From: Thermosynechococcaceae cyanobacterium MS004
Lineage (GTDB): Bacteria > Cyanobacteriota > Cyanobacteriia > Thermosynechococcales > Thermosynechococcaceae
Direction of reading: 5' to 3'
Length of the DNA stretch: 64,000 nucleotides
Assembly: GCA_022402525.1 (NCBI GenBank)
Contig: JAKRSB010000136.1
Span: 1 to 64,000 of the forward strand
The notes under the pieces are model-generated. The model did no database searches. It was not told where the DNA came from and saw nothing but the letters and a program-made list of their open reading frames with translations. Made by a program: the position numbers and the translations under genes. Positions 1-64,000 of this stretch are shown in pieces. The number at the start of each line of letters is the position of its first letter. The stretch's first letter is position 1.

Positions 1-136
1 TTGGGAGAGGGGTTTGGGGTGAGGGGCTTCAAGTGCATCATCGAACTCACGTTAACTTAGTGAAATTTGGCTTCAGTTGCTTAAGCTCTAGCGTAACGAA
101 TTCTACAGCAATCTTTTTAAAATCGTTCTTGAAAGC

Positions 137-178
137 GATCAGGGTGAAGCAATCAAGGTGAAGCGAGCAGGGTGAAGC
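137..178. repeat. 14-bp tandem repeat, 3 copies, intergenic
   Basis: Three adjacent copies of gatcagggtgaagc with one to three changes lie downstream of the DUF1460 gene. A second small duplication of 11 bp (agttagcgagt twice, 221-242) covers the stop codon of that gene. No coding potential is seen in 1-233. Confidence 0.85.
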
Positions 179-233
179 GTGAGACAGGAGGAAATAACGC
201 GCTGCTTTTAGCTAACGAGAAGTTAGCGAGTAG

Positions 234-1115
234 TTAGCGAGTCAACGGACGCGCCACAATGATGCCGATCGCCTCTGGAACCTGACTGACATAGGTTTGT
301 AAATCCTGAGCGCGGGTGACAGCACCAGCGGGAGAGGCGTGAAGTAGCCCCACGCCGCCATCGGTGCGCCGCTCTAGCAGTCCCGTATGAGTCACATCTA
401 GTCCAGGAACTTTTGTGGCGATCGCCACCACATCTCCAGCCTGAAGCTTGGGATAAACCGCGCGAATGTTGGCCGTTGGGATGTAGTATCGCGGTTCTGA
501 CGCGAGGCGAGACTCTACGGCAGCAATGCAGGTAAATTCTGCACGGCCCTTGAGCTGAGGATAGCTCGACCGATGCTGGGTCATAAAATTGAGGGGTTTC
601 TTCAGCGGGATACCACCGAGGGGCTGGGTCACGTTCTGGACTAGGCCGCGCCGTTCGTTATCGGCAATCCAGTCGCTAAAGTAGTGCAGGCGACCACAGT
701 AGCTGAGTAAGGTTCCGTCCCGGTAGCGTTGGGCTTTAACCTGATTCACAAAGGTGGCGGGAGACGGGCGCTGCGTCATCACGGTTCGCGCCAGCGCCAG
801 CACCGATTCCACAAACAGTACGCAGTCAAATTGCTGTAGCGAAATGACGAGCCGTTCTGTGGGCGACTGGTCGAGGAGTCCGGCTCGGTAGGGCGCGCCC
901 AAATACTGACGCGCGATCGCCTGGACAGTTTGACCCAGGGGCTGGGCAGCTAGGTTCTGCTGCTGTGCCATGTTCAGGGTTTGTCTGAAGCGGACTTGAT
1001 CCGCAGGGGAGAGCAGCGGCGCGGTGGCGGTAGAGGGCGGCTGGATGAGCGCCGGAAGTACAGTCAGACCTAAGCCAAGCAGCCCACTGAGAAGCGGAAT
1101 TTTTAAGGATGCCAT
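234..1115 (-). CDS. DUF1460 N-acetylmuramoyl-L-alanine amidase-like exported protein
   Basis: The 293-residue protein starts at an ATG with a hydrophobic signal-like N-terminus (about residues 1-30, LSGLLGLGLTVLPALI). The body matches my recollection of the DUF1460 family, an NlpC/P60-type cysteine hydrolase fold predicted to cleave peptidoglycan amide bonds in the periplasm. The likely nucleophile is the Cys of FDCVLFVE and the likely His partner is in VTHTGLL near the C-terminus. The gene stands alone and is divergent from the SIMPL gene. Peptidoglycan amidase activity is inferred from the family, not shown. The stop codon lies inside an 11-bp direct duplication. Confidence 0.75.
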   Translation of the reverse strand: MASLKIPLLSGLLGLGLTVLPALIQPPSTATAPLLSPADQVRFRQTLNMAQQQNLAAQPLGQTVQAIARQYLGAPYRAGLLDQSPTERLVISLQQFDCVLFVESVLALARTVMTQRPSPATFVNQVKAQRYRDGTLLSYCGRLHYFSDWIADNERRGLVQNVTQPLGGIPLKKPLNFMTQHRSSYPQLKGRAEFTCIAAVESRLASEPRYYIPTANIRAVYPKLQAGDVVAIATKVPGLDVTHTGLLERRTDGGVGLLHASPAGAVTRAQDLQTYVSQVPEAIGIIVARPLTR

Positions 1116-1270
1116 AGCAACTCTGGTTACGGTTTTGGTAACTCTACCCGCTGAAGCAGATTAAGTATGGGATGTTCTAGTGAGGGCAGTTTGTCGGCGG
1201 TGCATGGGTCTAGCGCAGCGTAAAGCCTGTCGATTTATCCCAAGACCATTCAGCCCAGCCGATAACGCCC

Positions 1271-1304
1271 CAGACTAAAGACTTCACCAGACTACAGACT
1301 TCAA
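1271..1304. repeat. 17-bp tandem duplication upstream of the SIMPL gene
   Basis: Two adjacent copies of cagactaaagacttcac (two differences) end 13 bp before the SIMPL gene start codon, within its probable leader. Confidence 0.8.
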
Positions 1305-1316
1305 AGGATATCAATA

Positions 1317-2192
1317 ATGCATCACTTAGGAACTTACCAAGAAATTTACCAAGAAATTCACAAAGAAATTCGCAGGTCAGTAGCACAGTGGAGGAGAGGC
1401 TCTGTCATGGAGATCGCCCTTGGGTCTGTTGCCCTCGGTATCGGAGTGTCTGTTGCACCGCCCGCTGCTGCTCAGGCTCAATTAGCTCAGGCTCAGTTGG
1501 CTCAATCTCAATTGGCTCAATCTCAGCTAGCTCAATCTCAACTGACTCCCAATACCACTCGTATGCTGCGCATCATCACCGTCACAGGTCAAAGCTCTGA
1601 AAAAATTCCGTCTACCCTGGCCGATATTCAACTTGGCGTGGAGGCGCAGGCCAAAACAGCTCAAGAGGTGCAGCAGACCGTTGCCCAGCGATCTTCTGCG
1701 GTAGTGGCGCTCTTGAAATCGCGATCGGTGCAAAAGCTCCAGACCACAGGCATCAACCTTAGCCCTCAATACAATTACGACAACGGCAAACAAACCCTGA
1801 TTGGCTATCAGGCCAGCAACACGGTACGCTTTCGCGTCCCGATCGCTCAGGCCGGCGTCATTATGGACGATGCGGTTAAAGCAGGAGCCAGCCGCATTGA
1901 CAATATTTCCTTCACCGCCTCAGACCAGGCGATCGCTGAGGCCCAAAAGCTAGCGCTACGCAAGGCTGCTCAAGATGCCCAAGACCAAGCCGCCGCCGTT
2001 TTAAGCGTCTTGGGGTTAAGTCCGAAAGAAATCGTGAGCATTCAGCTCAATGGTGCGAACGCACCAAGCCCTGTCCCGTACCCCGTCGCCAAACTCTCCA
2101 TGGACGCACGAGTTGCCTCAGCCCCACCCACTCCCGTCGAAGGCGGTGAACAGTCCGTACAGGCGTCTGTAACGCTCCAGATTAGCTATTGA
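1317..2192 (+). CDS. SIMPL domain (DUF541) exported protein
   Basis: The 291-residue protein has an unusually long N-terminus. A polar stretch carries three YQEI-type repeats (12-bp units, 1335-1370) and is followed by RR, a hydrophobic core (IALGSVALGIGVSVAPPAAA) and a probable signal peptidase site near AAA-QAQ. ATG at 1317 is used, but an in-frame ATG at 1407 would still give a signal peptide without the repeats. After the signal come five AQ(A/S)QL units. The SIMPL/DUF541 domain follows from about residue 85 (ITVTGQSSEKIP at its start, YPVAKLSMDAR near its end). Periplasmic SIMPL proteins are linked to oxidative stress tolerance in E. coli (YggE). The role here is unknown. The TGA stop is the first triplet of a 14-bp repeat array. 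Confidence 0.8.
   Translation: MHHLGTYQEIYQEIHKEIRRSVAQWRRGSVMEIALGSVALGIGVSVAPPAAAQAQLAQAQLAQSQLAQSQLAQSQLTPNTTRMLRIITVTGQSSEKIPSTLADIQLGVEAQAKTAQEVQQTVAQRSSAVVALLKSRSVQKLQTTGINLSPQYNYDNGKQTLIGYQASNTVRFRVPIAQAGVIMDDAVKAGASRIDNISFTASDQAIAEAQKLALRKAAQDAQDQAAAVLSVLGLSPKEIVSIQLNGANAPSPVPYPVAKLSMDARVASAPPTPVEGGEQSVQASVTLQISY
1470..1544 (+). repeat. In-frame 15-bp repeat, 5 copies (AQAQL/AQSQL)
   Basis: Five in-frame 15-bp units encode AQAQL, AQAQL and three AQSQL immediately after the predicted signal peptide cleavage region of the SIMPL protein. Third-position changes between copies show the duplications are not recent. Confidence 0.9.
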
Positions 2193-2231
2193 TTTGAATC
2201 ACTTGAATTGAATCGCTTGAATTGAATCGAT
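2190..2231. repeat. 14-bp tandem repeat, 3 copies, begins on a stop codon
   Basis: Three copies of tgaattgaatcgct-like units start exactly with the TGA stop of the SIMPL gene and run into the intergenic space before the convergent ssb gene. Confidence 0.88.
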
Positions 2232-2272
2232 TCAATTAGACGTTCACCCATTCCCATCGTTGCAGGGCAGCG

Positions 2273-2638
2273 CTAAAACTCCTCAAAGCTGCCGCCGCCC
2301 CCAGCGCCAGCTTCAGCATCGCGCTTAGAGCCTAGCAGATCCATCCGTTCCACCCGCACCACGGGCTGGGAGCGATCAAGCCCTGTGCTGCGGTCTTTCC
2401 AGTGGTCAAACTTCAGCGAACCCGATACGCCAATTTGGCTTCCCTTTTTGACATACTGCGCCGCAATTTCAGCGGTCTTGCCCCATAGCTCTAGGTTAAA
2501 CCAGTCTGGCTGGTCGTTGTTGCGCGTCCGGCGATCAACAGCCAGGGTGAGCTTACAGACAACACTCCCTGACTCAAAGTACCGAACATCTGGCTCTGTG
2601 CCAACGCGACCCACTAAGTTGACGGTGTTTAAGGCCAT
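2273..2638 (-). CDS. ssb: Single-stranded DNA-binding protein (cyanobacterial short type)
   Basis: The 121-residue protein opens with ALNTVNLVGRVGTEPDVRYF and carries the OB-fold core (LTLAVDR, WFNLELWGKTAEIA, GSQIGVSGSL). It binds and protects single-stranded DNA during replication, repair and recombination. The C-terminus is glycine-rich and ends SFEEF, not the acidic DDDIPF-like tip that recruits partner proteins in most bacteria. Short SSBs without the classical tip are known in cyanobacteria. The start is ATG, and the gene faces the SIMPL gene tail to tail. Confidence 0.9.
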   Translation of the reverse strand: MALNTVNLVGRVGTEPDVRYFESGSVVCKLTLAVDRRTRNNDQPDWFNLELWGKTAEIAAQYVKKGSQIGVSGSLKFDHWKDRSTGLDRSQPVVRVERMDLLGSKRDAEAGAGGGGSFEEF

Positions 2639-2775
2639 ATAAGTTTTATCCAGAATGCAATGGCTTTATGATGCCGCTTTCGATTTAGCACTGTCTAGTC
2701 CTCGTGGCGGATCTTGGTGAATGGCACTAAAGAGAGGGCTAAAAAAGAGCCTATCCGTCAAGGTTTTAGCGAGAG

Positions 2776-3303
2776 CTATTCTTGGGGGGCGGGATAGTTC
2801 AGGCTGCTCTGCATGGCAGCAATTTCATCGCGGTGAGCAATGACCCGAATGCGGGTTTCTTGGTCAAGCTCAGAGGGGCGCACCGTCAACAATACCTGCT
2901 CTGGTCGCTGGGATTTTTTGAAATAAAACCAGCCAGCACCAGGCGCTAGAATTACGCTGCCGATGCCCCAGTAGCCCAAGGCTGGAAACTGTATAGCCAG
3001 CACTAACCCCAGGCAAATCGCCCCGATCGCCGCCAGGATGGATAGAAAAATTGCCATCCCCCAGCTGGCCTGCACCAGTCCCGAAAAGACGACCTGATCC
3101 TTCTCACGATCCACCGCTTGAAGATGATAGGCGCGATTTTCTAGATAATGCGTCACCTCTTCCAACACCTGCTCATTGGGCTGCGGCAAAGTCCAGATGG
3201 CAGTTTCGATGCGAGCTTTGGTTGAGGCACGGATGAAAAACACTAGGCCAATCACGATCAGCACGGAGAGAAAAAAAGTGGACGGCAGGACAAGGGTTTC
3301 CAT
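2776..3303 (-). CDS. Cofactor assembly of complex C subunit B (CCB2/CCB4-like, DUF2930)
   Basis: The protein has about 175 residues. One TM segment is at the N-terminus (LVLPSTFFLSVLIVIGLVFF) and a helical pair sits in the middle (MAIFLSILAAIGAICLGLVLAI, then YWGIGSVILAPGAGWFYF). Soluble segments lie between and after. The profile and opening motif match the cyanobacterial/plastid CCB family, which attaches haem c_n covalently to cytochrome b6 of the b6f complex in thylakoids. ATG at 3303 was chosen over the upstream TTG at 3324 because family members begin at METLVLPS-type sequence. Function is assigned from memory of the family, without a search. Confidence 0.62.
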   Translation of the reverse strand: METLVLPSTFFLSVLIVIGLVFFIRASTKARIETAIWTLPQPNEQVLEEVTHYLENRAYHLQAVDREKDQVVFSGLVQASWGMAIFLSILAAIGAICLGLVLAIQFPALGYWGIGSVILAPGAGWFYFKKSQRPEQVLLTVRPSELDQETRIRVIAHRDEIAAMQSSLNYPAPQE

Positions 3304-3703
3304 TATTGAGGCGCAATCCCACAAGAAAAGTGTTTTAGAGAGCCAACTGCGTAGGTAAGTACTGAGGCTTCAGGCTGGATACTCCAGTGCTCTGGCTTCT
3401 CTCTCAGCATAACAAGTCACAGGCTGCCAGCAGTTGAACATCAGTCTCGTTGCATCAGTCGTATGCTTCATCAGTCATGCGTTGAATCAGCCACGTTGAG
3501 CTAGCCGCGTTGAATTAGCCGCGTTGCACTAGCCGCGTTGCACTAGCCACGTTGAGCTAGCAACAAGCAACGAGCTAAACCAGTCCTAAAGAATTGCGAC
3601 CCTGATCGCACTGTAAGGGAGAACCTTTGCCATGCATCCTAATCGTTAATTTTGGGCAATCTAAACATATCGGTTTAACCTTTCCTGTCTATTGTCCTCA
3701 CGG
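3304..3703. other. Gene-free divergent intergenic region with repeat array
   Basis: About 400 bp separate the divergent CCB-like gene and the sigma factor gene. The only organised element I see is the 14-bp array at 3490-3559. No convincing ORF or RNA gene was found. Promoters for both genes should lie here, but I cannot assign -10/-35 elements confidently. Confidence 0.6.
3490..3559. repeat. 14-bp tandem repeat, 5 copies (gccgcgttgcacta)
   Basis: Five contiguous 14-bp units (gccacgttgagcta, gccgcgttgaatta, gccgcgttgcacta twice, gccacgttgagcta) lie upstream of the sigma factor gene, with one more degenerate unit to the left. Changes concentrate at fixed positions of the unit. Confidence 0.93.
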
Positions 3704-4987
3704 ATGCCTAACCCAATGCTGGCTATGCCCCACAACCATGACTCTCGCAATCCCCCCTTGGATGCTCTGTCCCCACTAGACGATGAGTTAGAGCAACCTA
3801 GTGGAGATCTGCCGGGTAATCTGCTCATTGAGGCCAAGGAAGAGGATCTTGAAGCAGATCTCTTTGAGGATCTGCCGCTACACCATTCAGACCCTCAACA
3901 GCGCCGCACGACGGACTTGGTGCGGATCTACCTCCAAGAAATTGGTCGGGTGCGTCTGCTGGGGCGAGATGAAGAAGTGGCTGAGGCCCAAAAGGTACAG
4001 CGCTACATGCACCTGCTGGACTTACGCAAGCAGGCGTTGACCCAAGATCACCCCGCGATCGCAGAGTATGCACGACTCATGGAAGTGCGCGATCGCCTCA
4101 CCTCCCATTTAGGGCATCGTCCCTCCTTAGAGCGCTGGGCGAAGGAAGCTGAAATTGAGGTAGCGACCCTCAAGCCCAGCATTTCAGCGGGCAAGACCGC
4201 CTATGCGGAGTCTATTGGCTGGGCAGTAACCGATCTCGACCGCGTCATGAAGGAAGGAATGCGCGCGAAGGAGCATATGATTCAGGCGAATCTGCGCCTT
4301 GTGGTGTCGGTTGCAAAAAAATATCAGAATCGTGGGCTGGAGCTGCTGGACTTGATCCAAGAAGGCACCCTAGGCCTAGAGCGCGCGGTCGAAAAATTTG
4401 ACCCCACCAAGGGCTATCGCTTTAGCACCTATTCTTACTGGTGGATTCGCCAAGGCATTACAAGGGCGATCGCCACCCAAAGCCGCACCATTCGTCTTCC
4501 CGTCCACATCACCGAAAAGCTCAACAAACTCAAAAAAGCCCAGCGCAAAATCGCCCAGACCAAGGGGCGCACCCCTACCGTCGAAGATCTAGCCCAGGAG
4601 CTAGAAACCACCCCCGAACTCATTCGTGAGCTACTAACGCGAGTACCGCGCTCCATTTCGCTAGAAACAAAGGTGGGTAAAGATAAAGACACCGAACTCG
4701 GCGACCTGCTCGAAACCGATGAGCTCTCTCCAGAATCCCAAATTATGCGCGAATCTCTTCAGCAAGAGCTTCAGGAACTACTGGCCGAACTGACGAGCCG
4801 CGAACGAGATGTGATTCAAATGCGGTTTGGCCTAAGCGATGGACAGTCTCACTCCTTAGCTGAAATTGGTAAGGTGCTAGAGCTATCGCGGGAGCGGGTG
4901 CGTCAGATTGAGTCTAAAGCGCTGCAAAAGCTGCGACAGCCCAAGCGCCGAGGCCGAATTCACGACTTTTTAGAATCTTTTGCCTAA
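3704..4987 (+). CDS. sigC: Group 2 RNA polymerase sigma factor, SigC-like
   Basis: The protein has about 427 residues. The acidic N-terminus is followed by region 1.2 (DLVRIYLQEIGRVRLL), region 2 (LRLVVSVAKKYQNRG, LDLIQEGTLGLERAVEKFDP, FSTYSYWWIRQGITRAI), region 3 and region 4.2 with its helix-turn-helix (SLAEIGKVLELSRERVRQIE). It is a sigma-70 family promoter-recognition subunit. A roughly 70-residue insertion between regions 1.2 and 2 and the C-terminus resemble cyanobacterial SigC, linked elsewhere to stationary phase and carbon/nitrogen balance. Assignment to SigC rather than SigB/SigE is by eye. ATG at 3704 is preferred to TTG at 3692. Two hairpins follow the gene. Confidence 0.85.
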   Translation: MPNPMLAMPHNHDSRNPPLDALSPLDDELEQPSGDLPGNLLIEAKEEDLEADLFEDLPLHHSDPQQRRTTDLVRIYLQEIGRVRLLGRDEEVAEAQKVQRYMHLLDLRKQALTQDHPAIAEYARLMEVRDRLTSHLGHRPSLERWAKEAEIEVATLKPSISAGKTAYAESIGWAVTDLDRVMKEGMRAKEHMIQANLRLVVSVAKKYQNRGLELLDLIQEGTLGLERAVEKFDPTKGYRFSTYSYWWIRQGITRAIATQSRTIRLPVHITEKLNKLKKAQRKIAQTKGRTPTVEDLAQELETTPELIRELLTRVPRSISLETKVGKDKDTELGDLLETDELSPESQIMRESLQQELQELLAELTSRERDVIQMRFGLSDGQSHSLAEIGKVLELSRERVRQIESKALQKLRQPKRRGRIHDFLESFA

Positions 4988-4991
4988 AGGG

Positions 4992-5032
4992 CTAGATTTT
5001 GCGGTGAACTGCCAAGCCCCTGCAAAATCTAG
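4992..5032 (+). terminator. Perfect 11-bp hairpin after the sigma factor gene
   Basis: Arms ctagattttgc (4992-5002) and gcaaaatctag (5022-5032) are perfectly complementary across a 19-base loop. The hairpin begins 5 bp after the stop codon. No T-tract follows, so it may be a 3'-end stabiliser or a non-canonical terminator. Confidence 0.55.
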
Positions 5033-5111
5033 TACAGCGCGGCGTAAGTCAACCCGCTATTCATTAGCGGTCATAAGCATGATGCCCGACTTCTAGAGAT
5101 CTAGATAGTCA

Positions 5112-5146
5112 GCCCTGTATGCCTAGTACAGCTTGGCATACAGGGC
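5112..5146 (+). terminator. Perfect 12-bp hairpin between sigma gene and fur
   Basis: Arms gccctgtatgcc (5112-5123) and ggcatacagggc (5135-5146) form a GC-rich perfect stem around an 11-base loop, without a T-run. It could terminate sigma transcripts or insulate fur. Confidence 0.55.
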
Positions 5147-5197
5147 ACATTTGCAACAAGCAAGCCTTCTTGCAAATCCCCAGAGTATTGTGTATTA

Positions 5198-5224
5198 TTC
5201 TCAATAAGTGAGTTTTATTGAGAA
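5198..5224. promoter_or_regulatory. Probable Fur operator (iron box) overlapping the fur start region
   Basis: The perfect inverted repeat ttctcaataa / ttattgagaa (10-bp arms, 7-bp spacer) ends 3 bp before the fur ATG. It is AT-rich with the ATTCTCAAT/ATTGAGAA character of Fur boxes. FurA autoregulation is established in Anabaena. Here the operator would also cover the ribosome-binding region, so the transcript must start inside or close to it. Confidence 0.72.
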
Positions 5225-5227
5225 ATA

Positions 5228-5680
5228 ATGGCCTACACTGCAAATTCTCTTAAGGCCGAGCTAAACGAGCGGGGCTGGCGGCTGACGCCGCAGCGAGAAG
5301 TCATTCTCAATGTGTTCCAGAATTTAGCAGAAGGCCACCATCTCAGCGCGGAAGATCTCTACAACGAACTCCAGAGTCAGGGCGACCCCATTAGTCTTTC
5401 AACGATTTACCGAACGGTGAAGCTGATGGCGCGAATGGGCATTTTACGGGAGCTGGAGTTTGCAGAGGGGCACAAGCACTACGAACTCAACCAGCCCTAT
5501 CCCCATCACCACCATCACCTCATCTGCGTGAAGTGCAATAAAACCATTGAGTTTAAGAGCGACTCTATCTTGAAGCTGGGCTCTAAGACTTCTGAGAAAG
5601 AGGGCTTCCATCTACTAGATTGTCAGCTCTTGATCCACGCTATCTGCCCCCAGTGTCAGCGATCGCTGCTTCCGGGCTAG
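5228..5680 (+). CDS. fur: Ferric uptake regulator, FurA type
   Basis: The 150-residue protein is co-linear with cyanobacterial FurA. It has a winged-helix DNA-binding half ([34 protein letters not shown]) and a metal-binding, dimerising half. Visible ligands include the HHHHH run (93-97), C100-VK-C103 and C140-PQ-C143. It represses iron-uptake and stress genes when loaded with Fe2+, and in cyanobacteria also binds haem and responds to redox state. The palindromic operator immediately upstream predicts autorepression. The stop is followed by a short DUF2256 gene on the same strand. Confidence 0.95.
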
Positions 5681-5723
5681 CGCAATCTATCTTGCCCCAG
5701 TTCACTCCCTCGATTCATTCTCT

Positions 5724-5897
5724 ATGGCACGTCAGCGCGCCAAATCTGACTTTCCGACCAAGCTTTGTCCCGTCTGCGGTAGACCCTTTACCTGGCGCAA
5801 AAAATGGGCCGATTGCTGGGATGAAGTGAAGTATTGCTCGGATCGATGCCGCCGTCGTCGCTCAGAAGCTCCGGGCACGAGTCCCGATCTTTCCTAA
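5724..5897 (+). CDS. DUF2256 zinc-ribbon-like microprotein
   Basis: This 57-residue ORF starts at ATG 5724, 43 bp after fur. The protein reads [20 protein letters not shown], then PFTWRKKW, and has two cysteine pairs (CPVC and CSDRC) with a very basic RCRRRR stretch. This is the DUF2256 pattern: small conserved proteins of unknown function, often annotated as zinc-ribbon-like. Co-transcription with fur is possible from spacing and strand. A role in DNA or RNA contact is only inferred from charge and the zinc-binding pattern. Confidence 0.82.
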
Positions 5898-5904
5898 TCT
5901 TTTT

Positions 5905-5946
5905 CTAGTTTGATTTTTCTAATTTGATTTTTTTAATTTGATTTGA
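5905..5946. repeat. 14-bp tandem repeat, 3 copies (ctaatttgattttt)
   Basis: Three AT-rich 14-bp units lie just after the DUF2256 stop (TAA at 5895-5897), between it and the convergent cbiB gene. Confidence 0.85.
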
Positions 5947-5961
5947 ACCCGCCTAGCTGAC

Positions 5962-5986
5962 CCATCAAGCCTATTATTCTTGATGG
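5962..5986. terminator. Short hairpin between convergent genes
   Basis: Arms ccatcaag and cttgatgg pair across a 9-base loop, 5 bp beyond the cbiB stop. There is no clear T-run on either strand. It is a candidate bidirectional 3'-end structure. Confidence 0.4.
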
Positions 5987-5990
5987 TTGG

Positions 5991-7055
5991 CTATTGAGTA
6001 CCAATCAACCAGATCGCGATCGCCACCCAAATCCAGAGCAAAAAGCTATTGCGCATGAGCCGCAGGGCATAGTAAATCCGCTCTGGCGTAATGGGGCGGT
6101 AGGGTTTTCCGAGGAGGGGCTTGAGCTTTAGGACGCCCCTGTAGCTATTCAGGCCGCCCAACTGCACTTCCAAAATGGCCGCATAGGCGCATTCACTCCA
6201 GCCAGAGTTGGGGCTAGGGTCTTGATGGGCATCTCGTTGACAGAGTCGCCACACGGCCTGAATTTTGCCGGAAATTGCCCCCAGGGTGAATACATTGAGG
6301 CGACAGGGGAGCCAGGTTAAAACGTCGTCTAGGCGGGCGCTAAACCAGCCGAGATGGGTGTAGGGTTCATCGCGGTAGCCCACCATAGAGTCCAGGGTGC
6401 TGGCTGCTTTATAGGCGATCGCCAGGGGCACCATGACCGTCGGCAGCCCCAGCCCCAGCCCCAGTCCCAGTCCCAATCCCAGAAACAGTTCCAGCCCTAA
6501 CCCCAGGAGCGCATAAAAGAGCGGGGCCATCACGCCATCTGTCGCATTTTCCGCTACGGTTTCTAAGACCGCCCGCAGAACTTCTGGCTCTGATAAAGTT
6601 TGGGTATCTCGCCCCACATACTGACTCAACTGCGATCGCGCCTTCAGGAGAGAGCCAGAGCGGAGGGGTTTTAGGACATCTTCTGCCGCTGCGCGCAGGC
6701 TGCGCCCCGCAAAACAGCTTGCCAATAAAACCACCTCGATTGACCAGCCCCAGGGCGTCCATTGATAGAACGCTCGCATAATGACCCAAGCGCTCAGTGC
6801 GCTACCGAGGACGAGCAGCAGAGCGAGTACCATCCCCGCCAGTTTGCGGGGGAGGGGCGACTTAAACTGACGTAATGCCCACTGACTGTAGTGCGTAATC
6901 ACCCAGCCCATCACCCGCACCGGATGAGGCCAGCCCCAAGGGTCGCCCAGCACAAAGTCCAGGACGGCTGCGGCGCATAAAATGCCAGGGGGACTTTGAA
7001 GCAGGTCAAAAGCAGTTTGTTCGGAAATCACGCTGGGCTTGGAGGCAAGAGGCAA
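5991..7055 (-). CDS. cbiB: Adenosylcobinamide-phosphate synthase CbiB/CobD
   Basis: The 354-residue polytopic membrane protein has the CbiB hallmarks: AAAVLDFVLGDPWGWPHPVRVMGW near the N-terminus in pieces (LDFVLGDP, HPVRVMG), ETVAENATDGVMAPLFYALLG in part (AENATDGVMAPL) and a C-terminal RIYYALRLM. It attaches the aminopropanol arm to adenosylcobyric acid in cobalamin or pseudocobalamin synthesis. The start is uncertain: TTG at 7055 gives the longest frame and GTG at 7031 is an alternative; no nearby ATG exists. An LG dipeptide run (6-bp units, about 6444-6482) sits in a membrane segment. No cobalamin riboswitch was recognised upstream. Confidence 0.88.
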   Translation of the reverse strand: MPLASKPSVISEQTAFDLLQSPPGILCAAAVLDFVLGDPWGWPHPVRVMGWVITHYSQWALRQFKSPLPRKLAGMVLALLLVLGSALSAWVIMRAFYQWTPWGWSIEVVLLASCFAGRSLRAAAEDVLKPLRSGSLLKARSQLSQYVGRDTQTLSEPEVLRAVLETVAENATDGVMAPLFYALLGLGLELFLGLGLGLGLGLGLPTVMVPLAIAYKAASTLDSMVGYRDEPYTHLGWFSARLDDVLTWLPCRLNVFTLGAISGKIQAVWRLCQRDAHQDPSPNSGWSECAYAAILEVQLGGLNSYRGVLKLKPLLGKPYRPITPERIYYALRLMRNSFLLWIWVAIAIWLIGTQ

Positions 7056-7156
7056 ACGTCTTTAAAGTAACGCGAGAAAGTAGCGCAAGTGCTGGATGCG
7101 TGCCGCAACAGCGTTGCTCTAGCGCGTCAGCTCTAGCACGTCAGTCTAGTCTCTAT

Positions 7157-7198
7157 TCATGAATCTCCACTCACGAATCTCCACTCACGAATCCCCCA
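7157..7198. repeat. 14-bp tandem repeat, 3 copies, spans the pfkA stop
   Basis: Units tcatgaatctccac, tcacgaatctccac and tcacgaatccccca are contiguous. On the minus strand the third unit contains the last codons and TGA stop of pfkA, and the first two repeat that end downstream, duplicating the stop-codon context. Confidence 0.88.
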
Positions 7199-8270
7199 GA
7201 TAAATGCCCAAGCCCCGTGCCGTGCGGATTAGCGTCCCGTCTAGCTCAAGGCTGCCATACTGGGCGATCGCCTCTGGAATGGGGACACTCACCACCTGCC
7301 GCTTTTGCCAGGTCACAATATGGTCGTATTTCCCTTCCGCAATCAAGTCCACCGCCGCCACGCCAAAGGCCGAGGCAATCAGCCGATCCAAGGGAGAAGG
7401 AATACCGCCCCGCTGGACATGGCCTAAAACCGTCACCCGCGTCTCAGCAATGTTGCGGCTAGAGATCTCATCCGCAAGGCTTTGCCCAATGCCGCCCAGA
7501 CGGGTTTGGCCTGAGCTATCGGTACTCATTACAGCTTCTCCTTCCAGGGGACGGGCAGCTTCTGCCGTGATAATGAGGGTGTAGTTTCGGCCCCGGCGCT
7601 GGCGGCCCTTGAGCTTCTCGCAGATTTTGTCAATGGAAAAGGGAATTTCGGGGATTAAAATCATATCGGCTCCCCCAGCGATGCCGGCACTGATGGCAAT
7701 ATGCCCCGCATCTCGACCCATCACTTCTAAAATCATGACGCGGCTGTGGCTGGCTGCTGTAAAGTGCAGCCGATCCAGCGCCTCTGTTGCAATATTGACC
7801 GCCGTATCAAAGCCGATTGAGCGCTCCGTGACCCCCACGTCGTTATCGATGGTTTTGGGAATGCCGACTAAATTCCAGTTGCCCTGCTGGGCTAGCTTCC
7901 GCAAAATCGCTAAACTTCCATCACCGCCAATCCCAATGATGGCGTCTAGCTCCAGATGGTGATAGCCCTGGATAATTTCTTCCGAGCGATCGCGGATGGT
8001 TCCATCCGGCATCGGAAATGCAAAGGGGTTGCCTGTATTGGTCGTGCCCAGCAGGGTTCCGCCTACGGTCAGCCAGGAGTTAACAACCTTTTTATCCAGG
8101 GGCAAAACGCTGGCTGGATTCGCCATTAGCCCCAGCGTCGCCTGTCGAATTCCCAAGACCTCCCAGCCATAGGTGCCAACCGCGCGGCGCACCACCGCCC
8201 GAATGACAGGATTTAACCCGGCACAATCGCCGCCGCTGGTCAGAATGCCAATGCGTTTATGTTTGCCCAT
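7185..8270 (-). CDS. pfkA: 6-phosphofructokinase (PfkA family)
   Basis: The 361-residue protein phosphorylates fructose 6-phosphate in glycolysis. Motifs: ILTSGGDCAGLNPVIRA at the N-terminus, GIGGDGS and PKTIDNDVG. Gly in GGDGS (E. coli position 104) is the ATP-type residue, whereas Lys in PKTIDND (position 124) is typical of PPi-dependent or group III enzymes. The Gly/Lys combination is known in group III ATP-PFKs of actinobacteria, so ATP use is likely but not certain. The start is ATG. The gene lies 129 bp upstream of cbiB on the same strand; a shared transcript is possible but functionally unconnected. Confidence 0.93.
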   Translation of the reverse strand: MGKHKRIGILTSGGDCAGLNPVIRAVVRRAVGTYGWEVLGIRQATLGLMANPASVLPLDKKVVNSWLTVGGTLLGTTNTGNPFAFPMPDGTIRDRSEEIIQGYHHLELDAIIGIGGDGSLAILRKLAQQGNWNLVGIPKTIDNDVGVTERSIGFDTAVNIATEALDRLHFTAASHSRVMILEVMGRDAGHIAISAGIAGGADMILIPEIPFSIDKICEKLKGRQRRGRNYTLIITAEAARPLEGEAVMSTDSSGQTRLGGIGQSLADEISSRNIAETRVTVLGHVQRGGIPSPLDRLIASAFGVAAVDLIAEGKYDHIVTWQKRQVVSVPIPEAIAQYGSLELDGTLIRTARGLGIYLGDS

Positions 8271-8524
8271 GCTGACTTATCTGTTACAACCAAGATAAGC
8301 AGTAACATACGTCGAAATCAGTCCCTTGTGTCCAGCACAACGATTTATGTTGAACTGTTGAAGTATGTCAAGAAAAGTATGCTGTGGAACACCTTGTCAA
8401 GAGAGTTATATCAAGAGAATGCTCTAGGAAACAGGCGCTAGAAAAAATGCTCTAGAAAACGTCAAGAAACCCACATCATGACAGCTTCGGATGAAAGTTT
8501 CGGATTTGAACGATTAGACTCAGA

Positions 8525-8552
8525 CACTGAGATTCAGGCACTGAGATTCAGG
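8525..8552. repeat. 14-bp perfect tandem duplication
   Basis: Two identical copies of cactgagattcagg lie just downstream of the small hypothetical gene. Confidence 0.85.
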
Positions 8553-8569
8553 CGCTTAGGCTCAAACTC

Positions 8570-8809
8570 TTAAATCAGCGAAGACCATAAAGGCATGTGA
8601 TCATCAGATTCTTCCATAATGGCCTGAAGCTCTTCGTGATTCAGGGCCTGGAGCGCCATCGCAAGACTGACTTTGGCTAAATTGAGTCGCTGCTGGGCTT
8701 CTAGACTCAGTTCTTCGGCAGCATCTTGAGTACAGTCCAAAATTGTGGCGGTCACTTGCAGGTTATCGACCGTTACGGCTAAGACTTCGGCTAATAGGCT
8801 GGTTAACAT
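8570..8809 (-). CDS. Small conserved-looking helical protein, unknown
   Basis: The 79-residue acidic protein is leucine- and alanine-rich and predicted all-helical (AAEELSLEAQQRLNLAKVSL), with an acidic tail (MEESDDHM). An ATG start has AGGA at suitable spacing upstream. No domain is recognised and there are no TM segments. It sits alone between pfkA and recJ. The coding call rests on start, ribosome-binding site and residue composition. Confidence 0.5.
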   Translation of the reverse strand: MLTSLLAEVLAVTVDNLQVTATILDCTQDAAEELSLEAQQRLNLAKVSLAMALQALNHEELQAIMEESDDHMPLWSSLI

Positions 8810-9133
8810 AGCGGCTTGTCCTATTTGGATAGCTGGATGACTTCTCTATCATTGAGCAGCAGCCCAAAAAGCAAAACGGCGTTCCCACTGAATTTTCTAG
8901 AATGTACGTCTATTAGGTTTAAGCGTTTATACGGGCAAAATTCCAGGATAAACCCGTATAGGTGACGTAAACCCTGACTAGACTTGCTGGCTAACATTTA
9001 TGCTCAAACGGTGACATTCCAGTTTTGGGTCTTCGTTCACCACCGTGAAATTACGGAGATCCGCTGCAGACCTTCACGCCTAAACTTCCGTAGCATCTTG
9101 CTCTAGATTTTGCCTTACTCTAGATTTTGCCTT
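8810..9133. other. Divergent intergenic region upstream of recJ
   Basis: About 320 bp between the small gene and recJ hold no credible ORF. A 17-bp direct duplication abuts recJ. I see no confident promoter or RNA element. Confidence 0.5.
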
Positions 9134-9134
9134 A
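9101..9134 (+). repeat. 17-bp tandem duplication ending on the recJ start codon
   Basis: Two exact copies of ctctagattttgcctta run up to and include the A of the recJ ATG (9134). This duplicated AT-rich block occupies the place of a ribosome-binding site, and no purine-rich Shine-Dalgarno is visible. Confidence 0.88.
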
Positions 9135-11638
9135 TGAATTCCCACCCTGCTTGGCATCTCAAATCTTTGGGCACGCCCGAATCACCGCCGCCCCCTTGGC
9201 TGATTCAGCTGGTGGAGCAGCAGACCTCTCAAAAAAGCGCAGGTCGTGGCGGCACTCGACTGACAGCACCAAGTTCAGCACCAAGCCCAGCATTAAGAAC
9301 AGCATCATTGGCAGCACAATTACTCTGGCAAAGAGGGATACAAGACCCTGAATCTGCCGTGGCGTTTCTCAATGCCGAACAGTATCAGCCCACCTCTCCT
9401 TGGGCCTTTGGTGCAGAGATGACGCAGGCGATCGCTCGACTGCAGCAGGCCATTGACCGCCAGGAAACGGTCTATATCTGGGGCGATTTTGATGCGGACG
9501 GCATTACGGCAACGGCGGTGCTGTGGGAAGGGCTGGGGCAGTTTTTGGTGCAAAACAAAACCCTCCACTTTTTTATCCCCAATCGCCTCACGGACTCCCA
9601 CGGCCTATCGGTGCATGGACTAGAGGCGATCGCCGCTCAGGGAGCCAGCCTGATCGTGACCTGCGATACGGGCAGCTCCAATGCGCTGGAGCTGAGCCAT
9701 GCCCAAACCCTGGGGCTGGAGGTCATTATTACGGATCACCATACCCTGCCAAGCGATCGCCCCTCCTCCGTGGCGTTTCTTAATTCTCGGACTTTTCCCA
9801 AGGGGCACCCCTTAGCCCAGCTCTCTGGAGTCGCAGTGGCCTATAAGCTCATTGAAGCGCTCTACGAGACTCTACCGCAGGTGCCGACTGCCCCCCTCGA
9901 AAATCTATTAGACCTGGTGGCGATCGGCCTGATTGCCGACTTGGTGCAGCTCACCGGAGACTGTCGCTACCTTGCCCAAAAAGGACTCGCCCAGCTCAAG
10001 CGGCAGATTGACCATCCCACCCGCCCTGGTCTTGCAGCCCTGCTGAAGCTGTGCAAAAAGACTGGCGATCGCCCTACGGACATTTCCTTTGGCCTAGGAC
10101 CCCGCATCAACGCCCTGAGCCGAATTCATGGCGACGCCCGTGACGGCGTTGAACTCCTGACCAGCCGCAATCCCGAACGCGCCGCAGCCTTGGCGGAGTC
10201 AGCAGAATGGACAAACCTCTGCCGCAAAGAAGTCCAGCAGCAGGTGCTACGCGAAGCAGAAGCCCAGATCGCTCGACTAGATCTGGCCGCTACGCCCGTG
10301 ATTGTCCTCAGCGATCCGCAATGGTCCGTGGGTGTCCTGGGACTGGTTGCCAGCCAGCTCGCACAGACCTATGGACGGCCCGCCATTTTGCTGAGCGAAG
10401 CGTCCCATGAAGATCCGCAGAAGATTGAAAACCTAAACGCAACCCCAGAAAGTACCCCAGAAAGTACCCCAGAAAGCACCAGCCAACGCCCGCACCTTGC
10501 CAGAGGTTCAGCGCGATCGGTCATGGGCATTGACCTATACGACCTCATGGAGCGCCAGTCCCACTTACTCCATCGCTTTGGCGGCCATCCCTTTGCCGCT
10601 GGACTCAGCCTGCCCCTAGAAAACCTGCCCCTATTCATTGCGTCCCTGCATCAAGATTTCCGGCAGCGATTTGGACAGCTTCCTGCCCCGACCCTCGACA
10701 TTGACCTAGAGATCTGTCTGTCAGATCTTGTCCCAGATCGTGGTGCCACCCTGTTTCGATCGCTCTCTCAGCTCGAACCCTACGGCATGGGCAACCCGAC
10801 CCCCCGTCTTCTGATCCGCAACTGCTGCATTGAGCAGCGCCGGAGTGACTTTAGTCAAGCCATTGCTGGACGAAAGATTAAGTACAAAAAAGCGCGATTT
10901 GAGCTGGCCGATGACTCCACCCCCACCCGTTTTCCAGGACTCTGGTGGGGCCATGATGCAGACGAGCTACCAGCGGGACGCTGCGATGTAGTCCTGGAAC
11001 TAGACTACGGCCAGCTCCATAAAAGCACTGAGTATTTTGTGCGGCTGGTGGCCGTTCGTGCAGCAGCAGACACCACAGCCCTGACGCCGACGCGATCGCC
11101 GGAAGCATGGCTGCTGGACTGGCGATCGCAGGATTCTTCCCTCCAGGCTAACGAGCACCCCCCAAACAAGACAGATATCCTGCGTCTAGAGCACTGCCCC
11201 CATCGCTGGAACGATCTAGAGCAGCAGGCGCACCAAGCCACCACTCAGCAGCAAAAGCTAGCCCTCGCCTATGCCCCCTCAGGCTCCGCCGATCCGCTCT
11301 TGCGATGGCGGCAGCTCGTGGGGCTGGCAAAGTACACCGCCCAAACCCAGGCTCCCCTCCCGCTGCTGCGGGTACAGACCCAGCTCCAGCTCACGGCGCG
11401 ATCGCTGGAACTCGGCATAGAGGCACTCAAGGCGAGCGGGTTTAGGGTACGGGTGACGCCAGATACTTTTCAGGTGGATACACCCACTCAATTGGCTGGC
11501 CTAGACTCCGAGGGGGCATTACCCGTCATTCAGCGGTTTTTGGCTGTGATCGCGGAGGAGCAGTTTCAGCAAGGCTATTTTCAGCGGGCACCCGTCCAGC
11601 AGCTTCAGCAAACCCTAGAGCGTCGCCTGCTAGGGTAA
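9134..11638 (+). CDS. recJ: Single-stranded-DNA-specific exonuclease RecJ
   Basis: The protein has about 834 residues. The DHH domain shows GDFDADGITAT (aspartate metal ligands), TCDTGSSN and TDHHTLP. The DHHA1 part shows FGGHPFAAGL. It degrades single-stranded DNA 5' to 3' in recombination and base-excision/mismatch repair. A long C-terminal extension, usual in cyanobacterial RecJ, follows. A PEST-like insertion with three TPES units (12-bp repeat, 10442-10477) lies in the loop before DHHA1. ATG 9134 is preferred over TTG 9110 because the latter would encode the duplicated leader. Confidence 0.92.
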   Translation: MNSHPAWHLKSLGTPESPPPPWLIQLVEQQTSQKSAGRGGTRLTAPSSAPSPALRTASLAAQLLWQRGIQDPESAVAFLNAEQYQPTSPWAFGAEMTQAIARLQQAIDRQETVYIWGDFDADGITATAVLWEGLGQFLVQNKTLHFFIPNRLTDSHGLSVHGLEAIAAQGASLIVTCDTGSSNALELSHAQTLGLEVIITDHHTLPSDRPSSVAFLNSRTFPKGHPLAQLSGVAVAYKLIEALYETLPQVPTAPLENLLDLVAIGLIADLVQLTGDCRYLAQKGLAQLKRQIDHPTRPGLAALLKLCKKTGDRPTDISFGLGPRINALSRIHGDARDGVELLTSRNPERAAALAESAEWTNLCRKEVQQQVLREAEAQIARLDLAATPVIVLSDPQWSVGVLGLVASQLAQTYGRPAILLSEASHEDPQKIENLNATPESTPESTPESTSQRPHLARGSARSVMGIDLYDLMERQSHLLHRFGGHPFAAGLSLPLENLPLFIASLHQDFRQRFGQLPAPTLDIDLEICLSDLVPDRGATLFRSLSQLEPYGMGNPTPRLLIRNCCIEQRRSDFSQAIAGRKIKYKKARFELADDSTPTRFPGLWWGHDADELPAGRCDVVLELDYGQLHKSTEYFVRLVAVRAAADTTALTPTRSPEAWLLDWRSQDSSLQANEHPPNKTDILRLEHCPHRWNDLEQQAHQATTQQQKLALAYAPSGSADPLLRWRQLVGLAKYTAQTQAPLPLLRVQTQLQLTARSLELGIEALKASGFRVRVTPDTFQVDTPTQLAGLDSEGALPVIQRFLAVIAEEQFQQGYFQRAPVQQLQQTLERRLLG
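10442..10477 (+). repeat. In-frame 12-bp repeat, 3 copies (TPES) in recJ
   Basis: Three adjacent accccagaaagt units encode a short PEST-like linker. The length is a multiple of three, so the frame is preserved. Confidence 0.9.
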
Positions 11639-11699
11639 GGAGTCCTCAGGAGAATCGCAAAAGAATCGCAAATTTGTAGCAAGTTTATAGCGTCGCCCT

Positions 11700-12710
11700 T
11701 CAGCGCACCCAGCGGAGCTGAGCCTTTAGGGGTAAATGGTCAGAACCGGCCTCTGGCTCTACACTAGCCTGGGTTGTGATGAGATTGGGCGTATGCCACA
11801 CATAGTCAGTACGCTGCGCCGGAAAGGGAAGGTCAAGGGCAAAGCGGGTATGGCCAAACCCCCACCCTGCTTCTTGAAAGCTATCGCTGAGGGCTTCATT
11901 GAGGATTGCATAGGCAGTGGAGGTATCCGTCATCCGGCAGTCGCACAAAATGACGCTCGTGGAGGCCGCTTTGCGAATTTCTTGCTTCAGCCCCACAGCC
12001 TCCGCTTGGCGCTGCTGATAGGCTTGCTGGGTGCGCTGCGGAAGTTCGGCCAGCGAAAAATCTGGCGGATCATGGGGCGTTAGGTGCGCCACAAACACCG
12101 ACAGGGGACGCTGGTCAACCTGAAGTTTTGCCTCAAGCACCCGCTCAAAGGGTGGATTCGGCAGGGCAGCAGCGGACTGGATAGGTATCCGACTAAACAA
12201 TGCCACCGTCGGCTGTCCCGGCGCAGGATGGGCTGCAACGTAGGCATAGATTGAGGATAGCTCTCGCATTAAGACCTGAAGGGCGGCAGGCGTGACTTCT
12301 TGCAGTCCTAAAATATCGGGCGCGGATGCTTTAATGCGCTGGGCGATCGCATCGTAGTTGGGGTTATTTCCCGCCAGACTAAAGCTCATCACCGTCACGC
12401 TGGGGCCGCTAGCGTTGCTGGGCGAAGCGGGTAGAAACAGCGCACCATACCAAGACAAAAACACCGCCAGCAGGACGCTCAACAGGCTCACGAGCCGCCA
12501 ACGTCGCAGCCAAGCCGCGAGAGGCAACAGCACCAGCAGCGGCAAAAATCCATAGAATGCCGTGGTATTCAGAATCGCCAGCCACCATAGGCGATCAAAA
12601 AAAATTGATCGAAAAACCAGCCACGCCAGACAAATCAGGCCATAGAACCAGATTGAAGCAATGGTGCCTTGACGCACCCGCCAAAATACTCTGCGATACA
12701 GCTCATCCAT
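11700..12710 (-). CDS. Membrane-anchored endonuclease/exonuclease/phosphatase family protein
   Basis: The 336-residue protein has three hydrophobic N-terminal segments (about residues 18-38, 45-65, 70-95), then an EEP (DNase I-like) domain. Visible EEP elements are SFSLAGNN, DILGLQEV (metal-binding Glu), VAHLTPHD (His), and the terminal SDHLPL (catalytic Asp-His). The usual GDFN motif reads CDCRMTDT, so one active-site position is atypical. The domain probably faces outside the cytoplasm. Nuclease versus phosphodiesterase activity cannot be decided. The leader is a repeat of mini-ORFs. Confidence 0.75.
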   Translation of the reverse strand: MDELYRRVFWRVRQGTIASIWFYGLICLAWLVFRSIFFDRLWWLAILNTTAFYGFLPLLVLLPLAAWLRRWRLVSLLSVLLAVFLSWYGALFLPASPSNASGPSVTVMSFSLAGNNPNYDAIAQRIKASAPDILGLQEVTPAALQVLMRELSSIYAYVAAHPAPGQPTVALFSRIPIQSAAALPNPPFERVLEAKLQVDQRPLSVFVAHLTPHDPPDFSLAELPQRTQQAYQQRQAEAVGLKQEIRKAASTSVILCDCRMTDTSTAYAILNEALSDSFQEAGWGFGHTRFALDLPFPAQRTDYVWHTPNLITTQASVEPEAGSDHLPLKAQLRWVR

Positions 12711-12800
12711 ATTTCAGGCCATAATTTCAGGTCATAATTTCAGGTCATAATTTCAGGTCATAACTTCAGTTGATAATTTCAGGTCATGGTTTCAGGTCAT
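12708..12800 (-). repeat. 13-bp tandem repeat, about 7 copies, includes the start codon
   Basis: Units of the cataatttcaggt type run from the start codon of the EEP gene upstream. On the minus strand most copies read ATGACCTGA, a start codon, one sense codon and a stop. The leader therefore holds a series of two-codon ORFs before the real ATG. Confidence 0.9.
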
Positions 12801-12921
12801 AGGCTTTTAAGCCAGTCACTCTAAGCTGTTTTGCTTGGGGCTAGCAACCCCACCTGTCAGCCCCATCAAAGCCTAAAATTTTCTCATCCTGCACTTCATG
12901 ACAACTTCGCTGCCCTCTCCC

Positions 12922-14370
12922 CTACCAGGGATTTCCAATGACCGTAAAGGCTGACCAATAATAAGGATGGGAAAAATTCATGGGAGGAGCGGACGGATTG
13001 AGGGGGAGTGCCGAGGGTGGCTTCACGCTCGCTTTAAGCATCGCCATTTGAGTTTGACGAAGCGCCTCTGCCTTAGTGGGTGCAGTCTGAAGCTGACGAT
13101 AAAAGGATTCCATCAGGGAAAGGGTACCCGCATCACTCACGGACCATAGGCTAGCAAGGGCCGCTTGACTGCCGGACTGTATCGCCAATCCTGCAAAGCC
13201 TAACTCAGCCTGGAGATCGCCCAGCGCCGTTTGGCAAGCGCTCAGCACTAACAGAGAAACCGTGGGCGATCGCAGCTCTAGATCCTGAATCTGGTTCAAC
13301 CTCAACGAATTATCCCAAAACTGAATGTAGGATTGCTGCAGTTTACCGGGCAAGAATTTGGCGTGGGTGGCTAGGTGAATGATGCTAAAGGGATAGACCT
13401 TGCGGCGAGACTTGAGCTGGGCGATCGTAAAATCTTGATTCAGCCAGGTTTCGCCTCTTTGAGGCCGATCCACAACGCGAGTCAGCTCTAGAGGAACCGC
13501 AGGAAGTGGCTCCTGCTCCTTAAACTCTGAGGCACCCATTGCTAAGATTCTGGCGTTTTGCAGCCGGGCAGGACGCCGATCCAGCAGATTGAAAGCCGGA
13601 ATAATGGCGAGGCTATAGCGCTCAACCAAAAACTGCTCCCCATCGTGCAGAGCAGCCAAGGGGAGACTGCGCAGCCCGCCGCCCAGACAGAAGATCAGCG
13701 TATCAATCTTCTGCGCTTTTAGCACAGCCTCTAGCGGCACAATCATCCATTGATGCAGCGTCTGGCCTCTGGGAATGTATTGGCTCGGCAGGGTACTGTC
13801 ATCAGCGATCGCAGAGCGAAACCCCCTGGCCGTCTGCAAGAGCTGGGTACGTGGCACTAAGGTGCGCCGATGAATTAGAGTTCCGTCCGGTGTGAGGAGC
13901 AGTAGCTCTAGGTGCTTGGGGGTGGGAATCGCATAAATTAGGGCTGTTTTTTTGCCCGTCTTACGCTGGAGACGGCGCAGTGCTCTAGAGATGCCGCGCG
14001 CTTCTAGGAATCGGCTTGGGAGGGGGCGCTGGGCATAGTCTTCATACTGGCGCTTCCAGCCCCGCTCTACCAGTCGAATGGCGCTGCGTAGGCTTCCCTG
14101 ATCCAGCAGCTTCACCAAAACTTCTGGGTCAAGAGTGGGCGTTTTTTGAGCAGCAAGTGCGGGGGCTGATGAGGCAACGAATTGTGGTGTGCTGAAAGAC
14201 GACGTGCTGAAAGACGACGTACTGACTGACGACGTGCTGAAAGGCGACGTACTGACTGACGAGGCCCTAACCGATCTGCTCACAGGGGCAAAACTCCCCA
14301 CATTGGTCAGCTCCAAGAGCGTCATCATCACGCTCAGCGGGATAGATCGGGCGATAGTCTTGAGCAGCAT
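12922..14370 (-). CDS. CHAT-domain protein with signal-like N-terminus
   Basis: The 482-residue protein has a hydrophobic N-terminus (SIPLSVMMTLLEL), a Ser/Thr-rich repeat (residues 38-64) and a CHAT peptidase domain from about residue 140. His336 in HLATHA and Cys379 in VLSACQTALG are the expected catalytic dyad of this caspase-like family (separase/CHAT). The C-terminal HPYYWSAFTVIG is typical of CHAT proteins. No TPR is obvious, only a short helical region (80-135). Substrate and localisation are unknown. If the N-terminus is a signal, it acts in the periplasm. The start is ATG. Confidence 0.85.
   Translation of the reverse strand: MLLKTIARSIPLSVMMTLLELTNVGSFAPVSRSVRASSVSTSPFSTSSVSTSSFSTSSFSTPQFVASSAPALAAQKTPTLDPEVLVKLLDQGSLRSAIRLVERGWKRQYEDYAQRPLPSRFLEARGISRALRRLQRKTGKKTALIYAIPTPKHLELLLLTPDGTLIHRRTLVPRTQLLQTARGFRSAIADDSTLPSQYIPRGQTLHQWMIVPLEAVLKAQKIDTLIFCLGGGLRSLPLAALHDGEQFLVERYSLAIIPAFNLLDRRPARLQNARILAMGASEFKEQEPLPAVPLELTRVVDRPQRGETWLNQDFTIAQLKSRRKVYPFSIIHLATHAKFLPGKLQQSYIQFWDNSLRLNQIQDLELRSPTVSLLVLSACQTALGDLQAELGFAGLAIQSGSQAALASLWSVSDAGTLSLMESFYRQLQTAPTKAEALRQTQMAMLKASVKPPSALPLNPSAPPMNFSHPYYWSAFTVIGNPW
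14189..14263 (-). repeat. In-frame 15-bp repeat, 5 copies, Ser/Thr-rich
   Basis: Five 15-bp units of the gtgctgaaagacgac type encode the (V/F)STS(S/P) repeat between the signal-like segment and the first helical region of the CHAT protein. Confidence 0.9.
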
Positions 14371-14451
14371 ACGGCCTCCAAGAAAACGGGCAAAACGCGA
14401 TCGCTAGGGTTGAGTTGGCTCTGATTTGGCCACTTTGTGAGGGCCACTCCG

Positions 14452-15105
14452 TTAGGGCTGTGCATTTTTGCGCTGCAGAGTACCCGTCAGAATGGCGATC
14501 GCAAAGGCCACGGCGATGGCCGCAATTAGCAATAAATTACTCTGACCTTTTTCCAGGAGCTTTGCGCCAAAAATGACCGCTGGGGAATGGGCAAGGGGAA
14601 TGCTGATGAGCAGCGCCGCCACAAACCGCAGAAAGGAAGTGCGGGTTAGCCCTGCGCCATAGCTCACAAAATCAAAAAAGCCCGTCATCAAAAACGCCGT
14701 CAAGAGCGCGAAATTTTGCTCCAGGTGCTGCTGACTCAGCCGATCTACGCGATCCATAAAGCGCTTGCCAATGAGCCGCTCTACCCAGTCACGCCCATAG
14801 CGCCGCGACAGTAAAAAGCACAGACTACAAGAAATAAAGTCCGCCAGAAAAATGACGATTAATGCAGGGCCTAAGCCAAAGGATAAACCCGCCGCGATCG
14901 CAAAGGCTGTCCCCGGAATGATGGGAATTAAAATGCTGACAAACCGCAGCGCAAAAATGGCCAAGGGTGCCCAAAACCCCAGCTCTCTTACGCGATCGCG
15001 CAATACTTCCACATCAAACCCATAGCGCTGCACCAGCCAAACGCTTAGGGCCACAACCCCCACCACGAGCAAAAACTGAAGCCCCTTTCGTACGGTCTTA
15101 TTCAT
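14452..15105 (-). CDS. TVP38/TMEM64 (SNARE-associated/DedA-like) membrane protein
   Basis: The 217-residue protein has about five membrane segments and the VTT/DedA-like core: IPIIPGTAFAIAAGLSFG, then LADFISCSLCFLLSRRYGRDWV, and FFDFVSYGAGLTRTSFLRF. Family members are implicated in membrane lipid flipping or homeostasis, and the function here is inferred only. The start is ATG. It is separated by 75 bp from the alcohol dehydrogenase gene on the same strand. Confidence 0.82.
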   Translation of the reverse strand: MNKTVRKGLQFLLVVGVVALSVWLVQRYGFDVEVLRDRVRELGFWAPLAIFALRFVSILIPIIPGTAFAIAAGLSFGLGPALIVIFLADFISCSLCFLLSRRYGRDWVERLIGKRFMDRVDRLSQQHLEQNFALLTAFLMTGFFDFVSYGAGLTRTSFLRFVAALLISIPLAHSPAVIFGAKLLEKGQSNLLLIAAIAVAFAIAILTGTLQRKNAQP

Positions 15106-15168
15106 GTTCAGGCCGATTCATACACAGGTTGTTTTGTCAGGTAGGCTTAGATGTTTCATGGGTATAGG

Positions 15169-16305
<1,137 letters not shown>

Positions 16306-16365
16306 TCAATAAAAAATCGGCCAGAAACACAGGCTGAGGTTTAGTGCCTAGCCTCCCTAATTCAG

Positions 16366-16938
16366 CTAGTCAGCCGCATCAATCAGTGGCCAAAGGCGTT
16401 CGAGGCGCTCGCGCCATGCTGCAAGGGTTCCGTCCCGCTGAGCGGCAGGCGCATCTAAGTCACCCATAACGCCTTCTTGGTAGAAGCGATCCAGGTTTTG
16501 AAGGGTCATCTCTAAACTCATGCCCTGGGGCTTTGCCGCGCGAATAATGGAGATCACCTGCTGGTCTACAAACTGATCAAAACAGTGGTTTAAGCCTTGC
16601 TCCTGAAGCCGAACCAACTGGGCGATCGCCGACAAAAACCCATCCCGACTGAGCGTCTCTAACCCCTGCTGAAACACCACCCACAGGGCTTCTTGATGCA
16701 GACCATAGCGCGCCTCCCCCGTATCATCAAAATTATTTTCCATCAAGAGGCGCAAAAACGGTTCAGCCTCTGCTGCCGGAGCGATCGGAATCATCATTCG
16801 CAGCCAGGACTGATCTTCAGACAGCAGCACGAGCAGTCGGTACTGAGCCGTCTCTATCTGCCAAAGTCCGGCTTCAATGGTCTGTAAGGCCTCCCCATAG
16901 ATTGAAGACAAAATGGGATCAATTTCTTGAACAAGCAT
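16366..16938 (-). CDS. Conserved hypothetical acidic helical protein
   Basis: The 190-residue protein has no TM or signal segment. It is acidic with a helical second half (LVRLQEQGLNHCFDQFVDQQ). The first half alternates strand and helix (YRLLVLLSEDQSWLRMMIPI, LLMENNFDDTGEARYGL), reminiscent of the type III secretion chaperone-like/YbjN fold, but this is only an impression. No function is recognised. The ATG start is good. It lies downstream of the metK terminator on the same strand and so is probably separately transcribed. Confidence 0.55.
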   Translation of the reverse strand: MLVQEIDPILSSIYGEALQTIEAGLWQIETAQYRLLVLLSEDQSWLRMMIPIAPAAEAEPFLRLLMENNFDDTGEARYGLHQEALWVVFQQGLETLSRDGFLSAIAQLVRLQEQGLNHCFDQFVDQQVISIIRAAKPQGMSLEMTLQNLDRFYQEGVMGDLDAPAAQRDGTLAAWRERLERLWPLIDAAD

Positions 16939-16972
16939 GAAAATTCATTACCTAACCGTATCGACCATAAAA

Positions 16973-16999
16973 AAGCCTGTACTACAACAGTACAGGCTT
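16973..16999 (-). terminator. Rho-independent terminator of metK
   Basis: Arms aagcctgtact and agtacaggctt form a perfect 11-bp stem with a 5-base loop. On the minus strand the stem is followed immediately by TTTTTTAT-like sequence. It sits 79 bp beyond the metK stop. Confidence 0.85.
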
Positions 17000-17077
17000 A
17001 CTCAATTTTCTACACTTGGCTCCCCCTACACCTTCTCCAGTGTAGAAAGCCAAGGTAGAGGCTGCTCAATCGTTGGA

Positions 17078-18337
17078 CTATGAAACTCCAGAAGAAGCTG
17101 CACTCAGTGCCGCCTTCAGGATGGCCGCTTTGTCTGTTTTTTCCCAGGGCAGATCCAGATCTGAGCGTCCAAAGTGGCCGTAGGCCGCCACATCTTGATA
17201 GAACCGACCCTCTCGTTCGCCGGGCAGGCGGCGCAGACCAAAAAAGTCAATCATCCCCGCAGGGCGCAACTCAAAGTTTTTCTGCACCAAATCAAGGAGC
17301 ACTTCATCACTGACCTTGCCAGTGCCGAAGGTATCTACAAAAATGCTCATAGGCCTTGCCACCCCAATCGCATAGCTCAGCTGCACCTCGCACTTTTGAG
17401 CTAGCCCAGCGGCCACGATATTTTTAGCCACATAGCGGCAGGCGTAGGCAGCACTGCGATCCACTTTTGTAGGGTCTTTGCCAGAAAATGCACCGCCTCC
17501 GTGGCGAGAATAGCCGCCATAGGTATCTACAATAATCTTGCGTCCCGTCAAGCCAGAATCGCCTTGAGGCCCACCTACCACAAACTGTCCTGTGGGGTTA
17601 ACCCAAAACTTGGTATCTGCATCTGGCTTGACCTCAAGGTCTTCAAACACAGGCTCAACAACCACTGACCAAAGATCTTCTTTGATCTTGGCCTGCACGG
17701 CCGCCACATCACTCAAGTCTCCAATGGAGGGCGCATGCTGTGTGGAAATTAAAATCGTATCAATACTAACCGGACGGCCATCTTCGTAGGCAACGGTAAC
17801 TTGGGTTTTGCCATCGGGTCTTAAGTAAGGGAGCTGCTGAGTTTTACGAACTGCTGCTAAGCGCCGCGCGATGCGGTGAGCCAAGCTAATGGGCAGCGGC
17901 ATTAGCTCAGGCGTCTCATCGCTGGCAAATCCAAACATAATGCCCTGGTCACCAGCACCCGTTTGGTCATAGCGATCTTCGCTGCTCTGCACACGGGTTT
18001 CAGCAGCAGAGTTGACGCCTTGGGCAATATCTGGCGACTGCTCATCTAAGGCAACCAGCACCGCACAGCTATGGGCTGCAAACCCATTTACAGAGTCTGT
18101 ATAGCCAATTTCGGCAATTTTATGCCGTGCTAAGTCTACGTAGTTAACTTGGGCTTTGGAGGTAATTTCGCCCGTAATCAGCACCAGACCCGTATTGACA
18201 ACCACTTCGGCCGCCACTCGGCTTTCCGGGTCTTGAGCCAGCAGCGCATCTAGAATCGTGTCTGAAATTTGATCACAAATTTTGTCAGGGTGTCCTTCAG
18301 TAACGGACTCTGAGGTGAATAAGTAGCGTTTAGACAA
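17078..18337 (-). CDS. metK: S-adenosylmethionine synthase
   Basis: The 419-residue protein makes SAM from methionine and ATP. Motifs: [32 protein letters not shown] (the GAGDQG signature), [16 protein letters not shown] in part. It begins at TTG (SKRYLFTSE) with AGAGGAA at good spacing. No ATG or GTG is better placed. No SAM riboswitch was recognised in the 285-bp region upstream. It has its own terminator and is monocistronic. Confidence 0.97.
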
Positions 18338-18622
18338 GGGTCGTTCCTCTTCTAGACTGGATGGACGATGGGCTGGTCAGCAACAAATTAAATCAATGGG
18401 TGAGTGCAGTGAATGCACAAATTACTTTATGGAAAAAATAAAAATGAGCTTGCGAATAAATGAAGTGACGAGATTCTAGCATTATCTTGACTAGCGCTCC
18501 TTTTTATTAAAGAGGGCAGATAAAGAATGCAAGGATTGCTCAAGCTCTGGGATAGTTATTTGACCCTCGCTCAAGAATTACCCAAGTCTAAGAGATCTTG
18601 GTTAAGCTGACTAGTCTAGAGA

Positions 18623-19360
18623 TCACAGGATTTCTAGCTGATGGGGTTGATCGATCAACAGGTCAGCATGGTCGATGATGACTGGTTTTTGCCAGCCCCA
18701 GGTCACGCCAATACGCCCTGCGCTGCCGGCTGCTTGCGCCATGCGCATGTCTAGGGTGGAATCTCCAATCATGAGCGTCTGAGATGGGGGCACGTCTAGC
18801 TGTTGACAGATGGCTTCATAGAGACGAGGGTCGGGCTTGCTGAGCAAGCCATCAACGCCTTGATGCCGAGAAATCAGGGTCTGAAGCTGATAGGTTTTAA
18901 CGAAGTCTTCTACGTTTTGTGGGGTATCGGCTGATAAAACTCCCAACTGCAGACCGGCGGTGGCAAGTTGGGGCAGCCAATCCTGGAGTGCAGGGAACAA
19001 GGGGGTATGCTCTGCTTTATTTTTGAGGTAACTATCGGCTTCGGTGAAGGCTGCGATCGCAATTTCGAGTGCTTCTGCCCAGTCTCGGCCTGTTTCAGCA
19101 ACATAGGCGGCGGCGGCCACAATACTTTCACGACGGCTGCCTACGGCCATGAGCCCCATCGGATTTAGGTACGTGGACTCCACCCCAAAAGCCAGCAGCA
19201 ATGGCTCCTGCACACCAGGGACTTGAGCATCAACGAGGCGCGCCCGCTTTTGTCCTAGACTTTTGAGGTAGGACTCTACATTGGCAAGGGTGCCATCTTT
19301 ATCAAAAATAATGGCCTGGATGTTGTCAAAGGTTTGACCTTGGGCGCGAAGCGTGACCAC
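18623..19360 (-). CDS. HAD-superfamily phosphatase, phosphoglycolate phosphatase-like
   Basis: The 245-residue protein contains all four HAD motifs: IIFDKDGTLA (nucleophile Asp), VLSADTP, LLSKPDP and MIGDSTLDM. A helical cap of the Gph type lies between motifs I and II. The start is GTG. Phosphoglycolate phosphatase, the first photorespiratory step, is one possibility in a cyanobacterium, but HAD substrate choice cannot be read from sequence alone. Confidence 0.82.
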   Translation of the reverse strand: MVTLRAQGQTFDNIQAIIFDKDGTLANVESYLKSLGQKRARLVDAQVPGVQEPLLLAFGVESTYLNPMGLMAVGSRRESIVAAAAYVAETGRDWAEALEIAIAAFTEADSYLKNKAEHTPLFPALQDWLPQLATAGLQLGVLSADTPQNVEDFVKTYQLQTLISRHQGVDGLLSKPDPRLYEAICQQLDVPPSQTLMIGDSTLDMRMAQAAGSAGRIGVTWGWQKPVIIDHADLLIDQPHQLEIL

Positions 19361-19419
19361 AGATGGCTGGCTCTCTTGTGAAAGAACTCTCTCAGCCTAA
19401 AGGATTTCTGGCGCGATCA

Positions 19420-19467
19420 TTGACTGGATCAATCCTTGACTGGATCAATCTTTGACTGGATCAGTAG
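19420..19467. repeat. 16-bp tandem repeat, 3 copies
   Basis: Units ttgactggatcaatcc, ttgactggatcaatct and ttgactggatcagtag run between the HAD gene start and the usp stop. Confidence 0.88.
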
Positions 19468-19485
19468 CGAGTCAAGTTTCGCCCG

Positions 19486-20343
19486 CTACTCATTTTGGCG
19501 AATGAACAAGACCGGACAAGGCGCTTTGACGCGCACATAGTCTGAGGTGGAGGTACCCAGTAGCCGATCAAGGTCGGGTAAGCTTCGCGCAATAGACGGA
19601 CGGCGGTCTGGAGAGCCCAGTACCAACAAGTCAGCGTTGGTCGCTTCTGCAATTTTGCAAATACTTTCACCCGCTTTGCCGCTCATGGCGACACACTGGT
19701 ACGCCACGCCTCGCTGCTTGGCTGCTGCGATCGCTGGGGCCAAGATTGGGTCACGCTCTGCTTCTGCGGTGGTGAGCTGCTGCTGCTGAGCTAGGTTAGG
19801 GTTGATGTGGGCCAGAATCAGCTTGCCGCCACTGTAGTCTTGGAGCAGCTTGAGGGCCAAAGCGAGAGACTCTTGGGCTGCTTTAGAGGCATTGACCGCC
19901 ACTAAAATCCGGTTGATGCGCTTCACGTAGACATCATCTTTGACCAGCAGCATAGGCTTAGAGGAAAGTTGAAAAACATACTGACTGACAGAGTTTTCCA
20001 AAATAGATTCCAAGCGACCCAGCCCACGCGATCCCATAATAATTAGGTCGGTGTCAATTTCTTCCGCAACCCGGCATACTTCATCCTTTGGATCACCCTC
20101 CCGCAGCAGTGTGTTGACCGCTTTGTACTTGCTTGGATCTAGATGCAAGCCTTCAACCGCCTTTGCCAACTGCTTTGCGCCAGCCTCGCGGGCAGACTGC
20201 ATAGCCTCCGTGGTAACTTGGGGCGGCACCACATGCAGAACAGTAACCGTGGCGCTTTGAATCGTGGGCAGTTCCATCAGCGCCCGCAGCATTTGCTCAG
20301 CTTGTCCAGTACTAGAATCAGCGAGCAGAATCTTTTCAATCAT
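19486..20343 (-). CDS. Universal stress protein with two UspA domains
   Basis: The 285-residue protein is a tandem UspA duplication. Domain 1 is about residues 1-140 (EKILLADSSTGQAEQML; nucleotide loop IIMGSRGLGRLESILENSVS) and domain 2 about 145-283 (RILVAVNASKAAQESL; LLVLGSPDRRPS). The Gly-rich ATP-binding loop G-x2-G-x9-G(S) is clear in domain 1 and altered in domain 2. It is a cytosolic stress or dormancy factor by family. The start is ATG; it is monocistronic. Confidence 0.88.
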   Translation of the reverse strand: MIEKILLADSSTGQAEQMLRALMELPTIQSATVTVLHVVPPQVTTEAMQSAREAGAKQLAKAVEGLHLDPSKYKAVNTLLREGDPKDEVCRVAEEIDTDLIIMGSRGLGRLESILENSVSQYVFQLSSKPMLLVKDDVYVKRINRILVAVNASKAAQESLALALKLLQDYSGGKLILAHINPNLAQQQQLTTAEAERDPILAPAIAAAKQRGVAYQCVAMSGKAGESICKIAEATNADLLVLGSPDRRPSIARSLPDLDRLLGTSTSDYVRVKAPCPVLFIRQNE

Positions 20344-20522
20344 GGTTTACCGGACTCCTAACTTGCATTAGAACCTGACAGCAGCGCAGCGTTTTTCAGA
20401 CTATGGACTGCTAAAACCCTGCATTCCCTTACTGTTGGTTTATCATGTTGGAGGAGTCAGAATTGATAAGTTCTGCAAACCCTGCTTTCTCTGCAGTGGG
20501 CAAGTCCAGGCGCACTAAAGGG

Positions 20523-20549
20523 AGCTGCATCCATTAAATGAATGCAGCT
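20523..20549. terminator. Hairpin downstream of the ABC ATPase gene
   Basis: Arms agctgcat and atgcagct, with a partly paired interior, lie about 90 bp past the ABC ATPase stop. There is no strong T-run, so it is a moderate candidate terminator. Confidence 0.45.
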
Positions 20550-20636
20550 AACCGACTTATAAAGGTCATCACAAACAATCATTGAGCGCCCCTAGAGAGC
20601 TCCTAGAGCGCCCAGGAAGGGTCTATTCAACACCTA

Positions 20637-21626
20637 CTAAGCGCTGGTTTTTAGGCCTCTGGCTCGGAGCTGCTGAATGAAGAATTCTTCGAGGGAGGGG
20701 CGAATGAGGTCCATTTTTAAAAGCTGCGCCTGTTGCTCGTGAAGCATGTGCAGCAGACGCTCTGGTTCTCCTTTATATTCGCCATGCCAGTATTCAGCCT
20801 GGATCTCTAGCTCAGGCATCAGCTGACGAAGTAGATCCACGTCACCCCCACGTCCACGCACTTGGTAAATTTCGGTGTCGGTGCCGAGCAGTTCGTCAAT
20901 GGTGCCTTCGCAGATCAGCTCGCCCTGAGCCAGAATAGCAACGCGATCGCAAATCAGCTCTACATCTGACAGGACATGGCTATTAAAGAATAGGGTCTTA
21001 CCCTGAGCCTTGAGGGACAAAATAATTTCGCGCATCTGAAACCGACCCAGCGGATCTAGTCCAGACATCGGCTCGTCTAAAAAGATCAGGTCTGGGTCAT
21101 TAATGAGGGCTTGCGCCATGCCCACGCGCTGGAGCATCCCCTTGGAGTAGCGGCGCATCTGCTTTTTCTGGGCGGCACCCCGATCGAGTCCTACGAGGTC
21201 CAGCAGTTCTGGAATGCGGCGGCGCTTTACGGCGTCCGAGAGCTGAAACAGCCCAGCGGTAAATTCTAAGAACTCCCATCCGGTGAGGTAGTCATAAAAG
21301 TAAGGATTTTCGGGCAGGTAGCCAATGCGCTGCTTCACGCTGCGATCGCCCAAAGATTCGCCCAGGACAAACCCCCGTCCCGCAGTAGGACGAATAATGC
21401 CGAGCAGGGTCTTGAGCAGCGTGGTCTTCCCTGCGCCGTTGGGCCCCAACAGTCCAAAGGTTTGGCCAGGATAGACCGAGAGAGAACATTGCTTGAGCGG
21501 CGTGACGACTTTATTGAGCCAAAATCCGGTTCGGTAGGACTTGGACAGTCCAAAGGTTTGTACAACCGGCTGTACGGGTGACTCTGATCGCATGGGTGCA
21601 ATAGACAAACTCGCCAAACTGGTCAT
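20637..21626 (-). CDS. ABC transporter ATP-binding protein (ABC-2/CcmA type)
   Basis: The 329-residue ATPase has Walker A GPNGAGKTT, signature YSKGMLQR, Walker B DLIFLDEPMSGLD and a C-terminal extension as in ABC-2 exporters. It would power export by a separate membrane subunit, but no permease gene is adjacent. ATG at 21626 has a GGGGG-rich ribosome-binding site overlapping the end of the DUF445 gene, 17 bp upstream, so the two are co-transcribed. Substrate unknown. Confidence 0.9.
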   Translation of the reverse strand: MTSLASLSIAPMRSESPVQPVVQTFGLSKSYRTGFWLNKVVTPLKQCSLSVYPGQTFGLLGPNGAGKTTLLKTLLGIIRPTAGRGFVLGESLGDRSVKQRIGYLPENPYFYDYLTGWEFLEFTAGLFQLSDAVKRRRIPELLDLVGLDRGAAQKKQMRRYSKGMLQRVGMAQALINDPDLIFLDEPMSGLDPLGRFQMREIILSLKAQGKTLFFNSHVLSDVELICDRVAILAQGELICEGTIDELLGTDTEIYQVRGRGGDVDLLRQLMPELEIQAEYWHGEYKGEPERLLHMLHEQQAQLLKMDLIRPSLEEFFIQQLRARGLKTSA

Positions 21627-21643
21627 AGGAATCCCCCTGAGGG

Positions 21644-22873
21644 CTAGCGAAACAAAAGTAAGGCTGACTGGAATAGACCGATCAATACGCCTAGGATACC
21701 CCCAAGATTCACGATTGCTTGCAGCTCACTTCTAACAATTCCTTGAATGGCATCTTCTAGCGCTTTGGGTGGGGTTGCATTGACGCGATCGGTGATCACT
21801 TGATCCAAGTTTAAAATTGGAATAGCCTGCTCCACAAGCTTTTCAAGGTCGCGCTCTAGGTATCGCTCTAAAATTAAGGCTAGCTCCTGACTCACAATAT
21901 CGAGGGAAGAAATAATCGCATTGGAAGACTGGAGGCGGCCTAAAATGACGGCAGCGGTCTCGTCCCAGTTGACGGAATTGCTGAGTCCTTGCAGGACTGT
22001 TTCGCCACGGGACTGAAGGTAGCCGCGCACGCTATCCCGAAAATTTCGGCGAATCTGGCGCACGGTCGCCACGGGCAGGTTTTGGAGGGAAAGGCTCTCC
22101 ATCCATTCCGCAAGACGGCGCTGCACCCGCAGCGAGACGGTCAGCTCAGCAATGCGGGCGTTACAGGCGCTGCGCTCTTCAATACAAAAGGCGCGCAGCC
22201 GAATGAGGGCGTTCCGTGCGCCCAGCAGGTTTGCGACCACCCAGTAGGTGCCGCTGGTCTTTTCCCGCAGCCCTTCATCTAATATTTCAATATTGCGATC
22301 GCTCAAAAAATTGATGAGCCCCAGACGCAGGGTATCGGGCGGAACGGCTTCTTTGACCATCCACTCGGCCAACTGTACAGCTTGCTCCTCTGGTAAATGA
22401 TAGTCCAGCACCACCTGGTCAAAAATTTGATTGAGCTGCGCCTTGAGAAAATCTTCCTTCCTCGCCAGTAAAGACACCACGCGGGGTAAAGACTGACCCA
22501 CGAAGTCTTTTAAGATGCTGGACAAAATCTTGGCGGTCTTTTGCTCGGTATCGGCTCTAACTTGCTCCAGGGCCAGTTTTAAAAGCCACTGAATGGCAGA
22601 CTGCATTCGCTCGGTTTGCAGAAGCCGTTGCGCCACCTTTTGCAGCTCATCTGGCGTCAAGAGCGACGACATGATGGCGTTAGAGATCCGCAACGCCAGC
22701 CGACTCTGGTTTTTAGGGATGAGGCCAGGGGTAAAGGGTAGGGTGCGATCGCCTATCTTAATGGCTCGATAGGGACGAAACAGCATTTTGATCGCCAAAT
22801 CATTGGTGTAGTAACCAATAATGCCGCCCGTGATGGGCGGAAGCGCCATGAGCCAGAAAGTAGACCCGTCCAA
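21644..22873 (-). CDS. DUF445 family membrane protein
   Basis: The 409-residue protein has an N-terminal membrane segment with the family motif [20 protein letters not shown] and [10 protein letters not shown] long amphipathic helical middle follows, then a C-terminal TM ([20 protein letters not shown]). The DUF445/YheB function is not established. The start is probably TTG at 22873, matching family N-termini; ATG at 22849 is the alternative. It is first gene of a two-gene unit with the ABC ATPase. Confidence 0.85.
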
Positions 22874-23210
22874 GAAAAACGCTCAACTGTAAGTACAGAA
22901 TAGTCTTAAGCCTTAGGCACAGACTTTATTCCATCCTAACAATTCCACCCCAACAAATTCGTCTCCCGGCAAGCCTAGATTCTGATAAGTTGATCATCTC
23001 GGCATGCTCAGCACCTCGAAAAGCTCATCTCCCAAGCCGTTCTCCGCATCCGCCATTCCTATGACAAACCCATCAACGGGTAAGAGCACAATTCCGTCCT
23101 AAGCTCCGTCCTAAGCCCAGTCATAAGCTGCCAATCAAAAGCAAGTAGATTTTCAAAAACGAAGCTAAGATAAAAAAATCAATAAATACAGCGCTCATAG
23201 CGTTTATCAG
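22874..23210. other. Divergent intergenic region, no gene seen
   Basis: These 337 bp separate the divergent DUF445 and DUF2605 genes. A weak 12-bp direct repeat (ccgtcctaagct-like) lies near 23095-23125, and AT-rich sequence precedes DUF2605. No ORF or structured RNA is convincing. Confidence 0.5.
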
Positions 23211-23543
23211 ATGTTTCCTGCTGACCTCCCCGACCCAGAACTCCTCAAGACACTCCTTGAACCGCTCTTAGAAGATTTTCAGTACTGGCTGAGTCGGGCT
23301 GAAACACTGCTGATTGAAGAAGACATTGCCTTTTTAGACGCGGAAGCCCATGCAGATCTTTTGGGGCGTGTAGAGCAAACCCTACAGGAAGTTCAGGCCA
23401 CCCAAAGCTTATTTCAGGCGATCGGCTGTCAGGCAGGCATTGATACAGAAATCATTATGAAGTGGCACAAGCTCGTGGCGGAGTGCTGGCAGGTCATGAT
23501 CCAGTTCCGGATGGGCAACCCCAACGCCACCGAAAAGCGCTAG
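23211..23543 (+). CDS. DUF2605 domain protein
   Basis: The 110-residue soluble helical protein has the pattern of the cyanobacterial DUF2605 family (LLKTLLEPLLEDFQYWLSRA near the start, IIMKWHKLVAECW near the end). The function is unknown in the family. The start is ATG. The family often neighbours a DUF2973 gene, and here a DUF2973 gene lies about 0.9 kb downstream on the same strand, separated by an inverted GNAT gene. Confidence 0.8.
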   Translation: MFPADLPDPELLKTLLEPLLEDFQYWLSRAETLLIEEDIAFLDAEAHADLLGRVEQTLQEVQATQSLFQAIGCQAGIDTEIIMKWHKLVAECWQVMIQFRMGNPNATEKR

Positions 23544-23577
23544 CGCCTTTGCTCACGGTCATTATGCCTAACCATTG

Positions 23578-24039
23578 CTAGCCTTCAACTTCGATGTCAA
23601 AGTGTAGGACATCTTCACGCACTCCCAGCTTCGTATACAAGGCGATCGCCACCTCGTCTTCCACACCCGTATCAGCCTGCACGAAGATAACATAGGCTCC
23701 ACGCCCAGCCGCGATCTGCTTCAGCGCTTCAATTAAGGCCGTTGCGATTCCCTCTCGCCGATGCGCCGCCAAAACAGCCAGATCGTAGATGTAGATCTCG
23801 CTGCGCTCTTGCTCAAACTTTTTCAATTCATAGGCCGCAAGACCTCCGACAAGATAGCCGTTTTTCAGAGCGGCCAGCGCAATAAAGGAGTCACCACCCA
23901 GCAGTCGTCGCAGGTAGTCCGCACTGGGGCGATTTCTCATGTAGGTTGCCGTATCGCCGAAGACTTCGCCAAATATCGCTAACAGACCCTCCATCAACGG
24001 AATGTCGTCAGACGTAAGAGGGTGAATCACAAGCGACAC
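23578..24039 (-). CDS. AAC(3)-I-like aminoglycoside 3-N-acetyltransferase (GNAT)
   Basis: The 153-residue GNAT protein aligns by eye along its whole length with AAC(3)-Ia. Shared blocks include [43 protein letters not shown] (acetyl-CoA loop, residues 93-103), [10 protein letters not shown] and [20 protein letters not shown](3)-I enzymes acetylate gentamicin-class drugs. Here the gene is chromosomal, in typical cyanobacterial sequence, without integron or transposon features. It starts at GTG. Real substrate and resistance are unproven, and it could be an ancestral relative. Confidence 0.82.
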
Positions 24040-24055
24040 GGACTACCCTATTCCT

Positions 24056-24107
24056 AATTCGCATGTTTAATCCGCATATCCAACTCGCATATCCCATTCG
24101 TGTAACA
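24056..24107. repeat. 13-bp tandem repeat, about 4 copies (aactcgcatatcc)
   Basis: Units aattcgcatgttt, aatccgcatatcc and aactcgcatatcc plus a degenerate fourth copy lie just upstream of the AAC(3)-like gene start. Confidence 0.8.
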
Positions 24108-24306
24108 GATTTTAGCGCTGCGCTTGCAAAGCTTGATGTCTTTCTCGGTAAAGACCTGTCACAATGGAGCTAGACAAGAATTGAGAAATAAGCGTCAGCG
24201 ATTTTAAGCTCAGTAATGATTCTGCAATCGTATATGCTCACCAGCCTATCTGTTCAGCAATCATTTATGCTTAAGTCCTTGAGAAAAACGCTTGAGAACG
24301 GGACAC

Positions 24307-24370
24307 CAAGTTGTTTCAACAAGTTTTCTTAACAAGTTTCTCAACAAGCTATTTCAACAAGTTATTTCAA
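24307..24370. repeat. 13-bp tandem repeat, 5 copies (caagttatttcaa)
   Basis: Four 13-bp units and one 12-bp unit of caag(t/c)t-type sequence ending in caa or taa lie in the leader region of the DUF2973 gene. Confidence 0.85.
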
Positions 24371-24418
24371 ATCGTTGTCTACCCTATTGACTGTGTGAAG
24401 CACTGAGGTGATCCAACT

Positions 24419-24709
24419 ATGTGGCAGTTGCTGTACGTTATTGCGTTTGTAATCATTGCGGTTTTAGCCATTCGGGGCATGATTCGCAACTTGATGGCCT
24501 TGGGCGTTGAGTCTCAGAGACACTACGCACCTCAGCCTAAAAATTCATCCCTAGGTGCTAACACGGTGACCCATCCAGAGCTTTTAGACGAGTCGGGTCG
24601 GGTCATCAATGAGCCACTACTGGTCATGCGCTCCATGACGGTAGAAGACGCGAGAGAACAGCTTGATGCGCTCTACAATAGTTCCCCCAGCGCTAAAGAA
24701 GAACTCTAA
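24419..24709 (+). CDS. DUF2973 small membrane protein
   Basis: The 96-residue protein has one N-terminal TM helix (LLYVIAFVIIAVLAIRGMIR) and a soluble acidic tail ending in EDAREQLDALYNSSP. It matches the cyanobacterial DUF2973 family of unknown function. The start is ATG 9 bp after GAGGTGA. The TAA stop is within a 17-bp duplication. Confidence 0.85.
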   Translation: MWQLLYVIAFVIIAVLAIRGMIRNLMALGVESQRHYAPQPKNSSLGANTVTHPELLDESGRVINEPLLVMRSMTVEDAREQLDALYNSSPSAKEEL

Positions 24710-24731
24710 TCAAGGAAGAACTCTAATCAAG
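24698..24731 (+). repeat. 17-bp perfect duplication covering a stop codon
   Basis: Two exact copies of gaagaactctaatcaag: the first contains the last codons and TAA of the DUF2973 gene, the second repeats them just downstream. Confidence 0.9.
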
Positions 24732-24745
24732 ACTGAGGAAAAACC

Positions 24746-24761
24746 GGAGGCTTCGGCCTCT
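24746..24761 (+). terminator. Small TTCG-loop hairpin
   Basis: GAGGC and GCCTC pair around a TTCG tetraloop (extendable by one wobble pair) shortly after the DUF2973 gene. The stem is short and the T-run weak. Confidence 0.4.
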
Positions 24762-24860
24762 TGCTTCATCCAATTGATATCAGCCTCTTTGAAGTCACAC
24801 CTTGAAGCCGCGCTTTGAAGCCATCATTGCAGTCTAATCCAGCCTGCCAATCCAACTAAA

Positions 24861-26330
24861 ATGTCTTCGGATTCTGATTCTAGTTCGTTGCGCGAAGGTT
24901 CTGGAGCGCCAGAGTCCCTACCCTCCCTTGCCTCAGAGGGCAGTGAAAAACCGCGATCGCCGCTTCAAGCTGGATTTCAAGGTCTATGGCGTCCCTTAAA
25001 GGATGCGGTGCAGACGGCGGGGCAAAGTGTGGGAAAGTCCATTGGCCAATCCTTCCAGGCAGGGCTTCAGGGCATGGGTCAGTGGTTTAGCCCCAACGAA
25101 GCAGAACTTAAGAAGCTGCTGGAGCAGGTACGCCAAAGCCTACCCACCACCGAGGTAATTTTAATTGGCAAGGCACAGACGGGCAAAAGCTCAATTATTC
25201 GCGCCTTGACGGGTGTTTCTGCAGAAATTATTGGGCAAGGGTTTCGCCCCCATACGGCGCACACCCAGCTTTACGCCTATCCCACAGCAGATTTGCCACT
25301 CCTGAATTTTATCGATACTGTGGGACTGGGTGAAGGCTTAAAGGAACCAGCAACTGTGACCGCAGAGCTTCAGGCACTCTTAAGCCGCTCTGTTCCGTCG
25401 GAAGCTTTAGAACAAAGCCCACAACACTTCTCACAACCCAGCCCAGAGAAACCATCATCCCAGAATTTAGCAGCCGTCTCCAGCGCTCAGAAAACAGCCC
25501 AGATTTTGGTGGTGACGCTGAAGGTCACAGACTTTGCGGTAGATGCGGTCTATCGCTTGGTGCGATCGCTGCGTGAAGCACATCCTCAGATTCCCTGCTT
25601 GCTGGTGCTGACCTGTCTCCATGAGCTGTATCCCGCCCATGAAGAAAATCATCCCCAATATCCACCCACCTTTGCTGAAGTCCAACGGGTGGTCAGCACC
25701 CTAGAAACGCAGTTCGATATCTGTGACCGCATGGTTTTGATCGACTTCACGCTAGAAGAAGATGAATTTACGCCCGTCTTTTATGGATTGGAAGCCTTTG
25801 TGGAAGCCCTGTCCACACTGCTCCCCGCAGCGGAAGCACAAGTCATTCATCAGCTTCTAGAACAGGCGGGGGTGAGCGATCGCCTAGGGGATATTTACCG
25901 AGATGCTGGGAGACGGTACATTTTGCCCTTTTCGGTCATGGCGGCAACCTTGGCGGCAGTTCCCTTACCCTTTGCTACTATGCCCGTCCTGACCGCGCTT
26001 CAGGTCACGCTTGTAACGCTCTTGGGTCGACTCTATGGCCAGACCATCACGCCAGCCCAAGCGGGGGGCATTGCCAGCGCGATCGCAGGAGGATTTGGGG
26101 CGCAGGTCATTGGCCGGGAACTGGTGAAGTTTATTCCAGGACTGGGTTCTGTGATTGCAGCCTCTTGGGCAGGAGCCTACACTTGGGCGCTAGGGGAAGG
26201 AGCCTGTGTCTACTTTGGCGATCTGTTGGGCGGAAAAAAACCCGACCCCCAGAACATTCAGCAAGCAATGAAGGATGCCTTTAAGGAAGCTCAAGAGCGC
26301 TTTAGGGAAAGCTTGGTGCCACCTTCGTAG
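24861..26330 (+). CDS. P-loop GTPase with C-terminal DUF697-like membrane domain
   Basis: The 489-residue protein has a Ser/Glu-rich N-terminus, an amphipathic stretch (GQSVGKSIGQSFQAGLQ), and an Era/dynamin-like G domain: Walker A LIGKAQTGKSS (101-111), G3 DTVG (152-155), and LVLTCLHE near the usual G4 position but without NKxD. A C-terminal pair of hydrophobic segments (PFSVMAATLAAVPLPFATMPV; GGIASAIAGGFGAQV) resembles DUF697. It is probably a membrane-associated GTPase of unknown role. The missing NKxD makes strict GTP specificity uncertain. The start is ATG; it is convergent with hicA. Confidence 0.78.
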   Translation: MSSDSDSSSLREGSGAPESLPSLASEGSEKPRSPLQAGFQGLWRPLKDAVQTAGQSVGKSIGQSFQAGLQGMGQWFSPNEAELKKLLEQVRQSLPTTEVILIGKAQTGKSSIIRALTGVSAEIIGQGFRPHTAHTQLYAYPTADLPLLNFIDTVGLGEGLKEPATVTAELQALLSRSVPSEALEQSPQHFSQPSPEKPSSQNLAAVSSAQKTAQILVVTLKVTDFAVDAVYRLVRSLREAHPQIPCLLVLTCLHELYPAHEENHPQYPPTFAEVQRVVSTLETQFDICDRMVLIDFTLEEDEFTPVFYGLEAFVEALSTLLPAAEAQVIHQLLEQAGVSDRLGDIYRDAGRRYILPFSVMAATLAAVPLPFATMPVLTALQVTLVTLLGRLYGQTITPAQAGGIASAIAGGFGAQVIGRELVKFIPGLGSVIAASWAGAYTWALGEGACVYFGDLLGGKKPDPQNIQQAMKDAFKEAQERFRESLVPPS

Positions 26331-26394
26331 TCCAAGGTCTAACAGCGCTGCCGTCCGGTGCTTTATTTTGAGCTTGGCGCAAGCGCAAGGGCCA

Positions 26395-26604
26395 TCAGCT
26401 TAAGTCTTCTTCAGAGAGCTGAGCAACTTTCATTAAGGCTTTCAGTGTGCCAACCTTAAGGTCTTGGCCACGATGTACGGGAATGGACAAAATTTGTTCA
26501 ACACCCATTTTTTCGTAGATATGATGACTGCCTGTCACTCTTTTTAAAGCCCAGCCCTTTCGCTCAATAATTTTACAAAGTCGTTTGCCAGAAATAGACT
26601 TCAT
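26395..26604 (-). CDS. hicA: HicA family mRNA interferase toxin
   Basis: The 69-residue dsRBD-like toxin has GSHHIY (residues 25-30; His27 is the expected catalytic residue) and IPVHRGQDLKVGTL. It cleaves mRNA/tmRNA when free of HicB. The ATG overlaps the hicB stop by 4 bp (ATGA), so translation is coupled with the antitoxin first. Confidence 0.9.
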   Translation of the reverse strand: MKSISGKRLCKIIERKGWALKRVTGSHHIYEKMGVEQILSIPVHRGQDLKVGTLKALMKVAQLSEEDLS

Positions 26605-26819
26605 ACAGCAATTTCGACTATTTGATCCGTTACGACTTGATCCGTTGAATGACCTATCTTGCGCTCATTCGCAACGTCTAGCCAGCCTTCAATCGCATCT
26701 TTTAAATTGGCCGTCACCTCCTCGATCGTATCTCCTTCAGTAATGCAGCCTGGAAGTGCAGGAACCTCCGCCCAGTAACCCCCTTCTTCCGCCAGATGAA
26801 TAACTGCTCTAATATTCAT
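26601..26819 (-). CDS. hicB: HicB family antitoxin
   Basis: The 72-residue partial RNase H-fold protein has the HicB core (EEGGYWAEVPALPGCITEGDT, then EEVTANLKDAIEGWL). It has no C-terminal DNA-binding domain, so autoregulation may be weak or use another surface. It is first in the hicB-hicA operon. A 14-bp direct duplication lies upstream. Confidence 0.9.
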   Translation of the reverse strand: MNIRAVIHLAEEGGYWAEVPALPGCITEGDTIEEVTANLKDAIEGWLDVANERKIGHSTDQVVTDQIVEIAV

Positions 26820-26856
26820 GGAATATCTGAATTTACGATTAAACTTTGACTAGAAG

Positions 26857-26884
26857 TTATTTTATAGAAATTATTTTATAGAAA
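26857..26884. repeat. 14-bp perfect duplication upstream of hicB
   Basis: Two exact copies of ttattttatagaaa, AT-rich, lie 38 bp before the hicB start codon and probably within its promoter. Confidence 0.85.
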
Positions 26885-26936
26885 AAATAATAGCGACCGC
26901 TCTATCAGATCCGCAATAAAAAATGATATCCGCAGC

Positions 26937-28091
26937 TCAAAGATACCTTTCCTCCGATCGCATCTCTCCATATAGCGTCGTCCGCTGTCGCCAGGGCCGC
27001 TGAATCGAGGCGATCGCACCCTGAAGTTCAGCCTCTGTCATGCAGGTGCCGCCTTGGGCACCGGCCATGGAGGTAATGTGCTCTTCCATGAGGGTGCCGC
27101 CCAGGTCATTGCAACCCCAGCGCAGGGCTTCCGTTGCCCCCGCTAAGCCGAGCTTCACCCAGCTCGGCTGATGATTGGAAATCCACCGCCCTAGAAACAG
27201 ACGGGCGATCGCCGTGAGGTGGAGGGCATCGGCCAGGATGGGTTGGTCATGGCCGACTTTCTTGCGCAGGGGCTTGGGCGCATCTTGGCCAATGTAGGGC
27301 AGCAAAATAAACTCCGTAATGCCTTGCTGACCCCGCGCCACCGCCCGCTGCTGGAGCGATCGCAAGTGGTGGAGGTGCTCGATCTGCTGGGCTGGGGTTT
27401 CAATGTGGCCGCTGAGCATGGTACTGGTGGTGGGCATCCCCAGACAATGGGCTGTTTCGACCACTTCGAGCCAGGTTGCAGTATCAATTTTTTCAGGACA
27501 GAGCACCCGCCGCACGGCGTCATTGAGCACTTCCGCCGCAGTGCCTGGCATAGACTGCACCCCAGCCGCCTGGAGCGCTGCAATGACTTCGCCATAGCTG
27601 ATGCCGTCTTCACGGGCAATAAACTCAACCTCCTGGGGCGAAAACGCATGGAGGTGTAGGGCTGGGAACTGCTGGTGCAGCGCCTCCACTAGCTTGACGT
27701 AGTAGGGAAGCGATCGCCCGTTGATCTTTGCGCCGGGATGTAGACCGCCCTGCATACAGATTTCTGTTGCGTGGTGGCGCACTGCATCCGCTGCTTTTTC
27801 GAGCATCTGCTGCTGGGTTAGCCAGTAGGCATCCGTATCGCCCTCATCTCGACGGAAGGCACAAAACCCGCAGTGCTGCTCACAGATATTGGTGAAGTTG
27901 ATATTGCGGTTGATGACGTAGGTGACTGTCTCCCCACAGAACGTCCGCCGCAGCTCATCCGCCGCCTGCCGAATCTCGTGAATTGCGCCCGGATCGCTCA
28001 CTTGCAGCAGGGCAATACCTTCCGCTGGGGTTAAGTCATCACCTGCTTGCGATCGCGCCAAAATTCCATCCAGGGTAAGGGTTGAAGTCAT
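26937..28091 (-). CDS. cofH: FO synthase subunit CofH (radical SAM)
   Basis: The 384-residue radical SAM enzyme has the 4Fe-4S motif CEQHCGFC in [19 protein letters not shown]. Other CofH/MqnC-superfamily signatures are [19 protein letters not shown] and MPGTAAEVL. CofH couples tyrosine to the 5-amino-6-ribitylaminouracil pathway product in making the deazaflavin FO. In cyanobacteria FO serves as light-harvesting chromophore of photolyase. The partner CofG is not in this window. The start is ATG. It is 61 bp downstream of the caspase gene on the same strand. Confidence 0.93.
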
Positions 28092-28151
28092 ACAGGGGTT
28101 AAGGGGCTACCAGCGTTAGGAGAATCATAAAAAGATCGGCCTCTAGAAAAC

Positions 28152-31100
28152 CTAGCGCCGGAGGAGACTGAGGACGTTATTTTGACGGGCGATCGCTAAA
28201 ATTTTGCCATCGGAGCTAAAGCGAATTGCGTTCACCCCACTTGACGGGTCAGAAAATTGGTTAAAGGGCTGTCCCGCATCGGCCTTCTGCAATTCTACTG
28301 TTGTCCCCGCCGCACTGCCGAGGGTCTGGTCTAGCGGACTAAAGGCCAAACTGCGGATGGGGCTTTTACCCGTCGCGCCAGATCCCGAAGATGAAGGCTG
28401 CGGCAACGCTGGGCTGGGGACAGTGCGCACCAGGGTGCCGTCCCGCAACCTCCATACTCGAATCGTTTGGTCAGCACTACCGCTGGCTAGCAGATCGTCC
28501 CGACTGGTTGCTAAGGTTGTCACCCGATCAGTATGGCCTTTCAAGGTGCGCAAGCGCTGACCGTCTTCAAGATTCCAGAGGGTAATGGCACCATTGACAC
28601 TGCCGCTTGCTAGGGTCTGACCGTCCGTACTGAGGGCGATGGCGCGAACGGCGCTTTTGTCCCCCACGAGCGATCGCACCAATTGACCCGTCGCCGTATT
28701 CCAGACCCGTACCGTCCCATCTTCACTGCCGCTCGCCACCAGGGGACGATTGGGCACAAACCCAATAGACCAAACCGTACTCTCGTGGCCTTCTAGCGTC
28801 CTTAAAAGTTGCCCCGTCGAAAACCGCCAAAGCTTCACGGTCTTATCGCCACCACCGCTCGCCAGCAGCGTGCCATCCGCACTCGCCCCTAAACTCCAGA
28901 TCCGATCTTGATGACCCTTCAGGGTGCGCGCTAGCGTTTTTTGAGACAAATCCCAAAGCTGAATGGTGCCACTCTCTTCCGCACTGGCTAACAGACGATT
29001 CTCTTCACCAAAGGCAAGAGCCTGAACCTTCCCAGCGGTGGGCGATAGCACAGAAGCCTCCACATTTTTCCAGAACAGTCCCGCTTCACAGCGCGCCACA
29101 AGCTGCTGGGTTTCGGGAGAAGACTCCACCCGATTGGGCAGGGGCTGCGCATAGGCAATGCACTGATCGTACTCGCGCTGCTGAAGGAAGGTTTCTAATT
29201 GCGCTAAAGCACGCTTCTTTTCCTGCTGCCGTCGGGCCTCAAAGATAGCGGCGGTGAGCAGTAAGGCCCCCACAGAAATGCCTAAAATTACGGCAATCGG
29301 CGTAACGCGGACGGGCTTGTTCGCATGATCCGCAATATCCGTTGAGGGGCGACTAAGGCCAAGAACTCTCTGAGAAGCCTTCGCTGACGCAGCGCTCAAC
29401 CTCTGTCGTCCTTGAGTCCAGGAGGCGGTTAGCTGAAGCGGTAGCCGATGGAGCAATGACTGACCCCAACGGCTCACAAGCCCAGCAGAGGCAAGAATAC
29501 GGCTTAGTGCAGGCGGCACAAGAGCCACCCAAAGCGTGGTTTGGGCGATCGCAGCCTGAACACGAGGGCGATCGCGGAGCCAAGCCTGCACACCCCCACC
29601 ATGACCCAGGGGCATCAACCCACTCGTCGGCACAAAGGTCTTGGATAGGGGGGCCTGCACCACCGTCAACTGCTGAAGCACCTCAGCCCGAATGGGTGCG
29701 GTATCCGCATCCGTCAAGCCCAGCACATCCTGAATCGTAGCCACCGCCCGACCCACCAAAGAGTGCTCAGCAGTGGTCTGTGTCCGACTGGCCTGTATCC
29801 GATTAGCCTGCATCTGATTGGTCTGCATTTGGTTCAAAAAAGCCGTGGCGTACTGCCGCAGCTTTTGCTGATATTCCTGATACGGCTTCAGCACTTCGGC
29901 CTTAATTCGGATGCAGTCTGCCGCCGCCAGCGCCAAACTTTTCTGAGATTTCTCCAAAATCAACTGGTTGACGAGGGGAATCTGTCCATTTCTGACGCAG
30001 CGCTCAACCTCACGGCGGTACTGAAGCAGGGGAGTCTTGTCAATCTGGGCAATGATCCAGGGAAATTGACCCGCTCGATAGAGCCTAGGTCGGAGCGCCG
30101 GACTCGATAGCTGCACCTTTCGCGTTGCATAGGAATGCCATTCCTCTAAGGACAGAACCCCATCTCCGTTTGTATCCGCAATGCCCGTTGCCAGTCCCTC
30201 AATGAGGTAAGCGGTATAGGCCGATAGACGATGGCCCTTTTGAACCCCCACATGATGAATCGCGGTGGAAGACATTACAACCGTGGTGCCCGATGCCGTG
30301 AGCTGCTGCCTAAACTGCTGCAGCCGATTCTTCCGCGCAGAGTCCCTGGGAATGCCGTCTTCACTCAAGCAGCAGTCTAAAAGCACCACCGGATGCTGCA
30401 CCACTGTATCCTGCAGCACCGCCGCCAAAAAGTCAGCAGAAACGACGGTCGAGCGTACAACTTTATGCTGCGCACCACGGCGGCTGGCTTTTGTCGTTAA
30501 GCACAGCATTCCCTGGCTATCCCAGATGGCGTGACCCGAAAAGTACAGCAGCGCCAAGCCATTGGGCGGACAAGTCGAGAAAAATTGCTCAATTTCCTCG
30601 GCCATCTGCTGGCTATCGGCATTGAGCAGCGTTGTGACGGTATCAAAAGCGCCCAGGTCAGGATGCTCTAAAACCGCCTTGAGAGACTCAATATCTTGAC
30701 TGACCCCCGACAGCGCCTGAACCCCTAACTCACTTTCGCTGACCCCAATGAGCAGCGCCGCCTTTTGAGCAGGCTGGGCTAGGGGCTGTTTGAGGGAGGA
30801 CAAATTGATTTGAGTGGGTGCAGAAAGGCTGCTGTCCACAACCGTTGGGTCGAGTGGTCGCCGCAGTCCAGCCAGTCCCAACGAAGGAGCCATTTCAGGC
30901 GGGGACAGGGTGGCGGCGGCGGGAGCATCCGATAAAGTCAAGGGTGCTGGCAAGGTTTCTGGCGTTTCCGCAGCCGCAGATTGAGGGACAGCATCCGTTT
31001 CCGGGATCAGCAGAAAAAAGTGCAACAGCTTTTCTTGGTACAGGAGCAAACGGCTCCGGGCGCGCACGCTAGAGGGAATCTTGACCCCTGCCTCAAGGGC

Positions 31101-31523
31101 GGGATATTCCCCAGATAAGGGTAGGGCGATCGCCTCTAAAACAGACGTACTTTCTAAGGTTTCAAAGGGTGTGGCGGGGCCTGTTTCAAGGCTGTTAAAA
31201 ATACCGTCTAGCTGGAGTCCGTCTAGATTGTGAGCGGAATAGTAGCACAGGAAATGGGTGATCCAGTCCTCCGGCTCTTGCGGTGCTGGCCGACAGTACA
31301 TCCAGCCAAAGAGCGTTTGGTTGGGCGACAACTGGTAGAGGTAGGCTGCTCTGAGCTTTTGCCCTGCGATCGCCTGGTTTTGCCAGTAGTGATGCACCAC
31401 CCCCTGCATAAAGCTTTGCTGAATCGCCTGGGGGAGGTTTGTACTGGTCAGCATTTTGTTCCCTAGCCCGGGAAAACTTGTGTAAACAAGTTGTTCAACA
31501 AATAGAGACGAAAGCTCGGCCAT
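28152..31523 (-). CDS. Orthocaspase-like protein: N-terminal unknown domain, caspase with EF-hand loop, TM, WD40 repeats
   Basis: The protein has 1,123 residues. Residues 1-115 form a compact unknown domain (VEQLVYTSFPGLG; WITHFLCYYSA) faintly like GAP1-N domains of predicted bacterial conflict systems. A proline-rich linker follows, then a caspase (C14) domain from about 254 to 490 with KAALLIGVSE, His331 (LYFSGHA) and Cys385 (LLDCCLSEDG). A canonical EF-hand loop, DTNGDGVLSLEE (450-461), sits inside the domain and suggests Ca2+ dependence. One TM (VILGISVGALLLTAAIF, about 755-775) separates it from a C-terminal WD40 propeller (about 845-1120, units ending LWDL/LWRF/VWN). Likely a membrane-tethered protease with a propeller scaffold. 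The start is ATG. A 15-bp repeat lies in the linker. Confidence 0.88.
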   Translation of the reverse strand: MAELSSLFVEQLVYTSFPGLGNKMLTSTNLPQAIQQSFMQGVVHHYWQNQAIAGQKLRAAYLYQLSPNQTLFGWMYCRPAPQEPEDWITHFLCYYSAHNLDGLQLDGIFNSLETGPATPFETLESTSVLEAIALPLSGEYPALEAGVKIPSSVRARSRLLLYQEKLLHFFLLIPETDAVPQSAAAETPETLPAPLTLSDAPAAATLSPPEMAPSLGLAGLRRPLDPTVVDSSLSAPTQINLSSLKQPLAQPAQKAALLIGVSESELGVQALSGVSQDIESLKAVLEHPDLGAFDTVTTLLNADSQQMAEEIEQFFSTCPPNGLALLYFSGHAIWDSQGMLCLTTKASRRGAQHKVVRSTVVSADFLAAVLQDTVVQHPVVLLDCCLSEDGIPRDSARKNRLQQFRQQLTASGTTVVMSSTAIHHVGVQKGHRLSAYTAYLIEGLATGIADTNGDGVLSLEEWHSYATRKVQLSSPALRPRLYRAGQFPWIIAQIDKTPLLQYRREVERCVRNGQIPLVNQLILEKSQKSLALAAADCIRIKAEVLKPYQEYQQKLRQYATAFLNQMQTNQMQANRIQASRTQTTAEHSLVGRAVATIQDVLGLTDADTAPIRAEVLQQLTVVQAPLSKTFVPTSGLMPLGHGGGVQAWLRDRPRVQAAIAQTTLWVALVPPALSRILASAGLVSRWGQSLLHRLPLQLTASWTQGRQRLSAASAKASQRVLGLSRPSTDIADHANKPVRVTPIAVILGISVGALLLTAAIFEARRQQEKKRALAQLETFLQQREYDQCIAYAQPLPNRVESSPETQQLVARCEAGLFWKNVEASVLSPTAGKVQALAFGEENRLLASAEESGTIQLWDLSQKTLARTLKGHQDRIWSLGASADGTLLASGGGDKTVKLWRFSTGQLLRTLEGHESTVWSIGFVPNRPLVASGSEDGTVRVWNTATGQLVRSLVGDKSAVRAIALSTDGQTLASGSVNGAITLWNLEDGQRLRTLKGHTDRVTTLATSRDDLLASGSADQTIRVWRLRDGTLVRTVPSPALPQPSSSGSGATGKSPIRSLAFSPLDQTLGSAAGTTVELQKADAGQPFNQFSDPSSGVNAIRFSSDGKILAIARQNNVLSLLRR
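29776..29835 (-). repeat. In-frame 15-bp repeat, 4 copies (Gln-rich)
   Basis: Four 15-bp units encode the NQMQT/NQMQA/NRIQA/SRTQT stretch in the linker after the caspase domain. Confidence 0.88.
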
Positions 31524-32373
31524 GCGTTAATTTGATAGAAATGGGGGAAGGCGGCGGAAATAATAGCTTGCAAAGAGACGGCTCGAATTTGTGCTGTGAT
31601 TCGGCACCGGATTGTGATTCGGTATCTAGATTCGGCATCTAGCTGATACAAATAAATCTAGCTGATACAAAGATTGTGAAGTCAGCCAAAAAGCTTTGGT
31701 GAAGAGTTTGAATACTTGTCAGGGTGTGGGGAGTCTTTAGAATCCCATTCTGCTTTGTCTTTACTCTCTGGGCACCAAAAGATTGCTTGACAATACTGTA
31801 AAGGATCTTGCTGTTTCTGCTAGTAAAAGTGATCGGTCAGGGCCAAGGCTAGAAATTAGAGCTAGAAAATTTGACGAATCTCTCTGGCTTCTTGCCAAAG
31901 GTTCTATCAAGCTTTTGCTTGACAGGAAGCGTGTGGTGGGGCAAGTGGGAACGAACGGGTTAATCTAGCGTCAAGCTATTCTAATGCCAACATGAATGAC
32001 AAAGCTCACTTCAACGCGTGATCTGAAACACAGGGTTGCCTGGGCACAGTGACATAATTGATTTTGTCGAAGTCAATTGTCCGAGCTGCAGATAGACGGA
32101 TTGCTTAAGCTTTAACCGTCAGCCCTAATCTTTCAGCCTCAACCAACCTGATCCTTAATGTAACTGTTAGGCCAGGGAACGTTGCCGAAAGTGAGTGTTC
32201 TGACCTTGCTTAAGTCTCTGGATAAATTCATCCAGATAAGCGCATCCAGATAAACGCATCCAGTTCACGTTATTTCAACTGAGTTCAATTCGACAGGTTT
32301 AATGGACAGTTTCAAACACGGCAAGTCCAGCCCACAACCGCACATTCACCAGCTACTTTCAAGGAGATCCGTG
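31524..32373. other. Long intergenic region, about 850 bp
   Basis: This is the longest gene-poor stretch. It carries imperfect direct repeats near 31605-31665 (ctagctgatacaaa twice) and the 14-bp array at 32229-32270. A 61-codon frame from TTG at 31783 is not supported by any recognised domain or ribosome-binding site. A decayed gene or an unrecognised RNA could be present; I cannot show either. Confidence 0.5.
32229..32270. repeat. 14-bp tandem repeat, 3 copies (catccagataagcg)
   Basis: Units catccagataagcg, catccagataaacg and catccagttcacgt are contiguous, upstream of the secreted Cys protein gene. Confidence 0.88.
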
Positions 32374-32805
32374 ATGCCCCATCCCTTCCGAGTTTTCAGC
32401 GCACTGACAGCAGCTAGCGTTCTGGCCTTGACCCTTGCGCCTGTTTCAGCTTCATTGGCAAATACAACGGTAAATACAGCCCCCGCGACAGGTACAGCGC
32501 CTGTCAAAGCTACGTCTCCCGTTAGAGCTACCGCTCCAGCCAAAGCTCCAGCTAGACGCTACACCTACAGCCCTACGCTGATTAGCCGCTACACCACAGG
32601 CTGCATCTCCAAAGTCCAGTCCAGGGGTAGAACCTACGCTCAAGCCCAGAGGCTTTGCCAATGCTCTATTGGCGAAATGCAGAATCAGCACCCCCAAAAA
32701 GATGCCATTACGCTGCTGATTAAGTCTCAGTTCAGCTCCAATATCGATCCGAGAACAGGCCTTCCCGTGACCCTCAGCAAGTATTTTGCCCCTTGTAAGG
32801 CCTAA
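32374..32805 (+). CDS. Secreted small protein with four cysteines
   Basis: The 143-residue protein starts at ATG 32374 with AGGAG eight bases upstream; an upstream in-frame start (32302) lacks such a site. It has a signal peptide (FRVFSALTAASVLALTLAPVSASLA) and a low-complexity Ala/Pro/Thr/Lys linker with KAT/RAT/KAP repeats. A compact C-terminal domain with four Cys (GCISKV, LCQCSIG, APCKA) could form two disulfides or bind a metal. No family is recognised. It is convergent with leuS. Confidence 0.72.
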   Translation: MPHPFRVFSALTAASVLALTLAPVSASLANTTVNTAPATGTAPVKATSPVRATAPAKAPARRYTYSPTLISRYTTGCISKVQSRGRTYAQAQRLCQCSIGEMQNQHPQKDAITLLIKSQFSSNIDPRTGLPVTLSKYFAPCKA

Positions 32806-32825
32806 GGCATTAAGGCGATCGCGTC

Positions 32826-32854
32826 GGGAGTTGCAGGCGCACCCAGCGACTCCC
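32826..32854 (+). terminator. Hairpin between convergent genes
   Basis: GGGAGTTGC and GCGACTCCC pair (one G-T wobble) around an 11-base loop, followed by CTTTA. It begins 20 bp after the secreted-protein stop. Confidence 0.55.
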
Positions 32855-32934
32855 CTTTACTGGCCCAATCTACTGGCCGAGACATTGGATGGAATGGCTT
32901 TCTCAGAGATGCACTGGGCTCTGGATAAAATTAG

Positions 32935-35517
32935 CTAGCCCAGCACAAAATTCACCAGCTTTCCAGGCACCACAATAACTTTCTTAAGGGTTTGTCCGGA
33001 GAGGTATTTTTGACCCACTTCGGATGCTTTGGCATAGTCTTCTAGTTCTTCACGGGAGGCGATCGCTGGAACTTGAATGGTGCCGCGCGTTTTGCCCATG
33101 ACCTGAATAACGAGGGTAATTTCATCGGAAACTAGAGCCGCTGGGTCGGCCTGCGGCCAAGCTTGCTGATGGATAGAGTCTGGTTTTCCAATGCGGTGCC
33201 ACAGCTCATCTGCGATGTGGGGGGCAAAGGGTGCCAGCAGTTTCACAAGGGTTTCAATGCCTTCACGAAATACGGGGGAAGCTTTAGTGGCTGCATCGTT
33301 GAGCGCATCGCTCAGGGCATTGCTAAGCTTCATTAATTCAGAAATGGCGGTATTAAATTGATAGTCGCCCTGGAGGTCTTCGGTGACTTCTTTGATGGCG
33401 GTATGAATGGCACGGCGCAGGTCTTTTTCTGGTTTGGTTCGCGTGGAGCTGGCTAAGTTGCTGTTTGCGCCTAGGGAAGATTCTGTCACCAAGCGCCACA
33501 CGCGATTGAGGAATCGGTACTGACCTTCCACGTCCGAGTCTTCCCACTCCAGGTCTTTCTCCGGTGGGGCTTTGAAGAGGATAAACATGCGGGCGGTATC
33601 GGCTCCGTATTTGTCGATTACGTCCCCTGGGGCCACCCCGTTATGCTTAGATTTGGACATTTTTTCGTAGACGACTTCTAGGCGATCGCCCGTCTCTGGA
33701 TCGACTGGATTTGAGGTATCTGCAATGTTCTGGGGCAGGACGTATTTACCTGTCTTTGGATTTTTGTAGGTTTTTCCCTGCACCATGCCTTGGGTGAGCA
33801 GGCGCTGGAAGGGTTCATCGCAGTGGATGAGGCCGCGATCACGTAGGACTTTTGTAAAAAATCGCGAGTAGAGCAGGTGCAAAATTGCATGCTCAATGCC
33901 GCCAACGTACTGGTCAACGGGTAGCCAGTCATTGGCGATCGCGCTATCAAAGGCGGACTGATCATTCTGAGCATCCGGATAGCGCAGGAAGTACCAAGAA
34001 GAACACATGAAGGTGTCCATCGTATCGGTTTCGCGCTTTGCAGGCGTCCCGCAGGTGGGACAGGGTACATTCACCCAGTTCTCTAGCTTCGAGAGCGGCA
34101 GGGGGCCACTCCCTGCGATCGCCTCCTGGTCGGGGAGCTTAACGGGCAGCTGATCTTCCGGCACGGGCACAATGCCGCAGGAGGGGCAGTGCACCACCGG
34201 AATGGGACAGCCCCAGTAGCGCTGACGGGAAATCAGCCAGTCTCGCAGTCGATAGGTTGTAGTACCCTGACCCTTTTGCAGCGCTTCTAGGTGCTGAATA
34301 GCCGCCGCCACGCTCTGGTCTTTCCCCTTCCCCGCAGGCACGCCATTCAGCACACCAGAATTCACCATTGCCCCATCCCCCGGATAGGCAGCGGTCATCG
34401 TCGCGGCATCTAGCGCCCTATCCCCAGGCTGCACCACGACCTTGATGGGAAGGTTAAAGGTTTTGGCAAACTCAAAGTCACGCTGGTCATGGGCGGGCAC
34501 CGCCATAATGGCACCCGTCCCGTAGTCCATCAGCACGTAGTCTGCAATCCAGATCGGAATTTTTTCTTCATTGACGGGGTTAATGGCGTAGCTGCCCGTC
34601 CAGACCCCCGTTTTTTCCTGTCCCTCAGCGGTGCGATCTAGCTCACTTTTGCCAGCGGCTGTGGCTTGATAAGTGGCGATCGCCTTGGCCTGCTCAGGCG
34701 TCGTGAGTTTTTCGACCAGGGGATGCTCCGGTGAAATGACCATAAACGTCGCGCCCCAGAGCGTATCGGGGCGGGTGGTAAAGACGATAATGTCATCCCC
34801 CGTCTCCGTTGCAAAGGTCACCTGTGCCCCCGTGGACTTGCCAATCCAGTTGGCCTGCATAAGGCGCACCCGCTCTGGCCAGCCGCCCAGCTTGTCTAGG
34901 TCGGTTAAGAGCTGCTCAGCGTAATCGGTAATTTTGAAAAACCACTGGCGCAGCAGCTTCCGCTCCACCTTCGCACCCGATCGCCAAGATTTTCCCTCAT
35001 TGTCCACCTGCTCATTGGCTAAGACGGTCTGGTCAATAGGATCCCAGTTAACAAGGGCTTCTTTTTGGTAGGCCAAGCCCGCCTGCAAAAACTGTAGAAA
35101 GATCCACTGTGTCCATCGATAGTAGTTTGGGGAGCAGGTGGTGACTTCTTTGGCCCAGTCAAAGGAAATGCCCAAACTATCGAGCTGCTCATGCATTTGG
35201 GCAATATTGGCGTAAGTCCAGGTGGCTGGCGCAATCCCCCGCTCGATCGCCGCATTCTCAGCCGGGAGGCCAAAAGCATCCCAGCCCATCGGGTTGAGAA
35301 TCCGAAAGCCCTGCATCCGCTTGAGTCGAGCAATGACATCCACGATCGTATAGACCCGCACATGGCCCATGTGTAGATTCCCAGAGGGATAGGGAAACAT
35401 GGACAGGGCATAAAACTTTGGCTTTTTCAGGTCTGTGGAGGTTGCATGTAGCTTTTGGTCAACCCAAGTTGTCTGCCATTTTTTCTCGATCTTGGCGGGG
35501 CTGTATTGAGACTCCAC
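32935..35517 (-). CDS. leuS: Leucyl-tRNA synthetase
   Basis: The 860-residue class I aminoacyl-tRNA synthetase has the HIGH box in [11 protein letters not shown], the editing (CP1) domain ([13 protein letters not shown]), a zinc-type insertion ([17 protein letters not shown]), KMSKS in [11 protein letters not shown] and a C-terminal anticodon-binding region. It charges tRNA-Leu. The start is GTG ([13 protein letters not shown]) preceded by CAGGAG. Full length, no defects seen. Confidence 0.98.
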
Positions 35518-35577
35518 AAATGACTCCTGAAGGCTTAAACGAATCGGGTCGATCCTATTTTAAGTCCTCTGGTCAGC

Positions 35578-35967
35578 TCAAGGCGCTTTAACTTCGCAGG
35601 GGGCTAACCCCTCTGCCTTTTTGCAGAATTTTTCATCGAAGGAATAGAGTTCTAGGCAATGTTGGCTTTGGGCTAGATGGAATGCATCGGCAAAGTCTAG
35701 GCCTTGCTGATGCCATTGAAGAATTTGTTGGATCCGGCTTGCATTGGCGAGGAATACGTTGGATAAGCCAAAGAGGTTTCTGAAAGCTTGGCTTATCTCA
35801 CCGAGTTGAAACCGATAGGCAAACCTCAGAACCCATTCGGTTTCAAGAATGACGGTATCTGGAATAAAAATATCTTGAGTTTGGAATAGAAGCAGGCTTT
35901 TTTGATATTGTGGCTCATCATCGCGAACCAGTAGTCGAACCACAATATTAGTATCAACGGCAATCAT
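35578..35967 (-). CDS. vapC: VapC-like PIN-domain toxin ribonuclease
   Basis: This PIN-domain protein of about 129 residues begins MIAVDTNIVVRLLVRDD, with the first acidic active-site residue in AVDTN. Further acidic residues lie in LETEWVLR, LDFADAFH (FADA motif) and FDEKF. VapC toxins cleave tRNA or rRNA. The ATG at 35967 lies inside the end of the antitoxin gene (14-bp overlap), which fixes the start and predicts coupled translation. The longer frame to 35988 is less likely. Confidence 0.88.
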   Translation of the reverse strand: MIAVDTNIVVRLLVRDDEPQYQKSLLLFQTQDIFIPDTVILETEWVLRFAYRFQLGEISQAFRNLFGLSNVFLANASRIQQILQWHQQGLDFADAFHLAQSQHCLELYSFDEKFCKKAEGLAPCEVKAP

Positions 35968-36217
35968 GCCATTGCTCCCGAATGCCAAATTGAATGGCCT
36001 CTTCTAGGTCTTCTAGACGCTTCGGTTCTTCGCTGTACTTTAGACAACCTGCAGCTTGATCGAGCGTTGTTCTCTCAAAAATGCCGTTTGACTTCAGCAA
36101 AATTCCCTCACCGACATCAATGGCAATTAACTCTTGGCCAATTTCCCAATGATGGGCATCTCTCAATGCCTTGGGAATAATGACCTGACCCTTACTAGAC
36201 AAGCGTGTCGTTTTCAT
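35954..36217 (-). CDS. vapB: AbrB/MazE/SpoVT-family antitoxin (VapB)
   Basis: The 87-residue protein has an N-terminal swapped-hairpin DNA-binding domain (TRLSSKGQVIIPKALRDAHH, then GQELIAIDVGEGILLKS) and an acidic C-terminal toxin-wrapping tail (PKRLEDLEEAIQFGI). It neutralises VapC and probably represses the operon. ATG start; first gene of the pair. Confidence 0.9.
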   Translation of the reverse strand: MKTTRLSSKGQVIIPKALRDAHHWEIGQELIAIDVGEGILLKSNGIFERTTLDQAAGCLKYSEEPKRLEDLEEAIQFGIREQWHDCR

Positions 36218-36361
36218 GGATTTTCAGGCGTTGCCAAAGGTAAGACCTTAGTAAGAATTATAGCGTCAGGACTAGTTTGAGAGAAGATTGGTCTGAACGT
36301 TTATCCTAGGCAACGTCAGGTTTTGCTGAGTGCGGTCACATACTAAGGCAACGTACACCTG

Positions 36362-37396
36362 TTGCTGCCTATAAACGCTGTGGATGCTCCTCGACCTGAT
36401 GCTCCTCGACTCATTATCAAAACACCTCAAGAGGTTAAGACGGTTCAGCTACTTGAGCATAAGGTCTGGACGATCGGGCGCAATCGCTCCAATCTGATTC
36501 GGATTCTGGATCGCTTTGCTTCACGGTTTCACGGCAAGCTAGAAATTTTTGAAGGGCGTCTCTGCTGCTATTGGGATCTCAATAGCAGCAATGGGTCGCT
36601 TCTAAATGATCAGCGTATTCAGAGTGGGGTCATCCTCAACCACGGCGATCGCATCACGATTGGGAGTACAGAACTTCTCCTGAAGCATCGCTTTGTCACC
36701 ACAGCCAGCCAGCCTCAGTTACCAGTGAATCAGCAGGTACTGATGATTCATGCTTCAGCCGTACAGGGCAAAATTTGGCAAGAGATCTTGCTGTCTCAAA
36801 ATATTTCGGTGGAATGGGACTGTCCCGGAACTGACCTCCAGCAGCTTGTGAACCTGCGCACTACAACCCATACCCTGCCCGGTCTACTCATTCTGGACGT
36901 AAACGCGATCGCGGGGGATATTTCAGCATTAGGCCACTGGTGTCGCACCAAAGTCATTGAAGCCCAGATTTTGCTGATCGATAGTCAACGCAATACCATT
37001 CCGCCAGAGGAACAGTCTCAGGCCAAAGCAAATGGCTTTTTAGATTTGTATCCAGCCTTTTCACCACGCCTACTGACCCAAAGGGCTCAATTTGAGCCGC
37101 CTCTACAGACCGTCCTCAAAGGCTGTGGTCAACCGCTCACCCTAAACGACGACAGTCTCTCTAAGGCACTCCAAGCCTTAAGTCAGCTAATCAATCAAAC
37201 CGCCCACTCCATCCCCCATGTACCTCATGACGCTGAGCCTCATGACGCTGAACTTCATAAAGCTGAACCTCATGACGCTGAACCTCATAAAGCTGAGCCT
37301 CGCAACGCTGAGCCTCCTGAGCTTGAAGACGACCCTTGGGATCAGGACCCTGAGGAATTAACTTCTTTGCAGGTTGATAGCACTCTGGAGCGATAG
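36362..37396 (+). CDS. FHA-domain protein with receiver-like middle domain
   Basis: The protein has about 344 residues. The FHA phosphothreonine-binding domain (about 35-108) shows TIGRNRSNLIRI, SRFHGKL and NSSNGSLLND. Residues about 124-265 have the beta-alpha rhythm of a response-regulator receiver (QQVLMIHASAVQGKIW, LLILDVNAIAGD, QILLIDS), but the acidic pocket is incomplete, so phosphorylation is doubtful. The C-terminus has six 15-bp-coded EPHDA-like repeats before an acidic tail (ELEDDPWDQDPEE). No ATG is near: TTG 36362 or GTG 36380. It probably docks Ser/Thr-kinase-phosphorylated partners. Confidence 0.72.
   Translation: MLPINAVDAPRPDAPRLIIKTPQEVKTVQLLEHKVWTIGRNRSNLIRILDRFASRFHGKLEIFEGRLCCYWDLNSSNGSLLNDQRIQSGVILNHGDRITIGSTELLLKHRFVTTASQPQLPVNQQVLMIHASAVQGKIWQEILLSQNISVEWDCPGTDLQQLVNLRTTTHTLPGLLILDVNAIAGDISALGHWCRTKVIEAQILLIDSQRNTIPPEEQSQAKANGFLDLYPAFSPRLLTQRAQFEPPLQTVLKGCGQPLTLNDDSLSKALQALSQLINQTAHSIPHVPHDAEPHDAELHKAEPHDAEPHKAEPRNAEPPELEDDPWDQDPEELTSLQVDSTLER
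37223..37312 (+). repeat. In-frame 15-bp repeat, 6 copies (PHDAE)
   Basis: Six cctcatgacgctgag-like units encode PHDAE, LHKAE and PRNAE variants. D and K/N alternate at position 3, giving a charged repeat tail to the FHA protein. Confidence 0.92.
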
Positions 37397-37511
37397 CGTT
37401 CGGCTGCTGTTCGGCTGCTGGGCAGTTTTTGAGCACTTTCTGGGGACAGAAAATTCATGGATGCTCCCGTAACCCCATAAGATGATGGGAGTTGCCGCGA
37501 ATAAAATAGTT

Positions 37512-38702
37512 ATGAAATCGATCACCCTGCTTGGCTCCACTGGCTCGATTGGCACCCAAACCCTGGACATTGTGGCCGATCATCCCGATAAGTTTCGGAT
37601 TGTGGGCTTAGCAGCAGGTCGTAATATTGAGCTACTGTCCAACCAAATTCGCGCCTTTAAGCCCGAAAGTGTGGCGATCGCAGACCCGTCTCAACTGGAC
37701 ACCCTGAGAGGCGCGATCGCGGATGTGGTGCCACAGCCGATTTTGGTGACAGGGGAAGCTGGCATTGTAGAAGTTGCAGCCTACGGGGATGCTCAGGCCG
37801 TGGTGACGGGTATTGTAGGCTGTGCGGGTTTGCTGCCTACCATTGCAGCCATCAAAGCCGGCAAAGAAATTGCCCTCGCCAACAAAGAAACCTTAATTGC
37901 GGGGGGGCCTGTAGTGCTGCCGCTGGTGGCCAAGCATGGCGTGAAGCTGCTGCCCGCTGATTCAGAGCATTCCGCTATTTTTCAATGTTTACAGGGTGTT
38001 CCTGAAGGGGGGCTGAAGCGCATTATTTTGACCGCTTCTGGTGGCGCGTTTCGGGACTGGCCCGTTGAGCGGCTTGCTGAAGTGACCGTAGCTGACGCCC
38101 TGAAGCATCCAAACTGGTCGATGGGGCGCAAAATTACGGTAGACTCCGCCACCCTGATGAATAAGGGACTGGAGGTTATTGAAGCCCACTACCTCTTTGG
38201 GGTGGACTACGACCACATCGATATCGTGATTCACCCCCAAAGCATTATTCACTCGCTGATTGAGGTACAGGATACCTCTGTCCTCGCGCAGTTGGGCTGG
38301 CCAGATATGCGGCTGCCGCTGCTCTACGCCCTCTCTTGGCCGGAGCGAATTGCGACCAACTGGGAACCACTGGATCTGGTTAAATCGGGCGACCTCACCT
38401 TCCGGCAGCCCAACCATGAGAAATATCCCTGTATGCAGCTTGCCTACGCGGCGGGCAGGGCGGGAGGCTGTTTGCCTGCGGTCTTGAATGCGGCCAACGA
38501 GCAAGCCGTGGCGCTCTTTTTAGAAGAGAAGATCGCGTTTTTGGAAATCCCGAAAGTGATTGAAATGGCTTGCGATCGCTTTTCGTCTCAGAATACAGCC
38601 CAGCCCACCCTTGAGGATATTTTAGGGGCAGACCAGTGGGCGAGAAATGCCGTCTTAGAAATCAGTGAGTCTTCGCCCAAGACCGTTTCCCTAAGCCTTT
38701 AG
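37512..38702 (+). CDS. dxr: 1-deoxy-D-xylulose 5-phosphate reductoisomerase
   Basis: The 396-residue MEP-pathway enzyme makes MEP from DXP with NADPH, feeding chlorophyll, carotenoid and quinone side chains. Motifs: [17 protein letters not shown] (NADPH), [26 protein letters not shown] and [10 protein letters not shown] (flexible loop), with [20 protein letters not shown] in part. ATG 37512 is chosen because the family starts at MK(A/S)ITLLGS; the frame extends to ATG 37482. Confidence 0.97.
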
Positions 38703-38875
38703 GATCTTATCTGGAACAGCGATCGCATCTGCTTGAGTGCTGCGTCAGCGATTTTGCTTCGATATAGTGATTAAGGTAGACCAAACTCAGGGGCATATCG
38801 GGAGCGCAGTTTTGTTGCTGGCTCATTGCGACCTGTTTTGGTTTAGGACTGTTTGCTCTTTATCGCCTTACGCCC

Positions 38876-41539
38876 GTGGTTGTTGCCCTTGATGCCTTGC
38901 TCACCCCTGAAATTATGAAGCCCGCTCGCTACCTGGGTAACGAGCTAGGTGCCGTCCATAAGCCCTGGGATGCAGCGGCGGTGCGCTGGTCTTTGACCTA
39001 CCCAGAGGTATATGAAGTGGGTGCTTCTAACCTCGGCCACGTCATTCTCTACAACATTATCAACGCCCAGCCTCGCCAGCTCTGCGATCGCGCCTATCTG
39101 CCTGCCCCAGATCTCGCCGCCAAGCTGCGCGCAACCCAGACGCCCTTATTTGCGGTAGAGTCTAGGCGATCGCTCCTGGAATTTGACATTCTGGGCTTTA
39201 GCCTGAGCTATGAGCTAGGTGCCACCAACATTCTAGAGATGCTGGACTTAGCGGGCATTCCCCTCACCTGGGCAGAGCGTGCGGGAACGGACTACCCCCT
39301 CATTTTTGCAGGCGGACAAACCGCCACCTCCAACCCCGAACCCTACGCAGATTTCTTTGACTTTATTGCACTGGGTGACGGTGAAGAACTACTGCCTGAA
39401 ATTGGGCTGGTGCTAGAAGAAGGCAAAGCCGCAGGACTCAGCCGCGAAGCGCTGCTGCTGGATTTAGCCCAGGTGCCTGGAGTCTATGTACCCCAGTTCT
39501 ATGACATGGCGGAGGATGGGTCTGTCCATCCCAATCGGGCGGGGGTGCCCCGTCGAATTTTGCGGCGGGTGGCGACGCCCATTCCGGCCTATTCCATTGG
39601 CCTAGTGCCCTTTATTGAGACGGTTCACGATCGCCTGGTTATTGAAATTCGGCGCGGCTGTACGCGGGGCTGTCGGTTCTGCCAGCCCGGTATGCTCACC
39701 CGCCCAGCGCGAGATGTGGCCCCAGAGCAGGTCATTGAAACCGTTGAGAAAGGGATGCGCGCTACAGGCTATAACGAATTTTCATTATTGTCCCTAAGCT
39801 GCTCAGACTATCTCGCTCTGCCGGCTGTCGGCATGGAAATCAAAAACCGTCTGAAGGACGAAAATATTTCGCTTTCCCTGCCCAGCCAGCGGGTCGATCG
39901 CTTTGACGAAGATATCGCCCACATTATTGGCGGCACGCGCAAGGGCGGACTAACCTTTGCCCCAGAGGCCGGAACCCAGCGGATGCGGGATATTGTCAAC
40001 AAGGGGTTGACCAATGAGGAGCTACTGCGCGGCGTCAAGACCGCCCACGAGCAGGGCTGGGACAAAATCAAGCTGTACTTCATGATTGGGCTGCCCGGTG
40101 AAACCGATGCAGATGTGTTGGGCATTGTGGAGACCCTGCGCTGGCTCCGACGGGAGTGCGGCGGGCGACGGCGATTAGACTTCAATATCACCATTTCTAA
40201 TTTCACCCCCAAGCCTCACACGCCCTTTCAGTGGCACTCGGTTTCTACCTCTGAGTTCAAGCGCAAGCAGGAGATGCTGCGCGCTGAATTTAAGTATGTC
40301 AAAGGCATTAAGGTGAACTTCACCGACGTTCGCATTTCAGCGATGGAAGACTTTGTGGGACGAGGCAATCGCCGTTTAGCCCCCGTGATTCGCCGCGCCT
40401 GGGAGTTAGGCGCAGGCATGGACTCTTGGTGGGAAAGTCTAGAGCGTGCCTATAGCGCCTGGACACAGGCCATTGATGAATCCAACCTGACCTGGAAATA
40501 CCGCAAGGTCGAAAGCGGTGAATGGAACGTGATGGACGGGGCGGCAGACGATTTGCAGGATGCCCGACTGGACGATCCGCTGCCTTGGGATCATTTAGAT
40601 ACGGGCATCGATAAGCAGTGGCTCAAGGACGATCTTCACCGTGCTCTAGAGGCCGCAACAGTACCGGACTGCTCCTTTGATGGATGTTCGCACTGTGGCG
40701 TGTGCAGCACAGACTTTGGCCACAACGTGGTGATTCAGCCCCCGGCCATCCCGGCCTTTGCCGGAGAATTTGTGCCCAACCAAAACCGCGTGCAGCGCCT
40801 GCGGGTGACGTTTGGGAAGCAGGGCGATATGCGGCTGGTTAGTCACCTTGACCTGATTCGGCTCTTTGACCGGGTGGTGCGCCGCGCGCAGATTCCCATT
40901 GCCTTTACGGGCGGGTTTCACCCCAGCCCCAGAATTTCTCCGGCCAACGCGCTGGCGCTGGGAGCCTCTAGCACTGGCGAAATTGTGGATTTTGAACTCA
41001 CGCAGTGCATGGAGCCCAGCAGGCTCAAAGACCTTCTTACAGAACATCTGCCAGATCATATTCCGGTCTATGCCGTCAGCGAAATTCCGCTGTCTGACCC
41101 CTCCGCAACCCAGGCGGTTCATCAAGCCGAGTACCGTCTTATGATCGCGTGTTCCGAGGTATCTGCTGCTGACCCTAACTGGCCGCGCTGGATTGATGGA
41201 GTATTGGCGGCAACTGAGATCCCCTTCGAGCAGAAAACAAAGTCGGGAAAAATCAAGGTTGTAAACCTGCGCGATCGCCTTTTTGATCTCCAGCTTCTGT
41301 CCACAGAACCCGCAGCGCTTAACACAGCTCAACCTGAAACTGTACAAATCCGCTACATCGGAAGCTGCCAGAATGACGGAACCATTCTGCGGCCAGAGCA
41401 TCTTGTTTTTATGCTGGAAGCAGTTTCTGGGCAGAGCTTAGAGTTGCAAAAGATTCACCGCGATCGCCTAGTGCTGCTGGACTCTAGCCCCTCAGAACAA
41501 TTTAATTCAGAACAATTTAATTCAGAACAAGTTAATTAA
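38876..41539 (+). CDS. B12-binding-type radical SAM protein fused to DUF2344 domain
   Basis: The 887-residue protein carries a TIGR03960-type radical SAM module (YLGNELGAVHKPWD at the start; Fe-S motif GCTRGCRFCQPG). A C-terminal TIGR03936/DUF2344 module begins near RLRVTFGKQGDMRLVSHLDL. Extra cysteines occur in CSFDGCSHCGVC. In many bacteria the two modules are fused or adjacent, often near rne/rng and ribosomal L21/L27 genes, and the substrate is unknown. Starts at GTG. The protein ends in SEQFNSEQFNSEQVN, a 15-bp-coded repeat running into the stop. Confidence 0.85.
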   Translation: MVVALDALLTPEIMKPARYLGNELGAVHKPWDAAAVRWSLTYPEVYEVGASNLGHVILYNIINAQPRQLCDRAYLPAPDLAAKLRATQTPLFAVESRRSLLEFDILGFSLSYELGATNILEMLDLAGIPLTWAERAGTDYPLIFAGGQTATSNPEPYADFFDFIALGDGEELLPEIGLVLEEGKAAGLSREALLLDLAQVPGVYVPQFYDMAEDGSVHPNRAGVPRRILRRVATPIPAYSIGLVPFIETVHDRLVIEIRRGCTRGCRFCQPGMLTRPARDVAPEQVIETVEKGMRATGYNEFSLLSLSCSDYLALPAVGMEIKNRLKDENISLSLPSQRVDRFDEDIAHIIGGTRKGGLTFAPEAGTQRMRDIVNKGLTNEELLRGVKTAHEQGWDKIKLYFMIGLPGETDADVLGIVETLRWLRRECGGRRRLDFNITISNFTPKPHTPFQWHSVSTSEFKRKQEMLRAEFKYVKGIKVNFTDVRISAMEDFVGRGNRRLAPVIRRAWELGAGMDSWWESLERAYSAWTQAIDESNLTWKYRKVESGEWNVMDGAADDLQDARLDDPLPWDHLDTGIDKQWLKDDLHRALEAATVPDCSFDGCSHCGVCSTDFGHNVVIQPPAIPAFAGEFVPNQNRVQRLRVTFGKQGDMRLVSHLDLIRLFDRVVRRAQIPIAFTGGFHPSPRISPANALALGASSTGEIVDFELTQCMEPSRLKDLLTEHLPDHIPVYAVSEIPLSDPSATQAVHQAEYRLMIACSEVSAADPNWPRWIDGVLAATEIPFEQKTKSGKIKVVNLRDRLFDLQLLSTEPAALNTAQPETVQIRYIGSCQNDGTILRPEHLVFMLEAVSGQSLELQKIHRDRLVLLDSSPSEQFNSEQFNSEQVN
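41493..41537 (+). repeat. In-frame 15-bp repeat, 3 copies, at the C-terminus
   Basis: Three cagaacaatttaatt units (the last with one change) encode SEQFN-type repeats. The final unit supplies the first base of the TAA stop. Confidence 0.92.
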
Positions 41540-41565
41540 GAACGACTTATCAGAGAGAAATTAAG

Positions 41566-41769
41566 ATGAAATGGCGTGTGGTCATTGAGCAAGATGCAGA
41601 AACGGGAGACTGGGCCGTTTGGTGTCCAGAACTCCCTGGCTGTACTTCTGCTGGAGCAACGCAAGAAGAAGCTTTAGACAATATCCGTGAAGCCATTGAG
41701 CTATATCTCGAACCTGAACCCCTCGATCTATCGGAAGGCGCAATGATCAAAGAGGTTTTGATCGGTTGA
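41566..41769 (+). CDS. hicB: HicB family antitoxin, second locus
   Basis: The 67-residue HicB core protein (KWRVVIEQDAETGDWAVWCP, ELPGCTSAGATQEEALDN) is intact with an ATG start and AGAGAG upstream. It ends in TGA overlapping a TTG that would open hicA, the same 4-bp coupling seen in the intact locus at 26.6 kb. Its toxin partner is frameshifted, so this is an orphan antitoxin. It might still neutralise other HicA toxins. Confidence 0.88.
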   Translation: MKWRVVIEQDAETGDWAVWCPELPGCTSAGATQEEALDNIREAIELYLEPEPLDLSEGAMIKEVLIG

Positions 41770-41988
41770 GTCGAATTCGGCGGATGAGCCGACACCGTTG
41801 AAAAAATTCTTCAGCGTTATGGATTTGTGCTCGTTTCTCAGAAAGGTAGCCACCGCAAGTGGCGCAATTTTGAGCGCAATCGACAGGTGATTGTCCCTTA
41901 CCATAAAGGTCATGACTTACCGCTTGGAACATTGCTCCATATTCTGATCGCGGCTGATATTCCAGACCATGAGTGGAAGAACGAGTAG
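41766..41988 (+). pseudogene. Frameshifted hicA toxin remnant
   Basis: TTG at 41766 opens LSRIRRMSR, the normal HicA start type, but that frame stops at TGA 41799-41801. The rest of HicA continues in another frame from about 41788: VEKILQRYGFVLVSQKGSHR, then KWRNFERN, VPYHKGHDLPLGTLLHILIA and a stop at 41986-41988. The second frame is closed upstream by TGA 41785-41787. One inserted base, or two deleted bases, near 41788-41790 would explain it. The catalytic GSHRKW motif survives but has no usable start with the first helix. Confidence 0.85.
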
Positions 41989-42062
41989 GGTCTGCATTCA
42001 TCCAATCAATGATCGGTCTGACTGCGCCTAGACTTTCAATAAACGATTGCTTTCGGGAAATC

Positions 42063-43679
42063 ATGTCCTGCCCTGGATCTCAAGTTGTAAATGCCCTTAT
42101 CCTGCTGGGGATCGCTGCTGGTGTTGGTGGCTGCGATCGCCTATCCAGTGCCTTCGCTTTAAAGCTCACCCCAAATCTGCCGCTCCTTTCTCAGACGCCT
42201 CAAACCCTACCCAAAGCCCAGCGCCAGAAAGTCCAGGGCATCACCGTCTTCAGCGATCGCCCTAGTCTTCCCATTTCGCGCCATTCCGTGGGGATGAACC
42301 TCCACGTCACCCAAGACATCCGGCGTCCAGGGAGCATCGAGATGCTGCGCCGAACCAACGCCCGTATCGTGCGCTGGCCAGGAGGCTCAGAATCCAACCA
42401 CTATCAGTGGCGCACCCATCGCCTGGGGTTTAACTGGGTGCCTCACCCCAACTCAGACTTTAGAAGCTTTATGGAGCGGCTGGTAAAGCCTGCCCAAGTC
42501 GATGTTGCCATTACCCTCAACTACGGCAGTAACGCCACCGGAACCGATGGGGGCGACCCCAAGGAAGCAGCAGCTTGGGTCGCCTACGCAAGGGAAAGGG
42601 GCTATCGAATCGCCTACTGGACTGTGGGCAATGAGGTCTATGGAACCTGGGAGGCGGATTTTAACAAAAAGCCCCATGACGCCAATACCTACGCCAACAA
42701 AGTTGCAAAAGAGTTTTATCCCAGAATTAAGGCCGCAGACCCGCAAGCAAAAGTCGGCGTCGTTGTAAATCAATACGACCTCCAAAACCCCTTTGGCTGG
42801 ACGCAAACCGTCCTGCGGCAGGCGCGGTACGATTTTGTTGAAATTCATTACTATCCCCAAACGCCCACCTCCGCCAGTGATGAGTTTTTGCTCAATGGCG
42901 CGATCGCTCAGTTTCAGCAACAGGTGAGGGATCTCCAGCGGGTCATGGGTCGGCGGCAGGTGCCAATCCTGCTGGGAGAGTTTAATAATGTGCCCAATAC
43001 CCCCAACAAACAAACCCTTTCCATCGTCAATGCGCTCTACCACGGACTCATATTTGCCGAGGGAGCCAAGCTGGGTCTAGCTGGGGTCTTTCCCTGGGAA
43101 ACCGTCGAAGACCACTGCTCCTACGCCCCCCAACTAGGGCGCAAGCCCACCGGAGACTTTAGTAGCGCCCTCTACGGATGGCAAACCTTTGCCACCTATT
43201 CCATGTTTAGCCTAGGGTTGCCCAGCGGCGCACCAGGGAGCTTCTCTAACAACTGTAAAGGGGTGCCGCCCATTCCCTACGGCACGGCTTTTCCCTCTGC
43301 CCACGCGGCGCACCTCTTTGGAGCCTTTGCCAACGCTCAAAACGCCAGCCCTCAAGCACGGCTGCTGCAAGCGGAGATAAATCCTCGATTTCGGGGCGTT
43401 CGAGCTTACGCAGCTTCCCATCGCCAGGGGTATCGGCTGCTGCTGTTTAACCTCAACCGCGATGCAGCCGTCAACGTACCAGTCACGCTGAGCGGACGCG
43501 CCAACAACCAGACCCAACGATTCCGGATGCAGCAAACCACCTATGGACGCGCTGAGTATGACCAGTCTCGATTTGGTCGTTGGGTAGCTCCTACTCAGCA
43601 GCCCTTGGCCCGTGTCGGCTCAACCTTTCCCGTGACGCTGCCGCCTTGGAGCCTCTCGGTGGTTTCCCTTGATCCTTAG
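42063..43679 (+). CDS. Lipoprotein glycoside hydrolase, clan GH-A (arabinofuranosidase-like)
   Basis: The protein has about 538 residues. From ATG 42063 it has a lipoprotein signal (NALILLGIAAGVGGC; lipobox Cys24). The TIM-barrel body shows RWPGGSESNHYQW, acid/base Glu191 in YWTVGNEVYG and probable nucleophile Glu306 in ILLGEFNN, then a C-terminal beta domain. The pattern is that of GH51/GH79-like retaining glycosidases. The substrate is not determinable, perhaps arabinosyl or uronic polysaccharide of the cell's own sheath. An upstream ATG (41973) would overlap the hicA remnant and spoil the signal peptide. Confidence 0.75.
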   Translation: MSCPGSQVVNALILLGIAAGVGGCDRLSSAFALKLTPNLPLLSQTPQTLPKAQRQKVQGITVFSDRPSLPISRHSVGMNLHVTQDIRRPGSIEMLRRTNARIVRWPGGSESNHYQWRTHRLGFNWVPHPNSDFRSFMERLVKPAQVDVAITLNYGSNATGTDGGDPKEAAAWVAYARERGYRIAYWTVGNEVYGTWEADFNKKPHDANTYANKVAKEFYPRIKAADPQAKVGVVVNQYDLQNPFGWTQTVLRQARYDFVEIHYYPQTPTSASDEFLLNGAIAQFQQQVRDLQRVMGRRQVPILLGEFNNVPNTPNKQTLSIVNALYHGLIFAEGAKLGLAGVFPWETVEDHCSYAPQLGRKPTGDFSSALYGWQTFATYSMFSLGLPSGAPGSFSNNCKGVPPIPYGTAFPSAHAAHLFGAFANAQNASPQARLLQAEINPRFRGVRAYAASHRQGYRLLLFNLNRDAAVNVPVTLSGRANNQTQRFRMQQTTYGRAEYDQSRFGRWVAPTQQPLARVGSTFPVTLPPWSLSVVSLDP

Positions 43680-43703
43680 GTTTGCCAGGTTTGGACGCTT
43701 GGG

Positions 43704-44411
43704 TTAATGAGGTTTCGTCATGACCAGTACCCCCATCATGCCTAACGCAATGGGGTAATAACACACCGACTCAAACCCAGCAGCGATCGCCAGCTCTACC
43801 TGTTCAGCCCCTGTCGGAAAGCGGGCAATACTGGTCTCTAGATAGGCGTACTCTTCCTTAAGCTGAAACCAGGATGCAACAGGCACGACAATCTGCTGCA
43901 AGTACCACTGCTGAAACCGTCGAAGCTCCGGCGACTCAGAGCGGTTAAAGTCCAAAATTGCGGCACGGCTTTGGGGCTTAAGGATGCGATAAATTTCCTG
44001 AAGTGCTTGGGGAATATTCGCTACGTTGCGTAAGCCATAGCCCATCGTTACGGCATCAACGGAGCTATCGGCCAAAGGGAGGGTGAGCACATCCGATTCA
44101 ATCCACTGAATGGCGTCTGCCCAGGGCAGCAGACTAGAGCGCTGCTGCGCGATCGCCAACTGCTGGTGAGAAAAGTCGATGCCTAGGGTCTGAGCCTGTC
44201 CTCGCAGGGTGCGTGCCATCAGCAGCGTTAAATCCCCACTCCCGCAGCAGAGATCTACATTAACCCCACCTCGTTTGGGGTTAGCCCAGCGCACCGTCAT
44301 TTGTTTCCAGACGCGATGCTGCCCAAGACTCAGCCAAGCATTGAGCTGGTCGTACATGGGCGCAATCTGATCAAAGAGCGCCTGCACTTGGGGAGAGGAG
44401 GTTGTATGCAT
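43704..44411 (-). CDS. menG: 2-phytyl-1,4-naphthoquinone (demethylphylloquinone) methyltransferase MenG/UbiE
   Basis: The 235-residue SAM methyltransferase has motif I VDLCCGSGDLTLLMA, LRGQAQTLGIDFS, DAVTMGYGLRNV (family signature) and RILKPQSRAAILDF. It adds the ring methyl in the last step of phylloquinone synthesis for photosystem I; UbiE homologues in heterotrophs act on menaquinone and ubiquinone. ATG start. Convergent with the glycosidase gene; tail end 24 bp apart. Confidence 0.92.
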   Translation of the reverse strand: MHTTSSPQVQALFDQIAPMYDQLNAWLSLGQHRVWKQMTVRWANPKRGGVNVDLCCGSGDLTLLMARTLRGQAQTLGIDFSHQQLAIAQQRSSLLPWADAIQWIESDVLTLPLADSSVDAVTMGYGLRNVANIPQALQEIYRILKPQSRAAILDFNRSESPELRRFQQWYLQQIVVPVASWFQLKEEYAYLETSIARFPTGAEQVELAIAAGFESVCYYPIALGMMGVLVMTKPH

Positions 44412-44481
44412 TTCAACAAGATTCTTAGAAGCGGTTCTCGGCAGGGTCAGTCAGCCAGAACCCTAAAGCTAGGCCGGAAGG

Positions 44482-46095
44482 TCAGTCTGGATTATACTCT
44501 GGCAGCGTGACGATAAAGGTGCTGCCGGGACTGTGTATAGATCCTGTTTTGGGCATCAAGGAGGGGCTGTGAACTTCAAGATTGCCCTCCATTTGGGTCA
44601 TCAAATCCTTGGCGATCGCCAAGCCGAGTCCTGTCCCTGGAATGCTGGTTGCCGCCTGCACACCACGATAGCTGCGCTCAAAGATACGGGCTAAATCTTG
44701 AGGTGGAATACCGGGGCCAGTATCGCTGATTTGTAGCTGCTGTTGGGGTAGTTGCTGTTGGGCTTGCTCTGGATGGTTAATGGACATCATTGAGAGCCAA
44801 ATCTCGCCCCCTGGCGGCGTGTACTTGAGCGCATTATCTAACAGGTTTCCCAACACTTCCCGCAGGGCAGTGGGATCAGCCTTTACTGGGGGTAGCTCAT
44901 CGGGAATTGTGGCATGAAACTGTAAATTCTGCTCATCAATGCGACCCGCGATCGCAGACAGAATCGGCTGCACAATTTCACTCAGCCAGCAGGGCTGAAG
45001 CGTCAACGCACCACCATTCAGCCAAGCCGTACTGCTTAAAGCTACCTTAGCGCTGGGTTTATTTAGGCCCCCATCTACGCTTCTATCCACACTCCCATCC
45101 GCGCTTCCATCCACGCTCCCATTGACAGCCTCATTGAGCGCCCTATTGGTGCTAGACCATGCCTGAGAAGAGGACGGAGAAGTCCCAGGGGGTAGGGCTG
45201 GCGGAAGGGCAATGCGCGGCGCGGTCCAATCCGACTCTAAAGCAGCCTCTCCCAAATCAATCGCATCATCAAACCGACGCAGGAGATGCTCTAGGTGCGT
45301 GCTTTCATTGACCATGCTGCGAATCACTTCACGGTTAGGATCCTCTGGCGAGACGCGCTTGAGCAGCAGCTTGCCGAGGGTACGCAGCGTGGTCAGGGGG
45401 TTACGAAACTGGTGCAGCAAGGTCGATAGCGTCGTCTGTTGCTGGTTTTCCAACAGCAGACGCTGGTCGTGATTATGGATCAACCATTGCGATCGCTGAT
45501 CAAGGACGCAGGAAATAGCCAGGGTCTGGGCAATCTGCTCTAGCTGAGCCTGCTCGCGATCGCTCCAGCGCCGATGCTCTCGCCCTACCACCATCAGTCC
45601 CCACATCAGGTTGTCATACATCAGCGGCAGCACCACCTGTTTGGGCGCTAGGGCCTCCCCAAAAACCGTCAGATGATTAATAAAGGGAGAGGCGTCAACC
45701 TGCTTTTCAGCTAAAGAAGGTCGCTGCGCCGGAAGAGGCTGGGTCGGAAGAGGCTGGGTCGGAATCGGGTTTGAAGGATGGGGATTTGAAGGATGGGGAT
45801 TTGAAAAATTCGGATTTGAAGAATTCGGAGACGGCTCCTGGGTGATCGTCTGAATTTCCAGAGGAGACTGAAGGTCTGTCAAAGACTGGCGCACCGACTC
45901 CGGCAGCACAAAGGGAATGGGTTCCGGCCACTCTACCTCAGGAAACATCACCAGGGGAATCAGCGCTGTTTCGCGATCAGCCGTGGGGTCTTCAGTTAAG
46001 TAAATCGCGCTTTTGGATGCCCCAAATCCCTCAACCAGCAAGGAAACCTGGGTTCGGCAGAGGGTAATAAATTCTGAGCTAGCGGGCATCAACAT
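44482..46095 (-). CDS. GAF-type sensor histidine kinase
   Basis: The 537-residue protein has an N-terminal GAF-like sensor (about 1-220; VVLPLMYDNLMWGLMVVG). The HisKA helix has the phospho-acceptor His in STLLHQFRNPLTTLRT. The HATPase domain shows EVLGNLLDNALKYTPPGG (N box), ISDTGPGIPP (G1) and IPGTGLGLAIAKDL (G2). No TM segments, so it is cytosolic. Two low-complexity insertions are built from short in-frame repeats: NPHPSNP/TQPLP in the sensor and GSVDGSADGSVD between HisKA and HATPase. No response regulator is adjacent. Confidence 0.9.
   Translation of the reverse strand: MLMPASSEFITLCRTQVSLLVEGFGASKSAIYLTEDPTADRETALIPLVMFPEVEWPEPIPFVLPESVRQSLTDLQSPLEIQTITQEPSPNSSNPNFSNPHPSNPHPSNPIPTQPLPTQPLPAQRPSLAEKQVDASPFINHLTVFGEALAPKQVVLPLMYDNLMWGLMVVGREHRRWSDREQAQLEQIAQTLAISCVLDQRSQWLIHNHDQRLLLENQQQTTLSTLLHQFRNPLTTLRTLGKLLLKRVSPEDPNREVIRSMVNESTHLEHLLRRFDDAIDLGEAALESDWTAPRIALPPALPPGTSPSSSQAWSSTNRALNEAVNGSVDGSADGSVDRSVDGGLNKPSAKVALSSTAWLNGGALTLQPCWLSEIVQPILSAIAGRIDEQNLQFHATIPDELPPVKADPTALREVLGNLLDNALKYTPPGGEIWLSMMSINHPEQAQQQLPQQQLQISDTGPGIPPQDLARIFERSYRGVQAATSIPGTGLGLAIAKDLMTQMEGNLEVHSPSLMPKTGSIHSPGSTFIVTLPEYNPD
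45066..45150 (-). repeat. In-frame 12-bp repeats (SVDG/SADG) in histidine kinase
   Basis: Degenerate 12-bp units encode NGSVDGSADGSVDRSVDG in the loop joining the HisKA and ATPase domains. Confidence 0.8.
45729..45833 (-). repeat. In-frame 15-bp repeats (TQPLP / SNPHP) in histidine kinase
   Basis: Two families of 15-bp units are back to back: ggaagaggctgggtc copies and ggatttgaa-type copies. They form a Pro/Asn-rich insertion in the GAF-like region. Confidence 0.82.
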
Positions 46096-46462
46096 GAAGC
46101 GCGTTGAGTGCAGAAAAAGTCGGTGACGCTGGGTTTCGCAAGGGTTGCGATCGCGGTTAGTTCTGTTGAGATTAGTGTATTGAGGTTAATTTTATTAAAG
46201 AGTCGCTATCGGGTAGCGGCATGATTAAAGCTTAAGTTTACCTCGTTTACCCCAGAGCAGTGAGGGGACTGTAAACCAGAACTGTAAACCAGAGAGTTAG
46301 CCACGGGAAATGGTTTAGCCGACCGTGTGCTGCGGCTGTCCGTCACGGCGGAAAGCGATCGATGGAGGGTGGCGACACCAGACCACCCAGACTAGGATAA
46401 TAAAGTAGAGGACTGCCCTTTCAGATCAACCTTCTCTCCACAAACTATCCCGCCCAACTTCA
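46096..46462. other. Divergent intergenic region, histidine kinase / PhyH
   Basis: These 367 bp hold a 13-bp exact duplication (actgtaaaccaga, 46268-46293) and no gene. Promoters for both flanking genes are expected here; I cannot place them. Confidence 0.55.
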
Positions 46463-47332
46463 ATGATCAGTCAGACCCAAATTCAGTCAGGCTACAAAAT
46501 TCGGACGAACAAAAAATCTCAGACGGACAATAGACTTCAAGCAGCCTATCAAAGAGATGGCTACATTATTCTGCGAAATTTTTTCTCTGAAGCAGAAACA
46601 AAGCGCCTTTTTGAAGATATTCAATCCGCCGAGTTGAGATACGGCCATGACGTACTGACCAATGGTGGACTAACCTTCAACAGCAGTATTTTCTTTAAGA
46701 GTGAAAAGCTTCAGGCTTTTATTGCTCAGCAAAAAATCATCGACCTTCTCAAAGACATGGTTGGGCCAGACATTTGGGTGCGGTGGGATCAAGCAGTTGC
46801 AAAACAGCCAGGGGCAAAAGTGTTTCCTTGGCATCAGGACAACAGCTACAGCCGCGTCAAAGATCCGCACCATCAGCTCTGGATTGCGCTGACAGAGGCG
46901 ACGCCAGAAAATGGAGGGCTTTGGCTCCAGCCTGGGAGCCATCAACGCCCCCTACCCCACACAAGAATTGGCCACGAACAAGTTTACGACGGTACGCCGG
47001 AAAGCCCTATCTTTATTGCTGCCCAGCCCGGAGATGTCGTTCTCTTTTCTTCCTTTACCCTGCACTGTACAACCCCTAACACCACCAATGCTGCGCGCTG
47101 GACATACGTGATTGAGTATATGTCAGCCCATCACTACGATCCTTACCTGGAGCCACCCTACTTGATGGTGGCAAAGGGAGGCCTGTCTCATCCTGAATTT
47201 GTGAATTCCTATCCAGGACATAGAAACCCTTTTAACAGACTCAAGTATTTTGGTGAGCAGTGGAGTCCCAGGAAAATGGTTCCAGGCTGGGTCAAAAAAA
47301 CGGTCAAAGGGCTTCTTGGTGAGACTCGATAG
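46463..47332 (+). CDS. Phytanoyl-CoA dioxygenase (PhyH) family oxygenase
   Basis: The 289-residue Fe(II)/2-oxoglutarate-dependent oxygenase has the iron triad His124-x-Asp126 (WHQDNSY) and His201 (LHCTTPN), with Arg212 as likely 2-oxoglutarate anchor. A basic unstructured N-terminus (KIRTNKKSQ) precedes the jelly-roll. PhyH relatives hydroxylate lipids, ectoine, halogenated or natural-product substrates; here the substrate is unknown. ATG start. The next gene, an aldo-keto reductase, starts 2 bp after the stop, so the pair probably acts on one pathway. Confidence 0.85.
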   Translation: MISQTQIQSGYKIRTNKKSQTDNRLQAAYQRDGYIILRNFFSEAETKRLFEDIQSAELRYGHDVLTNGGLTFNSSIFFKSEKLQAFIAQQKIIDLLKDMVGPDIWVRWDQAVAKQPGAKVFPWHQDNSYSRVKDPHHQLWIALTEATPENGGLWLQPGSHQRPLPHTRIGHEQVYDGTPESPIFIAAQPGDVVLFSSFTLHCTTPNTTNAARWTYVIEYMSAHHYDPYLEPPYLMVAKGGLSHPEFVNSYPGHRNPFNRLKYFGEQWSPRKMVPGWVKKTVKGLLGETR

Positions 47333-47333
47333 G

Positions 47334-48329
47334 ATGGAGTACCGAAAACTAGGCCGAACAAGCCTTCAGGCTTCGGCGATGGGCATTGGGACTTGGCAGT
47401 TGAGCGGCCCGCTTACCCTGGATGGAAAGGCAGATGGCTTTCCGGATATAGGAGAAGCTGAAGCCGTTGCGCTGATTCAAGCCTGTGAAGATCTAGGCAT
47501 TAATTTCATCGACTCTGCCGAGATTTACGGCGACGGGGAAGGCGAGCGACGCATTGGAATCGCGCTCCAGGGCAGAAGAGATCGCTGGCTTATCAGTACG
47601 AAGTTTGGCCTGCGGCGGGGAGAGAGCGGTCAAAGGATTACGAACTCTCGTCCTGAAACCATTCGACCTAGCCTTGAAAACAGCCTCAAGCGTCTTCAAA
47701 CAGACTATGTAGACCTCTACCTCTACCACAGCCCACCAGATCACGATGGGATCGAGACAGGTCGGGAGGTTTTAGAAGCACTGAAGCAGGAAGGGAAAAT
47801 TCGCTTTTACGGCATCTCGACGGATGATGCAGGGCTTGTGCGCGAGCTAGCTGGCAAGAATGCGGTTGATGCTGTCATGTTTTCGCAATCTTTACTGACC
47901 CATTCAGCGGAGATGCGGGAGGTGGTTAAGACCCATGAACTCGGCGGCATCCTGCGCGGCGCGCTTGAGTCTGGGCTGCTCTCTGGCCGCTATTTTCGTC
48001 AAGCGCCTGCTCTATCGAATGCAGATATTCGTCAGGCTTGGTTTGATTCCCTAGAGACACAGCGCTATGCCGTGTATGAGCAGTTTTTGCCGCCAGGGGC
48101 TTCTATGACGGCGTTTGCGCTGCGGTACCTGCTGGATTTTGACACAACGCACACCATCGTGTTGGGCGGGAAATCTTTAGAAGACTATCAGGCGGCACTG
48201 AAGGCTTTTGAGCTACCTCCTTTGACAGCGGCAACCCAGATGGAGATCCAAAGCGTTAGGCAGCAGTTTTTCAAACGATCGCTTAAGCAGCGCGTTTTAG
48301 GAAAGATTCGGCGGATTTTTGCGCGCTAA
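47334..48329 (+). CDS. Aldo/keto reductase
   Basis: The 331-residue (alpha/beta)8 NADPH oxidoreductase has the catalytic tetrad Asp60 and Tyr65 (FIDSAEIYGDGEGE), Lys90 (STKFGL) and His132 (YLYHSPP). ATG at 47334 lies one base beyond the phyH TAG, giving translational coupling; the longer in-frame extension inside phyH is rejected. It likely reduces or oxidises an alcohol or ketone produced by the PhyH enzyme (inference). Confidence 0.9.
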   Translation: MEYRKLGRTSLQASAMGIGTWQLSGPLTLDGKADGFPDIGEAEAVALIQACEDLGINFIDSAEIYGDGEGERRIGIALQGRRDRWLISTKFGLRRGESGQRITNSRPETIRPSLENSLKRLQTDYVDLYLYHSPPDHDGIETGREVLEALKQEGKIRFYGISTDDAGLVRELAGKNAVDAVMFSQSLLTHSAEMREVVKTHELGGILRGALESGLLSGRYFRQAPALSNADIRQAWFDSLETQRYAVYEQFLPPGASMTAFALRYLLDFDTTHTIVLGGKSLEDYQAALKAFELPPLTAATQMEIQSVRQQFFKRSLKQRVLGKIRRIFAR

Positions 48330-48477
48330 TGGGTCTGGGTACATCAGAAAACCCTAAACCGATCACCCAAGGGTTGACCTAAAATGAAAAATAGTCTATC
48401 TCCTGAAGCGTCAGGGACTTGTGTTTTATTGCCATCATTGGATTGCCATCATTTAATAAAGAGGTCAGGCCATCGCC

Positions 48478-50124
48478 ATGAAAATCCAGCCGAGTCAGGT
48501 TGATCGCGTTTTGATTTTTGATACGACCCTCCGCGATGGGGAGCAGTCTCCCGGTGCGGCGCTCAATGGGGACGAAAAACTGGCGATCGCCCGGCAGCTG
48601 GCTCGACTGGGTGTAGACATTATTGAAGCAGGTTTTCCCTTCTCTAGCCCTGGAGATTTTGCAGCGGTTCAGCGCATTGCTGAAGTCGTGGGCACAGAAG
48701 ATGGCCCTACCATCTGCGGGCTAGCGCGCGCTACTCGTCAAGATATTCAGGCCGCCGCAGATGCCCTCAAGCCAGCGGTACATTCACGGATTCACCTGTT
48801 TTTGGCCACTTCAGATATTCACCTAGAGCACAAGCTCAAAATGACGCGGCCAGAGGTGTTGGCCAAAGCCGAGGAAATGGTGGCCTTTGCCAAAACCTTC
48901 ATGGACGATATTGAATTTTCGCCGGAAGATGCGGGGCGCTCTGATCCAGAATTTTTGTACGCGGTGCTGGAGCGCGTCATTGCGGCAGGAGCCACCACTG
49001 TCAATATCCCCGACACCGTGGGCTACATGACCCCTAGCGAGTTTGGCGGGTTGATTCGCGGCATCAAGGAAAACGTCCCCAATATTGATCAAGCCATTAT
49101 TTCGGTTCACGGCCATAACGACTTGGGTCTGGCCGTTGCCAACTTCCTGGAAGCCGTCAAAAACGGAGCGCGGCAGCTCGAATGCACCATTAACGGCATT
49201 GGTGAACGGGCTGGCAATGCTGCCCTCGAAGAGTTGGTGATGGCAATGCATGTGCGGCGGCAGTATTTTAATCCCTTCCTGGGTCGCCCAGCAGAGTCTG
49301 AAGCGCCCCTCACCAACATTGATACGCGCCAGATCTTTAGAACCTCTCGCCTCGTCTCCAACTTGACCAGTATGCTGGTGCAGCCCAATAAGGCGATCGT
49401 GGGTGCAAACGCCTTTGCCCATGAGTCTGGCATTCACCAGGATGGGGTGCTCAAAAACCGCCTCACCTATGAAATTATGGATGCCCAGTCCATTGGCCTC
49501 AACGACAATCAGATTGTGTTGGGCAAGCTGTCAGGACGGAACGCCTTCCGCTCACGCTTAAAAGAGCTAGGCTTTGAGCTATCTGATCAAGACCTCAATA
49601 GAGCCTTTGTGCGCTTCAAGGACTTGGCCGATAAGAAAAAAGAAATTAGCGATCGCGACCTAGAGGCGATCGTGCAGGACGAGACCCAGACCCAGAGCGG
49701 CGTTGGGTTTGCCCTAGAGCGGGTACAGGTGTCCTGCGGCGACCATGAATGCCCCACCGCCACCGTGACCATTCGTACTCCAGAGGGGCAAGAGCTGACC
49801 GATGCGGCTGTGGGGACAGGCCCCGTGGATGCGGTCTACCGCGCCATTAATCGACTGGCGGAGGTGCCCAATCAGCTCATTGAGTTTTCGGTACAGTCCG
49901 TCACTGCGGGGATTGATGCGATCGGTGAAGTTACGATTCGCATCCAGCATGAAGGCCGGATCTACTCCGGACACTCTGCCAATACCGATATTATTGTTGC
50001 CTCAGCACAAGCCTATCTCAACGCCTTAAATCGGCTGTTTAATGCCCTACAGCATCCAACTCAGAACCCACAGACCTTTCAGGAAAAGGCAGCTCAACCC
50101 ACTCAGGCTGTTGCACAGCTCTAG
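48478..50124 (+). CDS. leuA: 2-isopropylmalate synthase
   Basis: The 548-residue protein condenses acetyl-CoA with 2-ketoisovalerate in leucine synthesis. The TIM barrel shows [40 protein letters not shown] and [15 protein letters not shown], with [12 protein letters not shown]. The C-terminal regulatory domain ([20 protein letters not shown]) binds leucine for feedback inhibition in the family. ATG start with GAGG upstream. A strong hairpin follows. Confidence 0.97.
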
Positions 50125-50150
50125 ATGTACACCTCTAAACGCACATCTCT

Positions 50151-50184
50151 AGAACCAGCCCTAGTAGTGTCTAGGGCTGGTTCT
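50151..50184 (+). terminator. Perfect 14-bp hairpin after leuA
   Basis: Arms agaaccagccctag and ctagggctggttct are perfect complements with a 6-base loop (tagtgt). It lacks a T-run (acccc follows), so it is a strong but non-canonical terminator or 3'-stabilising structure. Confidence 0.72.
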
Positions 50185-50215
50185 ACCCCAATTACTGGCG
50201 AACGACGAGGGGGCT

Positions 50216-50728
50216 ATGGGTCACGCAATGAATTCTGAAGACCTTTTGCAGCATTATGCCCAGGGAGTTCGGCGATTTGCAAAGGCAGATCTCCCGAAGG
50301 TAAACCTGAATCTACAGGATCTAAGCCACATCGACCTTAGCTATGCCAACCTGAGCAAAGCAACGCTCCACGGTGCCCTCCTCCTCTGCGCGAAGCTCAA
50401 CCATATCAACCTAGAAAACGCCAAGATGATTGGGGTAGAGCTGAGTGGCGCAAATTTAAGCCATGCCAATCTATTCAATGCCCTGCTCAGCTCCTCAGAG
50501 CTGACGGGTGCCTCACTCCAGGATGCAAATTTGCAAGGGGTCACTTTGAACTATTCCGTCCTAAGAGGCACAAATCTTAGGAATGCAAATTTGTCTAGGG
50601 CAAATCTCAAGGGCGTTGATTTGAGCGGCGCAGATCTCTGGGGTGCCAACCTGCATCAGGCTGATCTCAGCGGTGCCATCTTAGACAATACCCTGATGCC
50701 AAACGGGAAGTTTGCCGATCTCGATTAG
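50216..50728 (+). CDS. Pentapeptide repeat protein
   Basis: The 170-residue protein has about 20 A(N/D)LXX pentapeptides from residue 37 (ANLSKATLHGALL; GANLSHANLFN; ANLRNANLSRANL), predicting a right-handed quadrilateral beta helix. Roles in the family range from gyrase mimicry to carbon or membrane functions in cyanobacteria; none can be assigned. ATG 50216 has GAGGGGG upstream. Its stop overlaps the accB stop by 4 bp on the opposite strand. Confidence 0.92.
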   Translation: MGHAMNSEDLLQHYAQGVRRFAKADLPKVNLNLQDLSHIDLSYANLSKATLHGALLLCAKLNHINLENAKMIGVELSGANLSHANLFNALLSSSELTGASLQDANLQGVTLNYSVLRGTNLRNANLSRANLKGVDLSGADLWGANLHQADLSGAILDNTLMPNGKFADLD

Positions 50729-51186
50729 GGGATGGGCTTAATGCGCATGAGCAAGTCGCCAAATTGAATGGGCTTGCCATTTTCGGCCACAATTTCCATC
50801 ACCTCGCCATTCACCTCCGCCTCTAGCTCATTCATGAGCTTCATGGCTTCAATGATGCAGAGGGTCTGTCCCCGTCGAATTACGTCTCCCACTTCAATAA
50901 AAGAGGGTTCGTCTGGGGCAGGCGATCGATAGAAGGTGCCCACAATGGGCGAGGTCACGTCAATCCAGTTTTTATCGTTAACGACTGGGGCGGACGGTGA
51001 GCTGGCTGTTACGGCGGGCGAGATCGCCTCTAGGGGGGGCGCAATTTCCGCCGACGGCGTTGAGACTGCCGAGGCTCCCTTCCGAATGGTCAGCTCAAAG
51101 TCGTTACTTTTGAGGCACAGTTCTTCAACATTGGTCTGGTTTAAGATAGCCAGCAGTTCACGAACTTGGTTAAGGTCAAATTCCAC
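50725..51186 (-). CDS. accB: Biotin carboxyl carrier protein of acetyl-CoA carboxylase
   Basis: The 153-residue protein has an N-terminal helical part, an Ala/Pro/Ser linker (40-70) and a C-terminal biotinyl domain. The biotin acceptor is Lys116 in CIIEAMKLMNELEA. It carries carboxybiotin between AccC and AccAD for malonyl-CoA. Starts at GTG, 11 bp after efp, with AAGGAAGG overlapping the efp stop region. The efp-accB pair is a conserved cyanobacterial operon. Confidence 0.95.
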   Translation of the reverse strand: MEFDLNQVRELLAILNQTNVEELCLKSNDFELTIRKGASAVSTPSAEIAPPLEAISPAVTASSPSAPVVNDKNWIDVTSPIVGTFYRSPAPDEPSFIEVGDVIRRGQTLCIIEAMKLMNELEAEVNGEVMEIVAENGKPIQFGDLLMRIKPIP

Positions 51187-51197
51187 AAGGGCCTTCC

Positions 51198-51755
51198 TTA
51201 CTCACGACCCAGGTAGGAGTCGTTGCGGGTATCGATTTTGATGCGCTCTCCAATGGAAATAAAGAGGGGCACCATGATTTGAGCGCCGGTTTCAACGATC
51301 GCGGGTTTGGTGCCGCCAGTGGCGGTATCGCCCTTCACGCCGGGGTCGGTTTCAGTGATTGCAAGCACCACTGAATTGGGCAGCTCTACTTCTAGAATTT
51401 GCTCACCCCAGCGCACCACGTTGACCTCCATCCCTTCTTTGAGGTACTTCACGCGATCGCCAATTTGGGCTTGACTGAGGGTCGATTCTTCGTAGGTTTC
51501 CATATCCATGAACACATACTGCTCACCTTCTTTGTAGGTGTGCTGCATGACGCTCTTTTCAAGATTGGCTTGAGGAACCGTCTCCCCTGCACGGAAGGTT
51601 CGCTCAATGACGCTTCCGGTCGAAGCATTTTTGAGCTTCGTGCGCACAAAGGCTGCACCTTTCCCTGGCTTTACATGCAAAAATTCAACAACGCGCCATA
51701 CGGAACCATCTAATTCAATACTGACGCCGGATCGAAAGTCGTTACTAGAGATCAT
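51198..51755 (-). CDS. efp: Translation elongation factor P
   Basis: The 185-residue protein begins [20 protein letters not shown], with the KOW-like domain and tip loop [13 protein letters not shown] (conserved Lys at the modifiable position), then two OB domains. It relieves ribosome stalling at polyproline, relevant here given Pro-rich tails such as ExbD. ATG 51755 is the family start; the frame continues upstream without support. Confidence 0.97.
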
Positions 51756-52063
51756 GAACCTTCTGCTGGGCAAGAACAATTGGCACCCTATTTTAACGTC
51801 CTCTGGCGCTTCCCGCACTTGTCAGATGCCGCGAATTTTAGGCACTGTCCTAAATTTAGGCCAGCGCCCTTTGAGTCTGCACTAAAAACAGCTCTGATCA
51901 AAGCAGCTCTGATAGGGTTAAGTCGGAACTTTGATCCTACCCGGTCGACAGATTGGTTTGCGATCGCCTGCTTCGGATTACAGTAAAGAGAGGGTCAAGA
52001 GGCTTAAACAATCAAGCAGCCATTGCCCTACCGCTGTTTTTTTATGAAGGATTGCCCTAGAGC
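51756..52063. other. Divergent intergenic region efp / dapB
   Basis: About 308 bp hold a 15-bp direct duplication (cagctctgatcaaag-like, 51889-51918) and no credible gene. The efp and dapB promoters should be here. Confidence 0.5.
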
Positions 52064-52927
52064 ATGACGCAAAGCACAACCGATCAACCCACAGCGACTG
52101 AACGCAAGGCTGGTCGTCAGATTCCGGTGATTGTGAATGGAGCCGCTGGCAAAATGGGCCGCGAGGTGGTGAAGGCCGTTGCCCAAGCGCCCGATATGGT
52201 TTTACTAGGCGCGGTGGATCGTAATCCCAGTATTCAAGGTCAGGATATTGGTGAGCTTTGTGGCCTAGAGCCCTTAGAAATTCCGGTGCTGGCTGACCTA
52301 GAGGCGGTTCTCGCATCGGCAACCCAGGAGCCGGATGCCGTGATGGTAGACTTCACCCATCCCAGGTCAATTTACGAGAATATTCGAGCTGCGATCGCCT
52401 ATGGCATTGCTCCGGTGGTGGGCACTACGGGCTTGAGTCCTGAGCAGATCCAGGATTTACGGATTTTTGCCGAGAAGGCCAGCACGGGCTGTCTGGTGAT
52501 TCCTAATTTTTCTATTGGGATGGTGCTGCTTCAGCAGGCCGCGATTCAAGCCTCCCAGCATTTTGAGCATGTCGAAATTATTGAGCTGCACCATAACCAA
52601 AAGGCCGATGCCCCCAGCGGCACCGCCATTCAAACCGCTCAGATGCTGGCAGAGCTGGGCAAGACCTTTAACCCGCCTGTCGTGGAAGAAAAGGAGCATA
52701 TCCCTGGCGCACGGGGTAGCCTTGCCGACGAAAATATTCGGATTCATAGCGTGCGCCTTCCTGGACTCATTGCCCACCAAGAAGTCATCTTTGGGGCGGC
52801 GGGTCAGGTCTATACGCTCCGCCACGATACCAGCGATCGCGTGTGCTACATGCCAGGGGTGCTGATCGCTATTCGGAAAGTGCGATCGCTTCAGACCCTT
52901 ATCTATGGTCTTGAAAAAATTCTCTAA
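52064..52927 (+). CDS. dapB: 4-hydroxy-tetrahydrodipicolinate reductase
   Basis: The 287-residue enzyme of lysine/diaminopimelate synthesis has an N-terminal Rossmann motif [15 protein letters not shown], then [20 protein letters not shown], the family signature [17 protein letters not shown] and a Lys in ADAPSGT-adjacent HHNQK. It reduces HTPA with NAD(P)H. ATG start. Confidence 0.97.
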
Positions 52928-52934
52928 ACCAGTA

Positions 52935-52990
52935 CCCTAAATCACCTGCCCTAAATCACCTGCCCTAAATCACCTGCCCTGAATCACCTG
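52935..52990 (+). repeat. 14-bp tandem repeat, 4 copies, between dapB and aroK
   Basis: Four ccctaaatcacctg units (last with g for a) fill nearly the entire dapB-aroK gap and end two bases before the aroK ATG, replacing a recognisable ribosome-binding site. Confidence 0.95.
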
Positions 52991-52992
52991 TT

Positions 52993-53562
52993 ATGATGGC
53001 CGACTTCGATCTTCAAAATCTAAACCTGTACCTCATCGGCATGATGGGTTCCGGTAAAAGCACCACGGGCAAGCTCTTAGCCCAAACCCTCGGCTATCAG
53101 TTTTGTGATTCGGACGAGGTGATCGTCCAGGCCACGGGGCTTAGCATTGCGCAGATTTTTGCGGAAGTGGGAGAAGCCGAATTTCGTAAAATTGAAACCC
53201 AAGTTTTGAGCCAGATTGCAGCCCACACCCGACTTGTGGTCGCCACGGGGGGCGGCATTGTCCTAGAGCGCATGAACTGGAGCCATCTGCATCATGGCCT
53301 GATCATTTGGCTGGATGCAGACCCAGACACTTTATTCAGCCGCCTCAAGGAAGATACCACTCGCCCCTTGCTCCAGAGTCCCGATCCTCAGCAAACGCTT
53401 CAGGAGCTTTTAGCCCAACGACAGCAGCGGTACGCCCAGGCCGACCTTAGAATTCGCGTTGCAGCCCAAGATGCACCAGAGCAGGTTGTAGCGGCGATCG
53501 TGGCCGAAATTCCAAAAGTCTTACGCAGCAGACCGACTATACCAGCCCCGCAAGCATCTTAG
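52993..53562 (+). CDS. aroK: Shikimate kinase
   Basis: The 189-residue NMP-kinase-like enzyme of aromatic amino acid synthesis has the P-loop LIGMMGSGKSTTGKLLA, the shikimate-binding DSDEVI and ATGGGIVL, and the lid region LKEDTTRPLLQ. It phosphorylates shikimate at O3. ATG 52993, with a second ATG next to it. Only a 14-bp repeat array separates it from dapB, so co-transcription is likely. Confidence 0.96.
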   Translation: MMADFDLQNLNLYLIGMMGSGKSTTGKLLAQTLGYQFCDSDEVIVQATGLSIAQIFAEVGEAEFRKIETQVLSQIAAHTRLVVATGGGIVLERMNWSHLHHGLIIWLDADPDTLFSRLKEDTTRPLLQSPDPQQTLQELLAQRQQRYAQADLRIRVAAQDAPEQVVAAIVAEIPKVLRSRPTIPAPQAS

Positions 53563-53635
53563 GGATGATGCTGTCGTAGCCTCCTGGTTCCGGAGTCAAG
53601 TCTTTTTTCCTCCCCACCTCAGCGTCCAAAAATAA

Positions 53636-54091
53636 ATGCTGCTCAAAGTCAGACGATTATCCGAAGCCGCCGTTTTGCCCCAGTATGCCCACCCCGGCGA
53701 TGCAGGGCTAGATTTAGTGTCTATTGAGGCACAAACCCTATTACCAGGCGAAAGCCAACTCATCCGCACAGGCATTGCCCTAGAGCTACCCGAAGGCACC
53801 GAAGCCCAAGTCCGTCCCCGGAGCGGGTTAGCGCTCAAGCATCAAATTACGGTACTCAACACCCCAGGCACCATCGACACAGGCTACCGAGGTGAAATCT
53901 GCGTCATCTTGATTAACCACGGCACAAAGCCCTTTCAAGTCGAACCCGGAATGCGCATTGCCCAAATGGTGATCACAAGCTTTATCCAGGTGACAGTTGA
54001 AGCAGTCGAAACACTTCAGGAGAATACAGCGCGTGCAGATGGAGGATTTGGCTCCACAGGAGTAGCCTCTCTAGCGTCCGATGAGCGCTAA
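53636..54091 (+). CDS. dut: dUTP diphosphatase
   Basis: The 151-residue trimeric dUTPase has its five motifs: HPGDAGLDL, RPRSGLALKH, LNTPGTIDTGYRGE, RIAQMVI and the C-terminal RADGGFGSTG (P-loop-like arm). It converts dUTP to dUMP, keeping uracil out of DNA. ATG start. Convergent with dcd, the gene supplying dUTP. Confidence 0.97.
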   Translation: MLLKVRRLSEAAVLPQYAHPGDAGLDLVSIEAQTLLPGESQLIRTGIALELPEGTEAQVRPRSGLALKHQITVLNTPGTIDTGYRGEICVILINHGTKPFQVEPGMRIAQMVITSFIQVTVEAVETLQENTARADGGFGSTGVASLASDER

Positions 54092-54117
54092 ACTCAATCT
54101 TTTTGATGATGGGCTTC

Positions 54118-54735
54118 TTAAAGACGGGCTAGAGTCACAACCTCTGACTGGTCTTGGTATTTGCCTTGGCGATCGGCATAGCTGACATTACAGCGATCGC
54201 CTTCAAAAAACAGAAGCTGTACAATCCCTTCATTGGCGTAGATCCGGCAGTCCGCGCTCGAAGAATTAGAAAACTCTAGGGTCAAGTGGCCGCGCCAACC
54301 CGCTTCCGCTGGCGTGAGGTTGGCAATTAGTCCAATGCGGGCATAGGTGCTTTTGCCAATGCAGAGCACCGTCACCGTATCGGGCACTTCCAAGCGCTCT
54401 AGCGCCACACCCAAACCGTAGGAATGGGCTGGCAGTATAAAGTAGCTGCCCTGCTCATCCGTGTGGAGCTGCCCTGGCTCTAGGTTTGAGGGGTTAAAGT
54501 TTTTAGGATCAACAATTGTCCCTGGAATATGGCGAAACACCCGAAACTCATTGGCGCTGAGACGCAGATCGTAGCCGTAGGACGAGAGTCCATAGCTAAT
54601 CACCCGTTGAGTTACAGCCGCCCCAGGTAAGGCAACTTCACGCACAAGGGCTGGCTCAAAAGGGGCAATCATACCCTGAGCCGCCTTTTCTATAATCCAA
54701 GCGTCATTTTTAATCACAGGTCTTCCGTTGGCCAT
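54118..54735 (-). CDS. dcd: dCTP deaminase
   Basis: The protein has about 205 residues and belongs to the same fold family as dUTPase. Motifs: GLSSYGYDLRLS, IGKSTYARIGLI and EAGWRGHLTLEFSNSS (catalytic Glu). It deaminates dCTP to dUTP for thymidylate. ATG 54735 is used rather than TTG 54741. It ends 26 bp from the dut stop; the two enzymes act in sequence although transcribed toward each other. Confidence 0.95.
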   Translation of the reverse strand: MANGRPVIKNDAWIIEKAAQGMIAPFEPALVREVALPGAAVTQRVISYGLSSYGYDLRLSANEFRVFRHIPGTIVDPKNFNPSNLEPGQLHTDEQGSYFILPAHSYGLGVALERLEVPDTVTVLCIGKSTYARIGLIANLTPAEAGWRGHLTLEFSNSSSADCRIYANEGIVQLLFFEGDRCNVSYADRQGKYQDQSEVVTLARL

Positions 54736-54794
54736 TGACAATCGATTTTGCCCCAGTTTTGGGGTGAAATCCGGTGAGCAAAAGAGTCAGCCTG

Positions 54795-55397
54795 TTAAGG
54801 ACAAAGGCTGCGACGCAGTTCCGTAATCTGATCGGCCTCGTCCAGCAGGGACTGAGGCATCTCTGGCCCTGTCAAAATCATATCAACGTGGCGGGGTCGC
54901 TGCTGAATTAGCGCCAAAACCTCCGCTTCGGGAATTAAGCCTAAATGGATGGCAAGGCTCAGCTCATCTAGCACCACCATCGCATGTCGCCCAGCTAAAA
55001 CAGCATCCCTGGTGTAGTTCCAGAGCGCCTGAAGGGACTCCATTTCTGCTGGATCTAATTCCGATGTATCAATGCAGCGCGGCAGGTTGCAGCGAAACCA
55101 CTCTAGATTCTGACACAGCCGAATGGGATGCTCTGGCCCCATCCGGATGCCGCCCTTCAGGAACTGAACAATTAAAACAGACGTCCCCTGACCTGCTGCT
55201 CTTAGGGCCTGCGCCATGATGTTTGTGAAAAAGCTGCGGTGGGGGGAGGTCACAATTTGGAATAGCCCCTCAATTTGATGCTCTCCAAGGTGATGCTCCC
55301 CAAGGTGATGTCCAGCGTTGGAATGGTTCGCGTCGGGATTCTTAAATGGAGCAGACTGGGGTTCAAAGAACGTGCGAGTTTCGACCTGGGCAACCAT
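54795..55397 (-). CDS. CobA/BtuR-like P-loop family protein with degenerate Walker A
   Basis: The 200-residue protein follows the corrinoid adenosyltransferase (CobA/CobO/BtuR) layout: VLIVQFLKGG, the LEWFRCN block, MVVLDELSLAIHLGLI (Walker B-like) and RPRHVDMILTG. At the Walker A position it reads VTSPHRSFFTNIMAQALRAA, without GxxxxGK(S/T), so classical ATP binding is doubtful. Cyanobacterial relatives share this. An N-terminal His-rich segment contains HHLGEHHLGEH from 15-bp repeats. A corrinoid role (cbiB is elsewhere in the window) is only a hypothesis. ATG start. Confidence 0.68.
   Translation of the reverse strand: MVAQVETRTFFEPQSAPFKNPDANHSNAGHHLGEHHLGEHQIEGLFQIVTSPHRSFFTNIMAQALRAAGQGTSVLIVQFLKGGIRMGPEHPIRLCQNLEWFRCNLPRCIDTSELDPAEMESLQALWNYTRDAVLAGRHAMVVLDELSLAIHLGLIPEAEVLALIQQRPRHVDMILTGPEMPQSLLDEADQITELRRSLCP
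55276..55305 (-). repeat. In-frame 15-bp repeat, 2 copies (LGEHH)
   Basis: Units tgatgctctccaagg and tgatgctccccaagg encode the HHLGEHHLGEH segment at the N-terminus of the CobA-like protein. Confidence 0.85.
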
Positions 55398-55741
55398 AAG
55401 GCGTTTTACTGATTCTACGGATAGGAGCGTTGGAGAGAACAGAAATGGAGATGAGCAGGGGGCTGGACTTTCTTCTGGTGCTTTTTCTAGTGCTTTAAAG
55501 AGCTTATCCCCTACAGATGTAGCGCATCTCTGCCGATTCTCACCACAGTCAACACCATATATAAAAATCCGTCAATAGATAGAGTCAAAAAGATAGGGTC
55601 AAGGTCAGTGCCTAAAGAGGCGATCGCCGCCTTCTGATTCAGCCCGCCGCCCTGTCAGAGATCCTCGTTTTGCTTCAGATATTTGCCAGATATTTGCTAG
55701 ATAATAGCCCTATTGCCCATTTGATCGCGGTGTCCATACCA
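55398..55741. other. Divergent intergenic region, no gene seen
   Basis: About 340 bp between the CobA-like gene and the DUF3370 gene. Imperfect 12-bp direct repeats (ctggtgctttttct / ctagtgcttt near 55475-55497; agtcaaaaagatagggtcaa near 55581) are the only patterns found. Confidence 0.45.
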
Positions 55742-57142
55742 ATGCTTCCGTTTCTTAGTTCAATTCTCATTGCTCAAGCGGCCCCCATTGCTCCAGCAGC
55801 CCCCCCGAAGCCAGCCGTTGTCGTGCAGCCCCAAGTCATTCGCCCCCTGCCGGGGAAACTTGATTCAGTGCTGGTCTTTAACAGCAATAGTCCTGAAGTG
55901 GTTCAGACGGAAGGCATTCTGCTGTCTACCTTTGCTAAGTCCGGCAAATCAAGCCCAGACGCTCACCTCAATCAGCCCCTGAGGGGACGCTTTGATATTT
56001 TTGCGCACCACATTTCCAATAAAGTCAAAACACCAGAAGACCTCAAGACCCTTTATCTAGGGATCTTGGTGCACAATCCGACGGCCCGACCCGTCACCCT
56101 CAATGTCCTCAGAGCCGCCAGCTACCTGAGCCAGCCCGATGCCCCCTTCATTAGCCTGCCCCCCAGGACAGAAAACCCTCAGGGCACCGTCTTCGCTGGC
56201 CCAGGCGATCGCGCAGTGGGTGACGTTCTCCGAGGGCTACGGCAGCCAACCTGGCCGACTCAAGTGGTGCTGGCACCCGGTGCCACTCAGGTCTTATTCA
56301 ACGCGCCTATTCCAGTCGAGAGCTTAACGCCCCCCATCAATGGCCGCTCTGTCCTGGCCCACCTCCGCAGCACAGGAGAAGTGCGCGTCGCCAGCCTTGC
56401 CCTCTTTGCCAAAACCGACGCCTCCGGCAAAGAGCGTGCTCCCACCCTAGAAGAATGGCAAACCCTCCTCAACACCGGAACCCTCGCAGGCCCCAGAGAT
56501 AGAAGCCCAACCCCCCCTGGACAGGCCGGTCAGCTCATCTACGGGCGGGTGGCTGGCGTGGCTCAGGGAAGCCGCTGGGAGGCAAAGGTGACGGACTCCG
56601 CTAAATCTTCCCGACTGACGATTCCACCCGTGGGTCAAGGATTTTCCTATCCCCTCAGCACGGTGGATCGAGGCACCTTTGGCACCGGACAGATCCAAAG
56701 CGCACCGCTGCTGGCGCGCTATCCGGACACCGCCTATGCTGCCCACGGCAACTACGGCATTGAATATAGTCTGGAGCTACCGCTCTACAACCCCACAGCA
56801 GACTGTCAAGTTGTGTCCCTGCGGCTGCAAACGCCCCTCAAGTCGGACAAAAAAATATCCAGTCTGAGGTTCAATAACCCACCCGCTAATCGCGTCTTTT
56901 TTAGGGGAACCGTGCGGCTCCGCTACCAAGATGATGAAGGAGCAGCCCAAAATCGCTATGTTCACTTAGTGCAGCTTCAGGGGCAGCAGAGCGATCCGTT
57001 GCTTCAGCTCAACCTCAAGGCTAGAAGCACACGACGAGTCCAGGTTGACTTTATTTACCCACCTGACGCCACCCCACCTCAAGTGCTGTCCGTGCAAACA
57101 GAGGCGTGGATGTCTGATCCTCCTCCCAGCTCTCGCCAGTAA
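55742..57142 (+). CDS. DUF3370 exported protein
   Basis: The protein has about 466 residues. ATG 55742 gives a short signal-like segment (MLPFLSSILIAQA) before an Ala/Pro linker; TTG 55670 would add 24 residues. The body is beta-rich (RFDIFAHHISNK; LYLGILVHNPTARPVTLNVL; YGIEYSLELPLYNPT) in the manner of the cyanobacterial DUF3370 family, function unknown, probably periplasmic or surface. The stop codon TAA overlaps ATG 57142 of a possible longer hemD frame. Confidence 0.75.
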   Translation: MLPFLSSILIAQAAPIAPAAPPKPAVVVQPQVIRPLPGKLDSVLVFNSNSPEVVQTEGILLSTFAKSGKSSPDAHLNQPLRGRFDIFAHHISNKVKTPEDLKTLYLGILVHNPTARPVTLNVLRAASYLSQPDAPFISLPPRTENPQGTVFAGPGDRAVGDVLRGLRQPTWPTQVVLAPGATQVLFNAPIPVESLTPPINGRSVLAHLRSTGEVRVASLALFAKTDASGKERAPTLEEWQTLLNTGTLAGPRDRSPTPPGQAGQLIYGRVAGVAQGSRWEAKVTDSAKSSRLTIPPVGQGFSYPLSTVDRGTFGTGQIQSAPLLARYPDTAYAAHGNYGIEYSLELPLYNPTADCQVVSLRLQTPLKSDKKISSLRFNNPPANRVFFRGTVRLRYQDDEGAAQNRYVHLVQLQGQQSDPLLQLNLKARSTRRVQVDFIYPPDATPPQVLSVQTEAWMSDPPPSSRQ

Positions 57143-57258
57143 TGTCGCCAATGTTGCCCGTCATCTCGTCAGGAGTCGTCCAGGAGGCGTTCAGGCATCG
57201 TTCAAGGAGGAGCGCAGACGTAGAAGTCTATACCCCAGTGTCTGATACAGTAGCGCAC

Positions 57259-58221
57259 ATGAGTAATGCAATAGACCTAGGGGGGCTCTCAGCCCCTCAA
57301 CCAGCTCGTCAATTAGCTCCTCAAGGGGACTGGGCAGGGACGGCTGGGACATCCCTGCCCCTTCAAGGACGCCGGATCTTAGTCACCCGCTCTGTGAGTC
57401 AGGCGACTGATTTTCGGTTAGGTCTTGAGGTGCAGGGCGCAACGGTTTTAGAAATGGCGGCGCTCGAAATTGTACCGCCTTCAACTTGGGAGCCGCTAGA
57501 TCAGGCGATCGCCCAGCTTGCCACCTTTGACTGGCTCATTCTGACCTCTGCCAACGGGGTGCAGTTTTTTATGGAGCGGCTACAGGCCCAGGGTAAAGAT
57601 GCCCGCGCCCTAGCTGGGGTCAAGATTGCGGTGGTGGGCCGTAAGACTGCAGCTAGCCTCCAGCAGTGGGGATTAAGTCCAGACTTTATTCCGCCCAACT
57701 ACATTGCGGATGCGCTGGTCGAAACCTTTCCCCGAACCGAATCTTCTAGCCCTGAATCTTCTCACCCTGAATCTTCTCACCCTGAATCTCCCAGCCTAGA
57801 CCGCCTAGACGGCCTTTGCTGCCTGTTCCCTAGGGTTGAATCCGGTGGGCGAGAGGTGCTGGTGCAGGCTCTCACAGAGAAGGGGGCGGGGATCGTGGAG
57901 GTGCCAGCCTATCAGTCGCGGTGCCCTCAGGTGGCTGAGGCTGAAGTGTTAATGACGATCGCCCAACGAGCCATTGATGTCATTACCTTTGCCAGCTCAA
58001 AGACTGTCGACCATTTTTGGGAAATTTTGGGGCGATCGCCCCTACCCCCCTGTTCTTTCCGTGACTGGCCATCGGCCTTGCGCGATGTAAAAATTGCGTC
58101 CATCGGCCCCCAAACCTCTCAGACCTGTCAGCGCCGCTTTGGACGGGTTGATCTAGAGGCTCGTGAGTATACCCTAGAGGGTCTGACCCAGAGCATTGTG
58201 GAATTCTATCGCTCGGTTTGA
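57259..58221 (+). CDS. hemD: Uroporphyrinogen-III synthase
   Basis: The protein has about 320 residues with the two-lobed HemD fold: GRRILVTRSVSQATDF, FDWLILTSANGVQFFMERL, GVKIAVVGRKTAASL, VITFASSKTVDHFWE and VKIASIGPQTSQTC. It closes the tetrapyrrole ring for chlorophyll, haem, bilins and corrinoids. ATG 57259 is likely; ATG 57142, overlapping the DUF3370 stop, would add 39 residues. The SPESSHPESSHPES insertion between lobes is coded by 15-bp repeats. Confidence 0.88.
   Translation: MSNAIDLGGLSAPQPARQLAPQGDWAGTAGTSLPLQGRRILVTRSVSQATDFRLGLEVQGATVLEMAALEIVPPSTWEPLDQAIAQLATFDWLILTSANGVQFFMERLQAQGKDARALAGVKIAVVGRKTAASLQQWGLSPDFIPPNYIADALVETFPRTESSSPESSHPESSHPESPSLDRLDGLCCLFPRVESGGREVLVQALTEKGAGIVEVPAYQSRCPQVAEAEVLMTIAQRAIDVITFASSKTVDHFWEILGRSPLPPCSFRDWPSALRDVKIASIGPQTSQTCQRRFGRVDLEAREYTLEGLTQSIVEFYRSV
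57745..57789 (+). repeat. In-frame 15-bp repeat, 3 copies (SHPES)
   Basis: Units tctagccctgaatct and two tctcaccctgaatct encode a Ser/Pro/Glu linker between the HemD lobes. Confidence 0.92.
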
Positions 58222-58278
58222 TGAGAGCGGTGAATCAAGGGAAATCCACTCGAATCAACCCTGATGAACTAAACCCGG

Positions 58279-59493
58279 ATGAACATCATCCTCGCGCCCG
58301 ACTCCTTTAAAGGGACACTCACTGCCCCCCAAGCGGCGATCGCCCTAGCCACTGGGTTACGGCAAAGCTTACCTCAAGCGACGATTGTTCAGCTTCCCTT
58401 TGCTGACGGTGGAGAGGGCACCCTAGACACACTCCAGTCTGTCCTAGAGGGGACACGCTATTTTGTGAGCGTACAGAATGCGGTGGGACAGCTCAATCCA
58501 GTGCCGATCTATCGCTGCCAGCCCCAAGGCAAACCCGCAGCGGTTCTTGAAGCGGCCACCGTGGTCGGCATTACCGATTTAGCTGCGCTACAGCAGCCCG
58601 TTCAGCAGCGCTCCACCATCGGCCTTGGAGATCTCGTGCGGTGGGCGCTCGATCAGGAGATTCCGCAGCTTTTTATAGGGTTAGGGGGAAGCTGCACCAA
58701 TGATGGTGGGGCAGGCTTATTGGCAGCATTGGGCGTCCAGTTTTTCAACGCAGCAGGAGAACCCCTCCCGCCCAACCCAGCAGGACTCAGCCAGCTTGCC
58801 GCCGTGGACTGCACTAACCTCGACTGTCGCATTTTTGACCGAGAACTCGTGATCTTATCGGATGTAGACTGCCCCCTCTGCGGGACACAAGGCGCAACCC
58901 ACACCTTTGGTCGCCAGAAAGGGTTAGTAGATCCTCAGGAGCGCGATCGCGTTGATCAGCACCTGCGGCACTTTGCAACGCTCACAGAACAAGCCCTACT
59001 CCAGCAGAAACCAGAGTCTTCTCATTCTTTAGGAACCCATTTACGGCCAGGAGCCGGAGCTGCGGGGGGACTGGGGTTTGCCCTACAGCTCTTGGGAGGC
59101 ACCTATCAGTCGGGCGCAAGCTTAATTGCGGAGTGGATGGATCTGCCCTCACGCCTCTCCCAAGCGGACTGGCTGATTACCGGAGAAGGCTGTAGCGATC
59201 GCCAAACCCTAGCGGGTAAAGCGCCCTGGATTTCAGCACAGATGGCGCAGGCGCAGGAGGTACCCGTCACCTTGCTCTCTGGGGCGATCGTGCCAGCGGA
59301 TTTGGCAGATCTGGAGCAAGCTTTTCAGGGCGCTTGCCTTTCCCTCTCCCCTGGCGCAAGCTGCTGCTTCAGCCACTCAGAAGCGCCCTCTAGCCCAGAA
59401 GACTCAAAGCAAAATGCAGCGAACTGGCTGATCAAGGCAGGCATTCAGCTTGGCATTCAGTGGAGTCAAGGTGCTTTCCAAAAGCGTCCCTGA
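58279..59493 (+). CDS. Glycerate kinase (GlxK/GarK family)
   Basis: The 404-residue protein starts MNIILAPDSFKGTLTAPQAA, the hallmark of the class II/GarK-type kinase. Further motifs are PFADGGEGTLDTL, IGLGGSCTNDGGAGLLAALG, RPGAGAAGGLGFAL and ITGEGCSDRQTLAGKAP. It phosphorylates D-glycerate; enzymes of this bacterial type usually form 2-phosphoglycerate, while plant-type GLYK forms 3-phosphoglycerate in photorespiration. The C-terminal 40 residues are Ser/Cys-rich and divergent. ATG start. Confidence 0.93.
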   Translation: MNIILAPDSFKGTLTAPQAAIALATGLRQSLPQATIVQLPFADGGEGTLDTLQSVLEGTRYFVSVQNAVGQLNPVPIYRCQPQGKPAAVLEAATVVGITDLAALQQPVQQRSTIGLGDLVRWALDQEIPQLFIGLGGSCTNDGGAGLLAALGVQFFNAAGEPLPPNPAGLSQLAAVDCTNLDCRIFDRELVILSDVDCPLCGTQGATHTFGRQKGLVDPQERDRVDQHLRHFATLTEQALLQQKPESSHSLGTHLRPGAGAAGGLGFALQLLGGTYQSGASLIAEWMDLPSRLSQADWLITGEGCSDRQTLAGKAPWISAQMAQAQEVPVTLLSGAIVPADLADLEQAFQGACLSLSPGASCCFSHSEAPSSPEDSKQNAANWLIKAGIQLGIQWSQGAFQKRP

Positions 59494-59519
59494 TCCCCTC
59501 CAGAGCAGATCAATAAAAA

Positions 59520-59552
59520 ATGCATCGCCTAAGGAGCTTTTAGGCGATGCAT
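59520..59552 (-). terminator. Strong terminator, 13-bp perfect stem
   Basis: Arms atgcatcgcctaa and ttaggcgatgcat with a 7-base loop. On the minus strand the stem is followed by TTTTTTATTG, a classical terminator for the DUF1232 gene. It may also stop plus-strand glycerate kinase transcripts. Confidence 0.88.
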
Positions 59553-59617
59553 CGATCTTCAGCACTAGGGTTTTCAGCACTGGAGACTAAACCATCAGTC
59601 AACGTAAACGGAGGACA

Positions 59618-59917
59618 TTAATCCACGGGGACAGCATTAACTTCAACCGTATCAGTCCCTACTGTAGAGGCCTGGGAAGTGCCAGATTGAGGGTTACGCT
59701 GCTTCAGCTTTTCGATCGCAATTTGAGAGACTTCTGCAAACAGCAGCGTGACTAGAGCGATGTCATCAATCTCCCCAATAATGGGAAATAGGTCTGGGGA
59801 AAAATCAAGGGGGCTAATCAGATAGACCAGCGTACCAATCACAATCCACCATCGATACTTTGGGTTGCGAAGCGTATTGCGATACCAGCTATACAGAGAC
59901 TGAAGGGGAAATTTCAT
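59618..59917 (-). CDS. DUF1232 (YkvA) small membrane protein
   Basis: The protein has about 99 residues and carries the DUF1232 core KYRWWIVIGTLVYLISPLDF, SPDLFPIIGEIDDIAL, with one or two membrane-associated helices and a polar tail. The family function is unknown. ATG 59917 is chosen because GGAG lies nine bases before it and family members start MKF; upstream ATGs at 59926 and 59947 lack spacing. Confidence 0.82.
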   Translation of the reverse strand: MKFPLQSLYSWYRNTLRNPKYRWWIVIGTLVYLISPLDFSPDLFPIIGEIDDIALVTLLFAEVSQIAIEKLKQRNPQSGTSQASTVGTDTVEVNAVPVD

Positions 59918-60129
59918 AGTGTCCATCTCCGAGTACTCTTTAATCATGCCAGAGACAAAGGGGTTTGTCTGGTTCGGATTTCCTGCGGGGGTTCAATGGG
60001 TTGAAAAGTATACTAAGCTAGGCGAGATGTTGTAAATGACATCTATAAATAGGGCGTATTTACCGATCTAACCGTGATTGTGACCGATCGCCAGCGCCTC
60101 AGGTTGTTCACTGAATCGAAGGAATTATC

Positions 60130-60816
60130 GTGAATTTCGTTGACTTTATCCAAAAGGGCGGCATTGCCATCTGGCCCCTTTTATTCCTATCCATTTTGTC
60201 CATTGGCACCATTTTCGAGCGCCTCTGGTTTTGGAGCACGATTTTGAGGAGTGAGGGCAAAACAGCAGACCAAATTTTGGAGGCAGCTCGCCGGGATTGG
60301 GATGAGGCCACACACCTTGCCAGACAGGTGGCAAACCAGCCAATGGGTCGATTTTTATACACACCCTTGAGGCTGGCCAATAAGGAGCCAGAAATTTTTC
60401 GGTTGGCGCTAGAGGCTTCTGCCGATGAAGAACTTAATGTCATGCGGCGCGGTCATAAAGTTCTAGAGGCAGTGATTGCCATTTCTCCATTACTGGGCCT
60501 ATTGGGTACGGTTTTGGGGCTGATTCGATCACTAAGCTCCATTCGATTGGGCGATATTGGCGCATCGTCGATGGCGAGTGTTCCCTTAGGCATTAGTGAA
60601 GCGTTGATTAGTACCGCAGCAGGCCTCATTATTGCGATCGCGTCTCTGGCGTTCTATCGATTATTTCAAGGGCTACTCTTTAATCAGGCGCGCATTTTTC
60701 GGCGCACAGGCAACGAGTTAGAGCTAACCTATCGGCAGTTTTGGCTCCAAACCCAGCAGAAGGCTGCTATCTCATCGCCTAGCTACGATGCTCCTAAAAA
60801 CCTGCCAGGGTATTAG
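60130..60816 (+). CDS. exbB: MotA/TolQ/ExbB proton channel protein
   Basis: The 228-residue protein has three TM segments: about 11-29 ([18 protein letters not shown]), 112-135 ([16 protein letters not shown]) and 155-178 ([17 protein letters not shown]). Conserved LLGTVLGLI and [13 protein letters not shown] motifs identify the ExbB/TolQ family. It forms the proton channel of an energy-transducing inner-membrane motor. GTG start with AAGGAA upstream. exbD follows after 80 bp. No TonB or TolA gene is in the window. Confidence 0.93.
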
Positions 60817-60896
60817 ACCCATCAGGCCACGGTCATAGGTAATGGATCGAGCGCGATCAAGATATTTATTTTCCCTCTACCTTCAGTCAACGCCCC

Positions 60897-61559
60897 ATGA
60901 AGACTTACCTAGAGCCAGATGACCTAGACGTTCGGATTGAGATTGTCCCTCTCATTGACGTAATTTTCTGCATTCTGGTGTTCTTCATCCTGGGTGCCGT
61001 GAGTTTTGGTCGCCTCCAGGGTCTCAACGTAGACTTACCCACCGCAGCAACGGCTCAAACCCAGCTCAGCGATACGTTAACCGTTGAAGTAGATGCCTTG
61101 GGGCAGATTAAAATTGAAAATACACCCGTCCTTGAAGAGCAGCTAGTGCGAATTCTTGCGGCCTACGTCCGGCAAAAACCCCAGGGAGTAGTCGTGCTGC
61201 AAGCAGATAAGCTGGTCAGTTACGGCCAAATTGCGCGCCTCGTTGATACATTACAGAAAGTGGGCGGCAACCGGGTCGCCCTAGGCGCGATTAAAGAAGA
61301 TTCGACCGGTTCTGACCCACAGGCTCCAGGAACCTTTCAGCCTGACCTCACCCAGCCCAACTTAACGCAGCCAGGTTCAACACAGCCTGACTTGACGCAA
61401 CCTGGTGTTGTTCAGCCCAATTTGACTCAGCCCAATTTGACCCAGCCCAATTTGGCACAGCCTGATCCAACACAGCCCAACCAGATCCAGCCTGATTCAA
61501 CACAGCCCAATCTAACGCAGCCTAACCTGCCTCAACCGACCCCTCAGCCCAGCCCCTAG
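60897..61559 (+). CDS. exbD: ExbD/TolR family protein with long QP-repeat tail
   Basis: The 220-residue protein has one TM (about 17-38) with the proton-path Asp21 in VPLIDVIFCILVFF, then a normal periplasmic domain to about residue 135. A 74-residue tail (147-220) of fifteen XXQPX pentapeptides such as LTQPN follows. Standard ExbD/TolR ends near 140-145. The tail would project into the periplasm or peptidoglycan. ATG start; second gene of the exbB-exbD unit. Confidence 0.92.
   Translation: MKTYLEPDDLDVRIEIVPLIDVIFCILVFFILGAVSFGRLQGLNVDLPTAATAQTQLSDTLTVEVDALGQIKIENTPVLEEQLVRILAAYVRQKPQGVVVLQADKLVSYGQIARLVDTLQKVGGNRVALGAIKEDSTGSDPQAPGTFQPDLTQPNLTQPGSTQPDLTQPGVVQPNLTQPNLTQPNLAQPDPTQPNQIQPDSTQPNLTQPNLPQPTPQPSP
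61336..61556 (+). repeat. In-frame 15-bp repeat, about 15 copies (LTQPN)
   Basis: About fifteen degenerate units of the cagcccaatttgacc type encode the Gln/Pro tail of ExbD. It is the longest array in the window and ends two codons before the stop. Confidence 0.95.
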
Positions 61560-61764
61560 ACCCACCAGCCATTGGGATATATTGACAGCTCGTTACCCCA
61601 TTCTCTGGTCGGTTGCGAATTCAGCAATTCCAACAGCAACTCCAAATTCAGGGGTGTTTGACTGGGTCTATCAAGCCATGTAGTGGGAAGGTTCCTTGAA
61701 AATCTCTTCACAGATATTTAATGGGTCTGTTCGCTTAGCGCCTCAATTCTGAGATTTCTGTCTG

Positions 61765-61796
61765 AAACCGCTGTCCTGATGGGCGACGGTTTTTCT
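61765..61796 (+). terminator. Rho-independent terminator, exbD side
   Basis: AAACCG and CGGTTT form the base of a stem with a mostly paired interior (CTGTCC/GGGCGA with wobbles), followed by TTTTTCTATT. It lies 200 bp beyond exbD and just before the convergent glycosylase gene. Confidence 0.6.
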
Positions 61797-61800
61797 ATTC

Positions 61801-62436
61801 TCAGGGTTTAGAAATGGCAGGCGAACCTTTGAGATACCAGCGCCAGGGTAAATCGACCCCTTGGGAAAGCCCAATGCGGGTCGTCTGCACCAGCGCTGCT
61901 GGGTTGGTTGCGATCGCCGCCTCAAAGTCAGCCGTTCTGGACTCCACCCAGAGAGCCTGTCCAGGGATCAGTGGCACTGCATTGAGGGTGCGGTCAATTT
62001 TGAGCTGGCGGCAGAGTTTGCCAGGGCCAGCGGCAAGCTTTTGACGTACTTTTGGCGGGAGGTCGGGGGATGCCGTCTCTTGTAAATCCAGGGCGCGCAG
62101 GAGGACGGCGCTGGGAATGCCAGCAGGTTCGGTGACAATATTGACACAGTGATACATGCCGTAGATGAGGTAGACGTAGCTATAGCCTGGGGCACCAAAC
62201 ATTACGGCGTTGCGGGGCGTTTTTTTACGGTAGGCGTGACAGGCTGGGTCGCCCGGTTCGTAGGCTTCGGTTTCGACAATGATGCCGCGCTGGGTGGTGC
62301 CATCTTCAAACTGGCGCACGAGGCAGCAGCCAATGAGTGCGGGCGCAACAAGGGTGGCGGGGCGCGCAAACCAGTCCTGGGCGATCGCAGGGGTAGACAC
62401 AGGGTGAGTCGTCTCAGCACGGAGCCTCTCTATCAT
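61801..62436 (-). CDS. DNA-3-methyladenine glycosylase (AAG/MPG family)
   Basis: The 211-residue protein has GIIVETEAYEPGDPACHAYR (catalytic Glu in ETEAY), GYSYVYLIYGMYHCVNIVTE and AGPGKLCRQLKID. It excises alkylated purines in base-excision repair. ATG start; standalone. Confidence 0.95.
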   Translation of the reverse strand: MIERLRAETTHPVSTPAIAQDWFARPATLVAPALIGCCLVRQFEDGTTQRGIIVETEAYEPGDPACHAYRKKTPRNAVMFGAPGYSYVYLIYGMYHCVNIVTEPAGIPSAVLLRALDLQETASPDLPPKVRQKLAAGPGKLCRQLKIDRTLNAVPLIPGQALWVESRTADFEAAIATNPAALVQTTRIGLSQGVDLPWRWYLKGSPAISKP

Positions 62437-62539
62437 GCAGCAGCCTGACCTAATGCAGCAAAATTCTTAAGAACCCCGCAAAATGGCGATCGCTGCGATA
62501 GGTTAATGTACGAGGACGTCGTTAGAGAGGGCAGGGGTT

Positions 62540-62662
62540 ATGGATGTCAAGCTTGTGATTGCGGTATTGGCTGGGTTGTTTACGGTGTCCTGTCTATTCT
62601 TTGGCACCAAAAATGGATTTTATGATAGTGATGACTATCACGGAAATGGCTCTGCCCACTAG
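62540..62662 (+). CDS. Small single-span membrane protein, 40 residues
   Basis: ATG 62540 follows a GCAGGGG/GAGAGG purine block. The protein begins MDVKLVIAVLAGLFTVSCLF, with one TM helix, then FGTKNGFYDSDDY and a polar tail. Size and layout recall small photosystem or NDH-1 accessory subunits, but I do not recognise a named one. It lies 52 bp upstream of the ferredoxin gene on the same strand. The coding call rests on ribosome-binding site, hydrophobic pattern and clean frame. Confidence 0.6.
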   Translation: MDVKLVIAVLAGLFTVSCLFFGTKNGFYDSDDYHGNGSAH

Positions 62663-62672
62663 GAGATATCTC

Positions 62673-62714
62673 GTCAGTGGTTGCCTGGAATAAGTCAGTG
62701 TTTGTCTGGAATAA
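62673..62714 (+). repeat. 21-bp tandem duplication ending at the ferredoxin ATG
   Basis: Two copies of a 21-bp unit (starting gtcagtg, ending ctggaataa, two mismatches) run directly up to the ATG at 62715. Confidence 0.88.
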
Positions 62715-63152
62715 ATGACAGAAGCTCTTTCTACACCCCGTCCTTTAGAGGACGCTGAAGCACAAGCATTACAGAGTCGTGTGGATGCGTTGGGCATCCG
62801 CCAAATTCAGCGGCATGTGTTTTTGTGTACGGATCAAACCCATCCCCTCTGCTGCGACAAGGCGATCGCCCTGGAGGCTTGGGACTATCTCAAAAAGCGA
62901 TTAAAGACCCTGAACCTGGATCGGGTGACGCCAGAGCAGCCTAGCTGCATTTTTCGCACGAAAGCTAACTGTCTGCGGGTCTGTCTGCAAGGGCCTATTT
63001 TGGTGGTCTACCCGGATGGGGTCTGGTATCACTCCACCACCGCACCCGTCCTTGAGCGCATCATTCAAGAACACCTCATCCAAAATCAGGTGGTGCTTGA
63101 TTTTGCCTTTGTCCAGCATCCTTTAGACCTGTTCAGCGCGGCTCACCTATAA
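62715..63152 (+). CDS. Thioredoxin-fold [2Fe-2S] ferredoxin
   Basis: The 145-residue protein has the thioredoxin-like 2Fe-2S layout: [15 protein letters not shown] (Cys38, Cys46/47) and [20 protein letters not shown] (Cys86, Cys90), then DGVWYH. It carries electrons; partner unknown. The pattern is common in cyanobacterial (2Fe-2S) ferredoxin-domain proteins. ATG start directly after a 21-bp duplication. hisF follows after 19 bp. Confidence 0.92.
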
Positions 63153-63171
63153 CCAAGACGAAAGAGAACCT

Positions 63172-63948
63172 ATGCTAGCCAAACGGATTTTGCCCTGTCT
63201 GGATGTGAAGGCAGGGCGGGTGGTCAAGGGCGTTAATTTTGTCAATCTAAAAGATGCTGGCGATCCGGTTGAGCTGGCGCAGATCTACAACCAGGCGGGA
63301 GCCGATGAGCTGGTTTTTCTAGATATTACGGCCACCCATGAAGACCGTGGAATTATTTTTGATGTCGTCTACCGCACCGCAGAGCAGGTATTTATTCCGC
63401 TGACGGTGGGGGGTGGCATTCAATCCTTAGAAACAATTAAAGAATTATTAAGGGCTGGGGCAGATAAGGTCAGCATCAACTCCTCAGCGGTGAAAGATCC
63501 TGACTTTGTAAACCGAGCCAGCGATCGCTTTGGGGCGCAGTGCATTGTGGTGGCGATCGATGCGCGGCGTCGCATCAATACAGACCAACCGGGCTGGGAC
63601 GTATTTGTGCGGGGCGGTCGGGAAAATACCGGACTGGATGCGGTGGCCTGGGCAAAGGAGATGGCGCAGCGCGGCGCGGGGGAACTGCTGATCACCAGTA
63701 TGGATGCCGATGGAACCCAGGCAGGCTATGACCTAGAGCTAACCCGCACCATTGCTCAGCAGGTTGAAATTCCGGTAATTGCCTCTGGGGGGGCGGGCAC
63801 CTGCGACCACATCCGCGAAGCCCTCACGGACGGGCAGGCTGAGGCCGCGCTTTTGGCCTCTTTGCTGCACTATGGGCAGCTCACAATTCCACAAATTAAG
63901 GCCCATCTGCAAGCACATCAGATTCCTGTGCGATCGCCTCAGGGTTAG
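63172..63948 (+). CDS. hisF: Imidazole glycerol phosphate synthase cyclase subunit HisF
   Basis: The 258-residue TIM barrel has [19 protein letters not shown] (catalytic Asp11), [29 protein letters not shown] (second catalytic Asp) and [10 protein letters not shown]. With HisH it converts PRFAR and ammonia to IGP and AICAR in histidine synthesis. ATG with AGAGAA upstream, 19 bp from the ferredoxin gene, so probably one transcript. HisH is not in the window. Confidence 0.97.
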
Positions 63949-64000
63949 TTTTGGGCTAGCCTTTGCCATACCCCGCCGATACATTCTGAAAAAAAGCCAA

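Follow-up and report, generated by a model that had tools for sequence, protein, structure and literature searches.

A cyanobacterial membrane orthocaspase from a probable GTPase-gated family, in a copy apparently uncoupled from its GTPase

The window, the 64,000-nucleotide stretch of DNA analysed here, carries at 28152-31523 a gene for an orthocaspase with an additional N-terminal domain (N-domain), a transmembrane (TM) segment and a WD40 propeller. We consider it probable, at roughly 0.58, that this protein belongs to a GTPase-gated caspase family and that the window member has become uncoupled from its GTPase. The N-domain family and its linkage to a neighbouring GTPase gene are observed directly in relatives, as is the co-loss of that GTPase and of a conserved N-domain loop; contact between the two proteins, a GAP-like action and gating of the caspase are what we infer from this pattern.

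Domain layout and the caspase part

The gene is a single open reading frame on the minus strand, which encodes 1123 amino acids from an ATG start to a stop codon lying within the span. Its features are as follows.

28152..31523, minus strand: whole gene (1123 aa), with N-domain, linker, orthocaspase, helical region, TM segment and WD40 propeller
30999..31523, minus strand: N-domain, residues 1-175, predicted longin-like fold (AF2 model, fold comparison and family searches)
31251..31295, minus strand: residues 77-91, site of the family NDGxDDxGRxxVPYF loop, here CRPAPQEPEDWITHF, with Arg85 replaced by Glu
30774..30998, minus strand: linker of low conservation, residues 176-250
30024..30773, minus strand: caspase (C14) domain, residues 251-500
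30531..30533, minus strand: codon of catalytic His331
30369..30371, minus strand: codon of catalytic Cys385
30141..30176, minus strand: EF-hand-like loop DTNGDGVLSLEE, residues 450-461, general in the caspase group
29241..29297, minus strand: TM segment, residues 743-761 (hydrophobicity scan)
28155..29033, minus strand: WD40 propeller, residues 831-1123

A preliminary description of this gene had named the N-domain, the caspase with His331 and Cys385, the EF-like loop, the TM segment and the propeller, all of which are present, but had ended the N-domain at residue 115 rather than near residue 175. The hydrophobicity scan of the 1123-residue protein reveals one clear TM segment (743-761), with a second, weaker hydrophobic region at 666-684, and the WD40 match reaches an E-value of 3.2e-51. 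Proteins with this four-part build also occur in Acaryochloris (L039, L041 and L064) and in L192, a genome of the window's genus, so the architecture of the window protein is far beyond chance.

The caspase part is an orthocaspase (peptidase C14) by its Pfam C14 match (E 3.8e-15; 56.6 bits against a cut-off of 21.4). His331 within SGH (329-331) and Cys385 within DCC (383-385) both align to the dyad columns, and the Asp preceding the Cys pair is also retained; the window protein keeps an intact catalytic dyad. Like the EACC1-associated caspases, it matches NF047832 (E 1.2e-35, residues 255-470), yet its 122.9 bits fall under the cut-off of 140; a paralogue in the window genome scores 159.4. Across 12 aligned caspases from cyanobacterial genomes, every sequence has the EF-like loop, the Asp that opens it and the Glu that closes it never vary, and no sequence follows the catalytic Cys with a His; both the loop and the missing His are therefore normal for the caspase group. 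The Cys motif of the window protein does lack the usual His, as previously pointed out, but this is not peculiar to it, and the EF-hand loop loses its standing as a special feature.

The N-domain family and its neighbouring GTPase

The N-domain is an independent cyanobacterial module. The searches made here matched it only in cyanobacteria, and in 28 of 31 relatives it occurs with no caspase, fused instead to TM+WD40, roadblock-like or PBP domains. The profile search retained just 14 strong genes, with seven weak matches (E 1e-4 to 1e-3) excluded; two of the latter inspected by eye were an amylase-like and a pilin-like protein. One plasmid search returned no match, one peptide-pattern scan of IMG/VR with the N-domain returned no relative, and it did not come up in the literature searched, mostly other than subscription papers. 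Structure prediction, a check suggested earlier for residues 1-115, gave a confident AF2 fold for the N-domain alone (pLDDT 88.2 from 32 sequences). Together with the 28 caspase-free relatives, this separate fold leads us to reject the idea that the N-domain merely extends the caspase fold, a reading with nothing in its favour to which we attach next to no credence; its placement outside that fold stands.

Longin domains have the strand-helix order b-b-a-b-b-b-a, and the N-domain model has the same order. In fold comparison its top matches are TagF (Z 7.9), a Lokiarchaeal longin (7.8) and Lst4 (6.8), with FLCN/FNIP2 chains at Z 6.3-6.5; the top rows are mostly longin; NPRL, TRAPP, Ykt6 and SEDL occupy lower rows, and SecB, phytochrome/PAS and LuxR-type rows are matched as well. 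Foldseek gave no match with E <1e-3, and TagF, a type VI secretion protein and the best fold match (Foldseek E 1.6e-3), is only ~10% identical to the N-domain. Since the model resembles longin domains and TagF, the N-domain looks like a longin-type GTPase partner, and the model suggests longin homology; with all Z below 8 and no Foldseek E <1e-3, however, the likeness may be a mere common arrangement.

The search for recurrent neighbours that had been proposed showed that 25 of 31 relative loci have a GTPase gene adjoining that for the N-domain. At 21 loci the GTPase lies directly upstream on the same strand, with a broken copy in L060, and in the Acaryochloris caspase fusions it lies 20-23 bp upstream in all six distinct cases. 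The neighbour GTPase is usually TM-anchored. Pfam DO-GTPase2 (PF19993) matches 18 of 21 neighbour GTPases (E up to 0.01) and is above its cut-off in two of the four with scores among the matches listed; Gtr1_RagA, the sole sequence match to Rag/Gtr-type systems, is found in 2/21. An invariant Glu follows the G3 motif (P127-G128-E129); a Glu in the G3 region is given as a DO-GTPase hallmark in the parts of PMC7159879 used here. By predicted structure, the neighbour GTPase is closest to Rag/Gtr GTPases (LokiRagO and Gtr, Z 15.4), followed by YcjX (15.3), RagC (14.4) and Ras-type GTPases (13.5-14).

The two genes also co-occur across genomes. Counting only GTPase matches that begin within the G domain at E <1e-70, with weak places listed in part, the GTPase occurs in 9 of 13 genomes that encode the N-domain and in 0 of 373 that lack it (Fisher 1.5e-15, uncorrected for relatedness). 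Within the window's family the corresponding figures are 11/14 and 0/15 (Fisher 1.1e-5, likewise uncorrected for relatedness). Matches due to the TPR stretch of the aligned GTPases, which extended to 299 of 386 genomes, did not enter the count. The roadblock-like fusions of the N-domain fit GTPase control.

Joint loss of GTPase and loop

The GTPase link does not extend to the window locus: no partner-type GTPase was found there or in the rest of the genome, a draft assembly of 150 contigs. No minus-strand open reading frame of at least 80 aa lies between 31524 and 32451, and a GTPase-like gene of the window at 24861-26330, considered as a partner, was rejected as being of another type (MMR_HSR1/DUF697-like).

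The conserved family loop NDGxDDxGRxxVPYF (core D-[DE]-x-G-R) is likewise lost in the window copy. Scored as D-[DEQ]-x-[GR]-R, the loop is kept in 38/38 copies whose contig also carries the GTPase, in 4/7 with the GTPase elsewhere in the genome (L163 being counted here and not under same contig), in 0/6 from genomes without the GTPase, where absence is called on draft assemblies, and in 1/3 from genomes not searched for it. Of all conserved columns, Arg85 has the poorest retention (1/6) in the six copies whose genome has no GTPase. L154 and L192, both of the window's genus, have lost the loop despite a GTPase elsewhere in the genome; L167 is also without the loop. With no such GTPase found and the loop destroyed, the window protein most likely descends from a coupled form and has itself become uncoupled.

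Proposed mechanism, alternatives and known systems

We propose that the gene product is a membrane-anchored orthocaspase whose N-domain would pair, as a longin-fold partner, with a membrane GTPase of DO-GTPase2-like and Rag-like type. In family proteins the N-domain would be the constant part that reads the switch, joined to a variable output or sensor part (WD40, a periplasmic-binding domain, roadblock-like, or caspase plus WD40). The nucleotide state of the GTPase would change its hold of the N-domain and the fused caspase at the membrane, such that the caspase is released or activated in one nucleotide state only. Contact with the GTPase would be made through the conserved Arg in the D-[DE]-x-G-R loop, and this Arg may serve as an arginine finger by analogy with the longin GAP SMCR8, whose finger is Arg147 in the portion of PMC8213707 consulted. 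This mechanism would not run in the window genome as in relatives, because no such GTPase was found there; the window protein, with its dyad kept, most likely acts without the GTPase, probably under the control of the propeller or another partner.

More tentatively, and only as a possibility, the family may constitute a cyanobacterial Rag-longin-like switch, in which a Rag/Gtr membrane GTPase and an arginine-finger longin partner would control a caspase directly in one lineage, the longin module also being combined with roadblock-like parts as in Asgard archaea; the window gene would then be a naturally uncoupled form, GTPase and finger having disappeared together. If the longin reading is true, Rag-like GTPase, longin-type partner and roadblock-like parts would occur together in bacterial operons, offering a route to asking how bacterial caspases get switched. 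The co-loss of GTPase and loop points to a directly testable residue.

It is rather unlikely that the N-domain is instead a diverged GAP1-N and that the gene encodes an effector within a conflict (defence) system of the DO-GTPase kind. The preliminary description had compared the N-domain to GTPase-linked GAP1-N domains, and context supports the GTPase-linked half of that idea, since the GTPase stands beside the N-domain and the latter looks like a longin-type partner; the order of GTPase then partner gene and the DO-GTPase2 match are also as in GAP1 systems, to the extent covered by the sections of PMC7159879 used. The sequence comparisons do not establish GAP1-N membership. Pfam GAP1 matches none of 14 N-domains, GAP1-N, -M and -C are missing among the matches listed for the window protein and from seven full-length relatives (for the longest, among the best 25 of 63 families), and PF20013 is found in 0/117 cyanobacterial genomes. 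Against one GAP1-N2 sequence the N-domain profile scores -1.0 bits in HMMER, no better than background, equal or higher scores coming from 48 of the 1247 shuffles and 160 of the 618 unrelated fragments that were reported, and hhalign gives E 0.018 and probability 2.5 over 18 columns; this profile test is weak because the search for further GAP1-N2 sequences yielded a single distinct one. A short GxLxYTSF-like motif is the sole feature common to both, and the lack of IMG/VR and plasmid matches noted above also speaks against a conflict system.

The state of the catalytic residues bears on two other readings. Among N-domain caspases the dyad is intact in only 6/12, with His lost in six and Cys in two, so proteolysis may not be the output, and the EF-like loop is retained in 11/11 that span the region; on these grounds the caspase part could be a pseudoprotease or peptide-binding module in a protein that is chiefly a membrane scaffold with a propeller. 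We regard this as unlikely, as in the window copy His331, Cys385 and the Asp preceding the Cys pair are all kept. Improbable, too, is a Ca2+-gated caspase with the EF-like loop as its putative main switch and the N-domain as a mere adaptor. DTNGDGVLSLEE fits the canonical loop pattern (Asp1, Asx3, Asp5, Gly6, Glu12) from residue 450, in line with the invariant ends in 12/12 aligned caspases, yet the Pfam EF-hand_5 score in the window protein is below cut-off (18.1 against 25.9 bits), the loop also occurs outside this architecture, and it persists in copies without the catalytic His or Cys.

The GTPase-gated reading places the family beside several known systems. As in the DO-GTPase/GAP1 systems (Kaur et al. 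2020, PMC7159879, in the sections drawn on here), a DO-GTPase2-like gene lies upstream of a partner gene with a constant N-domain and a variable C-terminal part, with membrane association and a Glu in the G3 region; unlike them, the cyanobacterial set is without GAP1-N/M/C match, has the GTPase TM segment at the C-terminus, and has partners bearing WD40, PBP, roadblock-like or caspase parts. In the same sections, such systems are reported as nearly completely absent in cyanobacteria; the family described here is a cyanobacterial GTPase-partner set whose partner domain is clearly conserved and whose outputs vary, a caspase being one of them. The modelled GTPase fold, and less surely that of the N-domain, resembles Rag/Gtr GTPases with their regulators (FLCN-FNIP, GATOR1 and Ragulator), although sequence likeness to Rag/Gtr-longin systems is limited to the Gtr1_RagA matches; the roadblock-like fusions recall the Asgard Rag, longin and roadblock proteins in the part of PMC10933270 consulted. 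Finally, caspase plus WD40 is shared with cyanobacterial orthocaspases for which WD40 is the commonest accessory domain (83 proteins; PMC8283722, Table 1), described in the portion of that paper used here without mention of the N-domain.

The window caspase and its N-terminal module

The caspase is encoded by a single ORF:

28152-31523, minus strand: 1123-aa protein with, in order, N-domain, linker, caspase part (His331, Cys385), helical region, TM segment and WD40 propeller

The arrangement of N-domain, His331/Cys385 caspase, TM and WD40 proposed in the preliminary description is present in this one ORF. The caspase part matches Pfam C14 at 56.6 bits and the NCBIfam EACC1-associated caspase model at 122.9 bits, below its cut-off of 140. 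The EF-like loop and the absent His after the catalytic Cys, which had been singled out as oddities, are ordinary, since, when the protein is aligned with 11 other cyanobacterial caspases, all 12 carry the loop and none has a His in that position (0/12). A second caspase of the same genome (L002, G000:C109) is of the EACC1-associated type and exceeds the cut-off at 159.4 bits; its C-terminal region matches further models, which we take to be formylglycine-enzyme-like, and no NCBIfam match was found for the small 125-aa ORF directly upstream.

Passages of PMC8283722 describe the pairing of caspase and WD40 as frequent in cyanobacteria. No Pfam family matched N-domain residues 1-175, and literature searches found neither the N-domain nor its tie to a GTPase. 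In 386 cyanobacterial genomes, a protein search and then a profile search returned the identical 14 genes in 13 genomes, a count that leaves out 7 weak protein-search hits. Across GTDB species genomes, a scan with two peptide patterns, which miss diverged copies, found 31 loci, every one cyanobacterial. The N-domain is a separate module.

Architectures of the 31 N-domain ORFs, as read from the ORFs
N-domain, TM and WD40: 14/31
N-domain and roadblock-like part: 7/31
N-domain, caspase, TM and WD40: 3/31
N-domain, TM and PBP: 2/31
N-domain, other or short: 5/31

Pfam detected WD40 in 18 of 32 N-domain proteins (the window protein included), Robl_LC7, below cut-off, in both roadblock-like proteins scanned (of 7 in all), and PBP_like_2 in the protein of locus L048. 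Stand-alone PBP_like_2 proteins, corresponding to the PBP part fused in L048, adjoin the N-domain gene at L049 (6784-7854), L063 (8917-9960) and L065 (8683-9771).

Twelve distinct N-domain caspases were collected, all from the window's GTDB family or Acaryochloris records: the window protein and those of loci L039, L041, L064, L147, L148, L150, L151, L192, L193, L194 and L154, the last with a broken frame (L144, L146 and L149, repeats of L064, L041 and L039, are outside the count). The catalytic His is retained in 6/12 and the Cys in 10/12, with both present in the window, L039, L041, L147, L148 and L150 proteins; the EF-like loop occurs in all 11 that span its position, and L193 and L194 have no WD40. 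In the N-domain tree, the four available caspase fusions cluster weakly (80/62).

A Rag-like GTPase gene linked to the N-domain

A P-loop GTPase gene adjoins the N-domain gene in 25 of the 31 loci, directly upstream on the same strand in 21 and downstream, divergent, convergent or one gene away in the other 4; in all six distinct N-domain caspases from Acaryochloris or its genus it lies 20-23 bp upstream. The Microcystis locus L060 retains only broken pieces (5356-5681), just upstream of the N-domain gene. No GTPase was found in the examined stretch of L050, L058, L061, L065 and L066; for L061 and L066 it is on another contig of the genome (G133, G080). Across 386 cyanobacterial genomes, strong GTPase hits occur in 9/13 genomes with the N-domain versus 0/373 without, and among 29 genomes of the window's family (E < 1e-40) in 11/14 versus 0/15; G398 gave only a partial hit (3e-6).

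A C-terminal TM segment is present in 24/25 GTPases, and Pfam matched DO-GTPase2 in 18 and Gtr1_RagA in 2 of 21. For the AF2 model (pLDDT 82.1), the highest Z, 15.4, is shared by yeast Gtr and a Lokiarchaeal Rag-like GTPase; YcjX follows at 15.3 and RagC at 14.4, and Ras-type chains score 13.5 to 14. Foldseek by itself put EF-Tu and KRAS on top. Pfam DO-GTPase2 itself is broader, matching 42/386 cyanobacterial genomes (33 above cut-off).

DO-GTPase/GAP1 systems have been described, and passages of PMC7159879, a paper whose main text does not contain the words longin or TagF, call them "nearly completely absent" in cyanobacteria. Close pairs of DO-GTPase2 matches on G091:C2 and G111:C70, in cyanobacteria without the N-domain, run against that near-total absence. 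Within the window, one gene was considered as a partner and set aside as a different kind of GTPase:

24861-26330, plus strand: GTPase-like protein matching MMR_HSR1, DUF697 (weakly) and PADLOC LeoBC (2.4e-9)

A peptide export set, in which a Peptidase_C39 ABC exporter is accompanied by a small ORF (Pfam labels from L047 and L053 only), lies directly upstream of the GTPase, N-domain and WD40 genes at L047 (6281-8951), L053, L059 and L062, with an HlyD gene in 3 of the 4.

Fold of the N-domain and co-loss of its loop with the GTPase

The N-domain AF2 model (32 sequences, pLDDT 88.2) has its strands and helices in the order b-b-a-b-b-b-a. Its best matches are TagF (Z 7.9), a Lokiarchaeal longin (7.8), the Lst4 longin (6.8) and FLCN/FNIP2 chains (6.3 to 6.5); lower rows hold many NPRL, TRAPP, SEDL, Ykt6 and Ragulator chains, interspersed with SecB, phytochrome/PAS, LuxR-type and one designed protein, and Foldseek found nothing at E < 1e-3. 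We read the model, with caution at Z < 8, as a longin-type domain.

In relatives, the NDGxDDxGR loop sits between strands 69-79 and 87-96. Among 54 N-domains, the motif D-[DEQ]-x-[GR]-R occurs in 38/38 with a GTPase on the same contig, in 4/7 with one elsewhere in the genome (absent in L154, L167 and L192), in 0/6 from genomes without a close GTPase (window, L060, L025, L027, L193, L194) and in 1/3 from genomes outside the GTPase search; p-values on these counts are overstated because the rows are related, and about 5 separate losses were counted by eye. The six GTPase-less copies keep 104/114 strongly conserved cells outside the loop versus 19/30 within it; Arg85 is retained in one of the six, and L193 still has the GR. 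Within Microcystis, L054 has both GTPase and Arg, whereas both are lost in L060 and L025. The window's long branch in the N-domain tree (1.79) might be expected of a domain without its former partner. An Arg finger in a longin domain is described in passages on SMCR8 (PMC8213707), and by analogy we infer that the N-domain loop may be its counterpart.

A proposed working model

In relatives, the membrane would co-localise the GTPase and the N-domain protein, and the N-domain would read the GTPase state and set the output part; in caspase fusions, GTPase state would gate proteolysis. In the window, the loop proposed as reading element and the GTPase are both gone and the catalytic dyad is intact; the propeller or another partner would control this caspase. 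The GTPase linkage and the co-loss of GTPase and loop are the sole parts of this model that are established.

Elsewhere in the window, two ORFs, one matched to the AbrB family and the other judged by eye to be PIN-like and to overlap it, are likely a toxin-antitoxin pair:

35578-36217, minus strand: AbrB-family small ORF overlapping a PIN-like ORF
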